Below are positions 1-64,000 of a stretch of DNA of 64,000 nucleotides, piece after piece (position 1 is the stretch's first letter; each line of letters starts with the position of its first letter). Under the pieces are notes generated by a model that was not told where the DNA came from, searched no databases, and saw only the letters and a list, made by a program, of their open reading frames with translations. The DNA is from Azospirillaceae bacterium (lineage in GTDB: Bacteria > Pseudomonadota > Alphaproteobacteria > Azospirillales > Azospirillaceae), in NCBI GenBank assembly GCA_028283825.1, contig JAPWJW010000004.1, forward strand, positions 66,292 to 130,291. The letters run 5' to 3'. Made by a program: the position numbers and the translations under genes.

Positions 1-1
1 C

Positions 2-1780
2 CGCACGCTGCGGTCGCGTGCCTGGTTCGATAACCCGGCCAACGTCGATATGACGGCGCTGTACCTGGAGCGCTACCTCAATTTCGGCCTGAGCCTGGAG
101 GAATTGCAGTCCGGCAAGCCGGTCATCGGCATCGCCCAGACGGGGTCGGACCTCAGCCCCTGCAACCGCCATCACCTAGTGCTGGCAGAGCGCATCCGCG
201 AGGGCATCCGCACCGCTGGCGGCATCGTGCTGGAATTCCCCGTCCATCCCATCCAGGAGACGGGCAAGCGCCCCACCGCCGGGCTGGACCGCAACCTGGC
301 TTACCTGGCGCTGGTGGAGGTGCTGTACGGCTATCCGCTGGACGGCGTGGTGCTGACGACGGGGTGCGACAAGACCACGCCGGCCTGCCTGATGGCGGCG
401 GCCACGGTCAACATCCCCGCCATCTCCCTGTCCGTGGGCCCCATGCTGAACGGCTGGTTCAAGGGCGAACGCACCGGTTCCGGCACCATCGTGTGGAAGG
501 CGCGGGAGATGCTGGCGGCGGGGGAGATCGACTACCAGGGTTTCATCAAGCTGGTGGGGTCGTCCGCACCCTCCACCGGTTATTGCAACACCATGGGTAC
601 CGCCACCACCATGAACAGCCTGGCGGAAGCGCTGGGCATGTCCCTGACCGGTTCCGCCGCCATTCCCGCGCCCTATCGCGACCGGGCGGAATCGGCCTAT
701 CGCACCGGCCTGCGCATCGTGGAGATGGTGCGCGAGGATCTGAAGCCGTCGGACATCCTGACGCGTGAGGCCTTCCTGAACGCCGTCGCCGTCAACTCCG
801 CCATCGGCGGGTCCACCAACGCGCCCATCCATTTGAACGCGCTGGCCCGCCATATTGGCGTGGATTTGGACCTGGATGACTGGCAGCGCCACGGCCTGGA
901 CATCCCGCTGCTGGTGAACCTTCAGCCGGCCGGCGAGTATCTGGGGGAGGATTATTACCGCGCCGGCGGCGTGCCGGCGGTTGTGTCCCAGCTGATGGCC
1001 CATGGCCTGATCCATGAGGGCGCCATGACCGTGTCGGGTCGCACCATCGGTGAGGAATGCCGGGGTGTCGCCATCGAGGATGAGAAGGTCATCCGACCGT
1101 TCGACCAGCCCCTGAAGGCCACGGCCGGCTTCAAGGTGCTGCGCGGTAATCTCTTCGACAGCGCCATCATGAAGACCAGCGTCATCTCTGACGAATTCCG
1201 CGCCCGCTATCTCTCCAACTCCGACGACCCGGATGCGTTCGAGGGCAAGGCCGTGGTGTTCGATGGGCCGGAGGATTACCACCACCGCATTGACGACCCG
1301 GCCCTGGGCATTGATGAGACCACCGTGCTGTTCATGCGCGGCGCCGGCCCCATCGGCTACCCGGGCGCGGCGGAGGTGGTGAACATGCGCCCGCCCGTCT
1401 ACCTGATCCAGAAGGGCGTGCACGCGCTGGCCTGCATTGGCGATGGGCGGCAGTCCGGCACCTCCGGTTCCCCCTCCATCCTCAACGCCTCGCCCGAGGC
1501 GGCGGCAGGTGGCAACCTCGCCATCCTGCGCACCGGCGACCGCGTGCGCATCGATTTGCGCCAGGGCCGCGCCGACATCCTGATCAGCGACCAGGAACTG
1601 GCCGCGCGCCGCCAGGCGCTGAAGGATGCCGGCGGCTACCCGTATCCGGAAAGCCAGACACCGTGGCAGGAGATCCAGCGCGGCTGCGTCGGCCAGCTGG
1701 AAACCGGGGCGGTGCTGGAACTGGCGGTCAACTACCAGCGCATCGCCCAGACCAAGGGCCTGCCGCGCGACAACCACTAA
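2..1780 (+). CDS. xylD: IlvD/Edd-family sugar-acid dehydratase, probably D-xylonate dehydratase (5' partial)
   Basis: Dehydrates a sugar acid (D-xylonate, possibly L-arabinonate) to the 2-keto-3-deoxy acid in the non-phosphorylative pentose pathway; cytoplasmic. The frame is open to the left edge: about 16 codons before the ATG at 50 read [16 protein letters not shown], which continues the family N-terminus, so the gene starts upstream of the window and the ATG at 50 is internal. Numbered from that ATG, the Fe-S cluster cysteines are C38 ([10 protein letters not shown]), C106 (TTGCDKT) and C179 (STGYCNTMG). The C-terminus [10 protein letters not shown] is the usual end of Caulobacter XylD-like proteins, and overall length is close to the roughly 590 residues of that family. 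It lies 63 bp before an arabinanase gene on the same strand, so L-arabinonate is a possible substrate. Family assignment is firm; the exact substrate is inferred. Confidence 0.88.
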
Positions 1781-1843
1781 ACACTAGGCCCAGGAACCCC
1801 GGCCGGTCGGATCGGGGGTGGGCGACAGGAGAGGGAGAGACGA

Positions 1844-2908
1844 ATGCTCACACGGCGTATCCTTCTGGGCGGCTGCCTGACCGGTGCCGCCCTGGCCATG
1901 ACTTCGGCGCGCGGTTTCGCCCAGGTGGCGGGGCAACTGGCGGCGCCGGAGGCCGAACCCCACCCCAATGAGACCTTCGGCGACCGCATGACCGGGGACC
2001 TCAGCCCGGCGCACGACCCCTGCATCATCAAGCAGGGCGACACCTATTACGTCTTCGGTAGCGACGCGCTGGGCGGGGAGGGCGAACACCACATCCCGTG
2101 GAAGACGTCCAAGGATCTGATCAACTGGACGGCGCGGGGCGATCTGTTCACCAGCCTGCCGCCTTGGGCGCAGCAGGCGGTGCCGGGGACCAAGGCGATG
2201 TGGGCACCCGACATCTCGTTCATCAACGGCCGCTATCACCTGTACTATGCGATGTCGACCTTCGGCGGCAACCGCTCGGCCATCGGCCTTTACACCAATG
2301 CCACGCTGGATCCGGCCGACCCTACCTATGCCTGGAAGGAAGAGGGGCTGGTCTTCGCCTCGGTGGAAAGCGACGATTACAACTGCATCGACCCGGCGCA
2401 CTTCGTGGACCGTGAGGGCAACCGCTGGCTGGTGTTCGGCAGCTTCTGGGGCGGCATCAAGATGATCGCCCTGGACCGGGCCACCGGCAGGCCCAAGGCC
2501 GACCGCAAGGTCTATTCCCTGATCCACCGCCCGGCCCCGGAACACGCCCCCGATGCGGTGGAGGCGCCGTTCATGATTGAGCGTGACGGCTGGTACTACC
2601 TGTTCGCGTCCTTCGATTATTGCTGCAAGGGGGAGAACAGCAGCTATTACGTGGTGGTCGGCCGGTCCAGGAAGGTCACCGGTCCCTATGTCGGCCGCGA
2701 CGGCAAGTCGATGATGGACGGCTACGGCACCCAGCTGATCCATGGCGATAGCCGCTGGCGCGGGCCGGGGCATGAGGCGGTGCTGCGCGACGGGGACCGG
2801 GACTACCTCGTCTATCACACCTATGACGCCACCAAGCACGGCGCCAGTACCCTGCGCATCTCCCCCATCACCTGGACGCCCGATGGCTGGCCGACGGTGA
2901 CGCTGTAA
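1844..2908 (+). CDS. GH43 endo-1,5-alpha-L-arabinanase, exported
   Basis: Cleaves alpha-1,5-linked arabinan of plant pectin. The N-terminus has a twin-Arg start (LTRRILLGG) and a signal peptide ending near AQVAG (about residue 27), so export through Tat is likely. The five-bladed GH43 signatures are in order: catalytic base D58 in AHDPC, pKa-modulating D183 in NCIDPAHF, and general acid E240 in VEAPFMI. The cluster FDYCCKGENSSYYVVVGRS is typical of endo-arabinanases. Its 354 residues match single-domain members. It starts 63 bp after the sugar-acid dehydratase on the same strand, which fits joint expression for arabinan and pentose use. A strong hairpin follows the stop codon. Confidence 0.9.
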   Translation: MLTRRILLGGCLTGAALAMTSARGFAQVAGQLAAPEAEPHPNETFGDRMTGDLSPAHDPCIIKQGDTYYVFGSDALGGEGEHHIPWKTSKDLINWTARGDLFTSLPPWAQQAVPGTKAMWAPDISFINGRYHLYYAMSTFGGNRSAIGLYTNATLDPADPTYAWKEEGLVFASVESDDYNCIDPAHFVDREGNRWLVFGSFWGGIKMIALDRATGRPKADRKVYSLIHRPAPEHAPDAVEAPFMIERDGWYYLFASFDYCCKGENSSYYVVVGRSRKVTGPYVGRDGKSMMDGYGTQLIHGDSRWRGPGHEAVLRDGDRDYLVYHTYDATKHGASTLRISPITWTPDGWPTVTL

Positions 2909-2922
2909 GCGAAAGACCCGGG

Positions 2923-2950
2923 TGCCGGGACGGACGCGCGCGTCCCGGCA
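2923..2950 (+). terminator. Hairpin after the GH43 gene
   Basis: A perfect 10-bp inverted repeat (TGCCGGGACG / CGTCCCGGCA) with an 8-nt loop lies 15 bp after the arabinanase stop. It has no T tract, so it is a hairpin that may terminate or stabilise the transcript rather than a textbook intrinsic terminator. AT-rich DNA with a possible -10 (TATACT, 2984-2989) follows, before the next gene. Confidence 0.5.
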
Positions 2951-3118
2951 TGTCTGCAAAGAAAAGTTTATCAGAATGTATGATATACTCGCTTGATGAT
3001 GCCCCTACAAAGGTAGTTTTTGGATAGAGTTAGAAAATGGTTGGCGATGGGAACGAAAATTTCCTGTGCCATCCAGTCGGCGTTGGTTCCACATCCGTCA
3101 TATCCGGGGGGAAGACTG

Positions 3119-4135
3119 ATGACTTTGACCAGCGAACAGCGGAGTTTCCTGGCGCCCTATCTGCACGCGCTGGGACTCACGGCCGACAGCCTTTCGGAAC
3201 ATTCACTCGGCCCGGATACCCATGAGGGGCCGATGGTCGTTTCCGACGATCCGGCGCGCGACAATCTGGGTTCCGTCCCGCACCCCCTCACGGGGATTTA
3301 CGCGACCGCCGAGAACATCGTCATCACAGCGCAGAATCCGCTGATCATCGACAGCTCGGTGCCTGTGAGCCTGATCTTCAACGCGATGCTTATCCAGTCG
3401 GGCGGTTACATTCAGGCCAATACCACGGTCAAGATCACCGCGACGGTGATCTCGGCGACCACGGGCACCTCCAATGATGCCAATATCAGGATCACAAGCC
3501 TGAACGGCACGTCGCCCCCTTCCGGCGCACCAGGGCGTCCTGGCGGGGCCGGCACCAGCTTTTTCCCCGGCACGTGTGGCGGGGGCAACAACCAGTCCTG
3601 CGTCGCCAATCCGATCGCGCCGACCGATGGCGGGACGGGCGGCAATGCGCCGCCCGTCAATGGCGGTGGCCCGGGTGTTGCCGCCGGCGATTTTGTCGTC
3701 CAGGTCAATTTCATCTCCGGGACCTTCCAGGTGCAGGTCACCGGCGGCGGTGGCGGCCAGGGTGGTCAGGGGGGCACCGGCGGACCTGGCGGCGCGGGTG
3801 GCACTGGCGGAACGGCCGTGGGGTGCTGTGGCGGTGCGGTTTTCCCGGGGGGCAAGGGCGGGCAAGGCGGCAATGGCGCCGATGGTGGTGCCGGGGGTGA
3901 CGGGGCGCCCAGCGGGCCGACCGTCCAGGTCTTTTATTCGGCCACCAACGACAGCCAATGGTCTTATGACGCCAGCCAGTTCGGCGCCGGCGGCACGGGC
4001 GGCGCGCCGGGCGCCGCCGGGGCGCCCGGTATCGGCAATGGTGACTATGGCTGGGGCTCGGGCGGCACCGCCGGGGCGCCCGGCATCCCCACACCGCCCG
4101 ATCAGCGCGGCCAGGTGATCATTCAGCAGAGTTGA
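3119..4135 (+). CDS. Glycine-rich repeat protein of unknown function
   Basis: I do not recognise a functional family. The first ~120 residues are ordinary sequence (MTLTSEQRSFLAPYLHALG...), with a beta-rich stretch rich in I, V and T (NIVITAQNPLIIDSSVPVSL). From about residue 105 the protein becomes collagen-like or PGRS-like, with GG(Q/T/A)GG runs (about residues 210-260 and 295-330), two Cys pairs (TCGGGNNQSC and GCCGG), and breaks by beta-like segments (FVVQVNFISGTFQVQV). There is no clear signal peptide. ATG 3119 is chosen because GGGGGAAG precedes it by about 8 nt; an in-frame TTG at 3020 would add 33 residues without a better ribosome site. Its 3' end overlaps the convergent Fur-family gene by 17 bp. 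It may be a surface or matrix protein, but that is speculation. Confidence 0.7.
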   Translation: MTLTSEQRSFLAPYLHALGLTADSLSEHSLGPDTHEGPMVVSDDPARDNLGSVPHPLTGIYATAENIVITAQNPLIIDSSVPVSLIFNAMLIQSGGYIQANTTVKITATVISATTGTSNDANIRITSLNGTSPPSGAPGRPGGAGTSFFPGTCGGGNNQSCVANPIAPTDGGTGGNAPPVNGGGPGVAAGDFVVQVNFISGTFQVQVTGGGGGQGGQGGTGGPGGAGGTGGTAVGCCGGAVFPGGKGGQGGNGADGGAGGDGAPSGPTVQVFYSATNDSQWSYDASQFGAGGTGGAPGAAGAPGIGNGDYGWGSGGTAGAPGIPTPPDQRGQVIIQQS

Positions 4136-4586
4136 CGCCGCCGGCCTTCAGGCGGGCCCGCAGCTTGGCGCCGGCCACGCGGACCTCCCGCTCCGGCTCG
4201 CCGAAGAATTCCAGCCGCATCGATGTCAGGCGATAGCCGAACTCCTCCGCGATGCGGCGTTTCAACTGCTCGATCTCGGGTGAGGCGAACTCGATCACGC
4301 GGCCCGACCCCGTGTCGATCAGATGGTGATGCTCACCCCCCGCCTCCTCATAGCGGGCGCGGCGGTCGCCGAACCAGCGCTGCGACAGCACGCCGGCCTC
4401 GCGCAGGATGTTCATGGTGCGGTAGACGGTGCCGCGGCTGAGCTTCGGATCCAGGGCGATGGCGCGGGCGTAGATCTGCTCCACGCTGGGGTGATCACCG
4501 CTTTCCAGGAAAGCCTGGCAGACCGTCTTGCGCTTTTGCGTCAGCCGCAGGCCCCGCTCCTTGCACAGCGTCTCAAGTTCGATCAT
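4119..4586 (-). CDS. Fur-family transcriptional regulator (alphaproteobacterial Fur/Mur clade)
   Basis: Metal-responsive DNA-binding repressor of iron or manganese genes. The winged helix is residues ~1-85 (RLTQKRKTVCQAF, then SRGTVYRTMNIL as recognition region). The dimerisation and metal region has EHHHLIDTGSGRVIEF and SPEIEQLKRRIAEEFGY. The CxxC structural-zinc motifs of classical Fur are absent, as in the alphaproteobacterial Fur/Mur group, where manganese is often the effector. ATG 4586 (MIELETLCKERG) is chosen over an upstream GTG-type start at 4631 because it matches family N-termini. The gene overlaps the glycine-rich gene tail to tail. A Fur-box-like site lies elsewhere in the window at 14982-14996. 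Confidence 0.85.
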   Translation of the reverse strand: MIELETLCKERGLRLTQKRKTVCQAFLESGDHPSVEQIYARAIALDPKLSRGTVYRTMNILREAGVLSQRWFGDRRARYEEAGGEHHHLIDTGSGRVIEFASPEIEQLKRRIAEEFGYRLTSMRLEFFGEPEREVRVAGAKLRARLKAGGVNSAE

Positions 4587-4810
4587 CCGCTTGGGGCCCC
4601 CCGTCAGTTTCGGTCTTCGGCACGTCCTCACCTAGTAAGACGTTTTTCGGCGGAATTTTTTCCCGTACTAAAGCAGTATTTCTTTGGAGTAGCTAAATGT
4701 CCCCTGCATTGGGTGTGGCGAAGAAAACGGCAGTACCGCCGCCTGCTATTACGGCACGCGGCGGACCATCCTGGGCAGTGTCATCTACAAATGGTGGGCG
4801 TTCGCCGGAG

Positions 4811-5707
4811 TCAGAAGCGATAGGCGACGCTGAAGTTGAAGGTCATCTGCGTGCTGGCGCGGGTGATGGGGCTGTCGGCGGCGTCACCCAGCAGTTTCTG
4901 GAACGCCCCGTCGGCCGTCATGAACCAGTTGTCGGTCCAGAACCAGACGGCGCTGAGCCCGGCGCCGGCGCTTTCAAAGCCGGCGCTGGGGGTGAATTGG
5001 CGATAGCCGCTGCCGGCCGACTGGCCGGCCGACACGCCGAAATACTTCCGCAGATAGTTTGAATCGGCGTAGGTGGCGGTGGGGCCGGCGAAGACGAAGA
5101 AGCGCTCACTGCCCATGATGGGCATATAGGCGCTGATGTCGGCCACCGTACCGGTGTTGCCGATGAAGCCGCGCCGCACCGCCGCCCGCAGCATAACCGG
5201 GAAGATGGTGTATTCCGCGAACACCTTGGGCTCAACCGCCGGTCCGATGTCGCCCATGCCGCGCAGATGGCTGCTGTCGTCCTGGTCGCGGCCGACATCA
5301 TAGCCCACGGTCACGCCGGCGCGGAAGTTCTCACCCCGCAGGATGTTGAAACCCAGGCCTTCACCCATGGAAAAGAAGGCCAGGTCCTCATAACGCACAT
5401 CCAGGTTGATGCCCGGCTGGACATGGTATTGCGAGGAACCGGGGTAGCGCGGCTGGAACGACGCCGCGCCGCCGAAGGTGACATCCCAGGTCGGCAGTGG
5501 ATTCTCGAACTTCGACCGCAGCAGCACGCCGGCCGAATATTGCCATTCATTCAAGGGGGAGGGGGTCTGGGCGGCGGCCTGTCCGGGGTTCAGCAGGCAG
5601 GCGAGGCAAAGCACAAGACCGAGGAGAGAACTCAGCAGGAAGGCGTGCCGGCTGTTTCGAGCGTTCTTAGGTGCGACATTCCCGAATGAGCCGCCGAGGA
5701 AATGCAT
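4811..5707 (-). CDS. MipA/OmpV-family outer-membrane beta-barrel protein
   Basis: Outer-membrane protein of the MipA/OmpV family; members act as scaffolds for murein-remodelling enzymes or as stress-related barrels. The product has a long signal peptide (hydrophobic core LLSSLLGLVLCLACLL, cleavage near AAA-Q about residue 47). The mature part has family features: WQYSAGVLLRSKFENPLP, VTFGGAASFQPRYPGS, RAGVTVGYDVGRDQDDS, and a terminal aromatic strand FNFSVAYRF for barrel assembly. ATG 5707 is preferred because AGGAG lies 8 nt upstream. A perfect EcfG-type promoter (5786-5811) points at it with a leader of about 70 nt, so it is probably part of the general stress regulon. Confidence 0.88.
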   Translation of the reverse strand: MHFLGGSFGNVAPKNARNSRHAFLLSSLLGLVLCLACLLNPGQAAAQTPSPLNEWQYSAGVLLRSKFENPLPTWDVTFGGAASFQPRYPGSSQYHVQPGINLDVRYEDLAFFSMGEGLGFNILRGENFRAGVTVGYDVGRDQDDSSHLRGMGDIGPAVEPKVFAEYTIFPVMLRAAVRRGFIGNTGTVADISAYMPIMGSERFFVFAGPTATYADSNYLRKYFGVSAGQSAGSGYRQFTPSAGFESAGAGLSAVWFWTDNWFMTADGAFQKLLGDAADSPITRASTQMTFNFSVAYRF

Positions 5708-5785
5708 GTCGTTGTCTCCTGAAGGACCCTGTGGCACCCGCTTGCCAGGCACAGGGGGGCGCAATCGTCCTGCATCCCGCCTTTA

Positions 5786-5811
5786 AACGGCGACGTGGTT
5801 CGGCAGGTTCC
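5786..5811 (-). promoter_or_regulatory. EcfG-type promoter upstream of mipA-like gene
   Basis: On the minus strand the sequence reads GGAAC, 17 nt, CGTT, an exact match to the -35/-10 pattern used by EcfG/SigT/RpoE2 general stress sigma factors. The expected start is near 5779, about 70 nt before ATG 5707. Between this site and the GH39 terminator (5812-5954) I see no gene. Confidence 0.7.
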
Positions 5812-5954
5812 CGTCGCGCGAAAAATAACCTTGGCATAGCGCGCGGTGCGGTTGAAGTGGACAGTCGTGTCCGCAATAGAAAAAAGGATTACACGCAAGT
5901 ACTGTGATCGGCAGCGGGCGGCGTGCCGGTTTTGACTTTGGTACAACACATGAA

Positions 5955-5985
5955 AAAGCCCGCTTCGGGCCAAGAAGCGGGCTTT
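5955..5985 (-). terminator. Intrinsic terminator of the GH39 gene
   Basis: On the minus strand: 12-bp perfect stem AAAGCCCGCTTC / GAAGCGGGCTTT with a 7-nt loop, extended to TTTTTC. It lies 26 bp after the GH39 stop codon and is a strong rho-independent terminator. Confidence 0.85.
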
Positions 5986-6011
5986 CTCGATCAGGCAGGA
6001 TCGGTGGTGCG

Positions 6012-7592
6012 TCAGCCGGCCGGGGTCAACTCAAGCAGGACGATGTCGTTCGTCCGCATGGGCAGGTCGATAGGGAAGGCGCCGTCGCCGCCCACGCGCA
6101 CGATCTTGTCGGTCTCCGGCACATCCTTGGTCAGCCCTTCAAGCTGGGCCAGCTGGTCGGCCGTCAGCGCCTGGGGCAGCCCCATGTCGATATAGGCGCT
6201 ATAGGCGTCGTTGGCGCGGTAGCCGGTGCGGCGGACCTTCAGATGATAGGCGCCGGGCTTCAGTCCCGCCAGGCGCAGGGCCACAGGCTCGGTCGCGATG
6301 GCGGGATGCGGCGCGCGGTAATAGGGCCGGTTGCTGACCTTCTGCTCCGGCTGGGTCCAGTCGAACACCAGGGCCGTGATCTTGCCCCCGTCGGTGGTGG
6401 CGAAGATGTGGGCGTCGTCGCTGGCCAGGGCCGTCCCGCCCAGCGCGTGCAGGTATTTGTAGGCGAACCAGGCGGGCTTGCGGATGCCCTGCGGGTTCAT
6501 CAGGCCGAAGCCACCCTCGAACGGGGCGGTGGGCGGGCCCGGCTCCTCGAACAGGTCGGTGTAGGTCCAATAGCTCATGCCCTGGGCCAGGCCCTGGACG
6601 CGCTTCAGCTTTTCCAGGATGTAGGCGGCGCTGACGTAGCTGTCGTGCACGGCGTCGCGCGGGGTGTAGCTGGTGCTCCACTCCGTGAAATAGAGCGGCA
6701 ACTGGGGGAAGGCGGACGCGCTGATCTGGTCGCGCACCCTGCGCACGTCGCCGACGATGGCGTCGGGGGAGGGGGACAGCTTGGTGTCCTTCTCGCCCTT
6801 TTCATCCAGGAAGCCGCCCTCGACGCCATAGGTGTGGGTGGACACGAAGTCCACGCCGGATCCGCTTTTCGCCACATGGGCCAGGAACTCCGGCACCCAG
6901 GCCGCCCCTGCCGTGGCCGGGCCGCCGACCCGCAAGGTGGGGTCGATCGCCTTGATGGCGCGGGCCGTGACGTCGTAAAGCTCGAAATAGGCGGCCTGGT
7001 CGCCCTTCTCGAAAAAGCCGTCCAGGTTGGGCTCGTTCCACACCTCGAAGAACCACTTCCGCACTTCTTCCACGCCATAGCGTTCGCGGATATGGCCGAT
7101 GAAGGCGGTGATCAGGTCGCCCCAGGCGTCCAGCCGGGGATGGGAGGTATTGCCCTTCCAGTAGAAGATGGTGAGGTCGGATGTCTTCATCGCCTCCGGC
7201 GTGAAGCCCAGTTCCACGAAGGGGCGGATACCCTTGGCCATCAGGGCGTCGTACAACTGGTCGATGCCGCTCCAGTCATAACGGATCCGGCCGTTCTCCA
7301 CCTTCACGGTGCCCAGCACGTCGTGGAAGATGGCATGGAAGCGGAGATAGCGGAAACCCAGTTCATCCACCGCGGTCTTCAGCTGTGCCTGGGCGTCCGG
7401 GCGGATCAGCGTGCCGGGATAGTCGGACCCGACCGACAGGTCGAAGAAGCGGTCCACCGGGCCGGCGGTGTGGGCCGTGTCCAGCGTGATGCTGCGCGTG
7501 CGGCGGGTGGCCTTGGCGAAGGCACGGCCCGCGGCGGACAGGCCGGGCAACAGGGACGCGGCGGCGACGAACGCGCGGCGGGACAGCTTCAT
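6012..7592 (-). CDS. GH39 beta-xylosidase-like glycoside hydrolase, Tat-exported
   Basis: Retaining beta-xylosidase or a related beta-glycosidase releasing xylose from oligosaccharides. A Tat-type signal (KLSRRAFVAAASLLPGLSA...AFA) covers the first ~26 residues. The GH39 TIM barrel carries acid/base E187 in FEVWNEPNL and nucleophile E304 in YFTEWSTSY. A C-terminal beta domain follows (about residue 390 onward). The 526 residues fit the family. Two LacI-type operators lie upstream (7733-7748 and 7811-7824), consistent with sugar-controlled expression, and a strong terminator follows. With the pentonate dehydratase and GH43 it forms a hemicellulose theme. Substrate specificity is inferred from the family. 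Confidence 0.88.
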   Translation of the reverse strand: MKLSRRAFVAAASLLPGLSAAGRAFAKATRRTRSITLDTAHTAGPVDRFFDLSVGSDYPGTLIRPDAQAQLKTAVDELGFRYLRFHAIFHDVLGTVKVENGRIRYDWSGIDQLYDALMAKGIRPFVELGFTPEAMKTSDLTIFYWKGNTSHPRLDAWGDLITAFIGHIRERYGVEEVRKWFFEVWNEPNLDGFFEKGDQAAYFELYDVTARAIKAIDPTLRVGGPATAGAAWVPEFLAHVAKSGSGVDFVSTHTYGVEGGFLDEKGEKDTKLSPSPDAIVGDVRRVRDQISASAFPQLPLYFTEWSTSYTPRDAVHDSYVSAAYILEKLKRVQGLAQGMSYWTYTDLFEEPGPPTAPFEGGFGLMNPQGIRKPAWFAYKYLHALGGTALASDDAHIFATTDGGKITALVFDWTQPEQKVSNRPYYRAPHPAIATEPVALRLAGLKPGAYHLKVRRTGYRANDAYSAYIDMGLPQALTADQLAQLEGLTKDVPETDKIVRVGGDGAFPIDLPMRTNDIVLLELTPAG

Positions 7593-7732
7593 GGGACTTC
7601 CTCCGGATTTTTTTTTTGAGACTCATGCAACGGGCCAGGGGGAACTGGCCGTGGCCCCGGCGCCGTCAGGGTTTATTCTTCTCCACCTGCACCTCGCCCT
7701 CCTGGACCCACTCGCCACTATCGGGCGGCTAA

Positions 7733-7748
7733 ATGGTAGCGGTACCAT
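7733..7748. promoter_or_regulatory. LacI-type operator (proximal) upstream of GH39 gene
   Basis: ATGGTAGCGGTACCAT is a near-perfect palindrome of the TGGTAGCGCTACCA type bound by LacI/GalR-family sugar repressors such as Caulobacter XylR. It is about 140 bp upstream of the GH39 start. The 7593-7949 stretch holds no gene; this site and the next are its only clear content. Confidence 0.6.
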
Positions 7749-7810
7749 CCGTGGGCGCATGGCAACACGCGCCGGCCACCCGCCAGGGGTGCAGCATCGC
7801 CGATTGTTCC

Positions 7811-7824
7811 TGATAGCGCTATCA
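7811..7824. promoter_or_regulatory. LacI-type operator (distal) upstream of GH39 gene
   Basis: TGATAGCGCTATCA is a perfect 14-bp palindrome with the central GCGC core typical of LacI-family operators. Its centre is 77 bp from the centre of the proximal site, close to seven helical turns, so the two could be bridged by a repressor tetramer. Confidence 0.6.
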
Positions 7825-7949
7825 CTTTATGGCCGGAATACCGGGGAGGTGACCCGCCCCCGGAGGTGCCGGCGGGCCACCGATTCGGCGGCCCGTTACT
7901 CCACCTGCGACGCCACAAGGGAAATCCGGTGGCGTGCCTTGAAGCCGGC

Positions 7950-8228
7950 TCAGCGACGGCGGGGCGGGGGACGGCGGGCGGGACCGGCGCCGGGGCCGGC
8001 GGCGCGTTCGTCCTTATGACGATAGGTGATGCGGCCCTTGGTCAGGTCGTACGGCGTCATCTCCACCGTCACGCGGTCACCCGCCAGCGAGCGGATACGG
8101 CTCTTGCGCATGCGGCCGGCGGTGTAGGCGATGATCTCATGCCCGTTTTCCAGCTTCACCCGGAAACGGCCGTCGGGCAGGGCCTCTTCAATCTTGCCCT
8201 CGAACTCGAGGAATTCTTCCTTGGCCAT
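7950..8228 (-). CDS. infA: Translation initiation factor IF-1
   Basis: Binds the 30S A site during initiation. Residues 1-72 are the standard S1/OB-fold IF-1 ([22 protein letters not shown]...[15 protein letters not shown]...[21 protein letters not shown]). An extra ~20-residue Pro/Arg/Ala tail ([15 protein letters not shown]) follows, beyond the usual 72 residues. ATG 8228 has a GGAG-type ribosome site. It sits between the GH39 operator region and a cold-shock gene, all on the minus strand. Confidence 0.95.
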
Positions 8229-8357
8229 GGGGCGCTCCTAGAACAGGTCGCGTGAAGGCGGAATCGCCTTGAAGCCGTGACCCTGCTCGCCAAACAAAAA
8301 CTTAGTGCCCGCCGCGTTTCGGATTGAACGCGGCAGGTTCCAAAAGGCGAAAAAAAA

Positions 8358-8383
8358 CGGCGGCATGGAAGCCCATGCCACCG
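8358..8383 (-). terminator. Intrinsic terminator of the cold-shock gene
   Basis: Minus-strand hairpin of 11 bp with one G-U-type position (CGGTGGCATGG / CCATGCCGCCG) and a 4-nt loop, followed by eight U residues (A run 8350-8357 on the plus strand). It lies 28 bp after the csp stop. Confidence 0.9.
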
Positions 8384-8411
8384 CTTTCTTCTGAATTCCG
8401 AACGACGCGGA

Positions 8412-8621
8412 TCAAACGGCGCGCAGGTTCTCAGCAGCCGTCTTGCCCTTGCGCGGATCGCGGACCAGCTCAAAGCTCAGCTTCTGACCTTCGGTCAGGC
8501 TGCCGAGGCCGGCGCGCTCAACGGCGGAAATGTGGACGAAAACGTCGGCGGAGCCATCCTCGGGCTGAATGAAACCGAAGCCCTTGGTGCTGTTGAACCA
8601 CTTAACGGTACCGATGGTCAT
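8412..8621 (-). CDS. Cold-shock domain protein (CspA family)
   Basis: Single OB-fold RNA chaperone of 69 residues. Both RNA-binding motifs are present: RNP1 KGFGFI (residues 13-18) and RNP2 VFVHI (27-31), preceded by the conserved [15 protein letters not shown] start. It likely melts mRNA structure in cold or stationary phase. The 220 bp upstream contain no gene and could hold a long regulatory leader as in other csp genes. A strong terminator follows. Confidence 0.95.
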
Positions 8622-8842
8622 AGTAATCTCCTGGGAATTTTCCCGGTCATAGCTGCCCGTCGCGGGAGTGCGGTGCGGGCATCAAAGTTCACGACAGGGA
8701 AGTTACGGCCAAGACCGCACAGTAACCCAGTAGCAAAGTCGATGCGCCCAACATGGCGCGCGTGGCGCGAGATTGCAAGCTTTCAGCACGCAGGACCTGC
8801 CATGCTTCCCCAAAAGGGCCGGCGGCCGCCCGTTTTTCCCCC

Positions 8843-9580
8843 TCATTTGGGCTGTGCGGTTTCCGTCGCCCCGCCGGGAATATAGCGCAAACCGGTCACC
8901 TCATAGGGCCGGTCCATGCGGGCGCCGTCACCGACCGTCACCTTCATGAAATGCATATAGTCGGGCACGCCGGCGTCGAATCCGCCCCAGATCCAGCCGT
9001 GGCGGGTGAAGATCTGGAAGGCGGCACCTTGCGGGGACACCTTGCCCGGTGCCCCATCGCGGGGCGTGTATTGCGCCGCCACCTTGGGCCACCAATTGTG
9101 CTGCAGGTCCAGGAAGGGGTTGATCAGGGGGTTGATGTCGATGGCCATGCCATAGGCGTGGCTGCTCCATTCATTGGGGGCGTCGTCCGCCTTCTCGCAA
9201 TAGAATCCCACGGTGATGTTCTGCTCGGCATAGATGGTGGAGCCGTACTTTTCCCAGGAATCGACCCGGTTGACGGGGAAATGCGCGGCATAGAGGTCGG
9301 CGAAAAGGCTGGCCACGTCGTTGGCGATGCGCTTGTTGACCACCAGGGCGCCGTCGTGGGCCTTGCCGTCGAAGCCTTGGTAAGTGACGGCCACCGACAC
9401 CAGATCGTCCAGGGCCACGGGGCAGCCCGGCTTCCAGGCGATGCCGGTCATTGCCGTGCGCTGCGCCTCCGTCAGCGGGGCGATGGTGCCCGCTGCTGCC
9501 GTTTGCGCGGCCATGCCCAGGGCCGCCGCGACCGTAATTCCCATAGCCCCCAGGCGCACCTTGACGCCGACCTTCGCCAT
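8843..9580 (-). CDS. M15-family zinc peptidase (D-Ala-D-Ala carboxypeptidase type)
   Basis: Predicted periplasmic peptidoglycan peptidase. A signal-like hydrophobic N-terminus (about residues 8-30, ending AAA) is followed by the M15C-type fold with the zinc motif SHAYGMAID (H141, D148), and catalytic D207 and third zinc ligand H210 in PDYMHF. ATG 9580 is chosen because GGGGAA lies just upstream; an in-frame start at 9625 would add 15 residues. It stands alone between csp and the Na/Pi symporter on the same strand. The residues needed for activity are all present. Confidence 0.82.
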   Translation of the reverse strand: MAKVGVKVRLGAMGITVAAALGMAAQTAAAGTIAPLTEAQRTAMTGIAWKPGCPVALDDLVSVAVTYQGFDGKAHDGALVVNKRIANDVASLFADLYAAHFPVNRVDSWEKYGSTIYAEQNITVGFYCEKADDAPNEWSSHAYGMAIDINPLINPFLDLQHNWWPKVAAQYTPRDGAPGKVSPQGAAFQIFTRHGWIWGGFDAGVPDYMHFMKVTVGDGARMDRPYEVTGLRYIPGGATETAQPK

Positions 9581-9693
9581 TGCCGTTCCCCATCCTGCCA
9601 TCATCGCCCCCGCGCAGGCTCTCATTTAGCGCGGATCGCGTTAAGGTGGAAACGGCTTGGGGGCGGTGCCACCCGGGCGGTGGGAAGTGGCCC

Positions 9694-11289
9694 CTAATCG
9701 GATGTCAGCGTGCGCTGCACCTGGCCGATGTTCACGACCAGCCGCCGCGCCAGCCAGACGGCGCGCTCGAACAGGATGGTCAGGCGGAACAGGGCGTCCT
9801 GCACGGGTGCTGCCGCATCGGAACCGGAAACCAGGCGGCGGCGCAGTTCGTCCATCAACTGGTCGCGGTGGCCCAACAGGCCCAGGGTCAGGTCGGCATC
9901 GTCGGCGCCCAGGCTTTCCGCGTAACCGGCCACCACGCTCAACAGGGTGTGCAAGGCCTCCACCAGGTTGCCGGTGGTGGACAGGGCCGCCGCCGCCGGC
10001 ACCGTGGCCGCCAACTCCGCCAGGGTTTCGTGCAGTTCGCCGGCGTTGCCGACCGCGTCTTCCAGCAGCAGGGCGGCCGCCACCTCGACCTGGCGCGGCT
10101 GGTTGTCCAGCAGCAGGCGGATGTAGGTCCGGATGGCCTGGGCCAGGGTGGTGCCGGCGGCACGCAGGGTCTGTGCCGTGGGGGTCGCCTTGTCCGGTTC
10201 CGCCCGCACATGGTCCAGCAGCAGGGGCAGCCGTTCGCTGAGGCGGGCCAGTTCCCGCATGGCGAGATCCAGCGCCACCGGCGGATCGGACAGGGCCTCG
10301 CGCAACAGGAAGGCGGGCTGGGCCAGGGTGTCGCCGGCGCTGGGCGGGGCCAGGCGCGCCGCCAGGGTGGCGATGGGATTCCGTCCCAGGCTGACGACCA
10401 GGGATCCCGCCACCTGGGCCAGGGTGAACAGGACGGCGATCTCGGCGGCCACCCCCATGCCCGCGTGATCGGCCAGGCCCTGCAAGGTGTCGGGGGCCTC
10501 GGTGGCGATGACGGCGGCCACCGCCAGGAACAGGGCGCCGCCGGCCTTCTGCACCGCCTGGAACACGAAGATCAGGCGGCCGTCGCCGGATTCGCCCGGC
10601 ACCACCATCAGGTTGTTGAGGATGGCGGCGGCATTGGCGCCGGCGATCAGCGGCAGGGCGGCCGGCAGGGTCAGCAGGCCGGATCCCACCGCCGCCACCG
10701 CAACGGCGGCGGCCACGGAGGATGACTGTGCCGCGAAGGAGAATCCGGCCCCCACCGCGGCCAGCAGCCACGGGGAATGCAGCACCATGGCCAGGCCGCC
10801 GCCGTGCACCAGATCGTCCCGCACCGGCCCGACGGTGGAAGAGATGATGTGCATGCCGAACAGCAGGAAGGCGGCGCCCAGCGCCGCCTCCAGCATGTTG
10901 CGCAGGCGGTCGGTGCGGGCCAGCTTGAAGTAGGTGGCGATGCCGACCAGGCCGATGACCACGCTGGCCGCCGTCGTCGTGTCGATGGCCACCAGCAGGG
11001 GCAGCATGGCGGTGCCGACATTGGACCAGGTGGGCGCGACCAGGGCGGGGCCGGGCGGCAGGATCCCCGCCCGCAGGAAACCCATGATGATCCACGAGAC
11101 GGCGTTGCTGCTCTGCGTCGCCACGCCGGCCAGGGTGCCGCTGATGGCGCTGCTGAGCGGGCTGCGCAGCGCCCAGGCGAAAACGGCGCGGGTGCGCCGC
11201 CCCACCAGCGGCACCAGGTTGGCCGACAGCGACCGCGCGCCGATGAAGAACAGCCCCAGCCCGCACAGAAGGGTGGCGATGATGCTCAT
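9694..11289 (-). CDS. Na+/phosphate cotransporter family protein with PhoU-like C-terminal domain
   Basis: Inner-membrane sodium-dependent phosphate transporter of the NptA/PNaS family. Two inverted repeats carry the signature QSSN (residues 59-62, ATQSSNAVSW) and QSSS (about residue 185, AAQSSSVAAA). Hydrophobic segments fill residues 1-~300; the C-terminal ~200 residues are soluble, helical and Leu/Ala-rich, like the PhoU-like domain of these transporters. Length 531 matches the two-domain form. It is divergent from the PadR/ferric reductase pair across about 275 bp without other genes. Confidence 0.85.
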   Translation of the reverse strand: MSIIATLLCGLGLFFIGARSLSANLVPLVGRRTRAVFAWALRSPLSSAISGTLAGVATQSSNAVSWIIMGFLRAGILPPGPALVAPTWSNVGTAMLPLLVAIDTTTAASVVIGLVGIATYFKLARTDRLRNMLEAALGAAFLLFGMHIISSTVGPVRDDLVHGGGLAMVLHSPWLLAAVGAGFSFAAQSSSVAAAVAVAAVGSGLLTLPAALPLIAGANAAAILNNLMVVPGESGDGRLIFVFQAVQKAGGALFLAVAAVIATEAPDTLQGLADHAGMGVAAEIAVLFTLAQVAGSLVVSLGRNPIATLAARLAPPSAGDTLAQPAFLLREALSDPPVALDLAMRELARLSERLPLLLDHVRAEPDKATPTAQTLRAAGTTLAQAIRTYIRLLLDNQPRQVEVAAALLLEDAVGNAGELHETLAELAATVPAAAALSTTGNLVEALHTLLSVVAGYAESLGADDADLTLGLLGHRDQLMDELRRRLVSGSDAAAPVQDALFRLTILFERAVWLARRLVVNIGQVQRTLTSD

Positions 11290-11553
11290 GCGCGTGGGCC
11301 GCGCCGCCGGATGGCGGTGCGCCCGTCCTCAAAAGCCATGCCGCAGCCCGGCGGCATGTGGCCGAATTCCCCCACCCTCATGAACATCCCCGAACGCGAC
11401 GTCGTCTGCGGCCATGCGAACCCCGTCCCCACGGGGGCGCATGCCGGATCATGGCGTTGTAACACAGGCGGTGGGCCGCTTTTTGTGACGGATATGTGAA
11501 ATGGTCGGCCGACCGACGCCCCCATGCCGCTTGCGCGATCATATTTTCAGATG

Positions 11554-11565
11554 TATCGTAAGATA
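11554..11565. promoter_or_regulatory. Candidate PadR-family operator at the regulator start
   Basis: TATCGTAAGATA is an inverted repeat (TATC-N4-GATA) that ends on the A of the PadR gene start codon. Its place suggests autoregulation of the PadR-ferric reductase pair. No Shine-Dalgarno precedes ATG 11565, so a leaderless start or the in-frame ATG 11679 should be kept in mind. Confidence 0.4.
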
Positions 11566-12509
11566 TGTTTTTCGATAGACGAGATAGCCGGCATCCTTTC
11601 CAGGCCGCGGGGCGGCACGGGGGATGGAATCCTTGGCACCACGGCGGCGGTGGTGGTTCGCGGCGGGGCGGCGGCGGCATGCCGGGCGCCCGCAAGCTTT
11701 CCTCAAACGATCTGCAACTGGTGATCCTGGCCCTGCTGGAAAAGCAGCCGGCCCATGGGTACGAACTGATCCGCACGCTGGAGGAACGCTCCGGCGGCTT
11801 CTACGCGCCCAGCCCCGGCGTCATCTATCCGGCGCTGACCTATCTGGAGGAGGTGGGGCACGCCAATGCGGAGCCTGACGGCAACCGCAAGCGTTACCGC
11901 CTGACCGAAACGGGCCTGCATCATCTGCAGGCCAACCGCGCCCTGGTCGACTCCATCCTTGAGGCGCTGGGCCGCGTCGGTGGCCGCATGGCGGAGGTGC
12001 GTGAGGCCTTCGCCGGCCTGAACGAGGTCGATCCCGCCGCCTGGGACGATCTGCACCGCGCCCGCCACGATCTGAAGCACGCGCTGCTGCGCGCGAAGGG
12101 CTCCGGCCCCGCCGAGGCACGGCGCATCACCGCCATCCTGGAGCGCGCGACCGCCGAGATCCTCGGCACGGCCGCCAGCGCCCCGACATTGAATTCCCAA
12201 GCAAGAGAGAGAAACCCTGACCATGCAGTCTCAGGACAACGGCGGCGCGACCGCGCGCCACCCGATTCAACGCGTGCGCCACGACACCCGCCGCCGCACC
12301 CTGACGGTCACCGCCGTCACCCGCCTGACGCCCAAGATGCTGCGCATCGACTTCACCTCACCCGATCTGGCGGATTTCACCAGTGCTGGGCCGGACGACC
12401 ATGTGAAGGTCTTCCTGTCGAACGGCGGCGAGAGTGTCATGCGCGACTACACCCCCCGGGCCTTCGACCGGGAAAAACGCACGCTGACCATCGACTTCGC
12501 CATCCATGA
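11565..12509 (+). CDS. PadR-family transcriptional regulator (YqjI-like), with unusual read-on 3' end
   Basis: Winged-helix repressor, likely controlling the next gene. After a Gly/His-rich start (HGGWNPWHHGGGGG) the PadR domain begins near residue 43 (KLSSNDLQLVILALLEKQPAHGYELIRTLEERSGGFYAPSPG is its core) and the helical C-terminal domain ends near residue 210. This layout and the adjacent siderophore-interacting gene match the E. coli yqjI-yqjH pair, where YqjI is a nickel-responsive repressor of a ferric reductase. The frame has no stop until 12509, so the last ~95 codons overlap the ferric reductase gene in another frame; that tail (rich in R, P and H) looks like shadow translation. A lost stop or single-base indel near 12150-12190 would explain it. 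Confidence 0.75.
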   Translation: MFFDRRDSRHPFQAAGRHGGWNPWHHGGGGGSRRGGGGMPGARKLSSNDLQLVILALLEKQPAHGYELIRTLEERSGGFYAPSPGVIYPALTYLEEVGHANAEPDGNRKRYRLTETGLHHLQANRALVDSILEALGRVGGRMAEVREAFAGLNEVDPAAWDDLHRARHDLKHALLRAKGSGPAEARRITAILERATAEILGTAASAPTLNSQARERNPDHAVSGQRRRDRAPPDSTRAPRHPPPHPDGHRRHPPDAQDAAHRLHLTRSGGFHQCWAGRPCEGLPVERRRECHARLHPPGLRPGKTHADHRLRHP

Positions 12510-12990
12510 GGCGGGGCCCGCCACCGCCTGGGCCCTGCAGGCCAAGGTGGGGGATACGCTGGAGATCGGTGGCCCGCGCGGCTCCGTCGTGGTGCCGGAC
12601 GATTTTGACTGGTACCTGCTGATCGCCGATGAAACCGGGCTGCCGGCCATGGGCCGCCGGCTGGAGGAATTGCGGCCCGGCGTGCCGGTGCTGACCGTCG
12701 CCGTCATCGACAACGCGGATGAGGTGCAGGCGATTGAGACCGGCACCGCCTGGACACCCCACTGGATTTACCGCGACCAGCAGCCGGGCGGCGACGCCGA
12801 CCTGCTGCGCCAGGCGCTTGATGGCCTGACCCTTCCCGAGGGCGATGGCTACGTCTGGATCGCGGCGGAGGCCCAGGTGGTCAAGGCCCTGCGCGGCCAT
12901 TTCATCGAGGAGCGCAAGCACCCGGCCGCCTGGATGCGGGCGTCGGGCTATTGGCTGCGCGGCGAGGCCGGCGCGCACGAGAACTTCTGA
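12223..12990 (+). CDS. Siderophore-interacting protein, NAD(P)H-dependent ferric reductase (YqjH-like)
   Basis: Releases iron from ferric-siderophores by FAD-mediated reduction in the cytoplasm. The N-terminal FAD-binding barrel has the flavin motif RDYTPR (residues 74-79), then GPATAWA and the GGPRGS loop; the C-terminal half is the NAD(P)H-binding SIP domain (DWYLLIADETGLPAMGRRLEEL; YVWIAAEAQVVKALRGHF). Length 255 is normal. ATG 12223 follows AGAGAGA. Its partner upstream is a PadR regulator, and a strong terminator follows, so the two form a regulatory unit for metal homeostasis. Confidence 0.9.
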   Translation: MQSQDNGGATARHPIQRVRHDTRRRTLTVTAVTRLTPKMLRIDFTSPDLADFTSAGPDDHVKVFLSNGGESVMRDYTPRAFDREKRTLTIDFAIHEAGPATAWALQAKVGDTLEIGGPRGSVVVPDDFDWYLLIADETGLPAMGRRLEELRPGVPVLTVAVIDNADEVQAIETGTAWTPHWIYRDQQPGGDADLLRQALDGLTLPEGDGYVWIAAEAQVVKALRGHFIEERKHPAAWMRASGYWLRGEAGAHENF

Positions 12991-12998
12991 ATGTAATC

Positions 12999-13025
12999 AG
13001 CGGCGTGAGGCGTCCTCACGCCGCT
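12999..13025. terminator. Bidirectional terminator between ferric reductase and sugar symporter genes
   Basis: Perfect 12-bp stem AGCGGCGTGAGG / CCTCACGCCGCT with a 3-nt loop, followed by TTT, 9 bp after the ferric reductase stop. The gene on the other side is convergent, so it can serve both. Confidence 0.8.
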
Positions 13026-13038
13026 TTCGGCCGCGACT

Positions 13039-14352
13039 TTAGCCGCCAGCTTCCAGCAGTGCCAGTTCCCGACGGACGGCCTGGTGACGGTCGGCGGTCA
13101 GGCGATGGCCGCGCACCAGGGGAATGGCCAGCAGGCACAACACCGCCGGCACCCAGATGGCGGCGACGGACAGGGCCGTCGTGGCTTGGCCGGTTTGTTC
13201 AGCACCCTGCGGGTTGAAGCCCGCCCGGTCCAGGGCCATCAGGGCCAGGGCGGGGGCGACGGCGGCGGCCAGCTTGTCGATGATCGAGAACAGGGCCGAC
13301 AGGGCGCCCAACTGGTCGGTGCCGGATGACAGCCGCCATTGGTCCCCCAGGTCGGCCATCATTGAGCGCATCAGCACCGGGGCCGCCGACAGGGTGATGC
13401 CGAAGCCGGCCAGGATGACCATGCCCACCTTGGGGCTGGACCAGGGCAGCAGGTGCACCACCGGGTACAGCAGGGCCTGCGCCGCGAAGCCCAGCGCCAG
13501 GGCGCGGTGCTTTTCCATCAGCGTGCCCAGCATGCTCCACAGATAGCCGCCGGCGATGGCACCCAGCTTCAGGACGAACAGCAGGCTGGCCGTTTGCAGC
13601 GGGCTCAGGCCATGGAACAGGGGATAATAGAAAAAGAAGACGGCGCCCGAGCCGTACAACGCCAGGCTGGTCAGGAAGCTGGACCCCAGCAGGCGGGCGA
13701 CATCGCCCTGGGCCAGCAGCCGGGCATAGTCGCGCCAGGCCGGGCGGCGGGTCCAGGCGGCCGGCGGCTCGCGCACTAGCAGGACGGCCAGGGCCACGCC
13801 CACCGGCGTCGCCGCCATGATGAACCAGCCCATGGCCGGCACCGTGGCGGCCGGGGTCGCCTTCAGCGCCGGCAGCAGGGGCAGGGCGGTGATGGCCAGG
13901 CCGCCCACCATGAAGAAGGCCTGCGCCCAGGCGAAGATGGCGTTGCGCTCGTCATAATCGTCGCTCAGCGACCCGCCCCAGGCCACGTGGGCCACGCTGC
14001 ACAGGGACCAGGCGGCATAGGTGCCGGCCAGGCACAGCGACAGATAGGTGGCGCTGGCCCCCTTGGGCGGCATGAACAGGCCGAAGACCGATACGATCAG
14101 GAAGGGCGTGCCGATCACCAGCCACAGGCGGAACCGGCCGAAGGCTGATCGGGTGTTGTCCAGCACCACCGCCGCCAGCGGGTCGGCGATGATGTCGGCC
14201 AACCGCGCCACCAGGAAGGCCAGGCCCACCAGGCCCAGCGGCAGGCCCACGACCGTGCCGTAGTAATTGGGCAAATAGATCAGCAGCGGCAGCCCCAGGC
14301 CGGCCAGCCCCACCGTCGGGGCGGCATACGCCATCTTGGTCACCATCCGCAT
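13039..14352 (-). CDS. MFS transporter of the glycoside-pentoside-hexuronide:cation symporter (GPH) type
   Basis: Inner-membrane sugar:cation symporter related to MelB/XynB-type carriers. About 12 hydrophobic segments are visible over 437 residues. GPH-like features include an N-terminal YAAPTVGLAGLGLPLLIYLPNYY and the loop RLADIIADPLAAVVLDNTRSAFGRFRLWL, which corresponds to the conserved D-P...GRFRPW motif after helix II. Substrate is not visible; pentosides or oligosaccharides would fit the glycosidase genes in this window. It is convergent with the ferric reductase gene and separated from it by a shared terminator. Confidence 0.82.
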   Translation of the reverse strand: MRMVTKMAYAAPTVGLAGLGLPLLIYLPNYYGTVVGLPLGLVGLAFLVARLADIIADPLAAVVLDNTRSAFGRFRLWLVIGTPFLIVSVFGLFMPPKGASATYLSLCLAGTYAAWSLCSVAHVAWGGSLSDDYDERNAIFAWAQAFFMVGGLAITALPLLPALKATPAATVPAMGWFIMAATPVGVALAVLLVREPPAAWTRRPAWRDYARLLAQGDVARLLGSSFLTSLALYGSGAVFFFYYPLFHGLSPLQTASLLFVLKLGAIAGGYLWSMLGTLMEKHRALALGFAAQALLYPVVHLLPWSSPKVGMVILAGFGITLSAAPVLMRSMMADLGDQWRLSSGTDQLGALSALFSIIDKLAAAVAPALALMALDRAGFNPQGAEQTGQATTALSVAAIWVPAVLCLLAIPLVRGHRLTADRHQAVRRELALLEAGG

Positions 14353-14443
14353 CCAGGCCTCCTCTTCACACGAGGCGACACCGTAAAGGGAAAGTGGGGG
14401 TCAGGGAAAGTGCCCGTGGCCCCTTCCAGCCGGGGGATTTCAA

Positions 14444-14929
14444 TCAGGCGCTCAACGCCTCACGCTCACACGTGGTGGGCAATTGCGCGGCGGGGGGCAC
14501 CAGCGTCAGGCTGTTGACGCGCAGGGCGCCGGCCAGGGCGCGCGCGGTCATGGCCAGGGTGGGCCGGTCATTTTCCAGCGCCAGCCAGCGCAGTTGGGCG
14601 TCGAACTGCGCCTCCTTCCCGTTCTGGGCGGCGGCCACCAGCATCAGCACCTGCCGCTCATCCGCGGTCAGGCTGGGGCAGCCGGGATGGCCGATGGCCA
14701 GTTCCCGCCGGCAGGTGTGGATCAGCGCCAGCAGGAAGGTGTGCAGGGTGGCCAGCACCTCCCGCCCATCCTCACCACAGGTGTCCGCGAACTCCCGTCC
14801 CACCAGGGGGCCGTAGTCCTTGCCCTGCACCATGCGGCGCAACGCCCAGACAAGCAGATGTTCACCCGGGCCGAATTCCGGCACGTGGTCCGATTTCGCG
14901 GTTACGGCATCCATCAATGACATCGTCAT
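14444..14929 (-). CDS. Hypothetical protein under a Fur-box-like site
   Basis: I do not recognise the family. The 161-residue product is soluble and helical (EFGPGEHLLVWALRRMVQGKDYGPLVGREF; ADERQVLMLVAAAQNG; LALENDRPTLAMTARALAGAL) and has a few cysteines (DTCGEDGRE, HTCRREL, GHPGC). ATG 14929 is chosen because GGGGGAT precedes it directly; an upstream in-frame start at 15058 would run through the Fur-box region. A Fur-box-like sequence lies 53-67 bp upstream of the start, so iron-repressed expression is likely. The fold and function cannot be given from sequence alone. Confidence 0.65.
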   Translation of the reverse strand: MTMSLMDAVTAKSDHVPEFGPGEHLLVWALRRMVQGKDYGPLVGREFADTCGEDGREVLATLHTFLLALIHTCRRELAIGHPGCPSLTADERQVLMLVAAAQNGKEAQFDAQLRWLALENDRPTLAMTARALAGALRVNSLTLVPPAAQLPTTCEREALSA

Positions 14930-15328
14930 ATCCCCCGACGGATCATGGGCGTTCCAAAGGGAAGCCACCAGCCGCCGTAGATGCAAATCATTCTCAAACC
15001 ATAACGCATGTCGGGCGCGTTGGCAAAGGCCACCGTCACACCCGGCGTGCATACCCAAACAAGTATTCTATACCCCGGCGGCCACATTGACCCAAGGCCT
15101 GAACCGTTTCCCCCCGAAATGGTCACCGAGATGACACCGGTTGGGGCAAGGACCGTTGGGACGAAGGGTCGCAGGCGGCTTCAACCGACGCGACGGGCAG
15201 ACAGGCGGCATCCGCCGTCCTATCCTGCCGGCCCCGATACCCGGGGCCAGTCCCCAGGAATTGGGGGCGCGCATCCGGGATGGCAAGGCCGGGAACGGCA
15301 AAGCCGCAACGACAAGAGGATCCGGCAG
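14930..15328. other. 399-bp intergenic region with Fur box
   Basis: Divergent spacer between the hypothetical gene and the hydroxyacid dehydrogenase gene. It holds the Fur-box-like site (14982-14996) and a possible -10-like TATTCTATAC near 15062. Open reading frames through it look like extensions of the dehydrogenase frame, and I see no separate gene. Confidence 0.5.
14982..14996. promoter_or_regulatory. Fur-box-like operator
   Basis: TGCAAATCATTCTCA matches the 7-1-7 Fur consensus TGATAATnATTATCA at 11 of 14 positions. It is 53 bp upstream of the hypothetical gene start (14929) and is the likely site of iron control of that gene. Confidence 0.6.
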
Positions 15329-16297
15329 ATGGCGACCCAGACCGATATCGACCTGCTGATGCCCGCCCCCATGATGCCCTTCGTCATGGAACAATTGGAT
15401 CAGGCCTTCCGCGTCCACAAGCTGTGGCTGGCACCTGATGCGGATGCCATGCTGGCGGAGGTCGGCCCCCGCGTGCGCGCCATCGCGGCCGCTGGTGGCG
15501 CCTCCGTCACGGCGCAACTGATGGGCCGGCTGCCGACTCTGGAATGCGTGTCCAGCTTCGGCGTGGGCTACGACCACGTGGATGCCAGGTGGGCCGGCGC
15601 CCACGGCATCACCGTCACCAACACCCCCGACGTCCTGACGGAGGAGGTGGCGGACACCGCCCTGGCCCTGGTGCTGATGGCGGTGCGCCGCCTGCCGCAG
15701 GCGGAACGCTATCTGCGCGCCGGCCATTGGCTGGAAAAGTCCTATCCGCTGACATCGTCGTTGCGCGACCGCACGGCCGGCATCCTGGGCCTGGGCCGCA
15801 TCGGCAAGGCCATCGGCCACCGATTGGAGGCCTGCGGCGTGCCCGTCCACTATCACGGCCGCCATGCCCAGGCGGACGTGGACTATCCCTATCACGCGAC
15901 ACCGGTGGACCTGGCGCGGGCGGTGGACGTGCTGGTGGTGGTCACCCCCGGCGGGCCGGGCACCCGTGACCTGGTCAACGCCGACGTGCTGAAGGCCCTG
16001 GGCCCCAACGGCATCCTGGTCAATATCGCCCGCGGCAGCGTGGTGGATGAGGCGGCGCTGATCGCGGCGTTGCGGGACGGCACCATCCTGGGCGCCGGCC
16101 TGGACGTGTTCGCGCAGGAGCCCCGGGTGCCCCAGGCCCTGCTGGACCTGGACAATACCGTGCTGCTGCCGCATGTCGGCTCCGCCACCACCCACACCCG
16201 CCGCGCCATGGGCCAGCTGGTGGTGGACAACCTGCTGGCCTGGGCCGCCGGCCGGCCGGTGCTGACGCCCGTGCCGGAGACACAAGTTAAGGGGTAG
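15329..16297 (+). CDS. D-isomer-specific 2-hydroxyacid dehydrogenase (glyoxylate/hydroxypyruvate reductase type)
   Basis: NAD(P)H-dependent reductase of 2-keto acids such as glyoxylate or hydroxypyruvate; cytoplasmic. The nucleotide-binding motif GILGLGRIGKAIG is at residues 151-163, and the catalytic triad is R235 (NIARGSVVD), E264 (FAQEP) and H282 (LPHVGSAT). SFGVGYDHVD (76-85) is the substrate-loop signature. The 322 residues match GhrB-like enzymes. ATG 15329 (MATQTDIDLLMPAP) follows AGAGGA by about 8 nt; upstream in-frame starts are less likely. It is convergent with corA. Cofactor choice and physiological substrate are not decided by sequence. Confidence 0.9.
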   Translation: MATQTDIDLLMPAPMMPFVMEQLDQAFRVHKLWLAPDADAMLAEVGPRVRAIAAAGGASVTAQLMGRLPTLECVSSFGVGYDHVDARWAGAHGITVTNTPDVLTEEVADTALALVLMAVRRLPQAERYLRAGHWLEKSYPLTSSLRDRTAGILGLGRIGKAIGHRLEACGVPVHYHGRHAQADVDYPYHATPVDLARAVDVLVVVTPGGPGTRDLVNADVLKALGPNGILVNIARGSVVDEAALIAALRDGTILGAGLDVFAQEPRVPQALLDLDNTVLLPHVGSATTHTRRAMGQLVVDNLLAWAAGRPVLTPVPETQVKG

Positions 16298-16439
16298 TTT
16301 TTCCTGGCGGCATGGGCTTCTGCTTATGCCGCTATACCGCGACCGCGGTCGCCGGAAGTTTCCGGGGAGCGTAGCGGACTGGAAACTGAGGAAGCCCAAG
16401 CCAGCGCATGCTGGCGCCCGGCGCCTGAGGGTCGACGTA

Positions 16440-17422
16440 TCAGAGCCAGCCCCGGCGCCGGAAATACCAATAGGGCAGGATGGCGGACACCACCATCAGG
16501 CACAGGGCGCCGGGGTAGCCGAACACCCAGTCCAGTTCCGGCATGTGCTTGAAGTTCATGCCGTAGATGGAGGCGATCAGGGTGGGCGGCAGGAAGATGA
16601 CGGCGGCGACCGAGAAGATCTTGATGATGGCGTTCTGCTGGATGTTGATCAGCCCCAGGGTCGAATCCAGCAGGAACTGCGCCGTCTGCGCCAGATAGCC
16701 GTTGTAGTCCAGCAGCGACTGGATATCGCCGTTCAGCGTGTTCAGGGTGACCTTGGTTTCCGGGGCGATGGGGGCGGCCTTCTCCGCCGCCTTCAGGAAC
16801 ATGACGGCCCGGGCCAGGCTGTGCAGGCTTTCCCGCACGCGCGACGCCAGGTCGCCGCTGCGGCCGATGCGTTTCAGGGCCGATTGCAGGTCGGCGTCGA
16901 TGATGCTGGGGCTGAGTTCCTCCCCCTGGCTGAAGACGGCGCGGGACAGGGTGTCCATGCCCTCCTTCACCTCTTCCAGCACGTCGGCCACGCGGCCGAC
17001 GATGGCGCCCAGCAGGGCCAGCAGGATGCCCTCCGGATCGGACGGCAGGTCACCGGACCCCTGGTCCACCCGGCCGGTGAAGGTGCGGAAGGGGGTGGTG
17101 TCCAGGTAACGCACCGTCACCAGATGCTTGGGCGTCAGGATGAAGGTGGCGTCGGCCAGCGACGGGCCCAGTGGCGCCTGGCGGGTCAGCACGCGCACCG
17201 TCATGACCAGGGCGTAGCGCCCACCTTGTACAGCTGGCGGCTGCTCTCGATCTCCCGCATCTCCTCCCGCGTCGGGACCTCGACGCCCAGCGCTTTCTCG
17301 ACCTGGGTCTCCTCCTCCCGGGTCGGGTCGATCATGTCGATCCACAGATCGTCGGCGACGCAGGGGGCGCCGGCCTGGCGTTTGGTCAGGGCGCCGTTTT
17401 CCAGGCGGTAGAGGGTCAGCAT
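16440..17422 (-). pseudogene. corA: CorA-family Mg2+/divalent cation transporter, split by a one-base frameshift
   Basis: The N-terminal cytosolic part (MLTLYRLENGALTKRQAGAP...PTREEMREIESSRQLYKVG) is in one frame and ends at a TGA soon after 17223. The remainder (RYALVMTVRVLTRQAPLG... to the two C-terminal helices with the GMN motif, IYGMNFKHMPELDW) is in another frame from there to 16440. Adding one G in the GTGGGC run at 17219-17223 restores a continuous CorA (LYKVGRYALVMTV). Everything else, including the pore helix and signature, is intact, so this is either a sequencing error or a very recent inactivation. ATG 17422 is the normal family start. If functional it would import Mg2+ across the inner membrane. 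Confidence 0.85.
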
Positions 17423-17593
17423 GCACGCATCTTTCCAATTATGACCGCAAGCAAGAGGCAGGAATGCTTGCGTCAGCGACAAGAACCATCCCGGCACTGC
17501 AACGATTTGTCACCCCTGTCAGCCACCGCAAGGCGTTTAGGCTTTCGCACGACGCGCGATAGGGCGTGAAGGTGATGCAGACGGGTGGGGTCT

Positions 17594-18265
17594 ATGCAGT
17601 TCATGGGGCGGCAGAAGCAGGATCAATGGGTGGCCGAAGAGGCGTTGCCGGGGCGCCGCGATGGTTTTTTCCTGGACCTCGCCGCGACGGACGGGATCGC
17701 CTACAACAATACCTGGGTGCTGGAGCGTGAGTTTGGTTGGACCGGCATCGCCGTTGAACCCAACCTCGCCTATTTCAATGCCCTGAAACAAAATCGGCTC
17801 TGCGTTTGCGTCCCCGATTGCATTGATGAGGGGGAGGGCACCGTGGACTTTCTGATCAATGGGGAACTCGGCGGTATCGTCGGTGAAGATACGGACAACA
17901 AAAACGACGTTCGGCCGGAATTCGTCGAGCGGGTACGGGAGAAGGGACTGCTGCAAACCCTCAAGACCCGTTCCCTGCTTGATGTTCTGGAACATCATAA
18001 CGCACCCAGTGTGATCGATTATTTCAGTTTCGATGTGGAGGGGGCTGAGACGCGGATTCTCCGCAGTTTCCCATTCGAAAAATACACATTCCTCAGCCTG
18101 ACGATCGAGCGGCCGTCACCGGAGATCAACGAAGCCCTGTTCCGCCATGGGTACCTGTTCGTCAGGAATGTCGCGTCCGACAGCTTCTACGTCCACGAAT
18201 CCGCGCCGACCGCCACCACCATCGCGCGGGAACCGTTCGCGCAACAGCCGCCGAAGCGGCCGTGA
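17594..18265 (+). CDS. FkbM-family SAM-dependent methyltransferase
   Basis: Predicted methyltransferase of the FkbM type (Methyltransf_21), often acting on sugars of surface glycans. Motif I is altered to FFLDLAATDGIAYNNT (FxDxGA-like), motif II is WTGIAVEPN, and the family hallmark DYFSFDVEGAETRILRSFPF is present at about residues 145-165. ATG 17594 is preferred; GTG 17585 and ATG 17603 are alternatives, as a GGTGGGG box lies just upstream. Codon use is visibly less GC-rich than in neighbours, a possible sign of transfer. No glycan cluster surrounds it, so the substrate is open. Confidence 0.75.
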   Translation: MQFMGRQKQDQWVAEEALPGRRDGFFLDLAATDGIAYNNTWVLEREFGWTGIAVEPNLAYFNALKQNRLCVCVPDCIDEGEGTVDFLINGELGGIVGEDTDNKNDVRPEFVERVREKGLLQTLKTRSLLDVLEHHNAPSVIDYFSFDVEGAETRILRSFPFEKYTFLSLTIERPSPEINEALFRHGYLFVRNVASDSFYVHESAPTATTIAREPFAQQPPKRP

Positions 18266-18281
18266 GGTCAAGGGGCGCCGT

Positions 18282-20279
18282 CTAATCCCCCATCAGCGCC
18301 TGCACCTTGCGGCCCAGATCGTCCAGGTCGAAGGGCTTGGTGATGAAGTCCATGCCCTCGCCCAGGAAGGAGGAGCGCTGGGCGACGCCCTCGGCATATC
18401 CCGTGGCGAACAGGATCTTCATGCCGGGGCGCAGGCGGCGGGCCTCCGCCGCCAGGTCGCGGCCGTTCATGCCGGGCAGGCCGACGTCGGTCAGCAGCAG
18501 GTCGATGGCGCCACCGCCCGACAGCAGGGGCAGGGCCTCGGCCGCCGTTTCCGCCTCCAGCACCGCGTAGCCGTGTTCCTGCAGGATGTCGATGACCACC
18601 ATGCGCACCACCAGTTCATCCTCCACCACCAGCACGGTGCCCTGGCCCTTGGGCAGGCCCTCGGCCGCCGGGGCCGCGGTTTCCGCCATCGGGGTGGTGT
18701 CGCGCAGGTCGCGGGGCATGTACAGGCAGATGGTGGTGCCCTCGTCCGGGGTGGAGTGCAGGGTGACGTGGCCCCCCACCTGGCGGGCGAAGCCGTAGAT
18801 CATGGACAGGCCCAGGCCGGTACCCTGGCCCAGCGGCTTGGTGGTGAAAAAGGGGTCGAAGGCCTTGGCCAGCACTTCCGGCGGCATGCCGCTGCCGGTG
18901 TCGGTGACGCAGGTCAGGACATAGTCGCCGGGCGCCAGGTCGGCCGACGCGCGCTCGTCCTCGGCCGTGATGGTGACGTTGCTGGTCTCGATGGTCAGGC
19001 GGCCGCCGCTGCCCATGGCGTCCCGCGCGTTGATGGCCAGGTTCAGGACGGCGCTTTCGAACTGGTTGGCGTCGGTCAGCGCCGGCCACAAGTCGGACGC
19101 CAATGCCACCCGCAGTTCGATCGACTGCCCCAGGGTGCGGCGCAGCAAATCGTCCAGCGACGCCACCAGCGCGTTGATGTCGGCCGTCTTCAGGTCCAGC
19201 GTCTGGCGGCGGGCGAAGGCCAGCAGGCGGTGGGTCAGCCCCGCCGCCCGGTTGGCGGAGGACAGGATGCTGTCGACATAACGGCCGACATTGTCGAACC
19301 GCGCCTCGCGCACCCGCTTCTGGATCAGGTCGGCCGCCCCCATGATGCCGGCCAGCATGTTGTTGAAGTCGTGGGCGATGCCGCCGGTCAGCTGGCCGAT
19401 CGCCTCCATCTTGTGCGACTGGCGCAGCGCCTCTTCCTTGACGCGCAGTTCCTCGGTGCGGGCCGCCACCTCGGCCTCCAGCGCGTCGCGCGCCTGCTTG
19501 GTCTCGGTGATGTCGATGGCGCAGCCGACATAGCCCAGGAAGGTGCCGGCGTCATCGAAGCGGGGGCCGCTTTCACAGCGCAGCCAGCGGATCTCGCCCG
19601 ACGCCTTGCGGACGCGCATGTCGTCCAGGAACGGTTCGTGGCTGACGAACAGGGCCGCGCGCGTCTCTTTCAGGGCGGGCCAGTCGTCCTCATGGATCAG
19701 GGCGGACCAGCCCTCGCTCACCATGCGCGCCGGCGGCACGCCGAATTCCGCCTCGAACCGCCGGTTGGCGAAGATGATGCGGCCCGTCGCGTTCGCTGAC
19801 CAGATCAGCGCCGGTGCGCTGTCCGCCATCATGCGGAAACGCTGTTCGCTCTCCTGTAACGCCTGGGCCGCCCGGCGGGCCCGCACGCGATCCTCCGCCT
19901 CGCGCAGGGCGCGGTTCACCACCATGGGGATGCGGGCCAGGTTGCGCTTGGTCACATAATCGGTGGCGCCGGCGCGCAGGGCCTCGGTCGCGAACTCCTC
20001 GCCGATGACGCCGGAGATGAAGATGAAGGGGACGGCAGGGCGCCGGGCGCGGGCCATTTCCAGGGCGGCCAGGCCGTTGAAGCCGGGCAGGGAATAGTCG
20101 GACAGGATGATGTCGAAGCCGCCGGCGTCCAGTGCTGCCTCGTAATCAGGCCGGACCATGGCGCGTGTCACCGTGACCGGCCGGCTGATCTTGCGGAACT
20201 GGCGCGTGATCAGTTCCGCATCGATGTCGCTGTCCTCGACCAACAGCACGGCAACAGGCTGATCCGCGGGTTCGGTCAC
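18282..20279 (-). CDS. Hybrid sensor histidine kinase (REC-PAS-HisKA-HATPase-REC)
   Basis: Signal relay protein of 665 residues. Domains in order: receiver 1 (~9-125, phosphoacceptor D61 in ILSDYSLPG), PAS/PAC (~143-262), a coiled linker, HisKA with H303 in GGIAHDFNN, HATPase (~405-525; N box NLAINARDA, G boxes DTGSGMP and GTGLGLS), receiver 2 (~547-662, D598 in LLTDVGLPG). There is no transmembrane segment, so it acts in the cytoplasm. Its ATG overlaps the stop of the response regulator gene by 4 bp; it is the last gene of the phytochrome operon and probably passes the light signal onward. No DNA-binding output is encoded in the operon. Confidence 0.92.
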   Translation of the reverse strand: MTEPADQPVAVLLVEDSDIDAELITRQFRKISRPVTVTRAMVRPDYEAALDAGGFDIILSDYSLPGFNGLAALEMARARRPAVPFIFISGVIGEEFATEALRAGATDYVTKRNLARIPMVVNRALREAEDRVRARRAAQALQESEQRFRMMADSAPALIWSANATGRIIFANRRFEAEFGVPPARMVSEGWSALIHEDDWPALKETRAALFVSHEPFLDDMRVRKASGEIRWLRCESGPRFDDAGTFLGYVGCAIDITETKQARDALEAEVAARTEELRVKEEALRQSHKMEAIGQLTGGIAHDFNNMLAGIMGAADLIQKRVREARFDNVGRYVDSILSSANRAAGLTHRLLAFARRQTLDLKTADINALVASLDDLLRRTLGQSIELRVALASDLWPALTDANQFESAVLNLAINARDAMGSGGRLTIETSNVTITAEDERASADLAPGDYVLTCVTDTGSGMPPEVLAKAFDPFFTTKPLGQGTGLGLSMIYGFARQVGGHVTLHSTPDEGTTICLYMPRDLRDTTPMAETAAPAAEGLPKGQGTVLVVEDELVVRMVVIDILQEHGYAVLEAETAAEALPLLSGGGAIDLLLTDVGLPGMNGRDLAAEARRLRPGMKILFATGYAEGVAQRSSFLGEGMDFITKPFDLDDLGRKVQALMGD

Positions 20280-20722
20280 GCAAGTTCCCCCGGAACCGGC
20301 TCGTTCAGTACCGCCCAGAACATTCCCAGGTCGCGGATGGCCTCATAAAAGGCCTTGAAGTCCACAGGCTTCACCACGAAGGAGTTCACCCCGTACTGGT
20401 AGCTGCGCACCACGTCGCTCTCCTCCCGTGAGGAGGTCAGCATGACGATGGGTGTGGTGCGATACTTGGGATGGGACTTCACCCGCTCCAGCACCTCCAG
20501 CCCATCGACCTTGGGCAGCTTCAGGTCCAGCAGGACCACGGCGGGCAAACCGGGCTCGCGGTTCGCGAACCGGCCTTCGCTGAACAGATAGTCCAGCGCC
20601 TCCGCGCCATCCCGGGCGATGACGACCTCGTTGGCCAATTGGGCCTTCTTCAGGGCGGCCAGGGTCAGTTCGATATCGGCGGGATTGTCCTCCACCAGAA
20701 GGATGGGTCTAAGTGCGGTCAC
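20276..20722 (-). CDS. Single-domain response regulator (Rcp1/CheY-like)
   Basis: Stand-alone receiver of 148 residues with D66 (VVLLDLKLP), acidic pocket E11/D12, and K118 (VVKPVD). The insert typical of phytochrome-associated Rcp1-like regulators (YLFSEGRFANREPGLP) is present. Start is GTG 20722, decided by GGAGGAAACC immediately upstream; the longer ATG frame at 20839 would run inside bphP. It overlaps the bphP stop by 14 bp and the kinase start by 4 bp, so translation is coupled. It is probably the phosphate acceptor for BphP. Confidence 0.92.
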   Translation of the reverse strand: MTALRPILLVEDNPADIELTLAALKKAQLANEVVIARDGAEALDYLFSEGRFANREPGLPAVVLLDLKLPKVDGLEVLERVKSHPKYRTTPIVMLTSSREESDVVRSYQYGVNSFVVKPVDFKAFYEAIRDLGMFWAVLNEPVPGELA

Positions 20723-23120
20723 GGTTTCCTCCTGCCAGCGGTTGGGTTGCCTGAACGGGGTGCGATTGACGTTTGGGAAGGGTGAAGCTGAAGGTGGCGC
20801 CCTGACCGACGGCGCCCTTGGCCTCCAGCGTGCCGCCATGCCGGTCGATGATGCGCTTGGTCAGGGCCAGGCCGATGCCGGTACCCTCATAGTCTTCCTG
20901 GCGGTGCAACCGCTGGAAGACCTGGAACAGCTTATTGGCGTAGTTCATGTCGAAACCGACGCCGTTGTCCTCGACCGAATAGATCACGTCGGCGCTCCGC
21001 TCCTGCCCCCAGACGCGGATGCGAGGCGGGGTGCTGTCGCGGCTGTACTTGACGGCGTTTTCCACCAGGTTGAACAGGGCCTGGCGCACCAGGGTGGGGT
21101 CGCCCCAGGCGGGGGGCAGGGATCCGATGTCCCATTCCACACCCTTCTGCCGCTCATCCGTTTCCAGGCTGCGCCGGATTTCGACCATGATCTTGGTCAT
21201 GTCGACGCGTGACATCTTCAGGCTGGTGCGGCCCAGTTGTGAGAAGTGCAGCAAATCGTCCACCAGCTGCCCAGCCGACAGCGCCGCGGCGGTGATGCCG
21301 TCCAGATAGTGGCGCGACAGGGCCTTCAGGTCCGGCTCCTCCTCGCCCAGCAGCTCGGCATATCCCGCGATGTGGCGGAAGGGGGCCCGCAAATCGTGGG
21401 AGATGGAGTAGGAGAACGCCTCCAGTTCCTTGTTCGACCGCTGCAACTCTTCGCTCAGCTGCGCCCGCTCCTCCGCCCGTTGCAGGACGAAGTTGATGAT
21501 GGCGCTGCGGAAGTCGGTGGCGCTCATCAGTTCCGCCGTGTGCCAGGGCTGGGCGCACAAGCGCACCTCCTGTTTCCAGGACTCGAAAGACAGGCGGGGA
21601 TGCAGGCGGCCGGCGGCGTCGGTCGCCTTGTCGGCGCGGGGGTCGCCGCCCCAGGTCACGGTCTCCACCACCTCCGGCCGGAACCAGAAGATGAAGCTGG
21701 CGTGGATGCGGGAAATGGGCACGGCGATGACGCCGCTGGCCACTTTGGCGATGTCGCGGCCGGGCTCCCACTCGGCGCTCAGCATGCCGGTGGCGTAAAT
21801 CTGGTCCACGCCGCGCGCCCGCACCCAATCCGCCAGCGCCAGGATGCTGTCGATGGGGGGCGCCTTGCCGGCGGTCAGCACGATGCCGTCGGTGACGACG
21901 GCGGCACCGGCGCTGTTGGTCAGGGCCAGCCATTGCGTGGCACTGTCCACCAGGCCGGCCTGGAAGCCGGGCGCGCGGGCCAGGCGCGCCACCAGTTCCG
22001 TCTCCAGCCCTTTAAGGCGCAGGCGCTCATCCGCCTCGGCCGCGCGTTCGCGGGCGGATATTTGCTGCGCCACGATGCGGCCAAGAAAGTCGCAAGCCGC
22101 ACGGATCTGCGGGCCGACATAACGCGGCTGGGCATGGTGGCAGGAAATCAGGCCCCACAGTTTCCCGTCGATGACGATGGAAATGGACATGGACGCGGCC
22201 GTGCCCATGTTGCGCATGTATTCCAGATGCACTGGCGACACGCTGCGCAGGGCGGCGTGGCTTAAATCCAGCGGCGCGCCGTCCACCGGGCATAGGGCCG
22301 GCGCCAGCGGCACCGGCGTATATGCGGCGGTCGGGATCAGGCGCAGGCGGTTCAGGCGGTACAGATCCCGCGCCTGTGCCGGAATGTCGGAGGCCGGGAA
22401 ACGCAGGTCGAGGTAGGAGGGCAGGGTGCCGTCGCCCTTCTCCGCGATGACCGTGCCGTTCCAGTCCTCATCGAAGCGATAGATCATGACGCGGTTGAAA
22501 CGGGTCAGCGCCTGCATCTGGGCCGCCACCCCCGTGCACAGCGCCGCCACGGTCTTCAGCCCGTCCGATCCGTCCAGGAATTCGCGCAGCAACTGGTAGA
22601 AGGTGGCGCTGCGGCCCCGCTCCGTCTCGTCGAACTCCTCGAATTCCAGCAGGATGCCTTGGGCGGCCCGATGCCCGGCGACGTGGAAGGTGCGGCGGTC
22701 GATGACATATTGTTCCAGGAAACCCGGCTCCCGGCTGGCCGCCCAGCGCCGCACGTCACCGGCCAGCGGGGCATAGGCGCCGACGATGGTCTCCAGTGTC
22801 TGCGTGCCGTCGAAGGCGATGGCGCGGTCCAGCACGTTGCCCAGGTTGGCACTGCCCTGGACCAGCGTCAGCTCATCACCCCGGAACAGGCCCAGGGCGC
22901 CGTGGGGCTGGATGCCACCGGGAATGCGGATGGGTTCCTGTGCGCACTGGTCCAGCGCCGTGGGCGCCACCGGAACGGCACTGGCGGTCGGGGCGGATGA
23001 ACTGTCACCAGGGCTGGGCGGCGTGATCACGGGCGGGGGAATCCCATCTGTCCGAAGGGCGGTAATCCACGGGTTTTCTTCAGCTTCTTGACACCTGCCT
23101 ACTGTGATGGCTAGCCCCAT
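20709..23120 (-). CDS. bphP: Bacteriophytochrome histidine kinase (PAS-GAF-PHY-HisKA-HATPase)
   Basis: Red/far-red photoreceptor kinase of 803 residues. The biliverdin-binding Cys is C59, in the N-terminal QCAQEPIRIPGGIQPHG motif. The GAF domain has FPASDIPAQAR (241-251) and the pyrrole-water His H298 in VHLEYMRNMG. The PHY tongue has the PRxSF motif (509-513). HisKA has H576 in SYSISHDLRAP; the HATPase has NLVENAVKY, DNGVGFD and GTGIGLALTKR. All key photoreceptor and kinase residues are present. The start at 23120 overlaps bphO by 41 bp and lacks a clear ribosome site, so it may be translationally coupled. The next genes encode a receiver and a hybrid kinase, giving a complete light-sensing relay. 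Confidence 0.95.
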   Translation of the reverse strand: MGLAITVGRCQEAEENPWITALRTDGIPPPVITPPSPGDSSSAPTASAVPVAPTALDQCAQEPIRIPGGIQPHGALGLFRGDELTLVQGSANLGNVLDRAIAFDGTQTLETIVGAYAPLAGDVRRWAASREPGFLEQYVIDRRTFHVAGHRAAQGILLEFEEFDETERGRSATFYQLLREFLDGSDGLKTVAALCTGVAAQMQALTRFNRVMIYRFDEDWNGTVIAEKGDGTLPSYLDLRFPASDIPAQARDLYRLNRLRLIPTAAYTPVPLAPALCPVDGAPLDLSHAALRSVSPVHLEYMRNMGTAASMSISIVIDGKLWGLISCHHAQPRYVGPQIRAACDFLGRIVAQQISARERAAEADERLRLKGLETELVARLARAPGFQAGLVDSATQWLALTNSAGAAVVTDGIVLTAGKAPPIDSILALADWVRARGVDQIYATGMLSAEWEPGRDIAKVASGVIAVPISRIHASFIFWFRPEVVETVTWGGDPRADKATDAAGRLHPRLSFESWKQEVRLCAQPWHTAELMSATDFRSAIINFVLQRAEERAQLSEELQRSNKELEAFSYSISHDLRAPFRHIAGYAELLGEEEPDLKALSRHYLDGITAAALSAGQLVDDLLHFSQLGRTSLKMSRVDMTKIMVEIRRSLETDERQKGVEWDIGSLPPAWGDPTLVRQALFNLVENAVKYSRDSTPPRIRVWGQERSADVIYSVEDNGVGFDMNYANKLFQVFQRLHRQEDYEGTGIGLALTKRIIDRHGGTLEAKGAVGQGATFSFTLPKRQSHPVQATQPLAGGNRDRT

Positions 23121-23685
23121 AATGGGCTATGACCTGCTCTGCCGCCTTTTGGAATAGGCCAAAGGCGGCGACGGCCGATCCTATCAGCCGGGTCCGGAAA
23201 ACCTCGTCCGCCTGCGGGGCTTCCAGCACGGTCAGGAAGCCTTGCCACAACCGCCGGCCCCGGCCGTGGGCCAGGAAGCGGGTGGCGACGGCCAACCGCG
23301 GGTCGTTCGCCGCCAGCACGCGGCGCAGCAGCACCTCGCCCCCCAGGCGCGACCCTTCGATGACGTAAAGATGTCCCAGCATCTCCGCCCGGCCGGTGAT
23401 GGTGGGCGCTTCCACCATCACGGTGGAGATGCGGGCGGCGGCATCCAGGTCGGCCAGGTCGCGCTCCAGCGCGTGGCGGCGGCGGCGCTGCGGCCAATCC
23501 GGCAGCAGCGCCTCGACGCCTGCGGCCTCAAGGCTCAGCTCCACCGCCCGCAGGGCCGGGTGCTGGGCCTTCAGGAAAGCCGCGTAGTCCGGCGCCCGCC
23601 CCATGTCCAGGTTGGAAAACAGGCCGTCCAACTCGGCATGGCATGCCGCCGTGGCCGTCCGCAGCGCCACTCGCAATTCCGTCAC
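23080..23685 (-). CDS. bphO: Heme oxygenase (biliverdin synthesis for BphP)
   Basis: Opens heme to biliverdin, the chromophore of BphP. Proximal heme ligand H16 is in ATAACHAELD, and the distal-helix signature GHLYVIEGSRLGG is at residues 104-116. Length 201 fits bacterial BphO. Start GTG 23685 is chosen because GGAAGGGA lies 6-7 nt upstream; an ATG at 23748 gives a non-conserved extension. First gene of the operon bphO-bphP-response regulator-hybrid kinase. A TGT-N12-ACA motif (23749-23766) lies upstream but can occur by chance. Confidence 0.92.
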   Translation of the reverse strand: MTELRVALRTATAACHAELDGLFSNLDMGRAPDYAAFLKAQHPALRAVELSLEAAGVEALLPDWPQRRRRHALERDLADLDAAARISTVMVEAPTITGRAEMLGHLYVIEGSRLGGEVLLRRVLAANDPRLAVATRFLAHGRGRRLWQGFLTVLEAPQADEVFRTRLIGSAVAAFGLFQKAAEQVIAHYGASHHSRQVSRS

Positions 23686-24068
23686 GCTCGTCCCTTCCGC
23701 AAATCGAAACGCCGTAAAAAGACATACCGCGCGCGCGCCGGAATTCAATGTCGCCTTGGGCAGACACCCGGGTGTGGCCTGGGGAGCTATGACAATTGGC
23801 TATCTGCCTTGACCGGCGGATGCGGGCTGGCAGGCGGAAGCCGCGCAACTTTCGCTGAACGCGGGTTATGTCCTGGACGTTACCATCGCAAGTACCGTGC
23901 TCAAGCGGGCGAAATGACCAGAGGAGGGGATAGGGGGCAGGGGCCTTGCGGGGAAGGTGGCCGATGCCGGCGCGCTTTGCGCCGGATCACAGATACCCAG
24001 TCTGGCAGCAGCCCGGACATTCGTCTTTCGGCTTGGAGCGGCCGGAAGCGGAATGGCCGTTTGCGGTT
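23686..24068. other. 383-bp intergenic region upstream of bphO
   Basis: Lies between bphO and the convergently placed 3' end of a LysR gene. It contains a 12-bp palindrome ACACCCGGGTGT at 23764-23775, a TGT-N12-ACA motif (23749-23766) and probably the bphO promoter. No convincing gene was found. Confidence 0.45.
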
Positions 24069-24944
24069 TCAATCCGCCAACACTTGCCGAAGCATATCAA
24101 GGAATACCCGGACCTTGGGCAGGACCTGGCGGTTGGTCGGAAACAGTGCGGTGATCGTCAGTTCCTTGGGTGCACCGTCCTGGAGCACGATCGGAGTAAG
24201 CCGGCCTGCCTCGATGTCGGGCTTGGCGTGCCAGGTCGAAAGCACCGCAAGACCCACGCCGGCGAGACAGGCTTCATGCACCCCCTCGATGCTGCTGGCG
24301 GTGAGACGAGCGGGGATACGAACCGCCCGCTCGCCTCCGTCCGTCATGAACGGAAAGTGCATCGTTCCCGTCGTCGTCACGCAATCATGGTCGGCGAGAT
24401 CGGCCAGACAGCGAGGCGTGCCGCGACGGCCAAGATAGTTCGGTGAAGCGCAGAGTAGGCGCGGATTGCGCGCGAGCGTGCTCCCGACGAGCGTTGAGTC
24501 CTTTAATTCGGCGATCCGAATGGCCACGTCGATCCCTGTGGAGGCGATATCGACCACCGTGTCCGTCAACAGGAAATCGACCTTCAGGCCAGGATTCTCA
24601 TCAAGCAGTTTCGGCATCAGCGGAATGATGACGGTGCGGCCGATTGATCCGCAGGCCGTGACCCGCAACAGTCCTGTCGCGCCCTTGATCGACGGCGCGA
24701 CAATCGCTCGCCCCGCCTCGCTCGCCTCCATCACGGTGAATGCGAACGGCAGGAACGCCTCGCCTTCGGGTGTGAGCGACACCGATCGTGTCGTTCGATG
24801 CATCAAACGCACGCCCAGCTCGTCCTCCAGTGCCGCCAGGCGTCGCGTCGCGACCATTGGCGAAATCCCAAGACGGCGAGCGGCGGCAGACAAGCTGCCG
24901 GCCGAGGCGGCATTCACGAAGACCGCGACCGCGACCGAGTCCAT
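24069..24944 (-). CDS. LysR-family transcriptional regulator, divergent to the Old Yellow Enzyme gene
   Basis: Typical LysR protein of 291 residues: N-terminal winged helix (residues 1-60, AVAVFVNAASAGSLSAAARRLGISPM) and a substrate-binding co-inducer domain (from ~90, GLLRVTACGSIGRTVIIPLMPKL). It belongs to the DsdC/PecT-like branch that commonly sits opposite oxidoreductase genes. About 96 bp separate it from the divergent flavin reductase gene, which it likely controls. Base composition of this block (24.0-26.7 kb) is lower in GC than its neighbours. Confidence 0.88.
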   Translation of the reverse strand: MDSVAVAVFVNAASAGSLSAAARRLGISPMVATRRLAALEDELGVRLMHRTTRSVSLTPEGEAFLPFAFTVMEASEAGRAIVAPSIKGATGLLRVTACGSIGRTVIIPLMPKLLDENPGLKVDFLLTDTVVDIASTGIDVAIRIAELKDSTLVGSTLARNPRLLCASPNYLGRRGTPRCLADLADHDCVTTTGTMHFPFMTDGGERAVRIPARLTASSIEGVHEACLAGVGLAVLSTWHAKPDIEAGRLTPIVLQDGAPKELTITALFPTNRQVLPKVRVFLDMLRQVLAD

Positions 24945-25040
24945 TATATCGATTTCCGTTACACAGGTTATTCAGAGCGGCAGCCTAATCGAATCTCGAT
25001 GTACTCACTAACTTTGCTTCATCGCAAGTGGAGACATACC

Positions 25041-26168
25041 GTGAGTCCAGACCCCCTTTTCACCGCCACCAACTTTGGCGCGCTCGCCCTCAAGCACCGC
25101 GTGGTGATGGCGCCGCTGACCCGTATGCGTGCGCAGCAACCGGGTGACGTGCCGCATGCACTCAACGCCGAATATTACGGCCAGCGTGCCAGTGATGGCG
25201 GTCTTCAGATCACCGAGGCGACAGACATCACGCCGCAGGCGCGTGGTTATCGCTGGGTGCCGGGCATTTACTCGCCGGAACAGATTGCGGGTTGGCGCCT
25301 TGTGACCGACGCGGTGCACGCGAAAGGTGGCCTGATTGTCAGTCAGATCTGGCATGTCGGCCGCATATCGCATTCGTCGATACAGCCGGGCGGAGCCCTG
25401 CCGGTCGCGCCCTCCGCCATCGCCCCGTCAGGCAGTCACACGGACGCGGATGGCACCCCCGTTCCGTTTGAAACACCCCGGGCGCTGGAGATCGCGGAGA
25501 TCGCCGGGATCACCCAGGATTTCGTGCAGGCGGCCCGCAACGCGCGAGAAGCGGGCTTCGATGGCGTCGAAGTGCATGGCGCCAACGGCTATCTGCTCGA
25601 TCAATTCCTTCAGACCGCGGCGAACAAGCGATCCGATATCTATGGAGGATCGATCGAAAACCGAGCGCGTTTCCTGTTGGAGGTTGTCGATGCGGTGGCC
25701 GACGCGATCGGCGCGGATCGCACCGGCGTGCGTCTCTCACCCTGGTCAACCGTCGGTGACATGGGAGACGAAGATGGACGCGTGCTTTGGGATTATGTCG
25801 TTGGCGAACTCGGCAAGCGTGGTCTCGCCTATCTCCATCTGATCGAACCGCGCGTCACTTGGACCAGTGATGATACGCCGAACGATATCAATGCCCCCAA
25901 TGCCGCGGGCCTGTTCAAGGCAAGGTTCGGCGGGCCGATCCTGTCAGCCGGTGGCTATACCGCCGATACAGCGCGCGGCACCATTGCCGCCGGGCAGGCC
26001 GACGGGGTCGCCTTTGGCCGCTTGTTCATCGGCAACCCCGACTTGCCCCAGCGGTTGCGCCAGGGCGTGCCGCTCAATCCCTACAACCGGGCGACCTTCT
26101 ATGGCGGCGGCCGCGAGGGCTATACCGACTATCCGTTTCTGGGCGGAACGTCGGGTGGTGTTCGTTGA
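25041..26168 (+). CDS. Old Yellow Enzyme family NADH:flavin oxidoreductase (NemA-like ene-reductase)
   Basis: FMN-dependent reductase of activated alkenes, N-ethylmaleimide or nitro compounds. TIM-barrel features: VVMAPLTRMRA at the FMN site (residues 21-31), QIWHVGRISH (102-111), the His/Asn pair in VEVHGANGYLLDQFLQ, and GGYTADTA plus AFGRLFIGNPDL at the phosphate site. Start GTG 25041 is preferred because GTGGAG lies 8 nt upstream; ATG 24999 is an in-frame alternative. The stop overlaps the TTG start of the next gene (TTGA), suggesting coupling. A divergent LysR regulator adjoins. Confidence 0.92.
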   Translation: MSPDPLFTATNFGALALKHRVVMAPLTRMRAQQPGDVPHALNAEYYGQRASDGGLQITEATDITPQARGYRWVPGIYSPEQIAGWRLVTDAVHAKGGLIVSQIWHVGRISHSSIQPGGALPVAPSAIAPSGSHTDADGTPVPFETPRALEIAEIAGITQDFVQAARNAREAGFDGVEVHGANGYLLDQFLQTAANKRSDIYGGSIENRARFLLEVVDAVADAIGADRTGVRLSPWSTVGDMGDEDGRVLWDYVVGELGKRGLAYLHLIEPRVTWTSDDTPNDINAPNAAGLFKARFGGPILSAGGYTADTARGTIAAGQADGVAFGRLFIGNPDLPQRLRQGVPLNPYNRATFYGGGREGYTDYPFLGGTSGGVR

Positions 26169-26707
26169 TCCGAACCGCCGATCTTTTGATCCTGACGGTG
26201 TTGTGCGGGCTGGTCACGACGCCCACACTCGCGCATTCGACCGCCCGATCCCCGGAAAACACGCAAACCAATAAGGCCGCATCTATGACCGACACGAGCC
26301 CCCTTATCGATCTTTTCAATCGTTGGGAAAGCGTCTGGCACGAAGGGCGATATGATCTGATCCCCGGCTGCGTCGGCGAGACCTATGTTCGGCATGACCA
26401 GCAGGGGAATCGCTCCGTGACACGGGATGCCTACGCCGCTGAAATTCAACAGGTGCACAAGGCGCGTCCGGGTATTCGCGTCGTCGTGTACGACCACGCA
26501 TTCAGCGGCAATCGCGCATGGTTTCGCTTCGCCTTCAAATGGACCGATCCGGAAACCGGCGAGCCGCGCAGTCAAGCGGGCTTTCAGTCCTACCGCACCG
26601 AGGATGGCAAGCTGGTGGAGACGTGGGTTACATTGCAGCCAATCGGCTCCGCCTGGCCGGATGCCGTTGCCCAGGAGAACTGGACGAGCCCGCCGCCGAT
26701 CAAGTGA
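26165..26707 (+). CDS. SnoaL-like (NTF2-fold) protein, probably exported
   Basis: Small cone-shaped NTF2/SnoaL-like domain (residues ~42-165, LIDLFNRWESVWHEGRYDLIPGCVGETYVRHD...). Starting from TTG 26165, which overlaps the previous stop, the protein has a convincing signal peptide (LLILTVLCGLVTTPTLA). The internal ATG 26285 (MTDTSPLIDLF) would give a cytoplasmic form. Members are isomerases, cyclases or binding proteins; no catalytic residue can be assigned. It is probably co-transcribed with the Old Yellow Enzyme gene and involved in the same small-molecule conversion. Confidence 0.72.
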   Translation: MIRTADLLILTVLCGLVTTPTLAHSTARSPENTQTNKAASMTDTSPLIDLFNRWESVWHEGRYDLIPGCVGETYVRHDQQGNRSVTRDAYAAEIQQVHKARPGIRVVVYDHAFSGNRAWFRFAFKWTDPETGEPRSQAGFQSYRTEDGKLVETWVTLQPIGSAWPDAVAQENWTSPPPIK

Positions 26708-27314
26708 GAGACCGGCAGAGTCTCGACAATGGACGAGTTCAATGCCGCGATACAGGTCGCGTTCAGTGGGCTCTCCTGATTCGATTGGGATTCTGCAGGC
26801 TGCGGGATAAGTGCCTTGCCTCTCGGCCGGAACACACATAACGCGAAGACCAAGGGCCGCTTTCGGGGCGGGCGGCTCTTGCCTTTGGCCCGAAGCCATC
26901 GTCTGTGAGACATGATGTCAGGGCGCGCCTTAACCGCTGACAGGCGCCTCCTACACCACGCAGTGGGACGTGACCCGACCAGGAACATGATCGGAACCAA
27001 GGCCGACAGCTGAAGGTTGCTGTCCTATGTGTGCGGTCGCATAGGATTTGTGAGCCATGGACCATGAGCAGAGCCACGTGGTGCTGACCGTGCGTGAGGC
27101 GTGGGGTGCCGTATCAGGGTGGCTGGTCCTGGCTCGGCGGCCGGGCAAGTGACGCCGATGGCGCCGCCCATGGACAGACGTACCGGCATGTCCGGCTGTA
27201 CCTACGCCCCGGGACGGAGCGCGGGTTTCCATTTCGATACCACCGACAAGCTGCGGGCCCCCGATGATGCCCAAGCCTCGGCGAAACGGCTTGCATCCTG
27301 AAGGGAGGCCACCC
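26708..27314. other. 607-bp region with general-stress promoter and structured leader
   Basis: No gene of recognisable family. The first part holds a 16-codon ORF (26729-26779) and an imperfect hairpin near 26850-26880. An EcfG-type promoter lies at 26993-27018. Directly after its expected start is an inverted repeat TCCTATG / CATAGGA (27023-27046). Two short frames, 27057-27152 (31 aa, AGGA 10 nt upstream) and 27170-27301 (43 aa), could be leader peptides but have no support beyond position. The rest is probably the ligD 5' leader. Confidence 0.45.
26993..27018 (+). promoter_or_regulatory. EcfG-type promoter upstream of ligD
   Basis: GGAAC, 17 nt, GGTT. It matches the alphaproteobacterial general-stress pattern except for G in place of C at the first -10 position, as in two other sites in this window. 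It would start a transcript near 27025, about 290 nt before the ligD ATG. Confidence 0.55.
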
Positions 27315-29324
27315 ATGGCCCCGAGCATCGATGACGACGTGCTTGACCACCCCGACGGCGACCATAAGAAGCCCGCGACGGGCAAGACCATGCCCGCCCG
27401 CGCCAAGGGCCCGCCGCCGGCGTTTGTCGAGCCCACCCTAGCCACCCTGGTCGATGCGCCGCCCGACGGGCCCGGCTGGCTGTTCGAGCCCAAGTTCGAT
27501 GGCTACCGCGCCCTGGTGGCGGTATCGGGCGACCGGGTGGTGATCCATACCCGGTCGGGGCTGGACTGGACGGACCGCTTCCCTGGGCTGGTGCGGGCGC
27601 TGGTGGCCCTGGACCTGCCGCCCGTGCTGCTGGACGGTGAGATCGTCTCGCTGGACGCGCAGGGGCACAGCAACTTCAGCGCCCTGCAAAAGGCGCTGAA
27701 GAACGATCAGGCGGCGCTCAGTTTTTACGTGTTCGACCTGCCGGCGGAAACGGGGCGCGACTGGGCATCCCGGCCCCTGGTGGACCGCAAGGCCCGCCTG
27801 GCCATGCTGCTGGGGGAAACCGGCAAGACCGGCCCCGTCTTTTTCACCGAACACGTCATGGCGGACGGCGCCGGCCTGTGGACCACCCTGTGCGACCAGG
27901 GGTTCGAGGGCATCATCGCCAAGCGCGCCATCTCCCCCTATCGGCCGGGGCGGGGCCATGATTGGCTGAAAATCAAGTGCGGCAACCGGCAGGAATTCGT
28001 CATCGTCGGCTGGTCCCCCTCCAGTCATGGCCGCGCCTTCGCCTCGCTGCTGCTGGGCCTGCGGGAGGGAGGGGAATTGCGCTACGCCGGCCGCGTCGGC
28101 ACGGGTTTCGATGCCGATACCCTCACCGGCCTGCACGCCCGCCTGCGCGACCTGACCCGCAAGACGCCCGGCGTGGCCATCGAGACGGTGCCCCTGGCCG
28201 TCGCCCGCGATGCCCGCTGGGTGCGCCCCGACCTGGTGGCGGAGGTCGCGTTCGCCGGCTTCACCGGGGACCGCCTGGTGCGCCAGGGGCGCTACCTGGG
28301 CCTGCGCGGTGACAAGCCGGCGCAAGCGGTCGTGCTGGAAAAGGCGGAGCCGATGGCCAAGGCCGTACGGGCCAAGGACCCCGCGGCCGGCGACGGCGAC
28401 AGGATGGACGGCGTGGTCCTGACGCATCCCGACCGGGTGCTGGATCCGGCGTCGGGGCTGACCAAGCGCCAACTGGCGACGTACCTGCACATCATGGCGC
28501 CGCGCATGGTGCCCTATGCCGCCGGCCGGCTGTTGAGCCTGCTGCGTTGTCCGGAAGGCTACGCGCAGGCCTGTTTCTTCCAGCGCCATGCCGGCGCCGG
28601 CACACCGCCCCAGTTGCGCCGCCGGCCGGTGAAGGAAAAGGACGGTCGGCTGATGGACTATTTCTACCTGGCCGACGCCGGCGGGCTGATCGCCGCGGCG
28701 CAGGTGGGCGTGCTGGAACTGCACCTGTGGGGGAGCCCGGTGCGCCGCCTGGAATCGCCGGACCGGCTGGTCTTCGACCTGGATCCGGAGGAGGGGCTGC
28801 CCTTCGCCCAGGTGAAGGCGGCGGCAATCGCGGTGCGCGATGTGCTGGCGGCGCTGGATCTGGCCAGTTTCCCGTTGCTGACCGGCGGCAAGGGGGTGCA
28901 CGTGGTGGCGCCGCTAGGGCCGGGCGGGGCGGGCGGTCGCCGCCAATGGCCGGTGGTCAGCGCCTTCGCCAAGGGGGTGGCGTCGCAGTTGGTGGAGGCC
29001 AACCCGGATGCCTATGTGGCGACGATGAGCAAGGTGCGGCGCCAGGGCCGGCTGTTCATCGACCATTTCCGTAATGCCCGGGGGGCCACCGCCATCGCCC
29101 CCTATTCCACCCGGGCCCGGCCCGGCACCCCCATCGCCTGTCCCGTCAGTTGGGACGATCTGGCGAAGGCGGACCGCGCCGATGGCCGCACCATCGCCAC
29201 TGCGTCCGCCCTGGCCCGCGGCCCCGACCCCTGGGCCGGGTATTTCGACCAGGACCAGGACCTGACCACGCGCGCCTGCCATGTCCTGGGTGTGAAGGTC
29301 GGGGCGGGGGCGAAACAGGATTGA
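27315..29324 (+). CDS. ligD: ATP-dependent DNA ligase D (ligase and polymerase domains, no phosphoesterase)
   Basis: Repairs double-strand breaks by non-homologous end joining with Ku. Residues ~35-330 are the ligase domain: adenylation Lys K60 in EPKFDGYR, DGEIV, FEGIIAKR and DWLKIKC, then an OB fold. Residues ~375-660 are the archaeo-eukaryotic primase-like polymerase: the metal-binding FDLDPE motif, GGKGVHVV and RLFIDHFRNARGATAIAPYS. The N-terminal 3'-phosphoesterase domain found in many LigD proteins is absent. ATG 27315 is decided by AGGGAGG upstream. Neighbours are a SemiSWEET-like gene and topoisomerase IB in a tight run. No Ku gene is in the window, and an EcfG-type promoter lies upstream. 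Confidence 0.93.
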   Translation: MAPSIDDDVLDHPDGDHKKPATGKTMPARAKGPPPAFVEPTLATLVDAPPDGPGWLFEPKFDGYRALVAVSGDRVVIHTRSGLDWTDRFPGLVRALVALDLPPVLLDGEIVSLDAQGHSNFSALQKALKNDQAALSFYVFDLPAETGRDWASRPLVDRKARLAMLLGETGKTGPVFFTEHVMADGAGLWTTLCDQGFEGIIAKRAISPYRPGRGHDWLKIKCGNRQEFVIVGWSPSSHGRAFASLLLGLREGGELRYAGRVGTGFDADTLTGLHARLRDLTRKTPGVAIETVPLAVARDARWVRPDLVAEVAFAGFTGDRLVRQGRYLGLRGDKPAQAVVLEKAEPMAKAVRAKDPAAGDGDRMDGVVLTHPDRVLDPASGLTKRQLATYLHIMAPRMVPYAAGRLLSLLRCPEGYAQACFFQRHAGAGTPPQLRRRPVKEKDGRLMDYFYLADAGGLIAAAQVGVLELHLWGSPVRRLESPDRLVFDLDPEEGLPFAQVKAAAIAVRDVLAALDLASFPLLTGGKGVHVVAPLGPGGAGGRRQWPVVSAFAKGVASQLVEANPDAYVATMSKVRRQGRLFIDHFRNARGATAIAPYSTRARPGTPIACPVSWDDLAKADRADGRTIATASALARGPDPWAGYFDQDQDLTTRACHVLGVKVGAGAKQD

Positions 29325-29332
29325 GCACGGCC

Positions 29333-29620
29333 ATGAACGCGGGCGCGTCGGGGGTGGACATCATCGGCTGGGCGGCGGCGCTGCTGCTGTTCCTGACCCT
29401 GGCCTGCCAGGTGTGGACGCAGTGGCGCGAACGGTCGACCAAGGGGGTGTCGAAATGGCTGTTCGCCGGGCAGATCGCCACCTCCCTCGGTTTCGTCGCG
29501 TATTCCTGGATGCTGGGCAACTGGGTGTTCGTCACCACCAACGCCCTGGTCCTGGCGACGGCCGTGGTGGGGCAATGCCTGTACACGGTCTGTGCCCGGC
29601 GGAAGGCGGCGGCTGAATGA
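29333..29620 (+). CDS. Small PQ-loop/SemiSWEET-like membrane protein
   Basis: 95-residue integral membrane protein with three predicted helices (about residues 9-27, 41-60, 66-86), the size and topology of a SemiSWEET half-transporter, which dimerises to pass sugars. The PQ signature is weak (CQVWTQWRERSTKGVSKWLF keeps the T/S-K-G-V-S loop). ATG 29333 is used; a TTG at 29321 overlapping the ligD stop is possible. It sits 8 bp after ligD and overlaps topIB by 4 bp (ATGA), so the three genes are translationally linked. Its role in a DNA-repair run is unclear. Confidence 0.7.
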   Translation: MNAGASGVDIIGWAAALLLFLTLACQVWTQWRERSTKGVSKWLFAGQIATSLGFVAYSWMLGNWVFVTTNALVLATAVVGQCLYTVCARRKAAAE

Positions 29621-30639
29621 CCGACGCGGCGGGCCTGGTCTATGTCAGCGATGGTGAGCCCGGCATCCGGCGCCGCAAGGTCGGTTCGGGTTTCGGCTAT
29701 CGCCTGCCGGACGGGACGACGGTCAGGGACAAGGGGGTGCTGGCCCGCCTGCGCGCCCTGGTCATCCCACCGGCCTGGACCGACGTCTGGATCTGTCCCG
29801 ACCCCGACGGGCATCTGCAGGTCACCGGCCGCGACGCCAAGGGGCGCAAGCAGTACATCTACCATCCCGCGTTTCGCCAGGCGCGCGATGGCGCCAAATT
29901 CCAGCACCTGCTGGAATTCGCCCGGCGGCTGCCCGATATCCGCAACGCCGTCGCCCGCGATTTGGGCGTGCCCGGCCTGCCGCGGGAGAAGGTGCTGGCC
30001 ACCGTGGTGCACCTGCTGGGCACCACCCTGATCCGCGTGGGCAACGCCGACTATGCCCGCACCAACCGCAGTTACGGCCTGACCACCCTGCGCGCCGCCC
30101 ACGTCAGTGTGGAGAAATCACAGCTGCGTTTCAGCTTCCGGGGCAAGAGTGGCAAGGAATGGCGGCTGAAGGTGACGGACCGGCGCGTCGCCCGCATCGT
30201 CAAGGCCTGCCAGGAACTGCCGGGCCAGCCGCTGTTCCAGTACCTGGACGCCGACGGCCACCGGCGGGAGGTGACCTCCGCCGACGTCAACGCCTATCTG
30301 CGCGCGGCGACAGGCGATAAGGGGGAGATGGTGACGGCCAAGGATTTCCGCACCTGGGCCGGTACCGTCATGATGGCCCTGGCGCTCAGCGACGCGCCGG
30401 CGCCCACCAGCCCCACCCATGGCCGGCGCATGATCACCACGGCGCTGAAACGGGTGGCGGCCCGCCTGGGCAACACCGTCACCGTCTGCCGGCAATGCTA
30501 CGTCCATCCGGCGATCATGGACGAATACCTGGCGGGCCGCTTTCACCTGCGCCGGCGTAGCGAAGGGCATGAAGGCCTGTCGGCGGAAGAGGCGGCGGTG
30601 GTGACCCTGCTGCGCCGTGCCACTCACAATATCACCTGA
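29617..30639 (+). CDS. DNA topoisomerase IB (poxvirus-like)
   Basis: Relaxes supercoils by nicking one strand and forming a 3'-phosphotyrosyl link. The 340 residues have the N-terminal DNA-binding domain (1-~80), R140 in LIRVGN, KSGKEW (177-182) holding the catalytic Lys, R245 in KDFRTWAGT, and nucleophile Tyr Y295 in CRQCYVHPAI. All pieces of the active site are present. It overlaps the SemiSWEET-like gene by 4 bp and is the third gene after ligD, so joint general-stress expression is plausible. It is distinct from the essential type IA and type II enzymes. Confidence 0.92.
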   Translation: MTDAAGLVYVSDGEPGIRRRKVGSGFGYRLPDGTTVRDKGVLARLRALVIPPAWTDVWICPDPDGHLQVTGRDAKGRKQYIYHPAFRQARDGAKFQHLLEFARRLPDIRNAVARDLGVPGLPREKVLATVVHLLGTTLIRVGNADYARTNRSYGLTTLRAAHVSVEKSQLRFSFRGKSGKEWRLKVTDRRVARIVKACQELPGQPLFQYLDADGHRREVTSADVNAYLRAATGDKGEMVTAKDFRTWAGTVMMALALSDAPAPTSPTHGRRMITTALKRVAARLGNTVTVCRQCYVHPAIMDEYLAGRFHLRRRSEGHEGLSAEEAAVVTLLRRATHNIT

Positions 30640-30730
30640 TCTTATTGGTATGATGCTGAGTTGCGATTTGTCTTATGTCTGGGCGCCGCCCATCTTCCGC
30701 TCATCCGACAGATCGCAAAGGATGGACGAC

Positions 30731-31234
30731 ATGCATGAGATCATTTGGCCGGAGGGCTACATCCCCGGCTTCAGCGACAACTTCGCCTCCAACGAGGTGA
30801 TCGTGGCCGGCCTGAGCGCCGCCGACATCTGGCCCTTCCTGGCCCGGGCGCCGCTGTGGCCCACCTATTACGCCAACTCCGCCAACATCCGTTTTCATGA
30901 CGGCAAGGGGCCGGAACTGGCCGATGGCGACCGCTTCTATTTCGAGACCTTCGGTTTCCCGGTCGAGGCGCAGGTGGTGGAATATGTGCCGCCGGCGGAT
31001 GGCCGGCCGGGCCGCGTCGCCTGGCATGGCTGGGCGGGCGAGGGCGACACCCGCCTGGACGTCCACCACGCCTGGCTGGTGGAGGATCTGCCGGGGGGCC
31101 GTGTCCGCGTCCTGACCCAGGAAACCCAGAACGGCAATCCGGCCAAGGACTTGGCGCGGACCAGACCCAATCCCATGATCAACGGCCACCAGGACTGGCT
31201 GGACGGCCTGGTGGCGGCGGCGCGTAAGGCCTGA
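30731..31234 (+). CDS. SRPBCC-family protein (START/Bet v1-like fold)
   Basis: Predicted small-ligand-binding or cyclase-like protein of 167 residues. The pattern EVIVAGLSAADIWPFLARAPLWPTYY, a central beta sheet (YFETFGFPVEAQVVEYV; GRVAWHGWAGEG; DVHHAWLVEDL) and a long C-terminal helix (HQDWLDGLVAAARKA) fits polyketide_cyc2-like SRPBCC proteins. ATG 30731 (MHEIIWPEGY) is preferred since AAGGA lies 8 nt upstream; ATG 30722 is too close to that site. The 91 bp before it hold a TATGAT-like -10 (30650). Ligand and function are unknown. Confidence 0.75.
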   Translation: MHEIIWPEGYIPGFSDNFASNEVIVAGLSAADIWPFLARAPLWPTYYANSANIRFHDGKGPELADGDRFYFETFGFPVEAQVVEYVPPADGRPGRVAWHGWAGEGDTRLDVHHAWLVEDLPGGRVRVLTQETQNGNPAKDLARTRPNPMINGHQDWLDGLVAAARKA

Positions 31235-31276
31235 CGTGAGGCTTTCCGGCGGGCGTTCCGGGAAAGGAGCGCCCGT

Positions 31277-31516
31277 CTACTGCCTGCGTTTCTTCTGATC
31301 CGCCGCCAGACGGTCGACCAGGTCCAGCAAGTCCTGGGGCAGGGGCTCGTTGGCCACTTCGTTGAACATCTCGCGCAGGCCGCGCGTGATGGCGTCCGGG
31401 GCACCGTCGGTGGTCCCGTCGTCAGGCCGCTCATCACGCTGTGCGTGGGGTGCCGCCGCCGTGGCGGTCAGGAGGGGGGCGCGCTTCCCGGTCGCGGGCT
31501 TCCGCTGTTTCGTCAT
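31277..31516 (-). CDS. nepR: NepR-type anti-sigma factor of the general stress response
   Basis: Binds and sequesters the sigma factor EcfG until displaced by activated PhyR. The short protein (79 residues) has a disordered basic/Ala N-terminus and the conserved NepR core at residues ~44-70, ITRGLREMFNEVANEPLPQD followed by LLDLVDRL, which matches the family pattern LR.(V/M)(Y/F).(D/E)V.NEP(V/L)P...LDLL. It lies downstream of a phyR-like gene on the same strand and opposite ecfG. ATG 31516 follows GAGGGAG. I rate this assignment high because all three partners are adjacent. Confidence 0.88.
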   Translation of the reverse strand: MTKQRKPATGKRAPLLTATAAAPHAQRDERPDDGTTDGAPDAITRGLREMFNEVANEPLPQDLLDLVDRLAADQKKRRQ

Positions 31517-31685
31517 GGTGCCGCTCCCTCGGAAAAATGCCCCTCACCCCCGGCCTCGGAAGCCGGCCACCCCGACCTTAGTCGAGGCGCCAACGGGGGA
31601 CAAAGGCAAAACGCCGCCGACGGGGTCGGGGAAGGAAGTGGTGGGCGGCCGGTTGGTTCCGGCGTTTTATCACCATCCCTATCGG

Positions 31686-32306
31686 CTACATCATCATCGC
31701 CGGCGTGCGGCCGCCCTCGCCCCGCGACATCGCCGCCTGCCGGGTGCGGGCGACGGCCAGGATTTCGTGGTCCAGCGCCGCGACCTGCTTCTTCAGGTGC
31801 CGCGCGACCATCATGTCATCCTCGATGATCAGGACGCCGGTGCGCAGGCGGTCGGCGATGGCCGCCCTGGCGAGATGGATGTTCCGGCGCACCGGCGCCA
31901 AGGGCAGGCCCATGATCAAGGCCGTCTCTTCCGCCGTGAACCCTTCCACCGCTGTCAGCAGCAGGGCCTCACGCTCTTCGGCCGGCAAGGCGTGCAACAG
32001 GGCGCGCGGGCCCGCGCTGGACAGGCCCTCATCCCCCAGTTCCAGATGGCCGCCGGCATAGATGCGGTGGAACAGGCGGAACAGGGCCACGCGGTCGGGC
32101 CGCAGTCCCAGGACGCCGACGCCGTCCTGGACCAGGGTTTCCAGCACCATGCGCACATAGGCGTCGCCGCTGGCGGCGCTGCCCGTCAGCGCACGGGCAT
32201 AGCGGCGCAGGTTCGGCACCGCCGCCGCGATGGTGTCGGTGAGGGGCGAGGCGGGCTGCTGAACGGTGTGCGGGGCGGATTTTCCATGTACCGGCATGAC
32301 CTGCAT
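31686..32306 (-). CDS. phyR: PhyR-type anti-anti-sigma regulator with truncated receiver domain
   Basis: Sigma-mimic regulator that normally sequesters NepR when its receiver is phosphorylated. Residues ~22-155 are the sigma-like domain (PNLRRYARALTGSAASGDAYV; SVEGFT-like AVEGFTAEETALIMGL). The receiver begins at ~158 (GVLIIEDDMMVARHLKKQVAALDHEILAVARTRQ) but stops at residue 206 with RTPAMMM. It thus keeps strand 1, the acidic pocket and strand 2, and lacks the phosphoacceptor Asp, the switch Thr/Ser and the Lys; full PhyR has about 265 residues. The other two frames downstream do not encode the missing part. ATG 32306 (GAGGAG upstream, tight spacing) or 32297 may be the start; longer forms to 32486 are unlikely. 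Confidence 0.82.
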   Translation of the reverse strand: MQVMPVHGKSAPHTVQQPASPLTDTIAAAVPNLRRYARALTGSAASGDAYVRMVLETLVQDGVGVLGLRPDRVALFRLFHRIYAGGHLELGDEGLSSAGPRALLHALPAEEREALLLTAVEGFTAEETALIMGLPLAPVRRNIHLARAAIADRLRTGVLIIEDDMMVARHLKKQVAALDHEILAVARTRQAAMSRGEGGRTPAMMM

Positions 32307-32699
32307 CGCTCCTCTGCTATCGGTTCTTCGGGTGGGGTTACACATGTCAAACCGGTGGAGCGCCCGGAAAGTTTCCGAGCCTGCGCATTTTTGACGGCAT
32401 AAGCGCGGCGAAAATGCGCGGCCTTTCCCAGCACCCAAGAAAACGTGAAGATGCGTAGGACGCCCGCAATAGCAAATTAGGCCCATATTAGGCTGATCCG
32501 GATACGCCCCATAAACACAGATGGCAAAATAGAGGCGGACAATGACTCTCGGAAAAGCCAGGGACTCTTTGAGTGTTCGGATATAACATTGGAATGCGCA
32601 TCACGGAATGCGCCACGATATCTGTCGTCGCTCCACGAGCTTGTCGTATTTCCCTGAGTATTTAACTCGCAGGGAATATCCTTTTCAAGGAGGCAGCCC
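32307..32699. other. 393-bp divergent promoter region phyR/ecfG
   Basis: Relatively AT-rich spacer between the phyR-like gene and ecfG. No gene is seen. I looked for an EcfG-type promoter toward either gene and found no exact one; the best is a minus-strand GGAAA-N18-GGTT (32350-32376), which is weak. The ecfG start has a strong AAGGAGG. Confidence 0.5.
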
Positions 32700-33308
32700 A
32701 TGCCATCCGATTCTTCCGCCGTTGAACTCAGCACACCGTCCCGGGTTGCCCCTGCCGGCGAACCCGATTTCCGGGATGAGGTGGTGCGCCTGCTGCCGGC
32801 GTTGCGCGCCTTCGCCCGCTCGCTCACCAACAACGCGGCCGACAGCGACGATCTGGTCCAGGACTGCGTCGTCCGCGCCTGGTCCCATGCCCACCAGTTC
32901 ACCGCCGGCACCAACCTGCGCGCCTGGCTGTTCACCATCCTGCGCAACCGCCACTATTCCCTGGCCAAGCGCCGCCAGCGCGAGGTGGCCGATCCCGAAG
33001 GCTTCCACACCGCCCGCCTGATGATGGAACCGTCGCAGGAATGGGGCATCACCGGCCGTGAATTGAAGGCGGCCCTGGCGGCCTTGCCGGAGGATCAGCG
33101 TGAGGCGCTGGTGCTGGTGGGCGGTGCCGGCGTCAGTTACGAGGAGGCGGCCGAGATTTGCGGCTGCGCCCTGGGCACCATCAAGAGCCGCGTCAACCGT
33201 GCCCGGACCAAGCTGGCGGCCCTGATGGGCATGCCGGGGCGGGTCGTTCCTTTGAGCAGTCCCAGCTTGTCGGGCCTGCAGGCCACCACGCAGTGGACCC
33301 GGCACTGA
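32700..33308 (+). CDS. ecfG: ECF sigma factor EcfG (general stress response)
   Basis: Alternative sigma factor of 202 residues directing RNA polymerase to GGAAC-type promoters. Region 2 (about 24-95) has the EcfG-typical LLPALRAFARSLTNNAADSDDLVQDCVVRAW and LRAWLFTILRNRHYS. Region 4 (about 128-185) has ALAALPEDQREALVLVGGAGVSYEEAAEICGCALGTIKSRVNRAR. It lacks extra domains. ATG 32700 is preceded by AAGGAGG. It is divergent from phyR-nepR, and the genes that follow carry EcfG-type promoters, so the sigma factor and part of its regulon are side by side. Confidence 0.93.
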   Translation: MPSDSSAVELSTPSRVAPAGEPDFRDEVVRLLPALRAFARSLTNNAADSDDLVQDCVVRAWSHAHQFTAGTNLRAWLFTILRNRHYSLAKRRQREVADPEGFHTARLMMEPSQEWGITGRELKAALAALPEDQREALVLVGGAGVSYEEAAEICGCALGTIKSRVNRARTKLAALMGMPGRVVPLSSPSLSGLQATTQWTRH

Positions 33309-33330
33309 CGCGTTGCGGTGAGGTTCCGGT

Positions 33331-33356
33331 GGAACAAGCGGCCACGCTTCCGCGTT
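33331..33356 (+). promoter_or_regulatory. EcfG-type promoter of the DUF892 gene
   Basis: GGAAC, 17 nt, CGTT: an exact match to the general-stress consensus, 57 bp before the DUF892 start codon and directly after ecfG. Confidence 0.8.
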
Positions 33357-33412
33357 GTGGCACGGCGGGGCTATTTCCATAGGGCATCGCCATACGAAGC
33401 GGAGGAACGGCC

Positions 33413-33916
33413 ATGGGTTTGTTCACCAAAGACATCCAGACGCTGCAGGACCTGTTCGTCCACCAGTTGAAGGACATTTATTACGCGGAACACCGCATCG
33501 CCAAGGCCCTGCCCAAGATGGCCGAAAAGGCCACCGACCATGAACTGCGCCATGGGTTCGAGACGCATCTGCGTGAAACCATCGAGCAGATCGCCCGGCT
33601 GGAACAGGTGTTCCACCTGCATGGCGCCGTGGCGGAAGGGGTGAAGTGCCCCTCCATCGACGGCATCCTGGATGAGGCGGAGCAGATGGCGTCGGAGATC
33701 GCCGACAAGGATGTGCTGGACGCCGCCCTGGTCGCCGCCGCCCAGGCGGTGGAGCATTACGAGATTTCCCGTTACGGCACCCTGTTGGCCTGGGCCGGTA
33801 TCCTGGGCCGGGAGGACAGCGCCCACCTGCTGCGCCATAGCCTGGATGAGGAAAAGGCGACGGACGAACGCCTGACCATGCTGGCCAAGGCCAGGCTGAA
33901 CCGGGCGGCGGCGTGA
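33413..33916 (+). CDS. DUF892 (YciF/YciE-like) ferritin-like stress protein
   Basis: Small four-helix ferritin-like protein of 167 residues, a family induced by general stress in many Proteobacteria. Conserved start LFTKDIQTLQDLFVHQLKDIYYAEHRIAKALPKMAEKA, with carboxylates and His in each helix (YYAEHR; HELRHGFETHLRET; EHYEISRYGTLLAWA; HSLDEEKATDERL) that could bind a di-metal centre. It follows ecfG and has its own perfect EcfG promoter. Biochemical function is unknown; oxidative or osmotic stress protection is inferred from the family and promoter. Confidence 0.9.
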   Translation: MGLFTKDIQTLQDLFVHQLKDIYYAEHRIAKALPKMAEKATDHELRHGFETHLRETIEQIARLEQVFHLHGAVAEGVKCPSIDGILDEAEQMASEIADKDVLDAALVAAAQAVEHYEISRYGTLLAWAGILGREDSAHLLRHSLDEEKATDERLTMLAKARLNRAAA

Positions 33917-33975
33917 GCCCATCCGCTTTAGGTTGTGGCGAAAATAAGGTATTTCCCCGTTCCTCGACGCCAGCA

Positions 33976-34001
33976 GGAACAAAAGGAAACTTCCGGTGGT
34001 T
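33976..34001 (+). promoter_or_regulatory. EcfG-type promoter of the PRC-barrel gene
   Basis: GGAAC, 17 nt, GGTT; one -10 position differs from the CGTT consensus. It is 111 bp upstream of the PRC-barrel gene start and lies in a region without other genes. Confidence 0.55.
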
Positions 34002-34112
34002 CTTCAATCCGTTAAGACAGTTTTGTTGAAGCAACCGGGCAACCTTGGCGCCACCCCGCCGGACCTTAACCGGGGGATCTCAAAGGCGCCGCCCACAACC
34101 GGAGGAATTACC

Positions 34113-34523
34113 ATGAAACGCGCCAACCTGTATCTGGCCGCCGCCCTCAGCGTCTCCGCCCTGGGCACCGCCGTCGTCCTGCCGTCCGCCCCGTCGCAGG
34201 CGCAGGGCACCACCCAGCGCATCGCCACCACCAAGGTGGACGTGGTCACCGTGGCCGCCGGCCACCGCTCGTCCAAGATCGTCGGCGCCAAGGTGGTGAA
34301 CGATCAGAACGACACCGTCGGCACCGTCGATGACCTGATCATCTCGCCCAAGGACAGCGTGCCCTACGCCGTCCTCTCGGTGGGTGGTTTCCTGGGCGTG
34401 GGTGATCGTCTGGTCGCCATCCCGTTCAGCGCCCTGCAGGTGACGGACGACAAGATCACCCTGCCGGGCGGCAACAAGGACGTGCTGAGCAAGCAGCCCG
34501 AGTTCCATTACACCAAGAGCTAA
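34113..34523 (+). CDS. Exported PRC-barrel domain protein
   Basis: Signal peptide (MKRANLYLAAALSVSALGTAVVLPSAPSQA, cut near residue 30), then one PRC-barrel of about 80 residues (SSKIVGAKVVNDQNDTVGTVDDLIISP...YAVLSVGGFLGVGDRLVAIPFSAL). Secreted PRC-barrel proteins are common in alphaproteobacterial stress regulons; their binding partner is not known. ATG 34113 is preferred (GGAGGAAT 6 nt upstream). An EcfG-type promoter and a strong terminator bracket the gene, making it a single-gene stress unit. Confidence 0.85.
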   Translation: MKRANLYLAAALSVSALGTAVVLPSAPSQAQGTTQRIATTKVDVVTVAAGHRSSKIVGAKVVNDQNDTVGTVDDLIISPKDSVPYAVLSVGGFLGVGDRLVAIPFSALQVTDDKITLPGGNKDVLSKQPEFHYTKS

Positions 34524-34548
34524 GCGGCAACGCTTAAGCCTACCCATG

Positions 34549-34580
34549 AAGGCCCGCGTGGACAGTCCCACGCGGGCCTT
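34549..34580 (+). terminator. Terminator after PRC-barrel gene
   Basis: Perfect 13-bp stem AAGGCCCGCGTGG / CCACGCGGGCCTT with a 6-nt loop, then TTCTCATATT. It lies 26 bp after the stop; the right arm is partly copied in the adjacent tandem repeat. Confidence 0.75.
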
Positions 34581-34605
34581 CTCATATTGCGGGCCTTCTC
34601 ATATT
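34572..34605. repeat. 17-bp perfect tandem duplication
   Basis: GCGGGCCTTCTCATATT occurs twice in direct succession (34572-34588 and 34589-34605), starting in the right arm of the terminator. It looks like a recent slippage or short-patch duplication. Confidence 0.85.
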
Positions 34606-34609
34606 CAGG

Positions 34610-34909
34610 TCACGCCCGGCGGCGGGTCAGCAAGGCACCCAGCACGACACCCAGGGCGGTGTACAGCACCGGCCGGCTGGTCAGGATGTCGCCGACCTTC
34701 AGGGCCAGCGGCCGCCGCGCATGGCGGGGCGGGGGCGCCAATTCCGCCGTGCCGACATAAGCACCTTCCGCCAGCTGCTCCAGCTTGGTGCGCGCGGTGG
34801 ATCGCGGCCGGACATCCGGCCCCGTGGTGTGGGGGGCAGGCTTCGACGATCCGTTGGCGGGGGGCCCATTACCGGCGGGGCCGTTGGTGGGGGGCGCGTG
34901 CGATGCCAT
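34610..34909 (-). CDS. Small Pro/Gly-rich protein with C-terminal membrane anchor
   Basis: 99 residues: a disordered Pro/Gly/Asn N-terminus (1-~40), a short helix (TARTKLEQLAEGAYVGTAEL), and a C-terminal hydrophobic segment (VLYTALGVVLGALLTRRRA) ending in Arg. The layout resembles DUF883/ElaB-YqjD-like tail-anchored stress proteins, but I see no family signature. An EcfG-type promoter (34978-35002) lies 69 bp upstream, so it is probably a general-stress gene. It is convergent with the PRC-barrel gene. Confidence 0.7.
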   Translation of the reverse strand: MASHAPPTNGPAGNGPPANGSSKPAPHTTGPDVRPRSTARTKLEQLAEGAYVGTAELAPPPRHARRPLALKVGDILTSRPVLYTALGVVLGALLTRRRA

Positions 34910-34977
34910 GGGATTCCTCCTTCAGGCGCGCCAAAGGCAGGCGCGGCGGTGGACGGCCTTTCCGGCCTGTCGGACAA

Positions 34978-35002
34978 AACCACCAGTGATGAAGGCGGTT
35001 CC
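34978..35002 (-). promoter_or_regulatory. EcfG-type promoter of the small anchored protein gene
   Basis: On the minus strand GGAAC, 16 nt, GGTT. It is placed about 70 bp before the start codon at 34909. Same GGTT variant as the PRC-barrel and ligD promoters. Confidence 0.55.
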
Positions 35003-35046
35003 CGGCAGTGGGCGCGATGTCGCCCGTTACGGGGAAGGCGAAAACG

Positions 35047-38000
35047 TCAGGGCGTCACGCCATACTTGGCGTATTCCTTTTCGGCCTCAGGGTCGGACGC
35101 CTGGACTTTGGCGATATCGGCTTCACCCGCTTCGCGCTCACCTTTGCGCAGGTGAGCGATGCCGCGACCGTACCGTGACATGTAGCGGGTGGGCATGATT
35201 TTCAGCGCGTCGTCGAAATTGGCGATTGCTTCGTCGTATCGCTCCAACCGCAACAGCACAAAGCCCCGGCTGTCCAACGCTGCCGACCGGGCGCTTTGGG
35301 ACTGCTCCATCGCCAGCGACGCGTCACAGTCGGCCAGGGCGCTTTGCAGATCACCGCCCATGGTGGCCTTGACCCAACACATATTGTTCAGGCCGACTGG
35401 GTTTTGGACATTGGCCCGAGCGGCCACGAAATCCGCGTTTTCCAAGTCCGGTTTCCCCATCTTCGCGTACAGAAGCCCCCGTTGCAGCAGGGCGTCCGCG
35501 TTGCCGGGCTTGGCGTCCAGCGCAGCCGTATAGGCCGCAATGGCACCTTCCATATCCCCTGCCTTCACCGCCAAGGACGCGCGCTCGCGATATGCCGGGA
35601 CGAACTTGGGATCCATCGCCAGGGCGGCATCAAGGTCTGCGTTCTGACCGGCCAGATCTTCCACCGGCCGCACCCGCGCACGGTTAAGATAGGTCGCCGG
35701 CTGTGGCTTCAGTTCCAGGGAGCGGCTGAAGGCCTTGAACGCATCGGCGTTCCGTTCCAGCATCCTGTAGATGGTACCGCTCACGAAGTGGGCATCGGCC
35801 AGATCGGGGTTCGCCGTAATCACCTTCACCGCTTCATCCGCCGCCTTTTCCTTGTCGTGCATCTCCAGATAAAGGCTGGCGCATTCGGCATAACCCTGCG
35901 TTACATCGGGCTGAATCCGCAGCGCTGTTTCCATGTCGGCCAGGGCATGGGGGTAGTCGTCCAGGACCGAATAGGCGCGCGCGCGTTGGGTTAGCGCAAA
36001 GGTGTTGTTCGGGTCGATTTCCAGCGATGTGGTGAAAGCGGCGATGGCGCCTTTCATGTCCGCCTGATCCAATGCCATCATGCCGCGTCCACGGAAGGTC
36101 ACGGCGTTGCGGGGGTCGGCGGCATCGGCAAGGTCGAAATCCCGGCGGGCCAACTCGAAATTACGTTTATAGTAAAAGGCCTGCCCCCGGTCGGCCAGTG
36201 CGGTCGCGGACTTGGGATTCAGCGCCACGGCGCGGTCGAAATCGGCGATGGCATGGTCAAGATCGCCAGCCGTCATCAGGTCGTTGCCCCGCGTGATATA
36301 GTCATCAGCGGTAGTCAATTGCCGGGCCTGTTCGACTTCGATGTCCTTGGGCGTCAACCTGTACGCGGACGGCATGTAGACGTAAACCGCCGCCGCCGCC
36401 AGATCGCGCAGGGTCTGCTGTGCCGCCGGGGCGTCGGCGGCCGGGAACTCGGGCACCGTGCTGCGCCGGGTGGTCTCAACCGTGAAGGTTCCGCCCTTCA
36501 GGCCGGCGGAACGGCGGTACCGCACGCCGGCGACGGTGCTATCCACGTCGGCGCGGTTGCTGATCGTGAAGCCCCGGCCGTCGTAAGGCAGCAAGATGGT
36601 CTCAGCGGTGCGGGTATAAAGGGGGAAGGCGGTGACGTAAGGGGCGTCGTCGTGAGGGCCGGGCGTGCGCTTGAAGTCCGCGCGATAGCCCACGCCGGTG
36701 CCGTCCGTCTCATAATTGCGGCGGGACCAGTCCATGTGGGCGGTGCCGTCCATGACCAGGGTCTCCGCCCCCGTCCCCGGGTCGTAATTGGCCGAAACCG
36801 ACTGCACGTCCACGAAATCGTACTGCTTGCGCCAATAATCACGCAGGCCCCGCTCCAGCTCCGGCGGGGCGTAGTTGGCCAGGCTCAGCTTCAGGCCCAC
36901 GGCGGCGTCGCCGGTGAAGACGCTTTGCACATGGATGGGGGCCGGGGCGTGGACGCCGGCGGTGGCGTCGATGCGGATGTCGACATTGCTGGCCGGCCGG
37001 TCCAGCGGCTTGGGGATGACGGGCACCAGCGTAGCACCCTTGGCCGCCAGGGGCAGGCCCCAGTGGAAATTCGGTATCTCCAGATCGTCCAACCCGCGAT
37101 CACCGGTGCGCGTGCCGTCCAGCCAATAGGCCTTGCCGTCCAGGGTGGCCCGGACCAGCACATGGTTGAAGTTCTCCAGCGCCGGCAGGCGCGCGTCCAT
37201 GCCGTCACCGGCCTGGTGTATTGACCAGCACCGCCTCCGCCGGGATGTCCAGTTCATGCAGCAGGGCCAACAGCAGCACGGTCTTGGCCTTGCAGTCACC
37301 GAAGCGCCGGGACCACGTCTCGTCCGCCGTGGCCGGCACCAGGCCGCCGTCGTTCAGCCCCAGGAAGACATAACGGATGTGGTCCTGCACCAGGGCCAGG
37401 GCCGCCGCGGCCTGGGCCTTGCGGTCGGGGGACGCCGCCTTCAGCCGGGCCGCCTCCGCCTTCAGGGGCGATCGGTCGGGCAGGACGGCCGCCTTCACGA
37501 ACAGCGGATACATCAGGCCGGACACCGCACCCCAGGAGGGGAAGTTGCTGAATTCCGCCCGGCGCAGCTGGACGAAACGCAGGGGCGCGCCGGCGGGCTG
37601 GACCAGGGGCTGGACATCGTCCTGCGCCATCGCCACCTCCACCGCGTCGCCGTCGCGGGCCTGCTTCATGTCCTTCAGCGCCTCGCTGGCCTGCCAGTGC
37701 ATGGCCACGTCGTGTGACCAGCGGGCCCGCAGGCTCATATGCGCCACGGGATAGTCGGCGGGGCCCTCCAGCGACCAGTCGGTCATGCCCTTCAGCACCG
37801 GATCCACCCGCCTGATGGAAAAAGCCAGGCTGAGGATGTCGCCGACGCGCAAGTCTTCCGGTTGCAGGGTCGCCGTCAGCACGCCGTCCAGGGCCGCGTA
37901 TTCCAGGTTCATCTCGCGCCGCAGCACGGTGAAGGACTGGCCGGCCAGCACGTCGATCACCCGGCCATCGCGCAGGATCTGGACCTTGTGGATGGTCAGG

Positions 38001-38290
38001 GTGTCGGTCGACGGCTTCCAGGGAATTTGCAGCGTGCCCACGGCGGCCAGACCCTGGGACGTCTGGATGCGGGTTGCCGTCTCGGCGTAAACCTCCAGCC
38101 CTTCCGCCGTCACGTTCATCTGCTGGTCCTGCAGCAGAATCTGGACGGCGGCCCCGCTTGCGCCCGGCGCGGCGGGAAGGGCGACGGGCTTGACCCAGGC
38201 CGGCGGCGGCGCCTGCACCGGTTGGTCGGCCGCATACGCGGCATGGGCCAGACACAAACTGACGAAAGACCCGGCCCAGAAGCGACGCAT
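35047..38290 (-). pseudogene. DUF3857/transglutaminase-like and TPR-repeat protein, split by a one-base insertion
   Basis: One gene in two frames. Part 1 (38290 to about 37217) has a signal peptide (FVSLCLAHAAYA), a DUF3857 domain and the transglutaminase-like core up to FGDCKAKTVLLLALLHELDIPAEAVLVNT. Part 2 (about 37217 to 35047) continues with QAGDGMDARLPAL, the His and Asp of the triad (NHVLVRA; YWLDGT), and about ten TPR-like repeats (ARGNDLMTAGDLDHAIADFDRAVALNPKSATALADRGQAFY-type). Removing one base at 37217 restores NTQAGDGMD. The intact protein would have about 1080 residues and be periplasmic. The catalytic Cys is separated from His/Asp by the shift, so neither half could act alone. 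Role unknown; perhaps cell-envelope related. Confidence 0.85.
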
Positions 38291-38392
38291 ACCCGGCTAC
38301 CCCCAAAGTGTAAGTTGGGAGGATAGCGGGCCGCTGGCCTTTTGCAACTCGGCGGCGTGACAGGTTCGTAGCATTTTTCGTGCAGAAGGCGC

Positions 38393-39310
38393 TTATTCCG
38401 CCGGCGCGCGCGGGCGATAGGCCATGCCCTCCGCCCCATGGAAGAAGCCGTTGCTGAACCGCTGGCCGGGGCACAGGTCACGCAGGCGTTCCTGGCCCTG
38501 CGCCACGGTCATGGTGTTATCCAGCACATCGCGGAAGGTGTGCGCCACCGCCACCATGTCGCAGTCCTGGGGCGACAGGCGGAAGCGATCGACGCCGATG
38601 TTGCGCAGGCGCCCCATTTCTCCCAGCAGGTCGAGATAGCTGCCCGACAGGGTCTGTACCCCGTTCACCGCCAGGAAGGGCGCGCCGTCCAGGGTTTCCA
38701 GGTCCATGCCGTCGGGGTGCTTCTCACAGACGTAGCGGCAGCCGTCCTTGTGCAGGCCGTGGGCGCGGGCGTGGTAGCAGCGGGCGGAAATGGCCAGCGG
38801 CAGGCGGCCGAAGGCCTGGACCTCCAGCTGCGTGTTGGTGATCAGCGCCGCGCGCGCCAGCGCCAGGATGGCGTCAGCCGTCAGTTCGCCCGGCAGGCAG
38901 ACGCGGGTGGCGCCCTGGCGGGCCATCACCTCCAGCGTGCCGGGGTTGTAGACCGCCACCAGCGGGCCGATGGCGTGCGGCCGGCCGGCGCAGGCGGCCA
39001 TGGCCGTCAAGTCGTTCGCCTCCACCAGATGATCGGCGCCGGCCGCCAGGTCCATCACGCTTTGACGCTCACGCGCTTGCATCACCAGGGCCAGGCTGGC
39101 CAGCACCACCTCCTTGCCGCCCCGTTCCAGGCGTTCGATCATCTCGGGGATGTGGCTGTCGAAAAAGGGTGCCCGTTTGGAACAGACGACCTCGCCCAGG
39201 ACGACGGTGTCGACCGGCGCCTCATCGGCGATGCGGGCGTAGAAGTCGCGGCGCACGGCCGTGGTCCAGTGGAAGTTCAGGGGGCCGAGGGTCAGCTTGG
39301 CGCTAGGCAT
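38393..39310 (-). CDS. ubiV: UbiV, U32-family Fe-S protein for O2-independent ubiquinone hydroxylation
   Basis: Forms a heterodimer with UbiU and hydroxylates the ubiquinone ring without oxygen. The 305 residues carry the four cluster cysteines C43 (VVCSKR), C178, C191 and C195 (RCYHARAHGLHKDGCRYVC), with the same C-X12-C-X3-C spacing as E. coli UbiV. The Pfam U32 core (EANDLTAMAACAGRPHAIGPLVAVYNPGTL) is clear. It lies 14 bp after ubiU in a ubiT-ubiU-ubiV run. Confidence 0.92.
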   Translation of the reverse strand: MPSAKLTLGPLNFHWTTAVRRDFYARIADEAPVDTVVLGEVVCSKRAPFFDSHIPEMIERLERGGKEVVLASLALVMQARERQSVMDLAAGADHLVEANDLTAMAACAGRPHAIGPLVAVYNPGTLEVMARQGATRVCLPGELTADAILALARAALITNTQLEVQAFGRLPLAISARCYHARAHGLHKDGCRYVCEKHPDGMDLETLDGAPFLAVNGVQTLSGSYLDLLGEMGRLRNIGVDRFRLSPQDCDMVAVAHTFRDVLDNTMTVAQGQERLRDLCPGQRFSNGFFHGAEGMAYRPRAPAE

Positions 39311-39324
39311 GGTCGTGGGTTCCC

Positions 39325-40314
39325 TCAGCGCCAGCGCCGGTCATAGGCGCCGGCGGTGGCGCGGCCGCCTTCCATCTCGCTGGCGAGATCCGGCATGCGG
39401 AAGCCGCCCTGGGCGGCGGCGTCGATGGCGCGGCGGAATTCCCCCACCACGCGGCTGACATAGGCGCGGCCGCGCTGCCGTCCCTCGATCTTCAGCGCCT
39501 TGACGCCGGCGGCGATCAGGCCGGGGATGTGGTCGGCGGCGTTCAGGGACGTCGGCTCCTCGAATAGGTAGCCCGTGGCGGCGTTGGCGCGGAACCGGCC
39601 CTTGCACAGGGTGGGATAGCCCGCCGGCGCGCCGGCCGGGTGGCGGTCGATGGTGACGTCGCCCAGGCGGGAGGCGACGGCGCCATCGGCTTCGCGCCGG
39701 AACTGCACCTGGCTGGCTGGCGAACAGACGCCATGGGTGTTGGGTGACTGCCCGGTGACGTAGCTGGACAGCTGGCAGCGCCCCTCCGCCATGACGCACA
39801 TGCCGCCGAAGGCGAACACCTCCGTCTCCACCGGGGCCACGGCGGCGGTCAGGGCCGTCACCTCCGCCAGGGTCAGCACGCGGGGCAGCACCACGCGCTG
39901 CACGCCGAAGGCCGACGCCAGGTAACGGATGGCCTCGGGCGTGGAGGCGGCGGCCTGGACCGACAGGTGCAGGCGCAGGTGTGGATGGGTGGTCGTGGCA
40001 TGGGACAGCAGGCCCAGATCGGCCAGGATGACGGCATCGGCCCCGGCGTCGGCGGCGGCATCCACCGCCTGGTGCCAGATGGCCTCCTCCCCCGCCCTGG
40101 GGAAGGTGTTGATGGCGATGTACAGGTGCCGGCCGGCCTGATGGACGCGGCGCACGGCGGCCTTCATCTCATCCCGGCTGAAGTTCAGGCCGGGGAAGTT
40201 GCGGGCGTTGGTGGCGTCGGCGTAACCGCAATAGACGGCGTCGGCCCCGGCCTCCACCGCCGCGTCCAGCGCCGCCGGCGTGCCGGCCGGGCAGACCAAA
40301 GAGAGGGGGGCCAT
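39325..40314 (-). CDS. ubiU: UbiU, U32-family Fe-S partner of UbiV
   Basis: Partner of UbiV in O2-independent ubiquinone synthesis. Cluster cysteines C173 and C180 (GMCVMAEGRC), C197 (HGVCSPAS) and C237 (PTLCKGRF) match the spacing of E. coli UbiU. Other U32 features: CPAGTPAALDAAVEAGADAVYCGY at the N-terminus and LHLSVQAA. Its ATG overlaps the ubiT stop by one base (TGATG), so translation is coupled. With ubiT and ubiV it lets the cell make ubiquinone in low oxygen. Confidence 0.92.
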   Translation of the reverse strand: MAPLSLVCPAGTPAALDAAVEAGADAVYCGYADATNARNFPGLNFSRDEMKAAVRRVHQAGRHLYIAINTFPRAGEEAIWHQAVDAAADAGADAVILADLGLLSHATTTHPHLRLHLSVQAAASTPEAIRYLASAFGVQRVVLPRVLTLAEVTALTAAVAPVETEVFAFGGMCVMAEGRCQLSSYVTGQSPNTHGVCSPASQVQFRREADGAVASRLGDVTIDRHPAGAPAGYPTLCKGRFRANAATGYLFEEPTSLNAADHIPGLIAAGVKALKIEGRQRGRAYVSRVVGEFRRAIDAAAQGGFRMPDLASEMEGGRATAGAYDRRWR

Positions 40315-40973
40315 CAGTGAGCGTCCTTCACCATGACGCCCGGCAGCACCATGCCCGGCAGGGCGGGCGGGGGCGGTGCGCCCGGGGCCCCGCGCAGGGC
40401 GCCGGCACCCACGTGCAGCAGGCGGTCCAACGTGTCGTAGCGTCGCTGGCCGGCGGCGAACAGGCGATCCATCAGCCCACCGCCACCCAGGTCGGTCCGC
40501 AGGTCGATGCCCGCGCCGTCCACGGCGTTGCGCAGGATCAGCACGGCCTCCATATCGCCCTCAATCATCAGCTGCCGGCTGAAGAACAGGGAATCCCCGT
40601 CGATCTTGCCCTCCAGCAGGGCCAGCAACTGCGCCAGCGGGGCCCGGATGGTGGCGGCGGCGTGCGGGGCCGGGGCACCGTCGGCGACGGGGAACAGGCC
40701 GGGGTTGAGGCCGGCCGGGCGCAGCAGCAGGCGGACCGGCAGGTCGGCCGGATCGATCAGGAAGGCCTTTTCCCCCAGCACGCCCAGGCGCTGGAACACC
40801 GCAGCCTTGCGGCGACGCAGCCGGGCGAAGGCCAGGCGCGCCACCAGGCCGGCCACCGGTCCCGCCAAGGGATCGCCCTTCAGGCCCAAGGGGAGGGGCG
40901 GCAGCATGCCCAGCAGCAGGCCGGCCAGCAGCAGGGGCGACAGCGGCGGTGGATTGATGGGATCAAGGCTCAT
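40314..40973 (-). CDS. ubiT: UbiT, SCP2-domain accessory factor for anaerobic ubiquinone synthesis
   Basis: Lipid-binding SCP2-type protein of 219 residues thought to handle the ubiquinone intermediates. The N-terminal part is Pro/Leu-rich (SPLLLAGLLLGMLPPLPLGL) and the SCP2 domain follows (about 65-180, ...LEGKIDGDSLFFSRQLMIEGDMEAVLILRNAVDG). That last segment is the recognisable UbiT/YhbT signature. ATG 40973 (MSLDPINPP) is preferred; a TTG at 41078 would start inside an FNR-type box. First gene of ubiT-ubiU-ubiV. Confidence 0.88.
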   Translation of the reverse strand: MSLDPINPPPLSPLLLAGLLLGMLPPLPLGLKGDPLAGPVAGLVARLAFARLRRRKAAVFQRLGVLGEKAFLIDPADLPVRLLLRPAGLNPGLFPVADGAPAPHAAATIRAPLAQLLALLEGKIDGDSLFFSRQLMIEGDMEAVLILRNAVDGAGIDLRTDLGGGGLMDRLFAAGQRRYDTLDRLLHVGAGALRGAPGAPPPPALPGMVLPGVMVKDAH

Positions 40974-41064
40974 GGGACGGGATTCCCCAAAGGACCAGGG
41001 CGCCGGCCCAAGGGATGGTCCGGCGGCGGAATGGGCACTTTCCGGGAAGGGGCCGGCGATGTCT

Positions 41065-41078
41065 TTGACATGGCACAA
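41065..41078. promoter_or_regulatory. FNR/CRP-type box upstream of ubiTUV
   Basis: TTGACATGGCACAA has the TTG-N8-CAA form of FNR/FnrN/NnrR sites. It is about 98 bp upstream of the ubiT start, in the right place to switch the operon on at low oxygen. The inner bases are not fully symmetric, so the match is moderate. Confidence 0.45.
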
Positions 41079-41164
41079 AGATAGGCGCGCCCCGATCTTG
41101 AATTGGCGGGCCGCCTTCCGACTTAACGGAGGCTGGTGCAGCCTGGGAAATGTGCAGGGCCTGA

Positions 41165-42202
41165 ATGACGACGAACCCCTACTACACTGGCCCCGCCAGC
41201 GATCACTTCGACGGCCTGCGTTTCTTCAACCCCGGGCAACCGACCACCGACCGTTCCTTTGGCGACATCCTGCGTTGGCGCTTTGGCGGGACGCGCCCCA
41301 CCACCTGGCCCAAATTCGTGGACGTGCGGCAGGTGAAGCCGCGGCCCCGTGTGGATGGCCTTGTCATCACCATGGTCGGCCACGCCACCGTGCTGGTGCA
41401 GGTGGCGGGCCTGAACCTGCTGGTGGATCCGGTGTGGTCGGACCGGGTCAGTCCCGTCAGCTGGGCCGGCCCCCGCCGGGTGGAGGCACCGGGCGTGGCC
41501 TTCGACGATCTGCCGCCGATCGACGCCGTGCTGCTGACCCACAACCACTATGACCATCTGGACGTCCAGACCCTGCGCCGGCTGTGGACCGTCCACCGGC
41601 CGCGCATCCTCAGTCCCCTGGGCAACGACGCCGTGGTGGCGCGCGAGGTGGCGAACGATGAGACCGGCCCCATCGCGGTGGAGGTCGGCGACTGGCACCA
41701 ATCCATTTGCCTGGGCGAGGGCGCCACCGCCTGGTTCCACCCGGCCCACCATTGGTCGGCGCGGCGGGTGGGGGACCGGCGCATGGCGCTGTGGTGCGGC
41801 TTCGTGCTGACCACGCCCTCAGGGCCGGTCTATATCGCGGGTGATACGGGATACGGCGACGGCGCCATCTTCCGTGACGTGCGCGACCGTTATGGCGAAC
41901 CCACGGTCGCCATCCTGCCCATCGGCGCCTACGCCCCGCGCTGGTTCATGAAGGACCAGCACGTGGACCCCGACCAGGCCTTGCGCATCATGGCCGATTG
42001 CGGGGCCCATCAGGCGCTGGGCGTGCACTGGGGCAGCTTCAACCTGTCGGATGAGGAACGCCTGGCGCCCAAGCAGGAACTGGCGGCCGCCCTGGCCCAG
42101 CGCGGTGTGCCGGCGGATCGCTTCATCGCCGTGGCGCCGGGCGAGGTGTGGCAGGCGGCGGACCGCTCCACGCTGTCCCCGCCGGCCGCCGCTGCCCTTT
42201 AA
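41165..42202 (+). CDS. Metallo-beta-lactamase-fold hydrolase (NAPE-PLD/UlaG-like)
   Basis: Predicted metal-dependent hydrolase of 345 residues. MBL motif LLTHNHYDHLD (about residue 123-133) with HxHxDH replaced by HNHYDH, later metal-ligand positions HHW (about 199) and AGDTGYGDG (about 222-230), and a C-terminal His in GVHWGSF (about 282). The WPKFVDVRQVKPRP N-terminus is typical of the NAPE-hydrolysing phospholipase D-like branch. Cellular substrate unknown; lipid or small-molecule phosphoester. It is divergent from ubiTUV across about 190 bp. Confidence 0.85.
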   Translation: MTTNPYYTGPASDHFDGLRFFNPGQPTTDRSFGDILRWRFGGTRPTTWPKFVDVRQVKPRPRVDGLVITMVGHATVLVQVAGLNLLVDPVWSDRVSPVSWAGPRRVEAPGVAFDDLPPIDAVLLTHNHYDHLDVQTLRRLWTVHRPRILSPLGNDAVVAREVANDETGPIAVEVGDWHQSICLGEGATAWFHPAHHWSARRVGDRRMALWCGFVLTTPSGPVYIAGDTGYGDGAIFRDVRDRYGEPTVAILPIGAYAPRWFMKDQHVDPDQALRIMADCGAHQALGVHWGSFNLSDEERLAPKQELAAALAQRGVPADRFIAVAPGEVWQAADRSTLSPPAAAAL

Positions 42203-42275
42203 CGGCAGAAGGGCCGCCGTCGCCGGCAGCCCCTCTCCCCAATCTCCCGCCGAAGCGGGCCCATCAGCGCCGCGC

Positions 42276-43154
42276 TTAGTGCTCCACATGCTCCATGCGG
42301 CGCTCCAGCGTCCAATCCCAACGCCGGGTGGGCATGGCATCCTTCAGGTCCGCCTGGAACTCGTCGGTCCAATCCGCGTAGGCCTCGCCGATGCGGGCGG
42401 CGGCGTGCTGCAGTTCCGGCAGGAACTTGGCGCGGAAGGTCGCCTCGGGCAGGGCCTTGTCCATGAAGCGCATGCCGACACAGCCCAGCAGGGTGCTGCC
42501 GCTGAAGATCGGCACCGCGGCGGAGGATTCGCCCCGGTACTGCCGGATGTTCATGGCGTAGCCCAGCTTGTTGATGTGGGCCAAAATCTTCTCGATCAGG
42601 TCGCGCTGGCGGCCGGCCCCTTCCATCTGCCCGTCGGAACCCAATGCGATGTCCAGCAGGGCCTCGCGCTGGGCCGGCGGGCTGAAGGCCAGGTAGGTCT
42701 GGCCGGCGGCGGTGTTCAGCAGGTTCAGCCGGACGCCGGCGTTGTAGCGTTCCAGCGCCAGCGGGCTGTTGCGGTCCGTGGTGTAGCGGACCAGCATGGA
42801 ATTGCCCTGATTGGTGCTGAGCGACACCGGCCAGATGACCTTCTGGCCCAGCTGGGTGACGATGGGCTGGGCCACGTCGGCCACCCAGGTCTCGTCATCG
42901 AAGCCGTCCGACAGGCCCCGGACCAGCACCGTCAGGCGGTAGCGGTCGTCGGAGGTGTCGCGAATGGCATAGCCGGCGGAGCATAAAGTCTCCAGCACCC
43001 GGTAGGCCGTGGTGCGGGGAAGGTCGATGGCGCTGGCCACATCGGTGACGGTGACACCGTTGCGGCTGTTCAAAACTTGCAGAACATCAAGCACGCGCAG
43101 CATGGCGCGCACAGGCCGGATCTTGTCCAATTCCCAATCTCCCCGATCGGTCAA
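42276..43154 (-). CDS. IclR-family regulator (MhpR-like)
   Basis: Winged-helix N-terminus (about 14-75, MLRVLDVLQVLNSRNGVTVTDVASAIDLPRTTAYRVLETL) and an effector-binding GAF-like domain (about 90-260, AAGQTYLAFSP, GYAMNIRQYRGESSAAVPIF). The order of motifs follows E. coli MhpR, the activator of phenylpropionate degradation. The start is TTG 43154, with no clear ribosome site; ATG 43103 is possible but would remove part of the usual N-terminus. It is divergent from a flavin monooxygenase-aldehyde dehydrogenase pair and probably regulates it. Confidence 0.85.
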   Translation of the reverse strand: MTDRGDWELDKIRPVRAMLRVLDVLQVLNSRNGVTVTDVASAIDLPRTTAYRVLETLCSAGYAIRDTSDDRYRLTVLVRGLSDGFDDETWVADVAQPIVTQLGQKVIWPVSLSTNQGNSMLVRYTTDRNSPLALERYNAGVRLNLLNTAAGQTYLAFSPPAQREALLDIALGSDGQMEGAGRQRDLIEKILAHINKLGYAMNIRQYRGESSAAVPIFSGSTLLGCVGMRFMDKALPEATFRAKFLPELQHAAARIGEAYADWTDEFQADLKDAMPTRRWDWTLERRMEHVEH

Positions 43155-43383
43155 TTTTATGACAGGGACGGTATCATGGGGTTTGGCCTAAAGTTAGCCT
43201 ATAAATATACCAATAGGGCTTCTCCTCGCACTGCGATAACTTTTCGGGCGCCGCATTGTCCACCTGGTGGTGTCCGTCCCGTGGACAGCCGGTGGGCGCG
43301 CCTTGGCCCGCAAGGGCTTATCACCGCCTAATCACCCCTGTGGCCGGCGACGGACCGGCCGAACGGATAGGGGCGGCAAGCCT

Positions 43384-44532
43384 ATGGAAAAGGCGCGGAT
43401 TACCATCGTTGGGGGCGGCATTGGCGGGCTGACGACAGCCATTGCGCTGCTGGGCAAGGGCTTCGACGTCACGGTGCTGGAGGCGGCCCCGGCGTTCGCG
43501 GAAATCGGCGCCGGCGTCACCCTGTCGCCCAACGCCATGAAGGGCTATCTGTACCTGGGCCTGTCGGAAACCATCGCGGCGGCCGGCGTGGAACCCTCGC
43601 GCCAGCGCATCCAGCATTGGTCCGACGGCCGGGTGCTGCGCGCGGTGGACCGCGGCAACATGCGCGACAAGCACGGCGCCCCTTACGTCTACATCCACCG
43701 CGCCGACCTGCACGCCATCCTGGTGGATGAGGCGCGGTGCAAGGGCGGCACCCTGCTGACCAACGCCCGCGTGGTCGGCACCGACGGCCCGGTCGCGGTG
43801 CTGGAGGACGGCCGTCGGGCCGAGGGCGACATCCTGATCGGCGCCGACGGCGTGAAGTCCGCCGTCCGTCAGGCGTTCGAGACGGCCCCGGCCCATTTCA
43901 CCGGCCACATCGCCTGGCGCGCCCTGGTGCCGGTGACCGAGGCGCTGACCGACCTGGTGCAGTGGCCGGGCGTCCACATCGGCCCGCAGCGCATGATCGT
44001 GCGCTACCCCGTGCGCAATGCCACCATCCTGAACATGGTGTTCTTCGCCCGCCAGGACGGCTGGACGGAGGATGGCTGGACCATCCGCGCCCAGCGGTCG
44101 GATCTGGAGCAGGTGTTCGCCGGCTGGTGTCCGGAGGTGCAAACCATGATCGCGTCGGTGCGCGAGGACGCGCTGTACAAGTGGGCGATCAATGCCCGCA
44201 AGCCGCTGCCCACCTGGGTGGCCGGCGACAATGTGGCCCTGCTGGGCGACGCCGCCCACGGCATGACGCCCTTCATGGGCCAGGGTGCGGCCTGCGCCAT
44301 CGAGGACGCCATCGTCCTGGCCCGCGCCCTGGCCGCCAGCGACACCGCCGGCGAAGGCCTGCGCCGATATGAGGCGGCGCGGCATGAGCGCGCCACCTTC
44401 ATCCAGCAAGAATCCAACGCCAACGCCGACCGCATGCAGGTGGAGGACGCGGAACTGTTCGGGCTGAAGGCCGTCCGCAATGAGGATAGCCTGGGCTTGT
44501 TCGACTACGATTGTGCCACGGTTCCCGTCTGA
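43384..44532 (+). CDS. FAD-dependent aromatic-ring monooxygenase (salicylate/3-hydroxybenzoate hydroxylase type)
   Basis: NAD(P)H-dependent flavoprotein hydroxylase of 382 residues. FAD motif ITIVGGGIGGLTTAIAL (residues 6-22), the second FAD/NAD(P)H motif in ILIGADGVKSAVRQ (about 154-167), and the GD motif ALLGDAAHGMTPFMGQGAACAIEDA (about 277-301). ATG 43384 (MEKARI) is preferred over an ATG-free extension from 43267. It is 40 bp before an aldehyde dehydrogenase gene and divergent from an MhpR-like regulator, so an aromatic catabolic unit is likely. The exact substrate is unknown. Confidence 0.88.
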   Translation: MEKARITIVGGGIGGLTTAIALLGKGFDVTVLEAAPAFAEIGAGVTLSPNAMKGYLYLGLSETIAAAGVEPSRQRIQHWSDGRVLRAVDRGNMRDKHGAPYVYIHRADLHAILVDEARCKGGTLLTNARVVGTDGPVAVLEDGRRAEGDILIGADGVKSAVRQAFETAPAHFTGHIAWRALVPVTEALTDLVQWPGVHIGPQRMIVRYPVRNATILNMVFFARQDGWTEDGWTIRAQRSDLEQVFAGWCPEVQTMIASVREDALYKWAINARKPLPTWVAGDNVALLGDAAHGMTPFMGQGAACAIEDAIVLARALAASDTAGEGLRRYEAARHERATFIQQESNANADRMQVEDAELFGLKAVRNEDSLGLFDYDCATVPV

Positions 44533-44544
44533 GTTCCCGTCTGA
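44521..44544 (+). repeat. 12-bp tandem duplication covering a stop codon
   Basis: GTTCCCGTCTGA occurs twice in a row at the end of the monooxygenase gene; each copy contains the TGA stop, so the protein is unaffected. Confidence 0.85.
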
Positions 44545-44572
44545 TACCCGCCAGCCTGTCCGGAGAGTTCCC

Positions 44573-46081
44573 ATGCCCGCCCCCCAGCCCTTCGACGGCT
44601 TGCCCGTCCTGCCGGCCGTCCGCGATTTCCTGGCCGAACGCCACGGCCTGCTGATCAACGGCGCCTGGACGCCGGGGGCGGGTGACGGCATCATCACCGA
44701 CGATCCTGCCACCGGCCTGACCTTGGCGGCGGTGGCGTCCGGCGGGGTGGCGGACATCGACGCCGCGGTGGCGGCCGCCACCCGCGCTTTCAACGGCGGC
44801 TGGGGCCGCAGCCTGGGCCCGGCGCGCGCGCGCCTGATGACCCGCCTGGCCCGGTTGATCGAGCGTGACGCTCGCCTGTTCACCGAGCTGGAGATCCTGG
44901 ACAACGGGATGCCCACCTTCATCTCCGCGCTGACCATCAACAACGTCGTGGAGATGTTCGACTACTACGCCGGCTGGGCCCTGCGCATTGAGGGCGTCAC
45001 CACCACCCCGCCGGCCCATGTGGCGGCGGAGGCCGAGGCCCTGACCTACACGGTCAAGGAACCGGTGGGCGTGGTGGGCCTGATCGTGCCGTGGAACGTG
45101 CCCCTGTCCACCCTGGTGCTGAAGCTGGCCCCGGCCCTGGCCGCCGGCTGCACCGCCGTGGTCAAGCCGGCGGAGGAAACACCGCTATCCGCATTGCTGC
45201 TGGGCCGGCTGATCAAGGAGGCCGGGTTCCCCGACGGCGTCGTCAACATCGTCAACGGCCCGGGTGAGGTGGTGGGGGCCGCCCTGGCCGCCCACCCCAA
45301 GGTGGACAAGATCAGCTTCACCGGGTCGACCGAGGTGGGGCGCAAGATCGTGGTGGCCGCCGCCGGCAACCTGAAGAAGGTGTCGCTGGAACTGGGCGGC
45401 AAGTCGCCGGTGGTGGTGATGCCGGACGCCGACCTGAACCTGGCCATTCCCGGCGTGGCCATGGCCACCTTCTTCCTGCAGGGCCAGAACTGCATGGCCG
45501 GCACCCGTATCTTCGTCCACAAGGACATCCACGACCGGCTGGTGGAGGGCATGGTGGCCTTCAGCCAGACCTTCAAGCTGGGCCACGGCCTGGACCCCAC
45601 CGTGCAGTTCGGCCCCCTGGTCAGCGCCGGCCATGCCGCCCGGGTCATGGGTTTCGTCAGGCGGGGCCAGGAACAGGGTGCCAGCCTGGTGGCCGGCGGC
45701 GTGCAGCCCGACCGGCCCGGCCACTTCCTGCCGCCCACCATCTTCACCGACGTGAAGACGGACATGAGCCTGTTCCGGGATGAGATCTTCGGGCCGGTCA
45801 TGGCCATCAACAAGCTGGACACCACCGACATCGAGGAAATCGCCGATCTGGCCAACGACAGCGAATACGGCCTGTCGGGCAGCGTGTGGACCCAAAGCCT
45901 GTCCACCGCGCACAAGCTGGCGTCGCGCATCCGCTCCGGCCAGGTGTCCATCAACTGCCACGGCGCCATCGGCAACAACATCCCCTTCGGCGGCTATCGC
46001 CAGTCCGGCTGGGGGCGCGAGTTTGGCCGGGAAGGCATGGACGGCTATCTGGAGACCAAGGCCGTCACCGCGCGTTTGTGA
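44573..46081 (+). CDS. Aldehyde dehydrogenase
   Basis: NAD(P)-dependent aldehyde oxidation, 502 residues. Conserved blocks in order: VVGLIVPWNVPLSTLVLKLAPALAAGCT (cofactor and substrate loop), FTGSTEVGR (Rossmann), catalytic Glu in LELGGKSP, nucleophile Cys in QGQNCMAGTR, and EIFGPVMAI near the C-terminus. ATG 44573 follows CGGAGAG. It is 40 bp after the aromatic hydroxylase and probably co-transcribed, so it may oxidise a semialdehyde or aromatic aldehyde in that pathway. Substrate is inferred from context only. Confidence 0.92.
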   Translation: MPAPQPFDGLPVLPAVRDFLAERHGLLINGAWTPGAGDGIITDDPATGLTLAAVASGGVADIDAAVAAATRAFNGGWGRSLGPARARLMTRLARLIERDARLFTELEILDNGMPTFISALTINNVVEMFDYYAGWALRIEGVTTTPPAHVAAEAEALTYTVKEPVGVVGLIVPWNVPLSTLVLKLAPALAAGCTAVVKPAEETPLSALLLGRLIKEAGFPDGVVNIVNGPGEVVGAALAAHPKVDKISFTGSTEVGRKIVVAAAGNLKKVSLELGGKSPVVVMPDADLNLAIPGVAMATFFLQGQNCMAGTRIFVHKDIHDRLVEGMVAFSQTFKLGHGLDPTVQFGPLVSAGHAARVMGFVRRGQEQGASLVAGGVQPDRPGHFLPPTIFTDVKTDMSLFRDEIFGPVMAINKLDTTDIEEIADLANDSEYGLSGSVWTQSLSTAHKLASRIRSGQVSINCHGAIGNNIPFGGYRQSGWGREFGREGMDGYLETKAVTARL

Positions 46082-46193
46082 TGCTTATGCATCGCCCTCA
46101 AGCGCCGGGCGCCGGCATCCGCCGGCTTGGCTGATCCTCCCTTTCCAGTCCGCCTTCGGCTCCCCGGAAAGGTCCGGCGGACGCGGTCGCGTC

Positions 46194-47387
46194 CTACATC
46201 CCTTCCGGCCTGGTCAGGAAGGGGCGCAAGGCCAAGACCATGGGGATGATGGCGGCGGCGGTCAGTGTGGCCGCCACGACGCCGATGGTGCGGTCGGAAT
46301 GGTCGGCGATGGCGCCATAGGCGATGGGGGCCAGCCCGCCGGCACCGATGACGCCGGTGTAGAACAGGGCGAAGGCCCGCCCGACCTCGCCATTCTTCGC
46401 CAGTTCCGGCACGGTTCCGTACAGGACGGAGGAGGTGCCGTTGAGGACGATGCCCAGCAAGGGCAGCAGTGACAGGGTGGGGTTGAGCGGCACCATCAAC
46501 GTCGTGATCATGAACAGGGCCGTCGCCCCTTCGGTGATCACCACCGTCCAGACAACGCCGAAGCGCTGCCCCAGCGGGCCGCAGCAGGCCTTGCCCAAGG
46601 CGCCGCCGGCGAACAGCAGGGCCAGGCCGATGCCGGTGGTCGCCCCGGTGGCACCCTTGCTGTGCAGCAGGAAGGGCAGGAACAGCAGGTAACCCATGCG
46701 CGTGGCGGTATCGAACGCGCCGATGGCCAGCAGCAAGCCGAAACCCCGGCCGTTGCCGCCCGCCGTGTAGGACTTATCCTTGGGCAAAACAGCGGGCTGC
46801 GGCGGTATCAGGGCCAGCAGGCCCAAGGCGGCCACCAGTCCCACCAGCCCCATGATGCCCACCACGGGGCGCCAGGCGAACACGGGCAGCAGCAGGGCGA
46901 CGACTGCCGGGAAGGTGGCCTTGCCCAGGTCGCCGGCGAAATTGTAGATGCCCAGGGGCCCGCGCGCCGCCCTGCCATAGGTTTCCGTGACCAGCAGTGA
47001 GGCGCGCGGGTGCTGCACGCTGGACCCGATGCCCGCCAGGACCAGCCCGGCGCACAGGCCGGGGAAGCCAAGCGGCAGGGCCATCAGCAGATAACCGCCA
47101 GCGGCGATCAGCGTGGCCAGCGCCAGGGCGGCACGGGGGCTGAGCCTGCCGGTGAACCGGCCCGCCGGCACCTGCAAGCCGCCCATCGTTCCGGAGTACA
47201 GCGCGCGCACCAGCGCCAACCCGGCATAGGAGAGGCCAAACGCCTCCTGCCAGACAGGCAGCAGGGCATAAAGCTGGTCGGTGTAGCCGTCATGCAGCAG
47301 GTGGGCGAGGCAGGCGCCCAGCAGGTTGCGCCGCTGTGGTGAACGCCTGGCGTCCGGTTCCTCGCGCGCCCAATCGACGGCTGCCAC
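46194..47387 (-). CDS. MFS transporter (fosmidomycin-resistance-type efflux family)
   Basis: Inner-membrane carrier of about 397 residues with 12 hydrophobic segments, start region NLLGACLAHLLHDGYTDQLYALLPVWQ, and a central GYLLMALPLGFPGLCAGLVLAGIGSSVQHPRASLL, which is the Fsr-like motif with H-P after helix IV. Start: GTG 47387 is preferred because GTGGGGC lies upstream and it leaves room for the divergent LysR gene; a longer frame to 47522 overlaps that gene. It may export a drug or metabolite; a LysR regulator is divergently placed. Confidence 0.78.
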   Translation of the reverse strand: MAAVDWAREEPDARRSPQRRNLLGACLAHLLHDGYTDQLYALLPVWQEAFGLSYAGLALVRALYSGTMGGLQVPAGRFTGRLSPRAALALATLIAAGGYLLMALPLGFPGLCAGLVLAGIGSSVQHPRASLLVTETYGRAARGPLGIYNFAGDLGKATFPAVVALLLPVFAWRPVVGIMGLVGLVAALGLLALIPPQPAVLPKDKSYTAGGNGRGFGLLLAIGAFDTATRMGYLLFLPFLLHSKGATGATTGIGLALLFAGGALGKACCGPLGQRFGVVWTVVITEGATALFMITTLMVPLNPTLSLLPLLGIVLNGTSSVLYGTVPELAKNGEVGRAFALFYTGVIGAGGLAPIAYGAIADHSDRTIGVVAATLTAAAIIPMVLALRPFLTRPEGM

Positions 47388-47499
47388 GGCGTTGCCCCAC
47401 TGGTTTGCGATGTCTGGCGACGACCCTATACCCGTCAGTTTTTGTCGAATAGAGTGAGGCTTCTCACGCGTTCTGTCCGCTTTTCTCACGGGTTCTCCC

Positions 47500-48426
47500 A
47501 TGCGCCGCCTGCCGCCGCTCAATGCCCTGCGTGTCTTCGAGGTCGCGGCCCGGACCGGCAGTTATGCCGAGGCCGGCGCCGCGCTGGGCCTGACCCATGG
47601 CGCCGTCAGCCGGCAGATCGCCCTGCTGGAGGCCTGGCTGGGCCAGCGGCTGTTCGTGCGCACGGGACGGCGCATGGTGCCGACCCAGGCGGCCCGCGCC
47701 TTCGCGGAGGAGGTCAGCCTGTCCTTCGACCGCGTGGTCATGGCGGCGGAGGCCTGCGGGCGCCCGTCCGCACGGCGCATCCTACGCGTCAACGCCCCCA
47801 CCACCTTCGCCATGCGCTGGCTGATCCCCCGCCTGGAACGCTTCCATGGCGAGCGCCCGGATGTGGAGGTGGTGGTGACCACCGCGACGACGGTCCATGG
47901 CGAACTGCGCGGCGGCTTCGACCTGGCCATCCGGCGCGGCGTGGCGGAACAGTCCCTGTGGCCGCAGTACCGGGCGGTGCATTTCCTGGATGAGGCCGAC
48001 ACCGTGATCATCAGCCCGGCCCTGTTGGCGTGCCTGCCGTTGGACCAGCCGGCCGATATCGCCGGCCACGTCCTGCTGGGTAGCGAGACGCGGCCGGGGG
48101 ACTGGACCGATTGGCTGGAACGCGCCGGCCTGCCCCACCGCGCCGAACAGCGGCGGCGGATGTTCGACCATTTCTTCGTCACCCTTCAGGCCGTGGCCGA
48201 CGGCCTGGGCATCGGCGTCGGCCCCCTGCCTGTCCTGCAAGCCGACCTGGACAGCGGGCGCCTACTAACCCCGTTCCCCGACATCACCGTATCCCGCACC
48301 GGCTACGTCGCCCTGACGCCCTTCGACGCCAACAAGACACCGGCGCTGACGGCCTTCATCGACTGGCTGGTGGCGGAAGGGGCGGGGGCCGCGACCCCCG
48401 GTGGTATTTCGACCGCCGGCGATTAG
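47500..48426 (+). CDS. LysR-family regulator (GcvA-like)
   Basis: 308 residues with the GcvA/AmpR-like N-terminus RRLPPLNALRVFEVAARTGSYAEAGAALGLTHGAVSRQI (winged helix, 1-60) and a periplasmic-binding-like domain (about 92-295, ILRVNAPTTFAMRWLIPRLERF). It is divergent from the MFS gene, which it may control, and about 57 bp upstream of GH31. No operator is obvious in the short spacer. Confidence 0.9.
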   Translation: MRRLPPLNALRVFEVAARTGSYAEAGAALGLTHGAVSRQIALLEAWLGQRLFVRTGRRMVPTQAARAFAEEVSLSFDRVVMAAEACGRPSARRILRVNAPTTFAMRWLIPRLERFHGERPDVEVVVTTATTVHGELRGGFDLAIRRGVAEQSLWPQYRAVHFLDEADTVIISPALLACLPLDQPADIAGHVLLGSETRPGDWTDWLERAGLPHRAEQRRRMFDHFFVTLQAVADGLGIGVGPLPVLQADLDSGRLLTPFPDITVSRTGYVALTPFDANKTPALTAFIDWLVAEGAGAATPGGISTAGD

Positions 48427-48482
48427 CAGGCTTGGCCTGGGTCAGATTTATAGTACTTATGTCCCCATAAAATCAGGAGGAC

Positions 48483-50858
48483 ATGGATCTCAAGATGGTG
48501 GGTTCAAGGAAGAAGACGCCGTTCCTGCGGGCGGCACTGGCTGGTTTCGTCTCCGCGCTGGCCCTGACCGCTGCGGCCAAGGCCGAGCCGATCACGGTGC
48601 TGGATCGCGCCGGCGCCTGGGTCTCGGTCGAGGGCTACGGCCCCAACGTGGTGCGCGTCACCATCGCGACGGAGAAGGATGAAGCGCTGAAGGCCCCCGG
48701 CTACGGCCTGATCCCTGAGGCCGCCAACAACGGCGGTTTCCGGCGTACCACCGACCAGGGCGGCGACAGCTTCACCTCCAATGCCCTGACCCTGCACGTC
48801 GACGCCGCCAAGCCGCCGCGCGTGCCCAGCCAGATGGAAAAGTACTTCGCCCCGCAGCTGCCGCAGGTGAACCTGCAGGTGAAGAACGCTCAAGGCGAAG
48901 TCGTGCTGAACATGGACGGCTGGTCCATGGCGCCGCACACCGTGGCGGGCGAGAAGACCTACCAGGTCGGCGCCAGCTTCAAGTCCCCGGCGGATGAGCA
49001 TTATTACGGCATGGGCCAGAACCAGATGTCGCTGGGCCCGCTGGATCTGCGCGGCCGCACCATCGACTGCAAGCACTGGTACGACGCGCCGGGGGGCGAG
49101 ACCGTCTGCATCCCGGTGCTGGTCAGTTCCAAGGGTTATGCCATCGTCTGGGACAACCCGTCCGACACCATCCTGAACGCCGGCATCAACGGTGCCACCT
49201 CCATCGCGTCCAACGTGGGTGAGCGGGTCAGCTTCTTCGTCATCACCGGCGACACGCCGACCGACATCTATGGCGCCTATGCCCGCCTGACCGGCCGCAC
49301 GCCCATCCCGCCCAAGGCCGCCTTCGGCCTGATCCAGTCCAAGGCGCGTTACGACAGCCAGGATGAGATCCTGCGGGTTGCCAAGACCTACCGGCAGAAG
49401 CAGTACCCGCTGGATATCATGGTGCTGGACTGGTTCTACTGGACCCGCATGGGCCAGATGGACATCAACCCGGCCGAATTCCCCAACCCCGATGCCATGA
49501 ACCAGGAACTGCACGCCATGGGCATGCAGTCCATCGTGTCCATCTGGCCGCGGTATGAGACCTCGGGCCGCTATTTCAATGAGTTGGACACCAAGGGCTA
49601 TCTGCTGAAGGACGAGGACGGCAAGACCGTGGACGGCCTGCCCTTCCGCTCCGACCGCACCGGCGGCCTGATCGATTCCACCAACCCCGCCGCCCGCAAG
49701 TGGTTCTGGGAACACGCCCGCGACAACATCCTGAGCCATGGCTTCGACTATCCCTGGCTGGATGAGACGGAACCGGACCTGGTGCCCGATGGCTTCTTCT
49801 ATTCCATCGGATCCGGCGACCGGTACCACAACGTCTTCCCCCTGCTGCATGTGGAATCGGCGACGCAGGGGTTGAGGGCGTGGAAGCCCAACCGCCGGCC
49901 CCTGATCCTGGCGCGCGCCGCCTACCTGGGATCGCAGCGCACCGGCGGCCTGTTCTGGTCGTCCGACATCAGCCCGCAGTGGGAGGTGCTGCAGCGCCAG
50001 ATCCCCACCGGCCTGAACATGACGGCCTCGGGCATCGCCTATTGGGGCAACGACATCGGCGGCTGGCAGTACCTGCCGCAGACCACCAGCTACACCGGCA
50101 CGCCGCTGGTGAGCCCGGCCGGTGCCGAAGATGTGGTGGGCCAGAACCACGACTATCCGGAACTGCTGGTCCGCTGGTTCGAGTACGGCACCTTCCTGCC
50201 CACCCTGCGCCTGCACGGCGATCGCAAGCATACCGAGATCTGGGCCTTCGGTCCGGAGGCGGAGGCCATCATGGCCCGGTATGACAAGCTGCGGTACGCC
50301 CTGATCCCCTACCTGTATTCCCAGGCCAAGGCGACGTACGACACGGGCGTGCCCTTCATGCGGGCCTTGTGGATGGACTTCCCCCACGATCCCAACGTGG
50401 CTGACCTGGGCACGGAATACCTGCTGGGCCCGGCCTTCCTGGTGGCGCCGGTGACCAAACCGGGCCAGACGGAGAAACAGGTTTATCTGCCCGCCGGCAC
50501 CGATTGGTACAATTACTGGACCAACCAGAAGCTGGCCGGCGGCCAGTGGGTCACGGTGGCCTCGCCCATCGACCAGATCCCGCTGTTCGTGCGCGCCGGT
50601 TCCATCCTGCCGCTGGGATCCGACGTGCAATCGACGGCGGAGAAGCAGAAGATCGTGGCGCTGAAGGTCTATCCCGGCCGTGACGGCAGCTTCACAGTCT
50701 ATGACGATGACGGCCTGAGCCTGGATTACGAGAAGGGCAAGGGCGGTCAGACCGCCACCCTGCGCTGGGACGACAAGGCCCGTAAGCTGACGTCAGACGG
50801 CTCGCGTGAGCCCTTCGCCAAGGCGCCTGCTGACCTGGTGCAGGTCATCGGCAACTGA
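48483..50858 (+). CDS. GH31 alpha-glycosidase, probably alpha-xylosidase, exported
   Basis: Retaining alpha-glycosidase of 791 residues. Signal peptide (LRAALAGFVSALALTAAAKA, cut near residue 34), N-terminal beta domain (about 35-265), catalytic TIM barrel (about 275-620) with nucleophile D427 in YPWLDETEPD and acid/base D495 in WSSDISPQW, and C-terminal beta domains (about 630-791). WLDETEPD and the SGFDYPW context resemble alpha-xylosidases acting on xyloglucan oligosaccharides. Start ATG 48483 lies only 2 nt after AGGAGG; ATG 48495 is an alternative. Fits the hemicellulose theme of the window. Confidence 0.88.
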   Translation: MDLKMVGSRKKTPFLRAALAGFVSALALTAAAKAEPITVLDRAGAWVSVEGYGPNVVRVTIATEKDEALKAPGYGLIPEAANNGGFRRTTDQGGDSFTSNALTLHVDAAKPPRVPSQMEKYFAPQLPQVNLQVKNAQGEVVLNMDGWSMAPHTVAGEKTYQVGASFKSPADEHYYGMGQNQMSLGPLDLRGRTIDCKHWYDAPGGETVCIPVLVSSKGYAIVWDNPSDTILNAGINGATSIASNVGERVSFFVITGDTPTDIYGAYARLTGRTPIPPKAAFGLIQSKARYDSQDEILRVAKTYRQKQYPLDIMVLDWFYWTRMGQMDINPAEFPNPDAMNQELHAMGMQSIVSIWPRYETSGRYFNELDTKGYLLKDEDGKTVDGLPFRSDRTGGLIDSTNPAARKWFWEHARDNILSHGFDYPWLDETEPDLVPDGFFYSIGSGDRYHNVFPLLHVESATQGLRAWKPNRRPLILARAAYLGSQRTGGLFWSSDISPQWEVLQRQIPTGLNMTASGIAYWGNDIGGWQYLPQTTSYTGTPLVSPAGAEDVVGQNHDYPELLVRWFEYGTFLPTLRLHGDRKHTEIWAFGPEAEAIMARYDKLRYALIPYLYSQAKATYDTGVPFMRALWMDFPHDPNVADLGTEYLLGPAFLVAPVTKPGQTEKQVYLPAGTDWYNYWTNQKLAGGQWVTVASPIDQIPLFVRAGSILPLGSDVQSTAEKQKIVALKVYPGRDGSFTVYDDDGLSLDYEKGKGGQTATLRWDDKARKLTSDGSREPFAKAPADLVQVIGN

Positions 50859-50864
50859 CCGGAG

Positions 50865-50892
50865 CGGGGCGCCCACTGAAATGGGCGCCCCG
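50865..50892 (+). terminator. Terminator after GH31 gene
   Basis: 11-bp perfect stem CGGGGCGCCCA / TGGGCGCCCCG with a 6-nt loop and TTT after it, 6 bp past the stop. Convergent TetR gene follows. Confidence 0.8.
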
Positions 50893-50920
50893 TTTCACTC
50901 TGTTCGCACCGCCCCCGGCG

Positions 50921-51517
50921 CTATGCGCCGCGTGACGGTGTGAAAAGCCCGGCGGTCGCGACCTCGACACGCCGGCGCGCGGCCGTCTCATCATCGCCAA
51001 ATCGGTCGACGGCCCAGGACAGCGCCGTCACCAGCTCGAACACTTCGCTCGCCGTGACGGTATCAACGGCGGCACCCGCGTCCCGCGCCCGTTCGAGCAG
51101 GTGTTCCGTGGCGGCCATGAGGGATGCGACCGGCGGGCTCATCGACGACTCCGCCGTGCCGCTGGCGGCGGCGACGCATTGGGGCAGATCGTGCCAAAGC
51201 CGCAGCTGCCAGGTCAACCACACCAGCCATCCGGCAAAGGCGTCACGGGGCGCAAGCTCGCGACCCAGCCTTTCCGCCTCATCCATTGCAATGGCGATGC
51301 TGGCCTCCATCACGGCGGCGAGCAGATCCTCCCGTGTCGGGAAATTCCGGTAAAGCGTCGCGTTCCCGACCCCGGCGCGGACGGCGATCGCGTCCAGCGA
51401 CGCGAGCACCCCCTCCGTCTCAAACACCTCCCGCGCCGCCCGCAGGATGGCATCGCGGTTCCGCCGGGCATCGGCGCGCAGGGGCCGGAGTTCCTTCACG
51501 CGTTTATCAGCAGCCAT
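50921..51517 (-). CDS. TetR-family repressor
   Basis: 198-residue regulator with the TetR helix-turn-helix at about residues 22-65 (RRNRDAILRAAREVFETEGVLASLDAIAVRAGVGNATLYRNFPTREDLL) and a ligand-binding C-terminal domain (TetR_C-like, DAFAGWLVWLTWQLRLWHDLPQCVAAASG). ATG 51517 is used; an upstream start at 51553 would extend into the operator. It is divergent from an SDR gene and an operator of alternating half-sites lies between them, so it most likely represses that SDR gene. No effector can be named. Confidence 0.88.
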   Translation of the reverse strand: MAADKRVKELRPLRADARRNRDAILRAAREVFETEGVLASLDAIAVRAGVGNATLYRNFPTREDLLAAVMEASIAIAMDEAERLGRELAPRDAFAGWLVWLTWQLRLWHDLPQCVAAASGTAESSMSPPVASLMAATEHLLERARDAGAAVDTVTASEVFELVTALSWAVDRFGDDETAARRRVEVATAGLFTPSRGA

Positions 51518-51547
51518 CGTCCGTTGCCTTGAAAAAGCGGGGGCTGT

Positions 51548-51574
51548 CCCCATTTATATGGGGAGTGCCCCCAT
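51548..51574. promoter_or_regulatory. TetR-type operator between regulator and SDR gene
   Basis: Three alternating CCCCAT/ATGGGG half-sites: a palindrome CCCCAT-N4-ATGGGG (51548-51563) followed by another CCCCAT (51569-51574). Located about 20-45 bp upstream of the SDR start and 31 bp upstream of the TetR start, ideal for shared control. Confidence 0.6.
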
Positions 51575-51592
51575 ATATCCCTGGAGTAAGCG

Positions 51593-52342
51593 ATGACCGT
51601 ATCTTCCGACAAGGCCAATCCACGCATTGATGGCCGAATTGTCCTGGTTACCGGCGCGAATGGCGGCCTGGGCCGGGAGTTTGTCCGGCAGGCGATCGAG
51701 CGCGGGGCCGCGAAGGTCTATGCGGCGGCGCGCTGGCCCGAAAGCTGGAATGATGACCGGATACAGCCGCTGCCGCTCGATATCACCGACGTGGCAGCGG
51801 TCGCGAGCGCCGTCGCGGCGGCGCCCGACGTCGATCTGCTGATCAACAACGCGGCCATCGCGCCGTCGGGCGATTCCATCGCCGGCCCGGAAGCGGAACT
51901 GCGCCGCATCTTCGAGACCAACTTCTTCGGCTCATTGCGCGTCGCCAACGCCTTCGCCCCCGTCCTCGGCGCGAACGGGGGCGGAACCATCCTCAACATC
52001 CTGTCATCGGCCGCCTGGGTCAGCATGCCGACCGCCTATGCGGCGTCGAAAGCGGCCTTCTGGTCGGCGACCAACGCCTTGCGGTTCGAACTGGAAGGGC
52101 AGGGCACGCAGGTGACGGGCCTGCTGGTCGGCATGATCGATACGCCGATGGCGGCCGGGTACGATGTCCCCAAATCCAGCCCCGCCGGCGTGGTGGCGCA
52201 GGCTTACGAGGGCGTCGCGTCCGGGGCACTCGAGGTGTTGGCCGACGATCTCACGCGCGATCTGAAATCGCGGCTGAACACGCCGGCGGAAGGCTTCTAT
52301 CCCTGGATGCACGCCCAGCTTCGCGCGTTCTTCGCCGGCTGA
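51593..52342 (+). CDS. Short-chain dehydrogenase/reductase (SDR)
   Basis: NAD(P)-dependent oxidoreductase of 249 residues. TGANGGLG cofactor motif (residues 20-27), NNAA motif (LLINNAAIA), catalytic Ser in NILSSAAWVS and the YAASK pair (about 155-159). It is divergent from the TetR gene. Substrate is not visible. The block from TetR through DUF1330 has its own codon style and is bounded by near-identical palindromic repeats around the DUF1330 gene. Confidence 0.88.
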   Translation: MTVSSDKANPRIDGRIVLVTGANGGLGREFVRQAIERGAAKVYAAARWPESWNDDRIQPLPLDITDVAAVASAVAAAPDVDLLINNAAIAPSGDSIAGPEAELRRIFETNFFGSLRVANAFAPVLGANGGGTILNILSSAAWVSMPTAYAASKAAFWSATNALRFELEGQGTQVTGLLVGMIDTPMAAGYDVPKSSPAGVVAQAYEGVASGALEVLADDLTRDLKSRLNTPAEGFYPWMHAQLRAFFAG

Positions 52343-52350
52343 TCAAGGTT

Positions 52351-52394
52351 GGTCGCCGCCGCGCGGGCATGGCGTGCGCCCGCGCGGCGGAACC
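52351..52394. repeat. Palindromic repeat element, copy 1
   Basis: 44-bp unit whose arms form a 13-bp perfect stem (CCGCCGCGCGGGC, 52356-52368; right arm 52378-52390; 9-nt loop). It lies between convergent genes, so it can act as a terminator. A near-identical copy is at 52873-52916. Confidence 0.75.
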
Positions 52395-52417
52395 AGCCAG
52401 CAATCAGGCGTCTCGCG

Positions 52418-52789
52418 TCAAACCAGGCCGTCGATAGGCTTCAGGGGCTGCAGCACGATGTCGGCGATGGCCGATACGCCGACCTTGAACGCGATCTGGT
52501 ATTCCGGATCGGCGACCATGTCCTTGAACGCGGAGCGGCGGGGATACTGAACCAGCACGGCGGTATCCCATCCCTGTTCCCGCCCTTCGGTAAGCGCCGG
52601 AAGGCCATCGCCGCCGAACAGGATCTTCGCGCCGAACCGGGCCAGGATCGGCTTGGCCATGCCCAGATATTCCAGATACCGGTCCCGGCCGCCATCGGGC
52701 GCGAACCGGATGAGGTTCAACATCACGACCTCGGTATCGTCCTCTTCGGTCAGGAACGCTTCCAGGGCGGCGGGGGACAACGCGACCAT
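52418..52789 (-). CDS. DUF1330 domain protein
   Basis: 123-residue dimeric alpha/beta-barrel (ferredoxin-like) domain protein. The DUF1330 core is clear: VVMLNLIRFAPDGGRDRYLEYLGMAKPILARFGAKILFGGDG and the signature YPRRSAFKDMVADPEYQIA. Function of the family is unknown. It lies between two near-identical palindromic repeats (52351-52394 and 52873-52916), convergent with the SDR gene. Confidence 0.88.
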   Translation of the reverse strand: MVALSPAALEAFLTEEDDTEVVMLNLIRFAPDGGRDRYLEYLGMAKPILARFGAKILFGGDGLPALTEGREQGWDTAVLVQYPRRSAFKDMVADPEYQIAFKVGVSAIADIVLQPLKPIDGLV

Positions 52790-52872
52790 TCATTTTTCCT
52801 TTAACGTGGCAGTGCGCTTGGGGTTCTTCCCCCAATTGCTAACCCGTCGGCGTGCCGGAAACTGTCAGGAGC

Positions 52873-52916
52873 GGTCGCCGCCGGGCGGGCATGGCGTGTG
52901 CCCGCGCGGCCAATCC
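52873..52916. repeat. Palindromic repeat element, copy 2
   Basis: GGTCGCCGCCGGGCGGGCAT... repeats copy 1 with about two changes in the first 38 bases, in the same orientation. Arms GCCGGGCGGGC and GCCCGCGCGGC are less perfect than in copy 1. Confidence 0.7.
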
Positions 52917-52930
52917 GGCAAACGTCGGCC

Positions 52931-53884
52931 TCAGGCCGGGGCGCTGGCGGCGTCCAGTTCCGCGATGGCGTCGGTATCCAGCGTCAGGCGCGTGGCCGCC
53001 ACCAGATCCGCCAGTTGTTCCACGCTGGTGGCGCTGGCGATGGGGGCGGTGATGGCGGGCTTGGCCATCAGCCAGGCCAGGGCCACGGCGGCGGGCTTGG
53101 CGCCATGCCGGGCGCCGACCGTGTCCAGGGCCGCGACCACGCGGAAGCCGTGATCGTTCAAGTACTTCTCGACATGCCGGGCGCGGGCCTTGCCGGCCGC
53201 ATCCTCCTTAGACCGGTACTTGCCGGTGAGGAAGCCGCTGGCCAGCGAGAAGAACGGGATGACGCCCACCTTCCGCGTCAGACACACCTGTTCCAACTCG
53301 CCTTCGAAGGCCGGCCGTTCCACCAGGTTGTACAGCGGCTGCAAGGTCTCATAGCGGGGCAGGCCGTTGGCGGCGCTGACCTCCAGCGCCTGGGACAGGC
53401 GGGCCGCGCTGTAGTTGGACGCGCCGATGGCGCGGACCTTGCCCGCCTTGATCAGCGCGTCATAGGCGCCCAGCGTTTCCTCCAGTGGCGTGCCCTGGTC
53501 ATCGCTGTGCGACTGGTAGAGGTCGATGTAATCGGTGTTGAGGCGCGCCAGGGATTCGTCCACCGCCTGGCGGATGCGGCGCGCGGACAGGCCGGTCTTG
53601 CCCTCGCCCATGTCCATGCCGACCTTGGTGGCGATGACGACATCGTCGCGCCGGCCGCGCTTGGCCAGCCAGCGGCCGATGATGGTTTCCGACTCCCCGC
53701 CAGTGTGGCCGGGAACCCAGCGGGAATAGACATCCGCCGTGTCGATGAAATTCAACCCCGCCTCCACCAGCGCGTCAAGCAGGGCGAAGGACCGGGCCTC
53801 GTCCGCCGTCCAGCCGAAGACGTTGCCGCCGAAGCAGAGGGGCGGGACCTTCAGGCCCGAGCGGCCCAGTTCGCGATGTTCCAT
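52931..53884 (-). CDS. Aldo/keto reductase
   Basis: NADPH-dependent TIM-barrel carbonyl reductase of 317 residues. Conserved FIDTADVYS with the catalytic Asp/Tyr pair (D49 and Y53 region), catalytic Lys in VIATKVG (about 84), His in YQSHSDD (about 122), and GASNYSAARL and LASGFLTGKY at the cofactor site. ATG 53884 (MEHRELGRSGLKVPPL) is preferred over an upstream frame to 54055. It belongs to the AKR family often annotated as YghZ/PLD-like oxidoreductases. Substrate unknown. Confidence 0.9.
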   Translation of the reverse strand: MEHRELGRSGLKVPPLCFGGNVFGWTADEARSFALLDALVEAGLNFIDTADVYSRWVPGHTGGESETIIGRWLAKRGRRDDVVIATKVGMDMGEGKTGLSARRIRQAVDESLARLNTDYIDLYQSHSDDQGTPLEETLGAYDALIKAGKVRAIGASNYSAARLSQALEVSAANGLPRYETLQPLYNLVERPAFEGELEQVCLTRKVGVIPFFSLASGFLTGKYRSKEDAAGKARARHVEKYLNDHGFRVVAALDTVGARHGAKPAAVALAWLMAKPAITAPIASATSVEQLADLVAATRLTLDTDAIAELDAASAPA

Positions 53885-54012
53885 GGCGTTCTTCCTCAGC
53901 GGGTTGCGTTTTGGGGCGCCCATGCCAGGACAGGGGACCGTCGATGTCAACCGTGGGGACAGCCGATGATCGAAAATGACGCAGGATGCCGCCTGATCCC
54001 GAACAAGAAAAA

Positions 54013-54038
54013 CGGGGGCGCCGAAACCGACGCCCCCG
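54013..54038 (-). terminator. Terminator after the coiled-coil protein gene
   Basis: Minus-strand hairpin CGGGGGCG / CGCCCCCG with a 10-nt loop, followed by TTTTTCTT (A run 54005-54012 on the plus strand). It ends the methyltransferase-coiled-coil transcript. Confidence 0.75.
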
Positions 54039-54100
54039 GGAAGGATAGGCGCCAACCGGGGAACGGATGGGCGCCGCAGTCATCGCTCAACCCCACGGGT

Positions 54101-54457
54101 TCAGGGTGTCGCGATCTCGTCGATGGCGCTGTTGAAGCGCTCGGTCGTCTCGGCTTGCGCGGCTTCCGCCGCTTCCTTGCGCTGCAGGTAGAACAGCCGC
54201 TCCAGGAAATCCTGGCGGCGGGCCTCACGTTCCTCCAGTGCCGCCTGGTCCAGCACCAGGGTCTCGATACCGGCGGCCAGGTCCAGGCCACCGGCCTTGG
54301 CCACGCGCTCGGCGCTGTCCAGCCGGTCGCGCAGCACCGACAGTTCGTTGGCCAGCACCATGATCATGGAGACGGCCTGGTCCAGGCCGGGGGTGTCATA
54401 GAAATTCGGGCGTTTGCCCTTGGCGTCCTTGACGACGTGCGGACGTTCAGCGGACAT
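54101..54457 (-). CDS. Hypothetical helical protein paired with a methyltransferase
   Basis: 118 residues, predicted nearly all helix, with a coiled-coil-like stretch (ELSVLRDRLDSAERVAKAGGLDL...ALEEREARRQDFLERLFYLQRKEAAEAAQAE). The first part has KRPNFYDTPGLDQAVSMIMVLANE. I do not recognise the family. Its start overlaps the methyltransferase stop by one base, which points to co-translation and perhaps a physical complex. A terminator follows. Confidence 0.7.
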   Translation of the reverse strand: MSAERPHVVKDAKGKRPNFYDTPGLDQAVSMIMVLANELSVLRDRLDSAERVAKAGGLDLAAGIETLVLDQAALEEREARRQDFLERLFYLQRKEAAEAAQAETTERFNSAIDEIATP

Positions 54458-55696
54458 CAGGCGGCATCCTTGCGGGCGGTGGTTTCAGGCTTGTGGGCGA
54501 TCAGGACTTCCCAGCCGCCGCCGGGGGCGAACTCGCCGGCGGCGAATTCACGCTCCGCCACGGCGTTGGCCGCTTCCTCGCTGTAGCCGGTGACGGCTTG
54601 GGCCGCGAACTCCATCACCGCCATGGGGGCGGTGTCGAAGCGCACGTCGGCGCGGTCGAAACCGGCGCGCTCGGCCAAATCGTACTGGTTCATGTCGCGC
54701 ATGGCGCCCCAGAACGGCTCATTGTTGTACCAGGTCTCGTTGTCCAGGATGAACTGGGTGAACGGGTCCATCAGGTCGAACGGCGGCAGGTCGGCGTGGA
54801 TCATGTAGCCGCCGGGCGCCAGCAGGCGATGGCATTCCTGGAAGATGCGCGGCATGGCCTTGGCGCTGGTCTCGTGCAGCAGGATGTGGCTGACGACCAG
54901 GTCGAAATGCCCGTCGGGGAAGCGGGTCTCCTCCGCGTTCATCTGGGCGAAGTTGACCTCCAGCCCCAGGCCGGCGGCGCGGGCGTGGGCGTAGCGCACC
55001 TGGGGTGCGGCCACGTCGATGCCCCAGATCTCCGCGTCCGGGAACAGTTCCTTGTAGGGCAGGGTGGAATGGCCGACGGTGCAACCCATGTCCAGGATGC
55101 GGCGCGGCTTGAAGCCGTTCAGGCGGCGCTTGACGTAGTTGCAGACCGACCGGCCCATGTCGTCGTTGAAGGGGCCGGTGTAGCCCATGGCGTAGAGGTA
55201 GACGCCACGGTCGTACAAGCGCGCCGACGGAGATGTCGCCCTTGGTCACCTCGGTGGTGTAGCCGCCCGGCATGCAGTGGATGTCCAGCGCCGTGACATA
55301 GCGCGGCGCCACGAAGCCTTCCGGGATGTCCAGGATGGCCTTGGACCCGGCCGACAGCTCGGCCGCCTTGGCGTTCAACTCAGGCAACTCACGATCGACC
55401 GTCACGTTGGTCGATTCCCACAGCAGTTCCTGGGCGATGCGGTTGGCGGCGGCGTAGTGCTGGAAATACAGGTCGTGCACCATGCCGGCGCGGATGTCGC
55501 GGCGGTCGACCGGCTTGCGGCCGTGCTCGCGCTCGAACTTCGGGACGACGCGGCTCTGGTAGACGGGGGTGAGGCCGGGCAGCAGCTTCTGCTGGATGAA
55601 CCCCTTGAAAGCCTTGGTGAATTCCTGGCGTGCCGCCTCGTCATGCGTAGGCTTGGGCAGCACCGGATGCGCTGTTTGTTGGAAGGTGTTCAGCAT
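54457..55696 (-). pseudogene. Class I SAM-dependent methyltransferase, split by a one-base insertion
   Basis: Part 1 (55696 to about 55217, MLNTFQQTAHPVLPKPTHDEAARQEF...GGYTTEVTKGDISVGAL) encodes an N-terminal helical domain. Part 2 (about 55217 to 54457, YDRGVYLYAMGYTGPFNDDMG...) encodes the Rossmann methyltransferase with ILDMGCTVGHST (motif I), IWGIDVAA, HFDLVVSHILLHE and GGYMIHADL. Removing one T at about 55217-55218 joins them as GALYDRGVYLYAMG. The methyltransferase motifs are intact. Substrate is unknown. It is followed by the coiled-coil protein gene with a 1-bp overlap and sits next to MFS and FAD-oxidase genes, which suggests a specialised metabolite unit. Confidence 0.82.
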
Positions 55697-55874
55697 GTGC
55701 CCGCTCCCGGTTCCGTGATGGTGCGTTGGGGGGATTGAAGGGCCGGCGGCGGCAAAGGCCAAGCGGGCCCCGGAAACTGTCCACCTGGCGGTTGATGGGT
55801 GGTGCCGGGCTTCACAAACGCGCGCCCGTGAGATGCCCTGTCACCAAAGCATGGGGCAGGGGGCAAAAAGCAGC

Positions 55875-57224
55875 ATGACCGCGTATTCTGAGGTATCGAC
55901 CGGCCCGTCCGGCCGCCTGAGTCTTCTGGCCCAGGCCGGATATGGGGTCGGCCAGATCGCCGGCCAAGTCTTCCGTGACGTTCCATCCCTGCTGCTGCTG
56001 TTCTTCATGACCAACGTGCTGGGCATCATGCCGGCCTTGGCGGGGGCGGCGATCTTCATTCCCAAGCTGGTGTGGGGGGTAGGCTGCGACACCCTGGTCG
56101 GCATCCTGTCCGACCGGTGGAAGCACCGCTTCGCCCGCCGCCGCTGGCTGCTGGTCGGCGCGGTCGGCACGCCCATCGCCTTGATCCTGCTGTTCCATGT
56201 GCCGGATCTGCCGGTCACCGGCCGGGTCATCTACGTGGCGTTGGCGTTCAGCCTGTACATGGCGGTTTTCGCGTGCTTTTCGGTGCCTTATTTGGCCATT
56301 TCCGGTGAATTATCGTCCGATCCGCACCAGCGCACCGTGCTGATGGCCTGGCGCCTGGTGTTCACCGCCATCGGCATCCTGGTGGGCGGGGCGTTGTCGC
56401 CCTACATCGTGCAAAGCCAGGGCGGCGGGCAGCCGGCCTATGAGGCCATGTCCCACTTCCTGGCGGTGGTCTGCCCGGTGGCCCTGGTGCTGGCCTATTT
56501 CGGCATCGGCCGCGCCGCCCGCCAGCGGGCCGAGGCCGTCACCGCCCCGGTGGTGGCGCATGTGCGCCTGTCGGCGGGGGAGGTGATCTCCACCCTGCTG
56601 GCACCGCGCTTCTCCATCCTACTGCTGGCCAACCTGCTGCAGCTGGCGGGGTCGGGCATGGCCTACGCCTCCATGCTGTACTTCCTGACCTACAACATGG
56701 CCCGGACCGACGCCTTCCAGCTGATCGGCGGGCTGGTGCTGATCGCCTGTGCCGCCATCGTGGTGGCCCAGCCCCTGTGGGTGGCGCTGGCCCGGCGGGT
56801 GGGCAAGAAGCCCATCTACGTCCTGTCGGCCGCAGGATATGGCCTGTCATACCTGGCGTGGTCCTTGAGCGCCGACGCCGGCGTGGTCGCGGCCTATGCC
56901 TTCTCCTTCGTGGCGGCGGTGGTCAATTCCGGCTGGACCCTGCTGGGCTTCTCCATCATGTCGGACATCGCGGGTGAGGATCAGGCCCACGCCGGCCTGT
57001 ATTCCGCCGCCTGGATCGCGGCCGACAAGATCGGCTTCGCCCTGGGCGGCACCCTGCTGGTGGGTTTCGTGCTGTCGGCCTTCGGCTTCGACGCCGCCCA
57101 CGCCGTGGCCGGCCTGCCGCAGACGGCCAGCGCCCTGACCGGCGTCATGCTGGCCTTCGGCGTCATCCCGGCCGCCCTGAACATCCTGTCGGCCCTGATC
57201 TACTGGCGCTTCGGGCGGGCATGA
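55875..57224 (+). CDS. MFS transporter, GPH-symporter-like
   Basis: Inner-membrane carrier of 449 residues with 12 hydrophobic segments. N-terminal QAGYGVGQIAGQVFRDVPSLLLLFFMTNVLGI, then FIPKLVWGVGCDTLVGILSDRWKHRFARRRWLL, the GPH-type charged loop. Start ATG 55875. Its stop overlaps the start of a second MFS gene (ATGATGA), so both are expressed together with an FAD oxidase gene after them. Likely imports or exports an unknown organic compound. Confidence 0.85.
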   Translation: MTAYSEVSTGPSGRLSLLAQAGYGVGQIAGQVFRDVPSLLLLFFMTNVLGIMPALAGAAIFIPKLVWGVGCDTLVGILSDRWKHRFARRRWLLVGAVGTPIALILLFHVPDLPVTGRVIYVALAFSLYMAVFACFSVPYLAISGELSSDPHQRTVLMAWRLVFTAIGILVGGALSPYIVQSQGGGQPAYEAMSHFLAVVCPVALVLAYFGIGRAARQRAEAVTAPVVAHVRLSAGEVISTLLAPRFSILLLANLLQLAGSGMAYASMLYFLTYNMARTDAFQLIGGLVLIACAAIVVAQPLWVALARRVGKKPIYVLSAAGYGLSYLAWSLSADAGVVAAYAFSFVAAVVNSGWTLLGFSIMSDIAGEDQAHAGLYSAAWIAADKIGFALGGTLLVGFVLSAFGFDAAHAVAGLPQTASALTGVMLAFGVIPAALNILSALIYWRFGRA

Positions 57225-58459
57225 TGAACCAGACGGCAAGCGAGTTTCGGCGGGGCTGGCGCTTGGTGCTGGCGGCCGCCACCGGGGTGGGGCTGGGCAT
57301 CACCGGTCTCAGCTTCTACACCCTGGGCATCTTCATCGGCCCCCTGACGCAGGAGTTCGGCTGGTCGCGCACGGAAATCGCCAGCGCCACCCTGCTGACC
57401 ACCGCAACCACCCTGTTCCTGGGCTATCCCGTGGGCCGGCTGGTCGACCGCTTCGGCGGCCGGCGGGTGGGCCTGACCTCCCTGTTGCTGCTGGCCCTGG
57501 GCCTGGCGGGGTTGAGCCGCATCGGCCCGTCGCTGACCGGCTTCTACCTGTCCTTCGGTGCCGCCATGGTGATGGGGGCCGGCACCCTGCCGGTGGTGTG
57601 GACCCGCGCCATCAACACGGTGTTCGACCAGGCCCGCGGCCTGGCCCTGGGCCTGACCCTGGCCGGCACCGGCGTCTGCGCCATCCTGGCACCCCCCTTT
57701 ACCCAATGGCTGGTGGCCAACCATGGCTGGCGTGCCGCCTACCTGGGGCAGGGCGCCCTGGTGGCGGTGCTGGGCCTGGTGGTGGTCGGCCTGCTGTTCC
57801 AGGAACCGGTGGCGCCCAAGGCCACCATCGCCCAGCCCGTCCCCATCCTGCCGGGATTCAGCGCCGCCCAGGCCCGCCGCACCCGCCGCTTCTGGCTGCT
57901 GGGCTTTGGCATGCTGGTGGTGTCTTTCGCCATCGCCGCCCTGATCGTCCACCTGGTGCCGCTGCTGGTGGGCGGGGGCATGGCAAGGGGCGACGCCGTC
58001 TGGTTCGCCAGCCTGCTGGGTTTCGCCATCATCATCGGCCGCCTGGGCGTGGGCAGCCTGGTGGACCGCTTCCACCCGCCCGCCGTCGCCTTCGCCGTCA
58101 TGGCGGCGGCCGCCTTCGGCTGCGGCCTGCTGGCCCTGTCCAGCGGCCGGCCGGGCCTGGCCACGGCGGCCGTGGTGCTGGTCGGCCTGGCGGCGGGGGC
58201 GGAGGTCGATCTGGTCGCTTTCCTGGTCAGCCGGTATTTCGGCATGCGGGAATACGGCGCCATCTATGGCTGGCAGCTGGGCTTCTTCGCCCTGGGCGCC
58301 GGCCTGGGCCCCATGACCCTGGGCCGCCTGTATGACCTGACCGGCGGCTATGGCGCCGGATTGGGCGCCTGCGCCCTGGGCCTGGCCCTGGGTGGGCTGG
58401 CGCTGGGTGCCCTGGGCCCCATGCCCCACCGCTTCCCCGAGACCGCCCCCGCCGCCTGA
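57221..58459 (+). CDS. MFS transporter (OFA/monocarboxylate-like)
   Basis: 412-residue 12-helix carrier. Motifs: GWSRTEIASATLL near helix II, GRLVDRFGGRRVG (MFS motif A), and FASLLGFAIIIGRLGVGSLVDRF repeat in the second half. It starts within the stop of the previous MFS gene. The OFA-like architecture points to an anionic or aromatic carboxylate substrate. It is followed 107 bp later by an FAD-linked oxidase, perhaps acting on the transported compound. Confidence 0.85.
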   Translation: MMNQTASEFRRGWRLVLAAATGVGLGITGLSFYTLGIFIGPLTQEFGWSRTEIASATLLTTATTLFLGYPVGRLVDRFGGRRVGLTSLLLLALGLAGLSRIGPSLTGFYLSFGAAMVMGAGTLPVVWTRAINTVFDQARGLALGLTLAGTGVCAILAPPFTQWLVANHGWRAAYLGQGALVAVLGLVVVGLLFQEPVAPKATIAQPVPILPGFSAAQARRTRRFWLLGFGMLVVSFAIAALIVHLVPLLVGGGMARGDAVWFASLLGFAIIIGRLGVGSLVDRFHPPAVAFAVMAAAAFGCGLLALSSGRPGLATAAVVLVGLAAGAEVDLVAFLVSRYFGMREYGAIYGWQLGFFALGAGLGPMTLGRLYDLTGGYGAGLGACALGLALGGLALGALGPMPHRFPETAPAA

Positions 58460-58565
58460 TACCCTGTCCACAGGCCGGATAGGGCGCACGCTGGCCGGGA
58501 AGGGCCCGCGCGGAACGGGCATGGTTGGCGCATTCTGTTGATACCCCCGCCAAGGAACGCCTTTG

Positions 58566-60155
58566 ATGTCTGAAACCGCCGGCCTCGCGTCCCCCACCAC
58601 CGACCTGAACCGGCTGCGCGGCATCCTGGGCGACGACGCGGTGTTGACCGACGCGGCGTCCCTGGCCTTCTACGGCCATGACGTCTACACCGCCGGCGCC
58701 CCCTTGCAGGCGGTGATCCGCCCCGCCACCCGCCAGGTGCTGGTGGAGGCGCTGGCGGCCCTGAAGGGCAGCGGTGTGGCCCTGGTGCCGCGCGGCGGCG
58801 GCATGTCCTATTCCGGCGGCTACCTGGCGCCGGCGGCCGGGGCGGTGATGGTGGACACCAGCCGCCTGGACCGCATCCTGGAGATCAACGAGACCGACAT
58901 GTACGTGGTGGCCGAGGCCGGCGTGACCTGGGCCGCCCTGGACGCGGCCCTGGCGCCCCTGGGCCTGCGGGCACCCTTCTGGGGCCCGTTTTCCGGCATC
59001 CGCGCCACCATCGGCGGGTCGCTGTCGCAGAACGCCTGCACCTACGGCACCGGCATCTTCGGCACGGCGGTGGACAGCGTGCTGGGGATGGAGGTGGCGC
59101 TGGCCGACGGGGCGCTGATCCGCACCGGCAGCTGGGGACATGGCCAGACGGCGGCTTTCTTCCGTCATTACGGTCCCGATCTGACCGGCCTGTTCGGGGC
59201 GGACGCGGGTGCCCTGGGCATCAAGACGGCGGCGGCCCTGCGCCTGGTGCGCCGCCGCCCCATCGCCACCGGCATCTCCTTCGGCTTCCAGGATTTCGAG
59301 GCGCTGCGCGGCGCCATGGCCGCCGTGGCGCGCGAGGGGGTGGCGTCCGAATCCTTCGGCTTGGACCCCCTGCTGCAAAAACAGCGGCTTGGCATGGGTG
59401 ATTTGAAGTCGGATCTGAAGATGCTGCTGGCCGTGGGCCGCGCCGGCCGTGGCCCGGTCGCCTCCCTGGTGCAGATGGCCAAGATCGTCCTGGCGGGCAA
59501 GAACTTCCTGAAGGATGTGAACTATTCCGCACACTTCACGGTCGATGCTGCCGACAAGGATGAGGAGCGCTCCATGCTGCGCCGCATCCGCGCGGCGGCC
59601 AGCACCTTCGGGCGGGAGATCGAGAATTCCATGCCCACGGTGGTGCGCGCATATCCCTTCCCGCCGCTGAACCACATCATGGGCCCGAAGGGGGAGCGGT
59701 GGGTCCCCGTGCACGGCCTGATGCCCTTCAGCCAGGCCACCGCCTTCCACGCCGACCTGCAGGCCATCTACGCCCGCCACGCCGACGCGTTGAAGAAGCA
59801 CAAGGTGGTGACCGCCGCCATGTTCAGCACCGTCGCCACCAACGCCTTCCTCTATGAGGTCGCGATCTATTGGGAGGAGCAGCGGGCCGAATTCCACGAC
59901 CGCATCCTGGAGCCGTCGGCGGTCCAGAGCCTGCCGCGCTACCCCGCCAACCCGGAGGGCACCACCCTGGTGGAAACGGTGAAGGCGGAGATCGTGGCGC
60001 TGTATCGCAAGCACGGCGCCGTCCACATGCAGGCCGGCCGCCAGTATCAGGTAATGGCTGACCGCAACCCGGCGGCGGCCGACCTGTTGCGCAGCGTGAA
60101 GCGCTGGGCCGACCCCGACGGCGTCATGAACCCGGGCGCCCTGGGCCTCAACTGA
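58566..60155 (+). CDS. FAD-linked oxidase (4-cresol dehydrogenase/vanillyl-alcohol oxidase or D-lactate dehydrogenase type)
   Basis: 529-residue flavoenzyme. N-terminal PCMH FAD-binding domain (about 40-220) with the loop LVPRGGGMSYSGGYLAPAAG and TIGGSLSQNACTYGTGIFGTAVDSVLGMEVAL; C-terminal FAD-linked oxidase cap (about 270-529, ending WADPDGVMNPGALGLN, the usual family end). ATG 58566 follows AAGGA by 8-9 nt. It comes after two MFS genes, so an oxidative step on an imported aromatic or hydroxy acid is likely. The substrate cannot be fixed. Confidence 0.85.
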   Translation: MSETAGLASPTTDLNRLRGILGDDAVLTDAASLAFYGHDVYTAGAPLQAVIRPATRQVLVEALAALKGSGVALVPRGGGMSYSGGYLAPAAGAVMVDTSRLDRILEINETDMYVVAEAGVTWAALDAALAPLGLRAPFWGPFSGIRATIGGSLSQNACTYGTGIFGTAVDSVLGMEVALADGALIRTGSWGHGQTAAFFRHYGPDLTGLFGADAGALGIKTAAALRLVRRRPIATGISFGFQDFEALRGAMAAVAREGVASESFGLDPLLQKQRLGMGDLKSDLKMLLAVGRAGRGPVASLVQMAKIVLAGKNFLKDVNYSAHFTVDAADKDEERSMLRRIRAAASTFGREIENSMPTVVRAYPFPPLNHIMGPKGERWVPVHGLMPFSQATAFHADLQAIYARHADALKKHKVVTAAMFSTVATNAFLYEVAIYWEEQRAEFHDRILEPSAVQSLPRYPANPEGTTLVETVKAEIVALYRKHGAVHMQAGRQYQVMADRNPAAADLLRSVKRWADPDGVMNPGALGLN

Positions 60156-60219
60156 GTTTCCGGTTGCCGGGCCATATCTGCGGGTGTCGCGGCTAAGCAC
60201 CCCCAGAAATGGCGGACGT

Positions 60220-60267
60220 TAGAGCGGAACACGATCAGGTGGAATCACCTGATCGTGTTCCGCTCTA
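60220..60267. repeat. Long palindrome, element 1
   Basis: 22-bp perfect arms (TAGAGCGGAACACGATCAGG and continuing to 60241) with a 4-nt loop. Starts 65 bp after the FAD oxidase gene. Shares the TAGAGC...GATCA arm pattern with element 2. Confidence 0.85.
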
Positions 60268-60278
60268 TCATGAACAGC

Positions 60279-60322
60279 TTTAGAGCAAGATGCGATCACG
60301 CATGATCGCATCTTGCTCTAAA
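60279..60322. repeat. Long palindrome, element 2
   Basis: 20-bp perfect arms (TTTAGAGCAAGATGCGATCA / its complement) with a 4-nt loop (CGCA), 11 bp after element 1. It lies just before the 3' end of the convergent F420-type gene. A member of the same palindrome family by arm consensus. Confidence 0.85.
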
Positions 60323-60344
60323 CGCCCTCTTTACGGCAATGAGA

Positions 60345-61157
60345 TCAACGTGGCGGCCGAAGAAGCGCCATGCCAAGCCGAAGCACGGCAAGCCAACTCC
60401 TCGGCTTTGTCTTGTCCAACCCCACGAAAATTCTTGAAACCCGGACAAGCTGATCCGCTGGATAATGATCTGGGAGCCTGGCAAGTATCCTTGATGCCCT
60501 GTCTCGGCCTTGAGGGGCTTTCGTTCGATCGGCCCGCCGGAGCAGTAGCGGCAACTCTTCGCGCGTCGGGTCTGTGCAGTAGGCTGGCTGCCCCGGCTGT
60601 TGACGCCACGATTCCGATAATGGCCCCGCATCGACAGCGCCAAATCCCAGCCGTTCCACGATCGCCATGATGTCGGCCCGCGCCCTAGGATCGTCGCCGG
60701 CGACGGGTAGCGCAATGCGGTGTGGATCGCCTTCGGACTCGCCCCCTGTGGCCAACCTGGATGCGATGATGTTGTTGAATGCCTTGGTCACGGCGACGCC
60801 CAGTGTCCGGGACACCCACTGGGACTCGGCCAGGCCAGCATCGATCTCGGGAATCGCCCCGTCCCGCAGCGGATAGTAATTACCCGCGTCCACCACGATC
60901 GCGCCTCGCGGCAGCGTCGCGATAACAGTCTTCGGCAAGTCGCGGATGCGTGCCATAGGGATCGCGATAATGAGAACGTCCACCCCGAGCGAAATGCCGG
61001 CGATGTCGACAGCCTCGGCGCCCGTCCTTTGCGCGAACGCCCCGAGACTGTCAGGACCGCGGGAGTTCGCCACCTTCACGGCATGCCCCGTCTCGCCAAG
61101 CCGGCAAGCAAGCGCCTCGCCGACATGCCCAGCGCCAATAATTCCGACGTTCTTCAT
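60345..61157 (-). CDS. F420-dependent/NADPH oxidoreductase-like Rossmann protein
   Basis: 270-residue oxidoreductase with the NADP-binding start KNVGIIGAGHVGEALACRLGETGHAV (1-27) and SRG after strand 2, as in the coenzyme F420 reductase (F420_oxidored) family. The middle part has DVLIIAIPMARI and IVVDAGNYYPLRDG; the C-terminal helical part is FIVGLDK-like (about 205-270). The true cofactor need not be F420 in a proteobacterium; NADP-linked activity is likely. It is divergent from an HxlR regulator with a perfect palindrome between. The block 60.3-61.7 kb is less GC-rich than its neighbours. Confidence 0.78.
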   Translation of the reverse strand: MKNVGIIGAGHVGEALACRLGETGHAVKVANSRGPDSLGAFAQRTGAEAVDIAGISLGVDVLIIAIPMARIRDLPKTVIATLPRGAIVVDAGNYYPLRDGAIPEIDAGLAESQWVSRTLGVAVTKAFNNIIASRLATGGESEGDPHRIALPVAGDDPRARADIMAIVERLGFGAVDAGPLSESWRQQPGQPAYCTDPTREELPLLLRRADRTKAPQGRDRASRILARLPDHYPADQLVRVSRIFVGLDKTKPRSWLAVLRLGMALLRPPR

Positions 61158-61170
61158 GTTTGTTCCTAAA

Positions 61171-61190
61171 AGTTACTATTGTTAGTAACT
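61171..61190. promoter_or_regulatory. HxlR operator candidate
   Basis: AGTTACTATTGTTAGTAACT is a perfect 8-bp inverted repeat with a 4-bp spacer. It lies 14 bp from the start of the oxidoreductase gene and 69 bp from the HxlR start, so it can control both. Confidence 0.65.
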
Positions 61191-61258
61191 AAGTTATACT
61201 GTGGCGCCGTCGGTACAAGACGGCACATGCCTGTGCCCCGGTTACAAGGAGGGAACCT

Positions 61259-61663
61259 ATGTCGACGACGGTGGATGAGTCGGACGAAGGGGCGTCTCAT
61301 GGCATCGGAGCACTGTCTTGCGCGCCGCACGATATGCTGACGCACCTTGGGGACAAATGGACAATTCTTGTGGTATTGCTATTGGCGCAGACACCGGGTA
61401 ATCGGCTTAGATTCTCCGGAATAAAGCGTGGCGTGGAGGGTATCTCGCAGCGAATGCTCACACTGACGCTGCGAATGCTGGAACGTAATGGTCTGGTTGT
61501 GCGTCATTATTTCGCCGAAGTTCCTCCTCGAGTCGAATATGAGCTTAGCGTCATGGGGAAGGGCATGCTTCCTCCGCTGGAGTTCTTCGCCAAGTGGATC
61601 GGTGAAAACTGGCAGGCCATGGAGCGGGCGCGGACCGAGTACGATGCGAGATCGGTCACATGA
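61259..61663 (+). CDS. HxlR-family regulator
   Basis: 134-residue winged-helix regulator with Cys21 at the family position (ALSCAPHDMLTHLGDKWTILVV) and the HxlR fold (LRFSGIKRGVEGISQRMLTLTLRMLERNGLVVRHYF...PPRVEYELS). The Cys before the first helix is used for thiol or electrophile sensing in some members, such as HypR. It is divergent from the oxidoreductase gene and probably regulates it; this pairing is a common detoxification unit. Confidence 0.9.
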   Translation: MSTTVDESDEGASHGIGALSCAPHDMLTHLGDKWTILVVLLLAQTPGNRLRFSGIKRGVEGISQRMLTLTLRMLERNGLVVRHYFAEVPPRVEYELSVMGKGMLPPLEFFAKWIGENWQAMERARTEYDARSVT

Positions 61664-61693
61664 TCAGCTTTCGCGACGGAGGAGGGCCGAACG

Positions 61694-62503
61694 ATGCCGA
61701 TGATGCAGGAACCATCGGACCGGAACTGGCTGGAGCCCGACGACGTGCCCCGGCCGGTGGTGTGCTTCGGCGTCGCCAACGTGGATGTGGGCCGCATCGA
61801 ACTGGACCCGCACCACCACCGGAAAAGCCAGTTGATCCTGGTGCAGGAGGGGGCGCTGAGTTGCGAGGTGGAGGGTGGCCTGTGGATCGTGCCGCCCCGC
61901 AGCGCCATCTGGATCCCCGGCGGCGCGCTGCACGCCATCAAGGTCACCGGCCTGCTGACGGGATACGGCGCCTTCGTGGAGCCGGACGTGGCCGCCAGCC
62001 TGCCCCAGACCTGCTGCGCCGTGTCGGTGACGCCCCTGCTGCGCGAACTGCTGGCCCGCGCCGCCACCTTGCCGGCGCTGTATCCGGAGGGCGGGGCGGA
62101 ATCGCGCCTGATGACCGTCCTGCTGGACGAGCTGGCCACGGTGGAGGTGGCGGACCTGCACCTGCCCATGCCGACGGATGCCCGCCTGTGCAAGATGGTC
62201 GACCTCATGCTGGCGGCACCGGCGGACCGCAGCCTGATGGCGGTCTGGGCGCGGCGCGTGGGCCTGAGCGAACGCACCCTGACCCGCCTGATCTCCCAGC
62301 AGACGGGCATGAGTTTCAGCCGTTGGCGCCAGCAGCTCAGCGTCCTGTTCGCGGTCAAGTGGCTGGCCGGCGGCGCCTCCATCCAGCAGGTCGCCGATGA
62401 TCTGGGGTACGAGAGTGCGGCCAGCTTCGTGACCATGTTCCGCAAGGCGCTGGGCACCTCACCCGCCCGGTACATGGCGGAGCGCCATCCCGGGCGGTTT
62501 TGA
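61694..62503 (+). CDS. AraC-family regulator with cupin N-terminus
   Basis: 269-residue transcription factor. Residues 1-~100 are a cupin-like effector domain (HHHRKSQLILVQEGALSCEVEGGLWIVPPRSAIWIPGGALHAI, the AraC_N type common to RhaS/YbcM-like regulators) and the C-terminal ~110 residues are two helix-turn-helix motifs (MAVWARRVGLSERTLTRLISQQTGMSFSRWRQQ; ASIQQVADDLGYESAASFVTMFRKALGTSPARYM). ATG 61694 follows GGAGGAGGG. Start and stop positions of the gene next to it leave 30 bp, so it may be co-transcribed with HxlR. Confidence 0.88.
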   Translation: MPMMQEPSDRNWLEPDDVPRPVVCFGVANVDVGRIELDPHHHRKSQLILVQEGALSCEVEGGLWIVPPRSAIWIPGGALHAIKVTGLLTGYGAFVEPDVAASLPQTCCAVSVTPLLRELLARAATLPALYPEGGAESRLMTVLLDELATVEVADLHLPMPTDARLCKMVDLMLAAPADRSLMAVWARRVGLSERTLTRLISQQTGMSFSRWRQQLSVLFAVKWLAGGASIQQVADDLGYESAASFVTMFRKALGTSPARYMAERHPGRF

Positions 62504-62793
62504 CGGCGGACGGCCGCGCCATCGCCGGACCAACACCAACCACTTTTCTTATAAAATCTACAAAAGATAGTTGTGCTGACTGGTAAATGACTGCATCTCC
62601 GTAAATAATTGACTGCCTGCCGTAAGCGCAGTTCCCGGGTTGTCCGAGTAGTGGACAAGACATCGCATGCGCTTTGGCGCGCGCGGCATTTGGGGGGATC
62701 GTTCGGTCAAGCCCTACGCCGGCGGGGCCGTCCCGGGAGAACCCGGGATGAAAACATCCTTTTGACGTTCCCTTTTAACGTTGGATGCTCCCC

Positions 62794-64000
62794 ATGCCCC
62801 GCCACGATCGCTCCCCCTTGCCGCCCACCGCCCCATCCCGCCGCGCTGTCATCGGCGGTTTGCTTGCGGCCCCCGTCATTCTGTCCACCACCCGCCGTGC
62901 CTGGGCCAAGGGGCCGCAGACGGTGGACGTCATCGTCATCGGCGCCGGCCTGGCCGGCCTGAACGCCGCCGGCATCCTGGAATCCCAGGGCCTGAGCGTG
63001 CAGGTGGTGGAGGCGTCGGACCGCGTCGGCGGCCGCCTGCGCACCGCCCGCCGCGACGGCTATCAGGCGGAACTGGGCGCCAGCGAGGTCGGGCCGCTGT
63101 ACGGCCGCGTGCGCGACGCCTGCGGCCGGCTGAACGTGGGCCTGACGCCCCAGGGCATCGTCCCCACCGATATGCTGATCCACGTGAACGGCAGCGCCGT
63201 GTCGGCCAAGGACTGGGCCGGTGCCGCCAACAACCTGACGCGCGGGGCCGAGCGGGCCATGCCGCCCTTCGTGCTGCAGCCCGGGCTGTTCCAGAAGTGG
63301 CTGCCCTTCACCAACACCGGTGACTGGCTGGAACCGGCCAACATGGCCTACGACGTTTCCGCCGCCGAGTTCATGCGGGCCAAGGGCGTGTCGGAAGAGG
63401 CGATCCGCCTGGCTGGTGTCGATGTCAACGCGCCCAACCTGGAAAGCGTCTCCGCCCTCAGCCTGTTCCGCGACCTGGCCCGGGCGCGGGCGGAGGGCTT
63501 GAAGGACAACCAGCCGGAATTCGGCGCCGCGAATGTGGAGCGCAGCTACATCGTCGGCGGCGCCGACACGCTGCCCCGCGCCATGGCGGCGGCCCTGAAG
63601 CATCCGGTGCGCCTGGACAGCCCGGTGGTGGCGGTGGACCAGACGGCCGACCGGGTGCAGGTGCAACTGGCCGGCGGCGACGTGCTGACCGCCAAGTACC
63701 TGGTGATGGCCGCCCCCTTTTCGGCGGCGCGGCGCATCCGCTTCACCCCCGGCCTGCCGGAGGCCCAGACGGATGCCATCGCCGGCGCCCTCTACACCGC
63801 CACCACCCAACTGCACTTCCGCATCACCAGGCCCTATTGGGAAAAGGACGGCCTGCCGCCGTCGCTGTGGAGCGACCTGCCGTTCGAACGCGCCTTCGCC
63901 TTGAAAAGCCCGGCCACCGGCGCCATCGACAGCCTGGTGGTCTGGGTCAACGGCGACGGCGCCACCCGCTGGGACGACCGCGCGGTGGAACAGCAGGCCG
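62794..64000 (+). CDS. Flavin monoamine oxidase family protein, Tat-exported (3' partial)
   Basis: FAD-dependent amine oxidase, likely periplasmic. The N-terminus carries a Tat signal (APSRRAVIGGLLAAPVILSTTRRAWA, about residues 13-38), then the FAD-binding VIVIGAGLAGLNAAGILESQG (46-66) and EASDRVGGRLRT (73-84). Substrate-binding and FAD-closing motifs downstream (VERSYIVGGADTLPRAMA; TTQLHFRITRPYW) are present. It runs off the right edge, so the C-terminal part is not seen. ATG 62794 or 62785 may be the start. The 290 bp upstream are AT-rich and hold the promoter; no gene is there. Confidence 0.85.
   Translation, partial: MPRHDRSPLPPTAPSRRAVIGGLLAAPVILSTTRRAWAKGPQTVDVIVIGAGLAGLNAAGILESQGLSVQVVEASDRVGGRLRTARRDGYQAELGASEVGPLYGRVRDACGRLNVGLTPQGIVPTDMLIHVNGSAVSAKDWAGAANNLTRGAERAMPPFVLQPGLFQKWLPFTNTGDWLEPANMAYDVSAAEFMRAKGVSEEAIRLAGVDVNAPNLESVSALSLFRDLARARAEGLKDNQPEFGAANVERSYIVGGADTLPRAMAAALKHPVRLDSPVVAVDQTADRVQVQLAGGDVLTAKYLVMAAPFSAARRIRFTPGLPEAQTDAIAGALYTATTQLHFRITRPYWEKDGLPPSLWSDLPFERAFALKSPATGAIDSLVVWVNGDGATRWDDRAVEQQA

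Follow-up and report, generated by a model that had tools for sequence, protein, structure and literature searches.

In the general stress response of the Alphaproteobacteria, signals enter through the receiver domain of PhyR, at least in the accessible text of the published accounts. The usual account holds that the unphosphorylated receiver occludes the sigma-like (SL) domain (PMC4598750, accessible part); the mechanism that links phosphorylation to the capture of the anti-sigma factor NepR is described as unclear, and NepR may bind PhyR first, acting together with phosphorylation (PMC12148442, accessible part). In two structures, 2LFW and 3T0Y, an SL domain without a receiver is bound to NepR, as judged from title and chain length. 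A literature search with little of the subscription literature in its coverage returned no title or abstract on a natural PhyR without a receiver and no paper that treats Nitrospirillum and PhyR together.

Nitrospirillum is a genus of plant-associated nitrogen fixers, and its stress tolerance is of practical interest. Here we describe a general stress response locus in a Nitrospirillum genome (7.16 Mb in 5 contigs), located in a 64,000-nucleotide stretch of DNA (the window), in which the gene in the place of phyR encodes an SL domain followed by a receiver stub; we call this gene phyR-SL.

The general stress response locus

The initial annotation of the window, made from its sequence, described nepR and a phyR-like gene side by side with a divergent ecfG, and Pfam matches to all three genes bear this out (Table 1). 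It also described the SL domain as complete; in agreement, the phyR-SL product matches both PhyR sigma-like models above cut-off, that is, PhyR_sigma2 (PF22029, 69 bits) and PhyR_sigma-like (PF22233, 39.5 bits). The start of phyR-SL was chosen by eye (ATG at 32297, with AGGAG 10 nt before it); both elements are conserved across six aligned species, again read by eye, and this ATG, not the first ATG of the longer frame (32486), is most likely the start.

Table 1. Features of the phyR-SL locus and related matches in the window genome (positions are those of the window unless a contig is named).
Feature	Position	Strand	Basis and remarks
nepR, anti-sigma factor, 79 aa	31277-31516	-	Pfam NepR 36.6 bits; same strand as phyR-SL, downstream of it
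phyR-SL (receiver-less PhyR), 203 aa	31686-32297 (stop codon included)	-	Pfam and alignment
SL domain, complete, residues 19-152	31842-32243	-	Pfam, model helices, PDB matches
Receiver stub, residues 154-203: strand 1 with IIEDD, helix 1, strand 2, short tail	31689-31838	-	
ecfG, general stress response sigma factor	32700-33308	+	Sigma70_r2 and Sigma70_r4_2; divergent from phyR-SL
EcfG-like promoter GGAAAC-N17-GGTT	32350-32376	-	52 nt before phyR-SL start
EcfG-type promoter GGAAC-N17-CGTT	33331-33356	+	before DUF892 gene at 33413
EcfG-type promoter GGAAC-N17-GGTT	33976-34001	+	before PRC-barrel gene at 34113
LigD-like DNA ligase gene	27264-29324		named by eye
Type IB topoisomerase-like gene	29617-30639		named by eye
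DUF892 gene	33413-33916		Pfam
PRC-barrel gene	34113-34523		Pfam
Other PhyR_sigma2 matches	EcfG; ECF at C3:359 kb; EcfG2 at C3:590 kb; one at C5:171 kb		C3:359 kb has an anti-sigma-like neighbour

AlphaFold2 on nine sequences gave a moderate model (mean pLDDT 75, pTM 0.57) with seven helices between residues 18 and 152 (the SL domain) and a beta-alpha-beta stub. The best Foldseek matches of this model are PhyR chains, the first from the PhyR-NepR complex 4QIC; the model also matches 2LFW and 3T0Y, both SL-only complexes (with a poor superposition on 3T0Y), and the RpoE-NepR complex 5UXX. By sequence, the protein matches 3T0Y at 2e-18 and 2LFW at 4e-14, and the window NepR matches the NepR of 3T0Y weakly (E 0.012). 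The fold match to the RpoE of 5UXX, together with the sigma region 4 profiles that match phyR-SL, is what would be expected if the SL domain, once without its receiver, had reverted to a true sigma factor that drives transcription itself; this is extremely unlikely, because the product has no Sigma70_r2 match at E up to 1 and 69 bits to PhyR_sigma2, whereas the EcfG of the same locus has 58 bits to Sigma70_r2.

The genes that surround the locus (27264-34523), that is, the ligase and topoisomerase-like genes on one side and the adjoining DUF892 and PRC-barrel genes on the other, look like members of a stress regulon.

The receiver is reduced to a stub

In the initial annotation, the phyR frame ends after receiver strand 2, with the acidic pocket kept and the phosphoacceptor Asp, switch residue and Lys gone. 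Alignment to full-length PhyRs confirms this: the frame keeps strand 1 with its acidic pair (IIEDD), helix 1 and strand 2 (EILAVARTR) and ends after a further 17 residues, QAAMSRGEGGRTPAMMM, so that the stub of 50 residues is without the Asp, the switch Thr/Ser and the Lys. The acceptor Asp is present in 79/79 aligned receivers, so its absence from the window gene is beyond ordinary variation. In the phyR-SL product, hmmscan finds no Response_reg match up to E = 1, and none of the 124 Response_reg matches of the genome lies at the phyR-SL locus.

The rest of the receiver was sought in the nearby frames with a receiver profile (six-frame ORFs of at least 40 aa; matches of at least 15 bits counted) and with tblastn, and neither found it in a frame other than that of phyR. 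The profile matches positions 1-39 only (18.9 bits) and tblastn finds only the first 49 receiver positions, both in the phyR frame; because the receiver traces are confined to this frame, the earlier statement that a simple frameshift does not explain the truncation holds. A PhyR response regulator is defined by a receiver domain with the Asp, the switch Thr/Ser and the Lys, which the window gene lacks; phyR-SL is outside this definition, and its product probably works like the SL half of PhyR.

No second PhyR found in the window genome

The search of the complete genome for a second full-length PhyR that the initial annotation proposed was run in three ways, with the protein (tblastn), with the PhyR_sigma2 profile and with a full-length-PhyR profile built from a nine-sequence alignment; none of these detected a second PhyR there. 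The remaining matches to PhyR_sigma2 that exceed the cut-off (Table 1) are read as ECF factors. One of them (L004 1429-2064, minus strand, at G000:C3:359 kb) scores 78 bits with PhyR_sigma2, compared with 71 bits for the window PhyR in the same search.

The initial annotation offered three roles for the truncated protein: a constitutive NepR antagonist, a locked competitor or a dead copy backed by another PhyR. The last is not supported, since the searches turned up no other PhyR and purifying selection acts on the SL domain (see below). In the second, the protein would bind NepR or another partner without freeing EcfG and so dampen the response. A PhyR paralogue of Rubellimicrobium thermophilum does bind NepR decoupled from phosphorylation, in a role described as unclear (PMC12148442, accessible part); however, the searches gave no PhyR besides phyR-SL, which leaves it no other antagonist to compete with, and such a decoy is very unlikely. 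The first, constitutive antagonism, is now the best reading, as the SL domain alone binds NepR in 2LFW and 3T0Y (by their titles) and the truncation occurs in 7/7 Nitrospirillum genomes.

The truncation is shared by seven Nitrospirillum genomes

A comparison with sister species had also been proposed, and all seven Nitrospirillum genomes searched share the truncation. Each of the six others contains one PhyR, located beside nepR and cut even shorter than the window gene: on a 264-position model the PhyR match ends at position 148-152 in the six sisters and at 188 in the window genome, and the sister phyR-SL products have 179-197 aa. In the sister receivers strand 1 is kept (VLMLEDDM or close), after which the sequences diverge; the tails that follow the SL domain differ in sequence and mostly in length among Nitrospirillum. 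The window gene is the longest stub and is located outside five sisters in the SL tree (fork of five 92/81; the tree was built without the sixth sister, a near-copy). This is the pattern that a single ancestral loss with subsequent erosion would leave.

In 7/7 genomes phyR-SL is adjoined by a NepR match that exceeds the cut-off. In six of the seven ecfG adjoins it as well, and the sister ecfG match is 80-85% identical in 5/6. The exception is N. iridis (L050 / L070), in which a PRC-barrel gene occupies the place of the neighbouring ecfG; phyR-SL and nepR are kept, and the genome still has a second EcfG and a weak second NepR match.

As a separate observation, the window genome encodes another EcfG, and divergent from it is a NepR-like gene that scores under the Pfam cut-off (L057, G000:C3:587500-593500; 2809-3390, minus strand, and 3853-4089, plus strand). 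The same EcfG was found in 6/6 sister genomes, accompanied by a weak NepR match in five of them.

Because no second PhyR was found and the sisters each have one shortened PhyR, the truncation is neither a sequencing error nor a backed-up dead copy. The two findings that would speak for an artefact, a sister genome with a full receiver and an assembly error, were looked for and not encountered; a frameshift or assembly error was rejected, since seven assemblies agree and no further trace of a receiver was detected in any frame. Divergent PhyR-like paralogues are known in other genera of the family, so a very divergent full PhyR could conceivably be located elsewhere in the genome; however, the profile detected no full PhyR in any of the seven genomes, yet it picks up the divergent paralogues in those other genera. 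An assembly error or a missed PhyR is therefore scarcely credible.

A stand-alone receiver encoded elsewhere might instead bind the SL domain in trans and so restore phospho-control. All seven genomes do have other receivers that match the receiver part of the PhyR model (best 73-81 bits), many of them in short frames, and one in the window genome is beside a HisKA_2 kinase (L055). The neighbourhoods of four window-genome receivers were inspected and three of the proteins were read; none looks PhyR-derived. The three (140, 142 and 139 aa) are without the PhyR motif FPERLLTGERPEPAFLI-KPF, no general stress response gene is located in the surrounding 6 kb, and no receiver match was found in any frame of 9-14 kb around the six sister genes; this argues against a split PhyR, which we consider improbable. 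The L055 kinase itself (568-2730, plus strand) has an ETR1_N (ethylene-receptor-like) domain, PAS and HisKA_2, and the single-domain receiver that adjoins it (~2730-3095, plus strand) has 68.7 bits to the receiver part of the PhyR model.

Putative EcfG-type promoters

The EcfG consensus is given as GAAC-N16,17-C/GGTT (PMC4814048, accessible part). The pattern upstream of phyR-SL in the window is also found upstream of phyR in five sister loci, and the sixth (L045) has GGAAC-N16-GGTT; thus, L045 fits the published consensus and the other six of the seven genomes have one A more. The whole 64-kb window contains GGAAAC-N17-GGTT once, and 54 loci from other genera (183 kb together) contain it 3 times. 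The site before the PRC-barrel gene of the window fits the consensus; a site of this kind also precedes the gene in L045, L049 and L050 and, as a near fit with TGTT as the -10 element, in L048, whereas the stretches fetched for L046 and L047 showed no PRC-barrel gene. The pattern that includes the site before the DUF892 gene, GGAAC-N15..18-CGTT, was found twice in the window compared with 1.5 expected by chance, which is weak alone. As the consensus-like pattern in the window alone is no commoner than chance, the argument rests on conservation.

Receiver-less PhyRs in a second genus

When 385 genomes from across the class were searched, 63 of them (44/277 genera) had an SL match at E <= 1e-24, at 66 places altogether. 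The window gene lies in a 304-aa open frame, so the length of the open frame alone is a poor test of truncation; the loci were therefore fetched. At the 65 places that were read (G123 was left out), 60 have at least 113 receiver positions, four are without a receiver, and one (G126) is cut by the end of its contig, with 65 receiver positions visible before it; G202, below the scan threshold and cut by a contig end, was left out of the count. The four receiver-less places belong to the window genome and to three species of genus g147 (G215, G315, G396; family f135). A fourth g147 species (G462) is also without the receiver, that is, all four species of the genus share this architecture. A plasmid search returned 22 records with PhyR relatives.

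In three g147 species the phyR-SL product has 184-185 aa (for G462 the start of the gene is uncertain), and the genes are in the usual order, with phyR-SL facing a NepR-like gene that is followed by ecfG. The NepR-like genes were assigned from their position and motif; the scores of the three that were scanned are 24.3, 12.0 and 19.7 bits, below the Pfam cut-off of 25.7. Near this gene an EcfG-type pattern is present in 4/4 loci, in G215 inside the longest frame of the gene; as a control, GGAAC-N16,17-[CG]GTT was counted in the 54 loci from other genera (183 kb), where it occurs 89 times, so a single instance per 0.6-0.8-kb g147 stretch gives weak support. Two species have a further, full-length PhyR-like gene, located beside a HisKA_2 kinase; the other two have no second match at E <= 1e-15 and no HWE kinase match at E <= 1e-5. 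The HWE kinase matches are few, with 3-5 per Nitrospirillum genome and 0 in G215 and G315, compared with 17 in G012 (the sole full-PhyR genome searched).

In the SL tree each receiver-less group is a clade at 100/100, and the two are apart in the best tree; a tree that joins them is not rejected (p-AU 0.283). The first tree (90 rows), in which three changes of receiver label are needed, held long, divergent rows, and it was rebuilt with 20 of the 90 rows dropped, including divergent paralogues and four near-copies. The two genera belong to different families, most other genera have full receivers, and both the break points and the gene order differ; for these reasons the receiver was likely lost independently in Nitrospirillum and in g147.

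Other members of the Azospirillaceae contain further PhyR variants. The PhyR of G017 (L033 1468-2238, plus strand) is full-length, with a receiver that has Ser for the acidic-pocket Asp, Ser for the Thr and a five-residue gap after the Asp; from these residues it is possibly another PhyR that no longer switches by phosphorylation. In G092, from the same genus as G017, a shorter PhyR match of intermediate score was found. Twelve PhyR-like proteins (L028, L029, L031, L034-L036 and L038-L043) form a separate, well-supported clade; many have SIMIVEDDAIIAFDLAETV-type receivers, and each genome that was read has one or two of them.

Selection on the SL domain

The ratio dN/dS was estimated with our own script, so all values are rough pairwise estimates. 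In Nitrospirillum the SL domain has 0.09-0.37 (21 pairs, Nei-Gojobori; mean 0.25 with slightly different limits), the poorly conserved tails 0.17-1.8 and EcfG 0.02-0.11 (six genomes). In a comparison with intact PhyRs from twelve genera (21 pairs, 20 finite), 18/20 of the SL values are at most 0.26 and the others are 0.31 and 0.51; the receiver-less SL domains have 0.19-0.41 in Nitrospirillum (15 pairs from 6/7 sequences) and 0.19-0.54 in g147 (6 pairs). The SL domain is under purifying selection that is real but relaxed relative to most intact PhyRs; because its dN/dS exceeds that of most intact PhyRs and is well above that of EcfG, part of the constraint is gone.

This relaxation is the starting point of the main rival explanation, in which Nitrospirillum is in the process of losing the PhyR-NepR-EcfG switch: the loss began with the receiver, the SL domain is drifting slowly, and the control of EcfG falls to NepR alone or to some other means. 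Such a vestige would fit the SL dN/dS, which exceeds that of most intact PhyRs by a factor of about two to three, and also the long branch (1.41) that leads to the genus in the SL tree, the missing ecfG neighbour in N. iridis and the variable tails. However, the reading frame is intact in all seven genomes, with dS from the window gene of ~0.6-0.8, and the SL dN/dS is clearly below 1; the start, the AGGAG and the promoter boxes are conserved, NepR is kept throughout the genus, and four species of a second genus retain the same architecture. We regard slow dismantling as unlikely.

A switch that may work by amount

We favor, with a confidence somewhat better than even, the reading that phyR-SL encodes a free SL domain that binds NepR without phosphorylation, in a partner switch that would be set by dosage; the binding of NepR is predicted from homology to 2LFW, 3T0Y and 4QIC. 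Without the receiver the SL domain would be neither occluded nor phosphorylated, and the simplest outcome would be constitutive capture of NepR to an extent set by the ratio of phyR-SL to NepR, on which the amount of free EcfG would then depend. The phyR-SL and nepR genes presumably share a transcript; since they are consecutive on one strand behind an EcfG-like promoter, the output of EcfG could be set by dosage, by feedback, by the turnover of both antagonists or by a further input. Since the stability of PhyR is reported to be regulated in some species (PMC8103513, accessible part), the input may be turnover. The phyR-SL switch thus probably works by amount and not by phosphorylation.

The broader picture is more tentative, and we would put it slightly short of an even chance: two alphaproteobacterial lineages may each have dropped the phospho-switch and kept the mimic, leaving a titration circuit of sigma mimic, anti-sigma factor and EcfG with a kinase arm that is shrunken or gone. 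The occurrence of a natural SL-only PhyR in 7/7 genomes of one genus and in four of another suggests that the mimic can persist without the switch. This is a natural experiment on whether phosphorylation is needed for the capture of NepR in the cell or is a mere gate.

Comparison with known systems

The usual PhyR, which acts as anti-anti-sigma response regulator in the general stress response of the Alphaproteobacteria (3N0R, 4G97, 9BY5), has the same sigma2 and sigma4 parts in its SL domain as phyR-SL, with ~30-44% identity over the shared part, and is likewise encoded in a locus with nepR and ecfG; however, phyR-SL has only a receiver stub that is without the phosphoacceptor. The SL domains of 2LFW and 3T0Y resemble phyR-SL in architecture, but by their titles they are fragments of normal PhyRs made for structure work, whereas phyR-SL is a natural gene product. 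For RT-PhyR' of R. thermophilum (9CB6) a phosphorylation-independent function has been proposed, as here (PMC12148442, accessible part); RT-PhyR' differs from phyR-SL in that it keeps a whole receiver with the Asp and coexists with a normal PhyR. A further counterpart is the SL-only PhyR of g147, which, as in Nitrospirillum, has an intact SL domain with ecfG and a NepR-like gene adjoining; it differs from that of Nitrospirillum in its canonical gene order and in the full PhyR-like second gene that is present in two of the four species.
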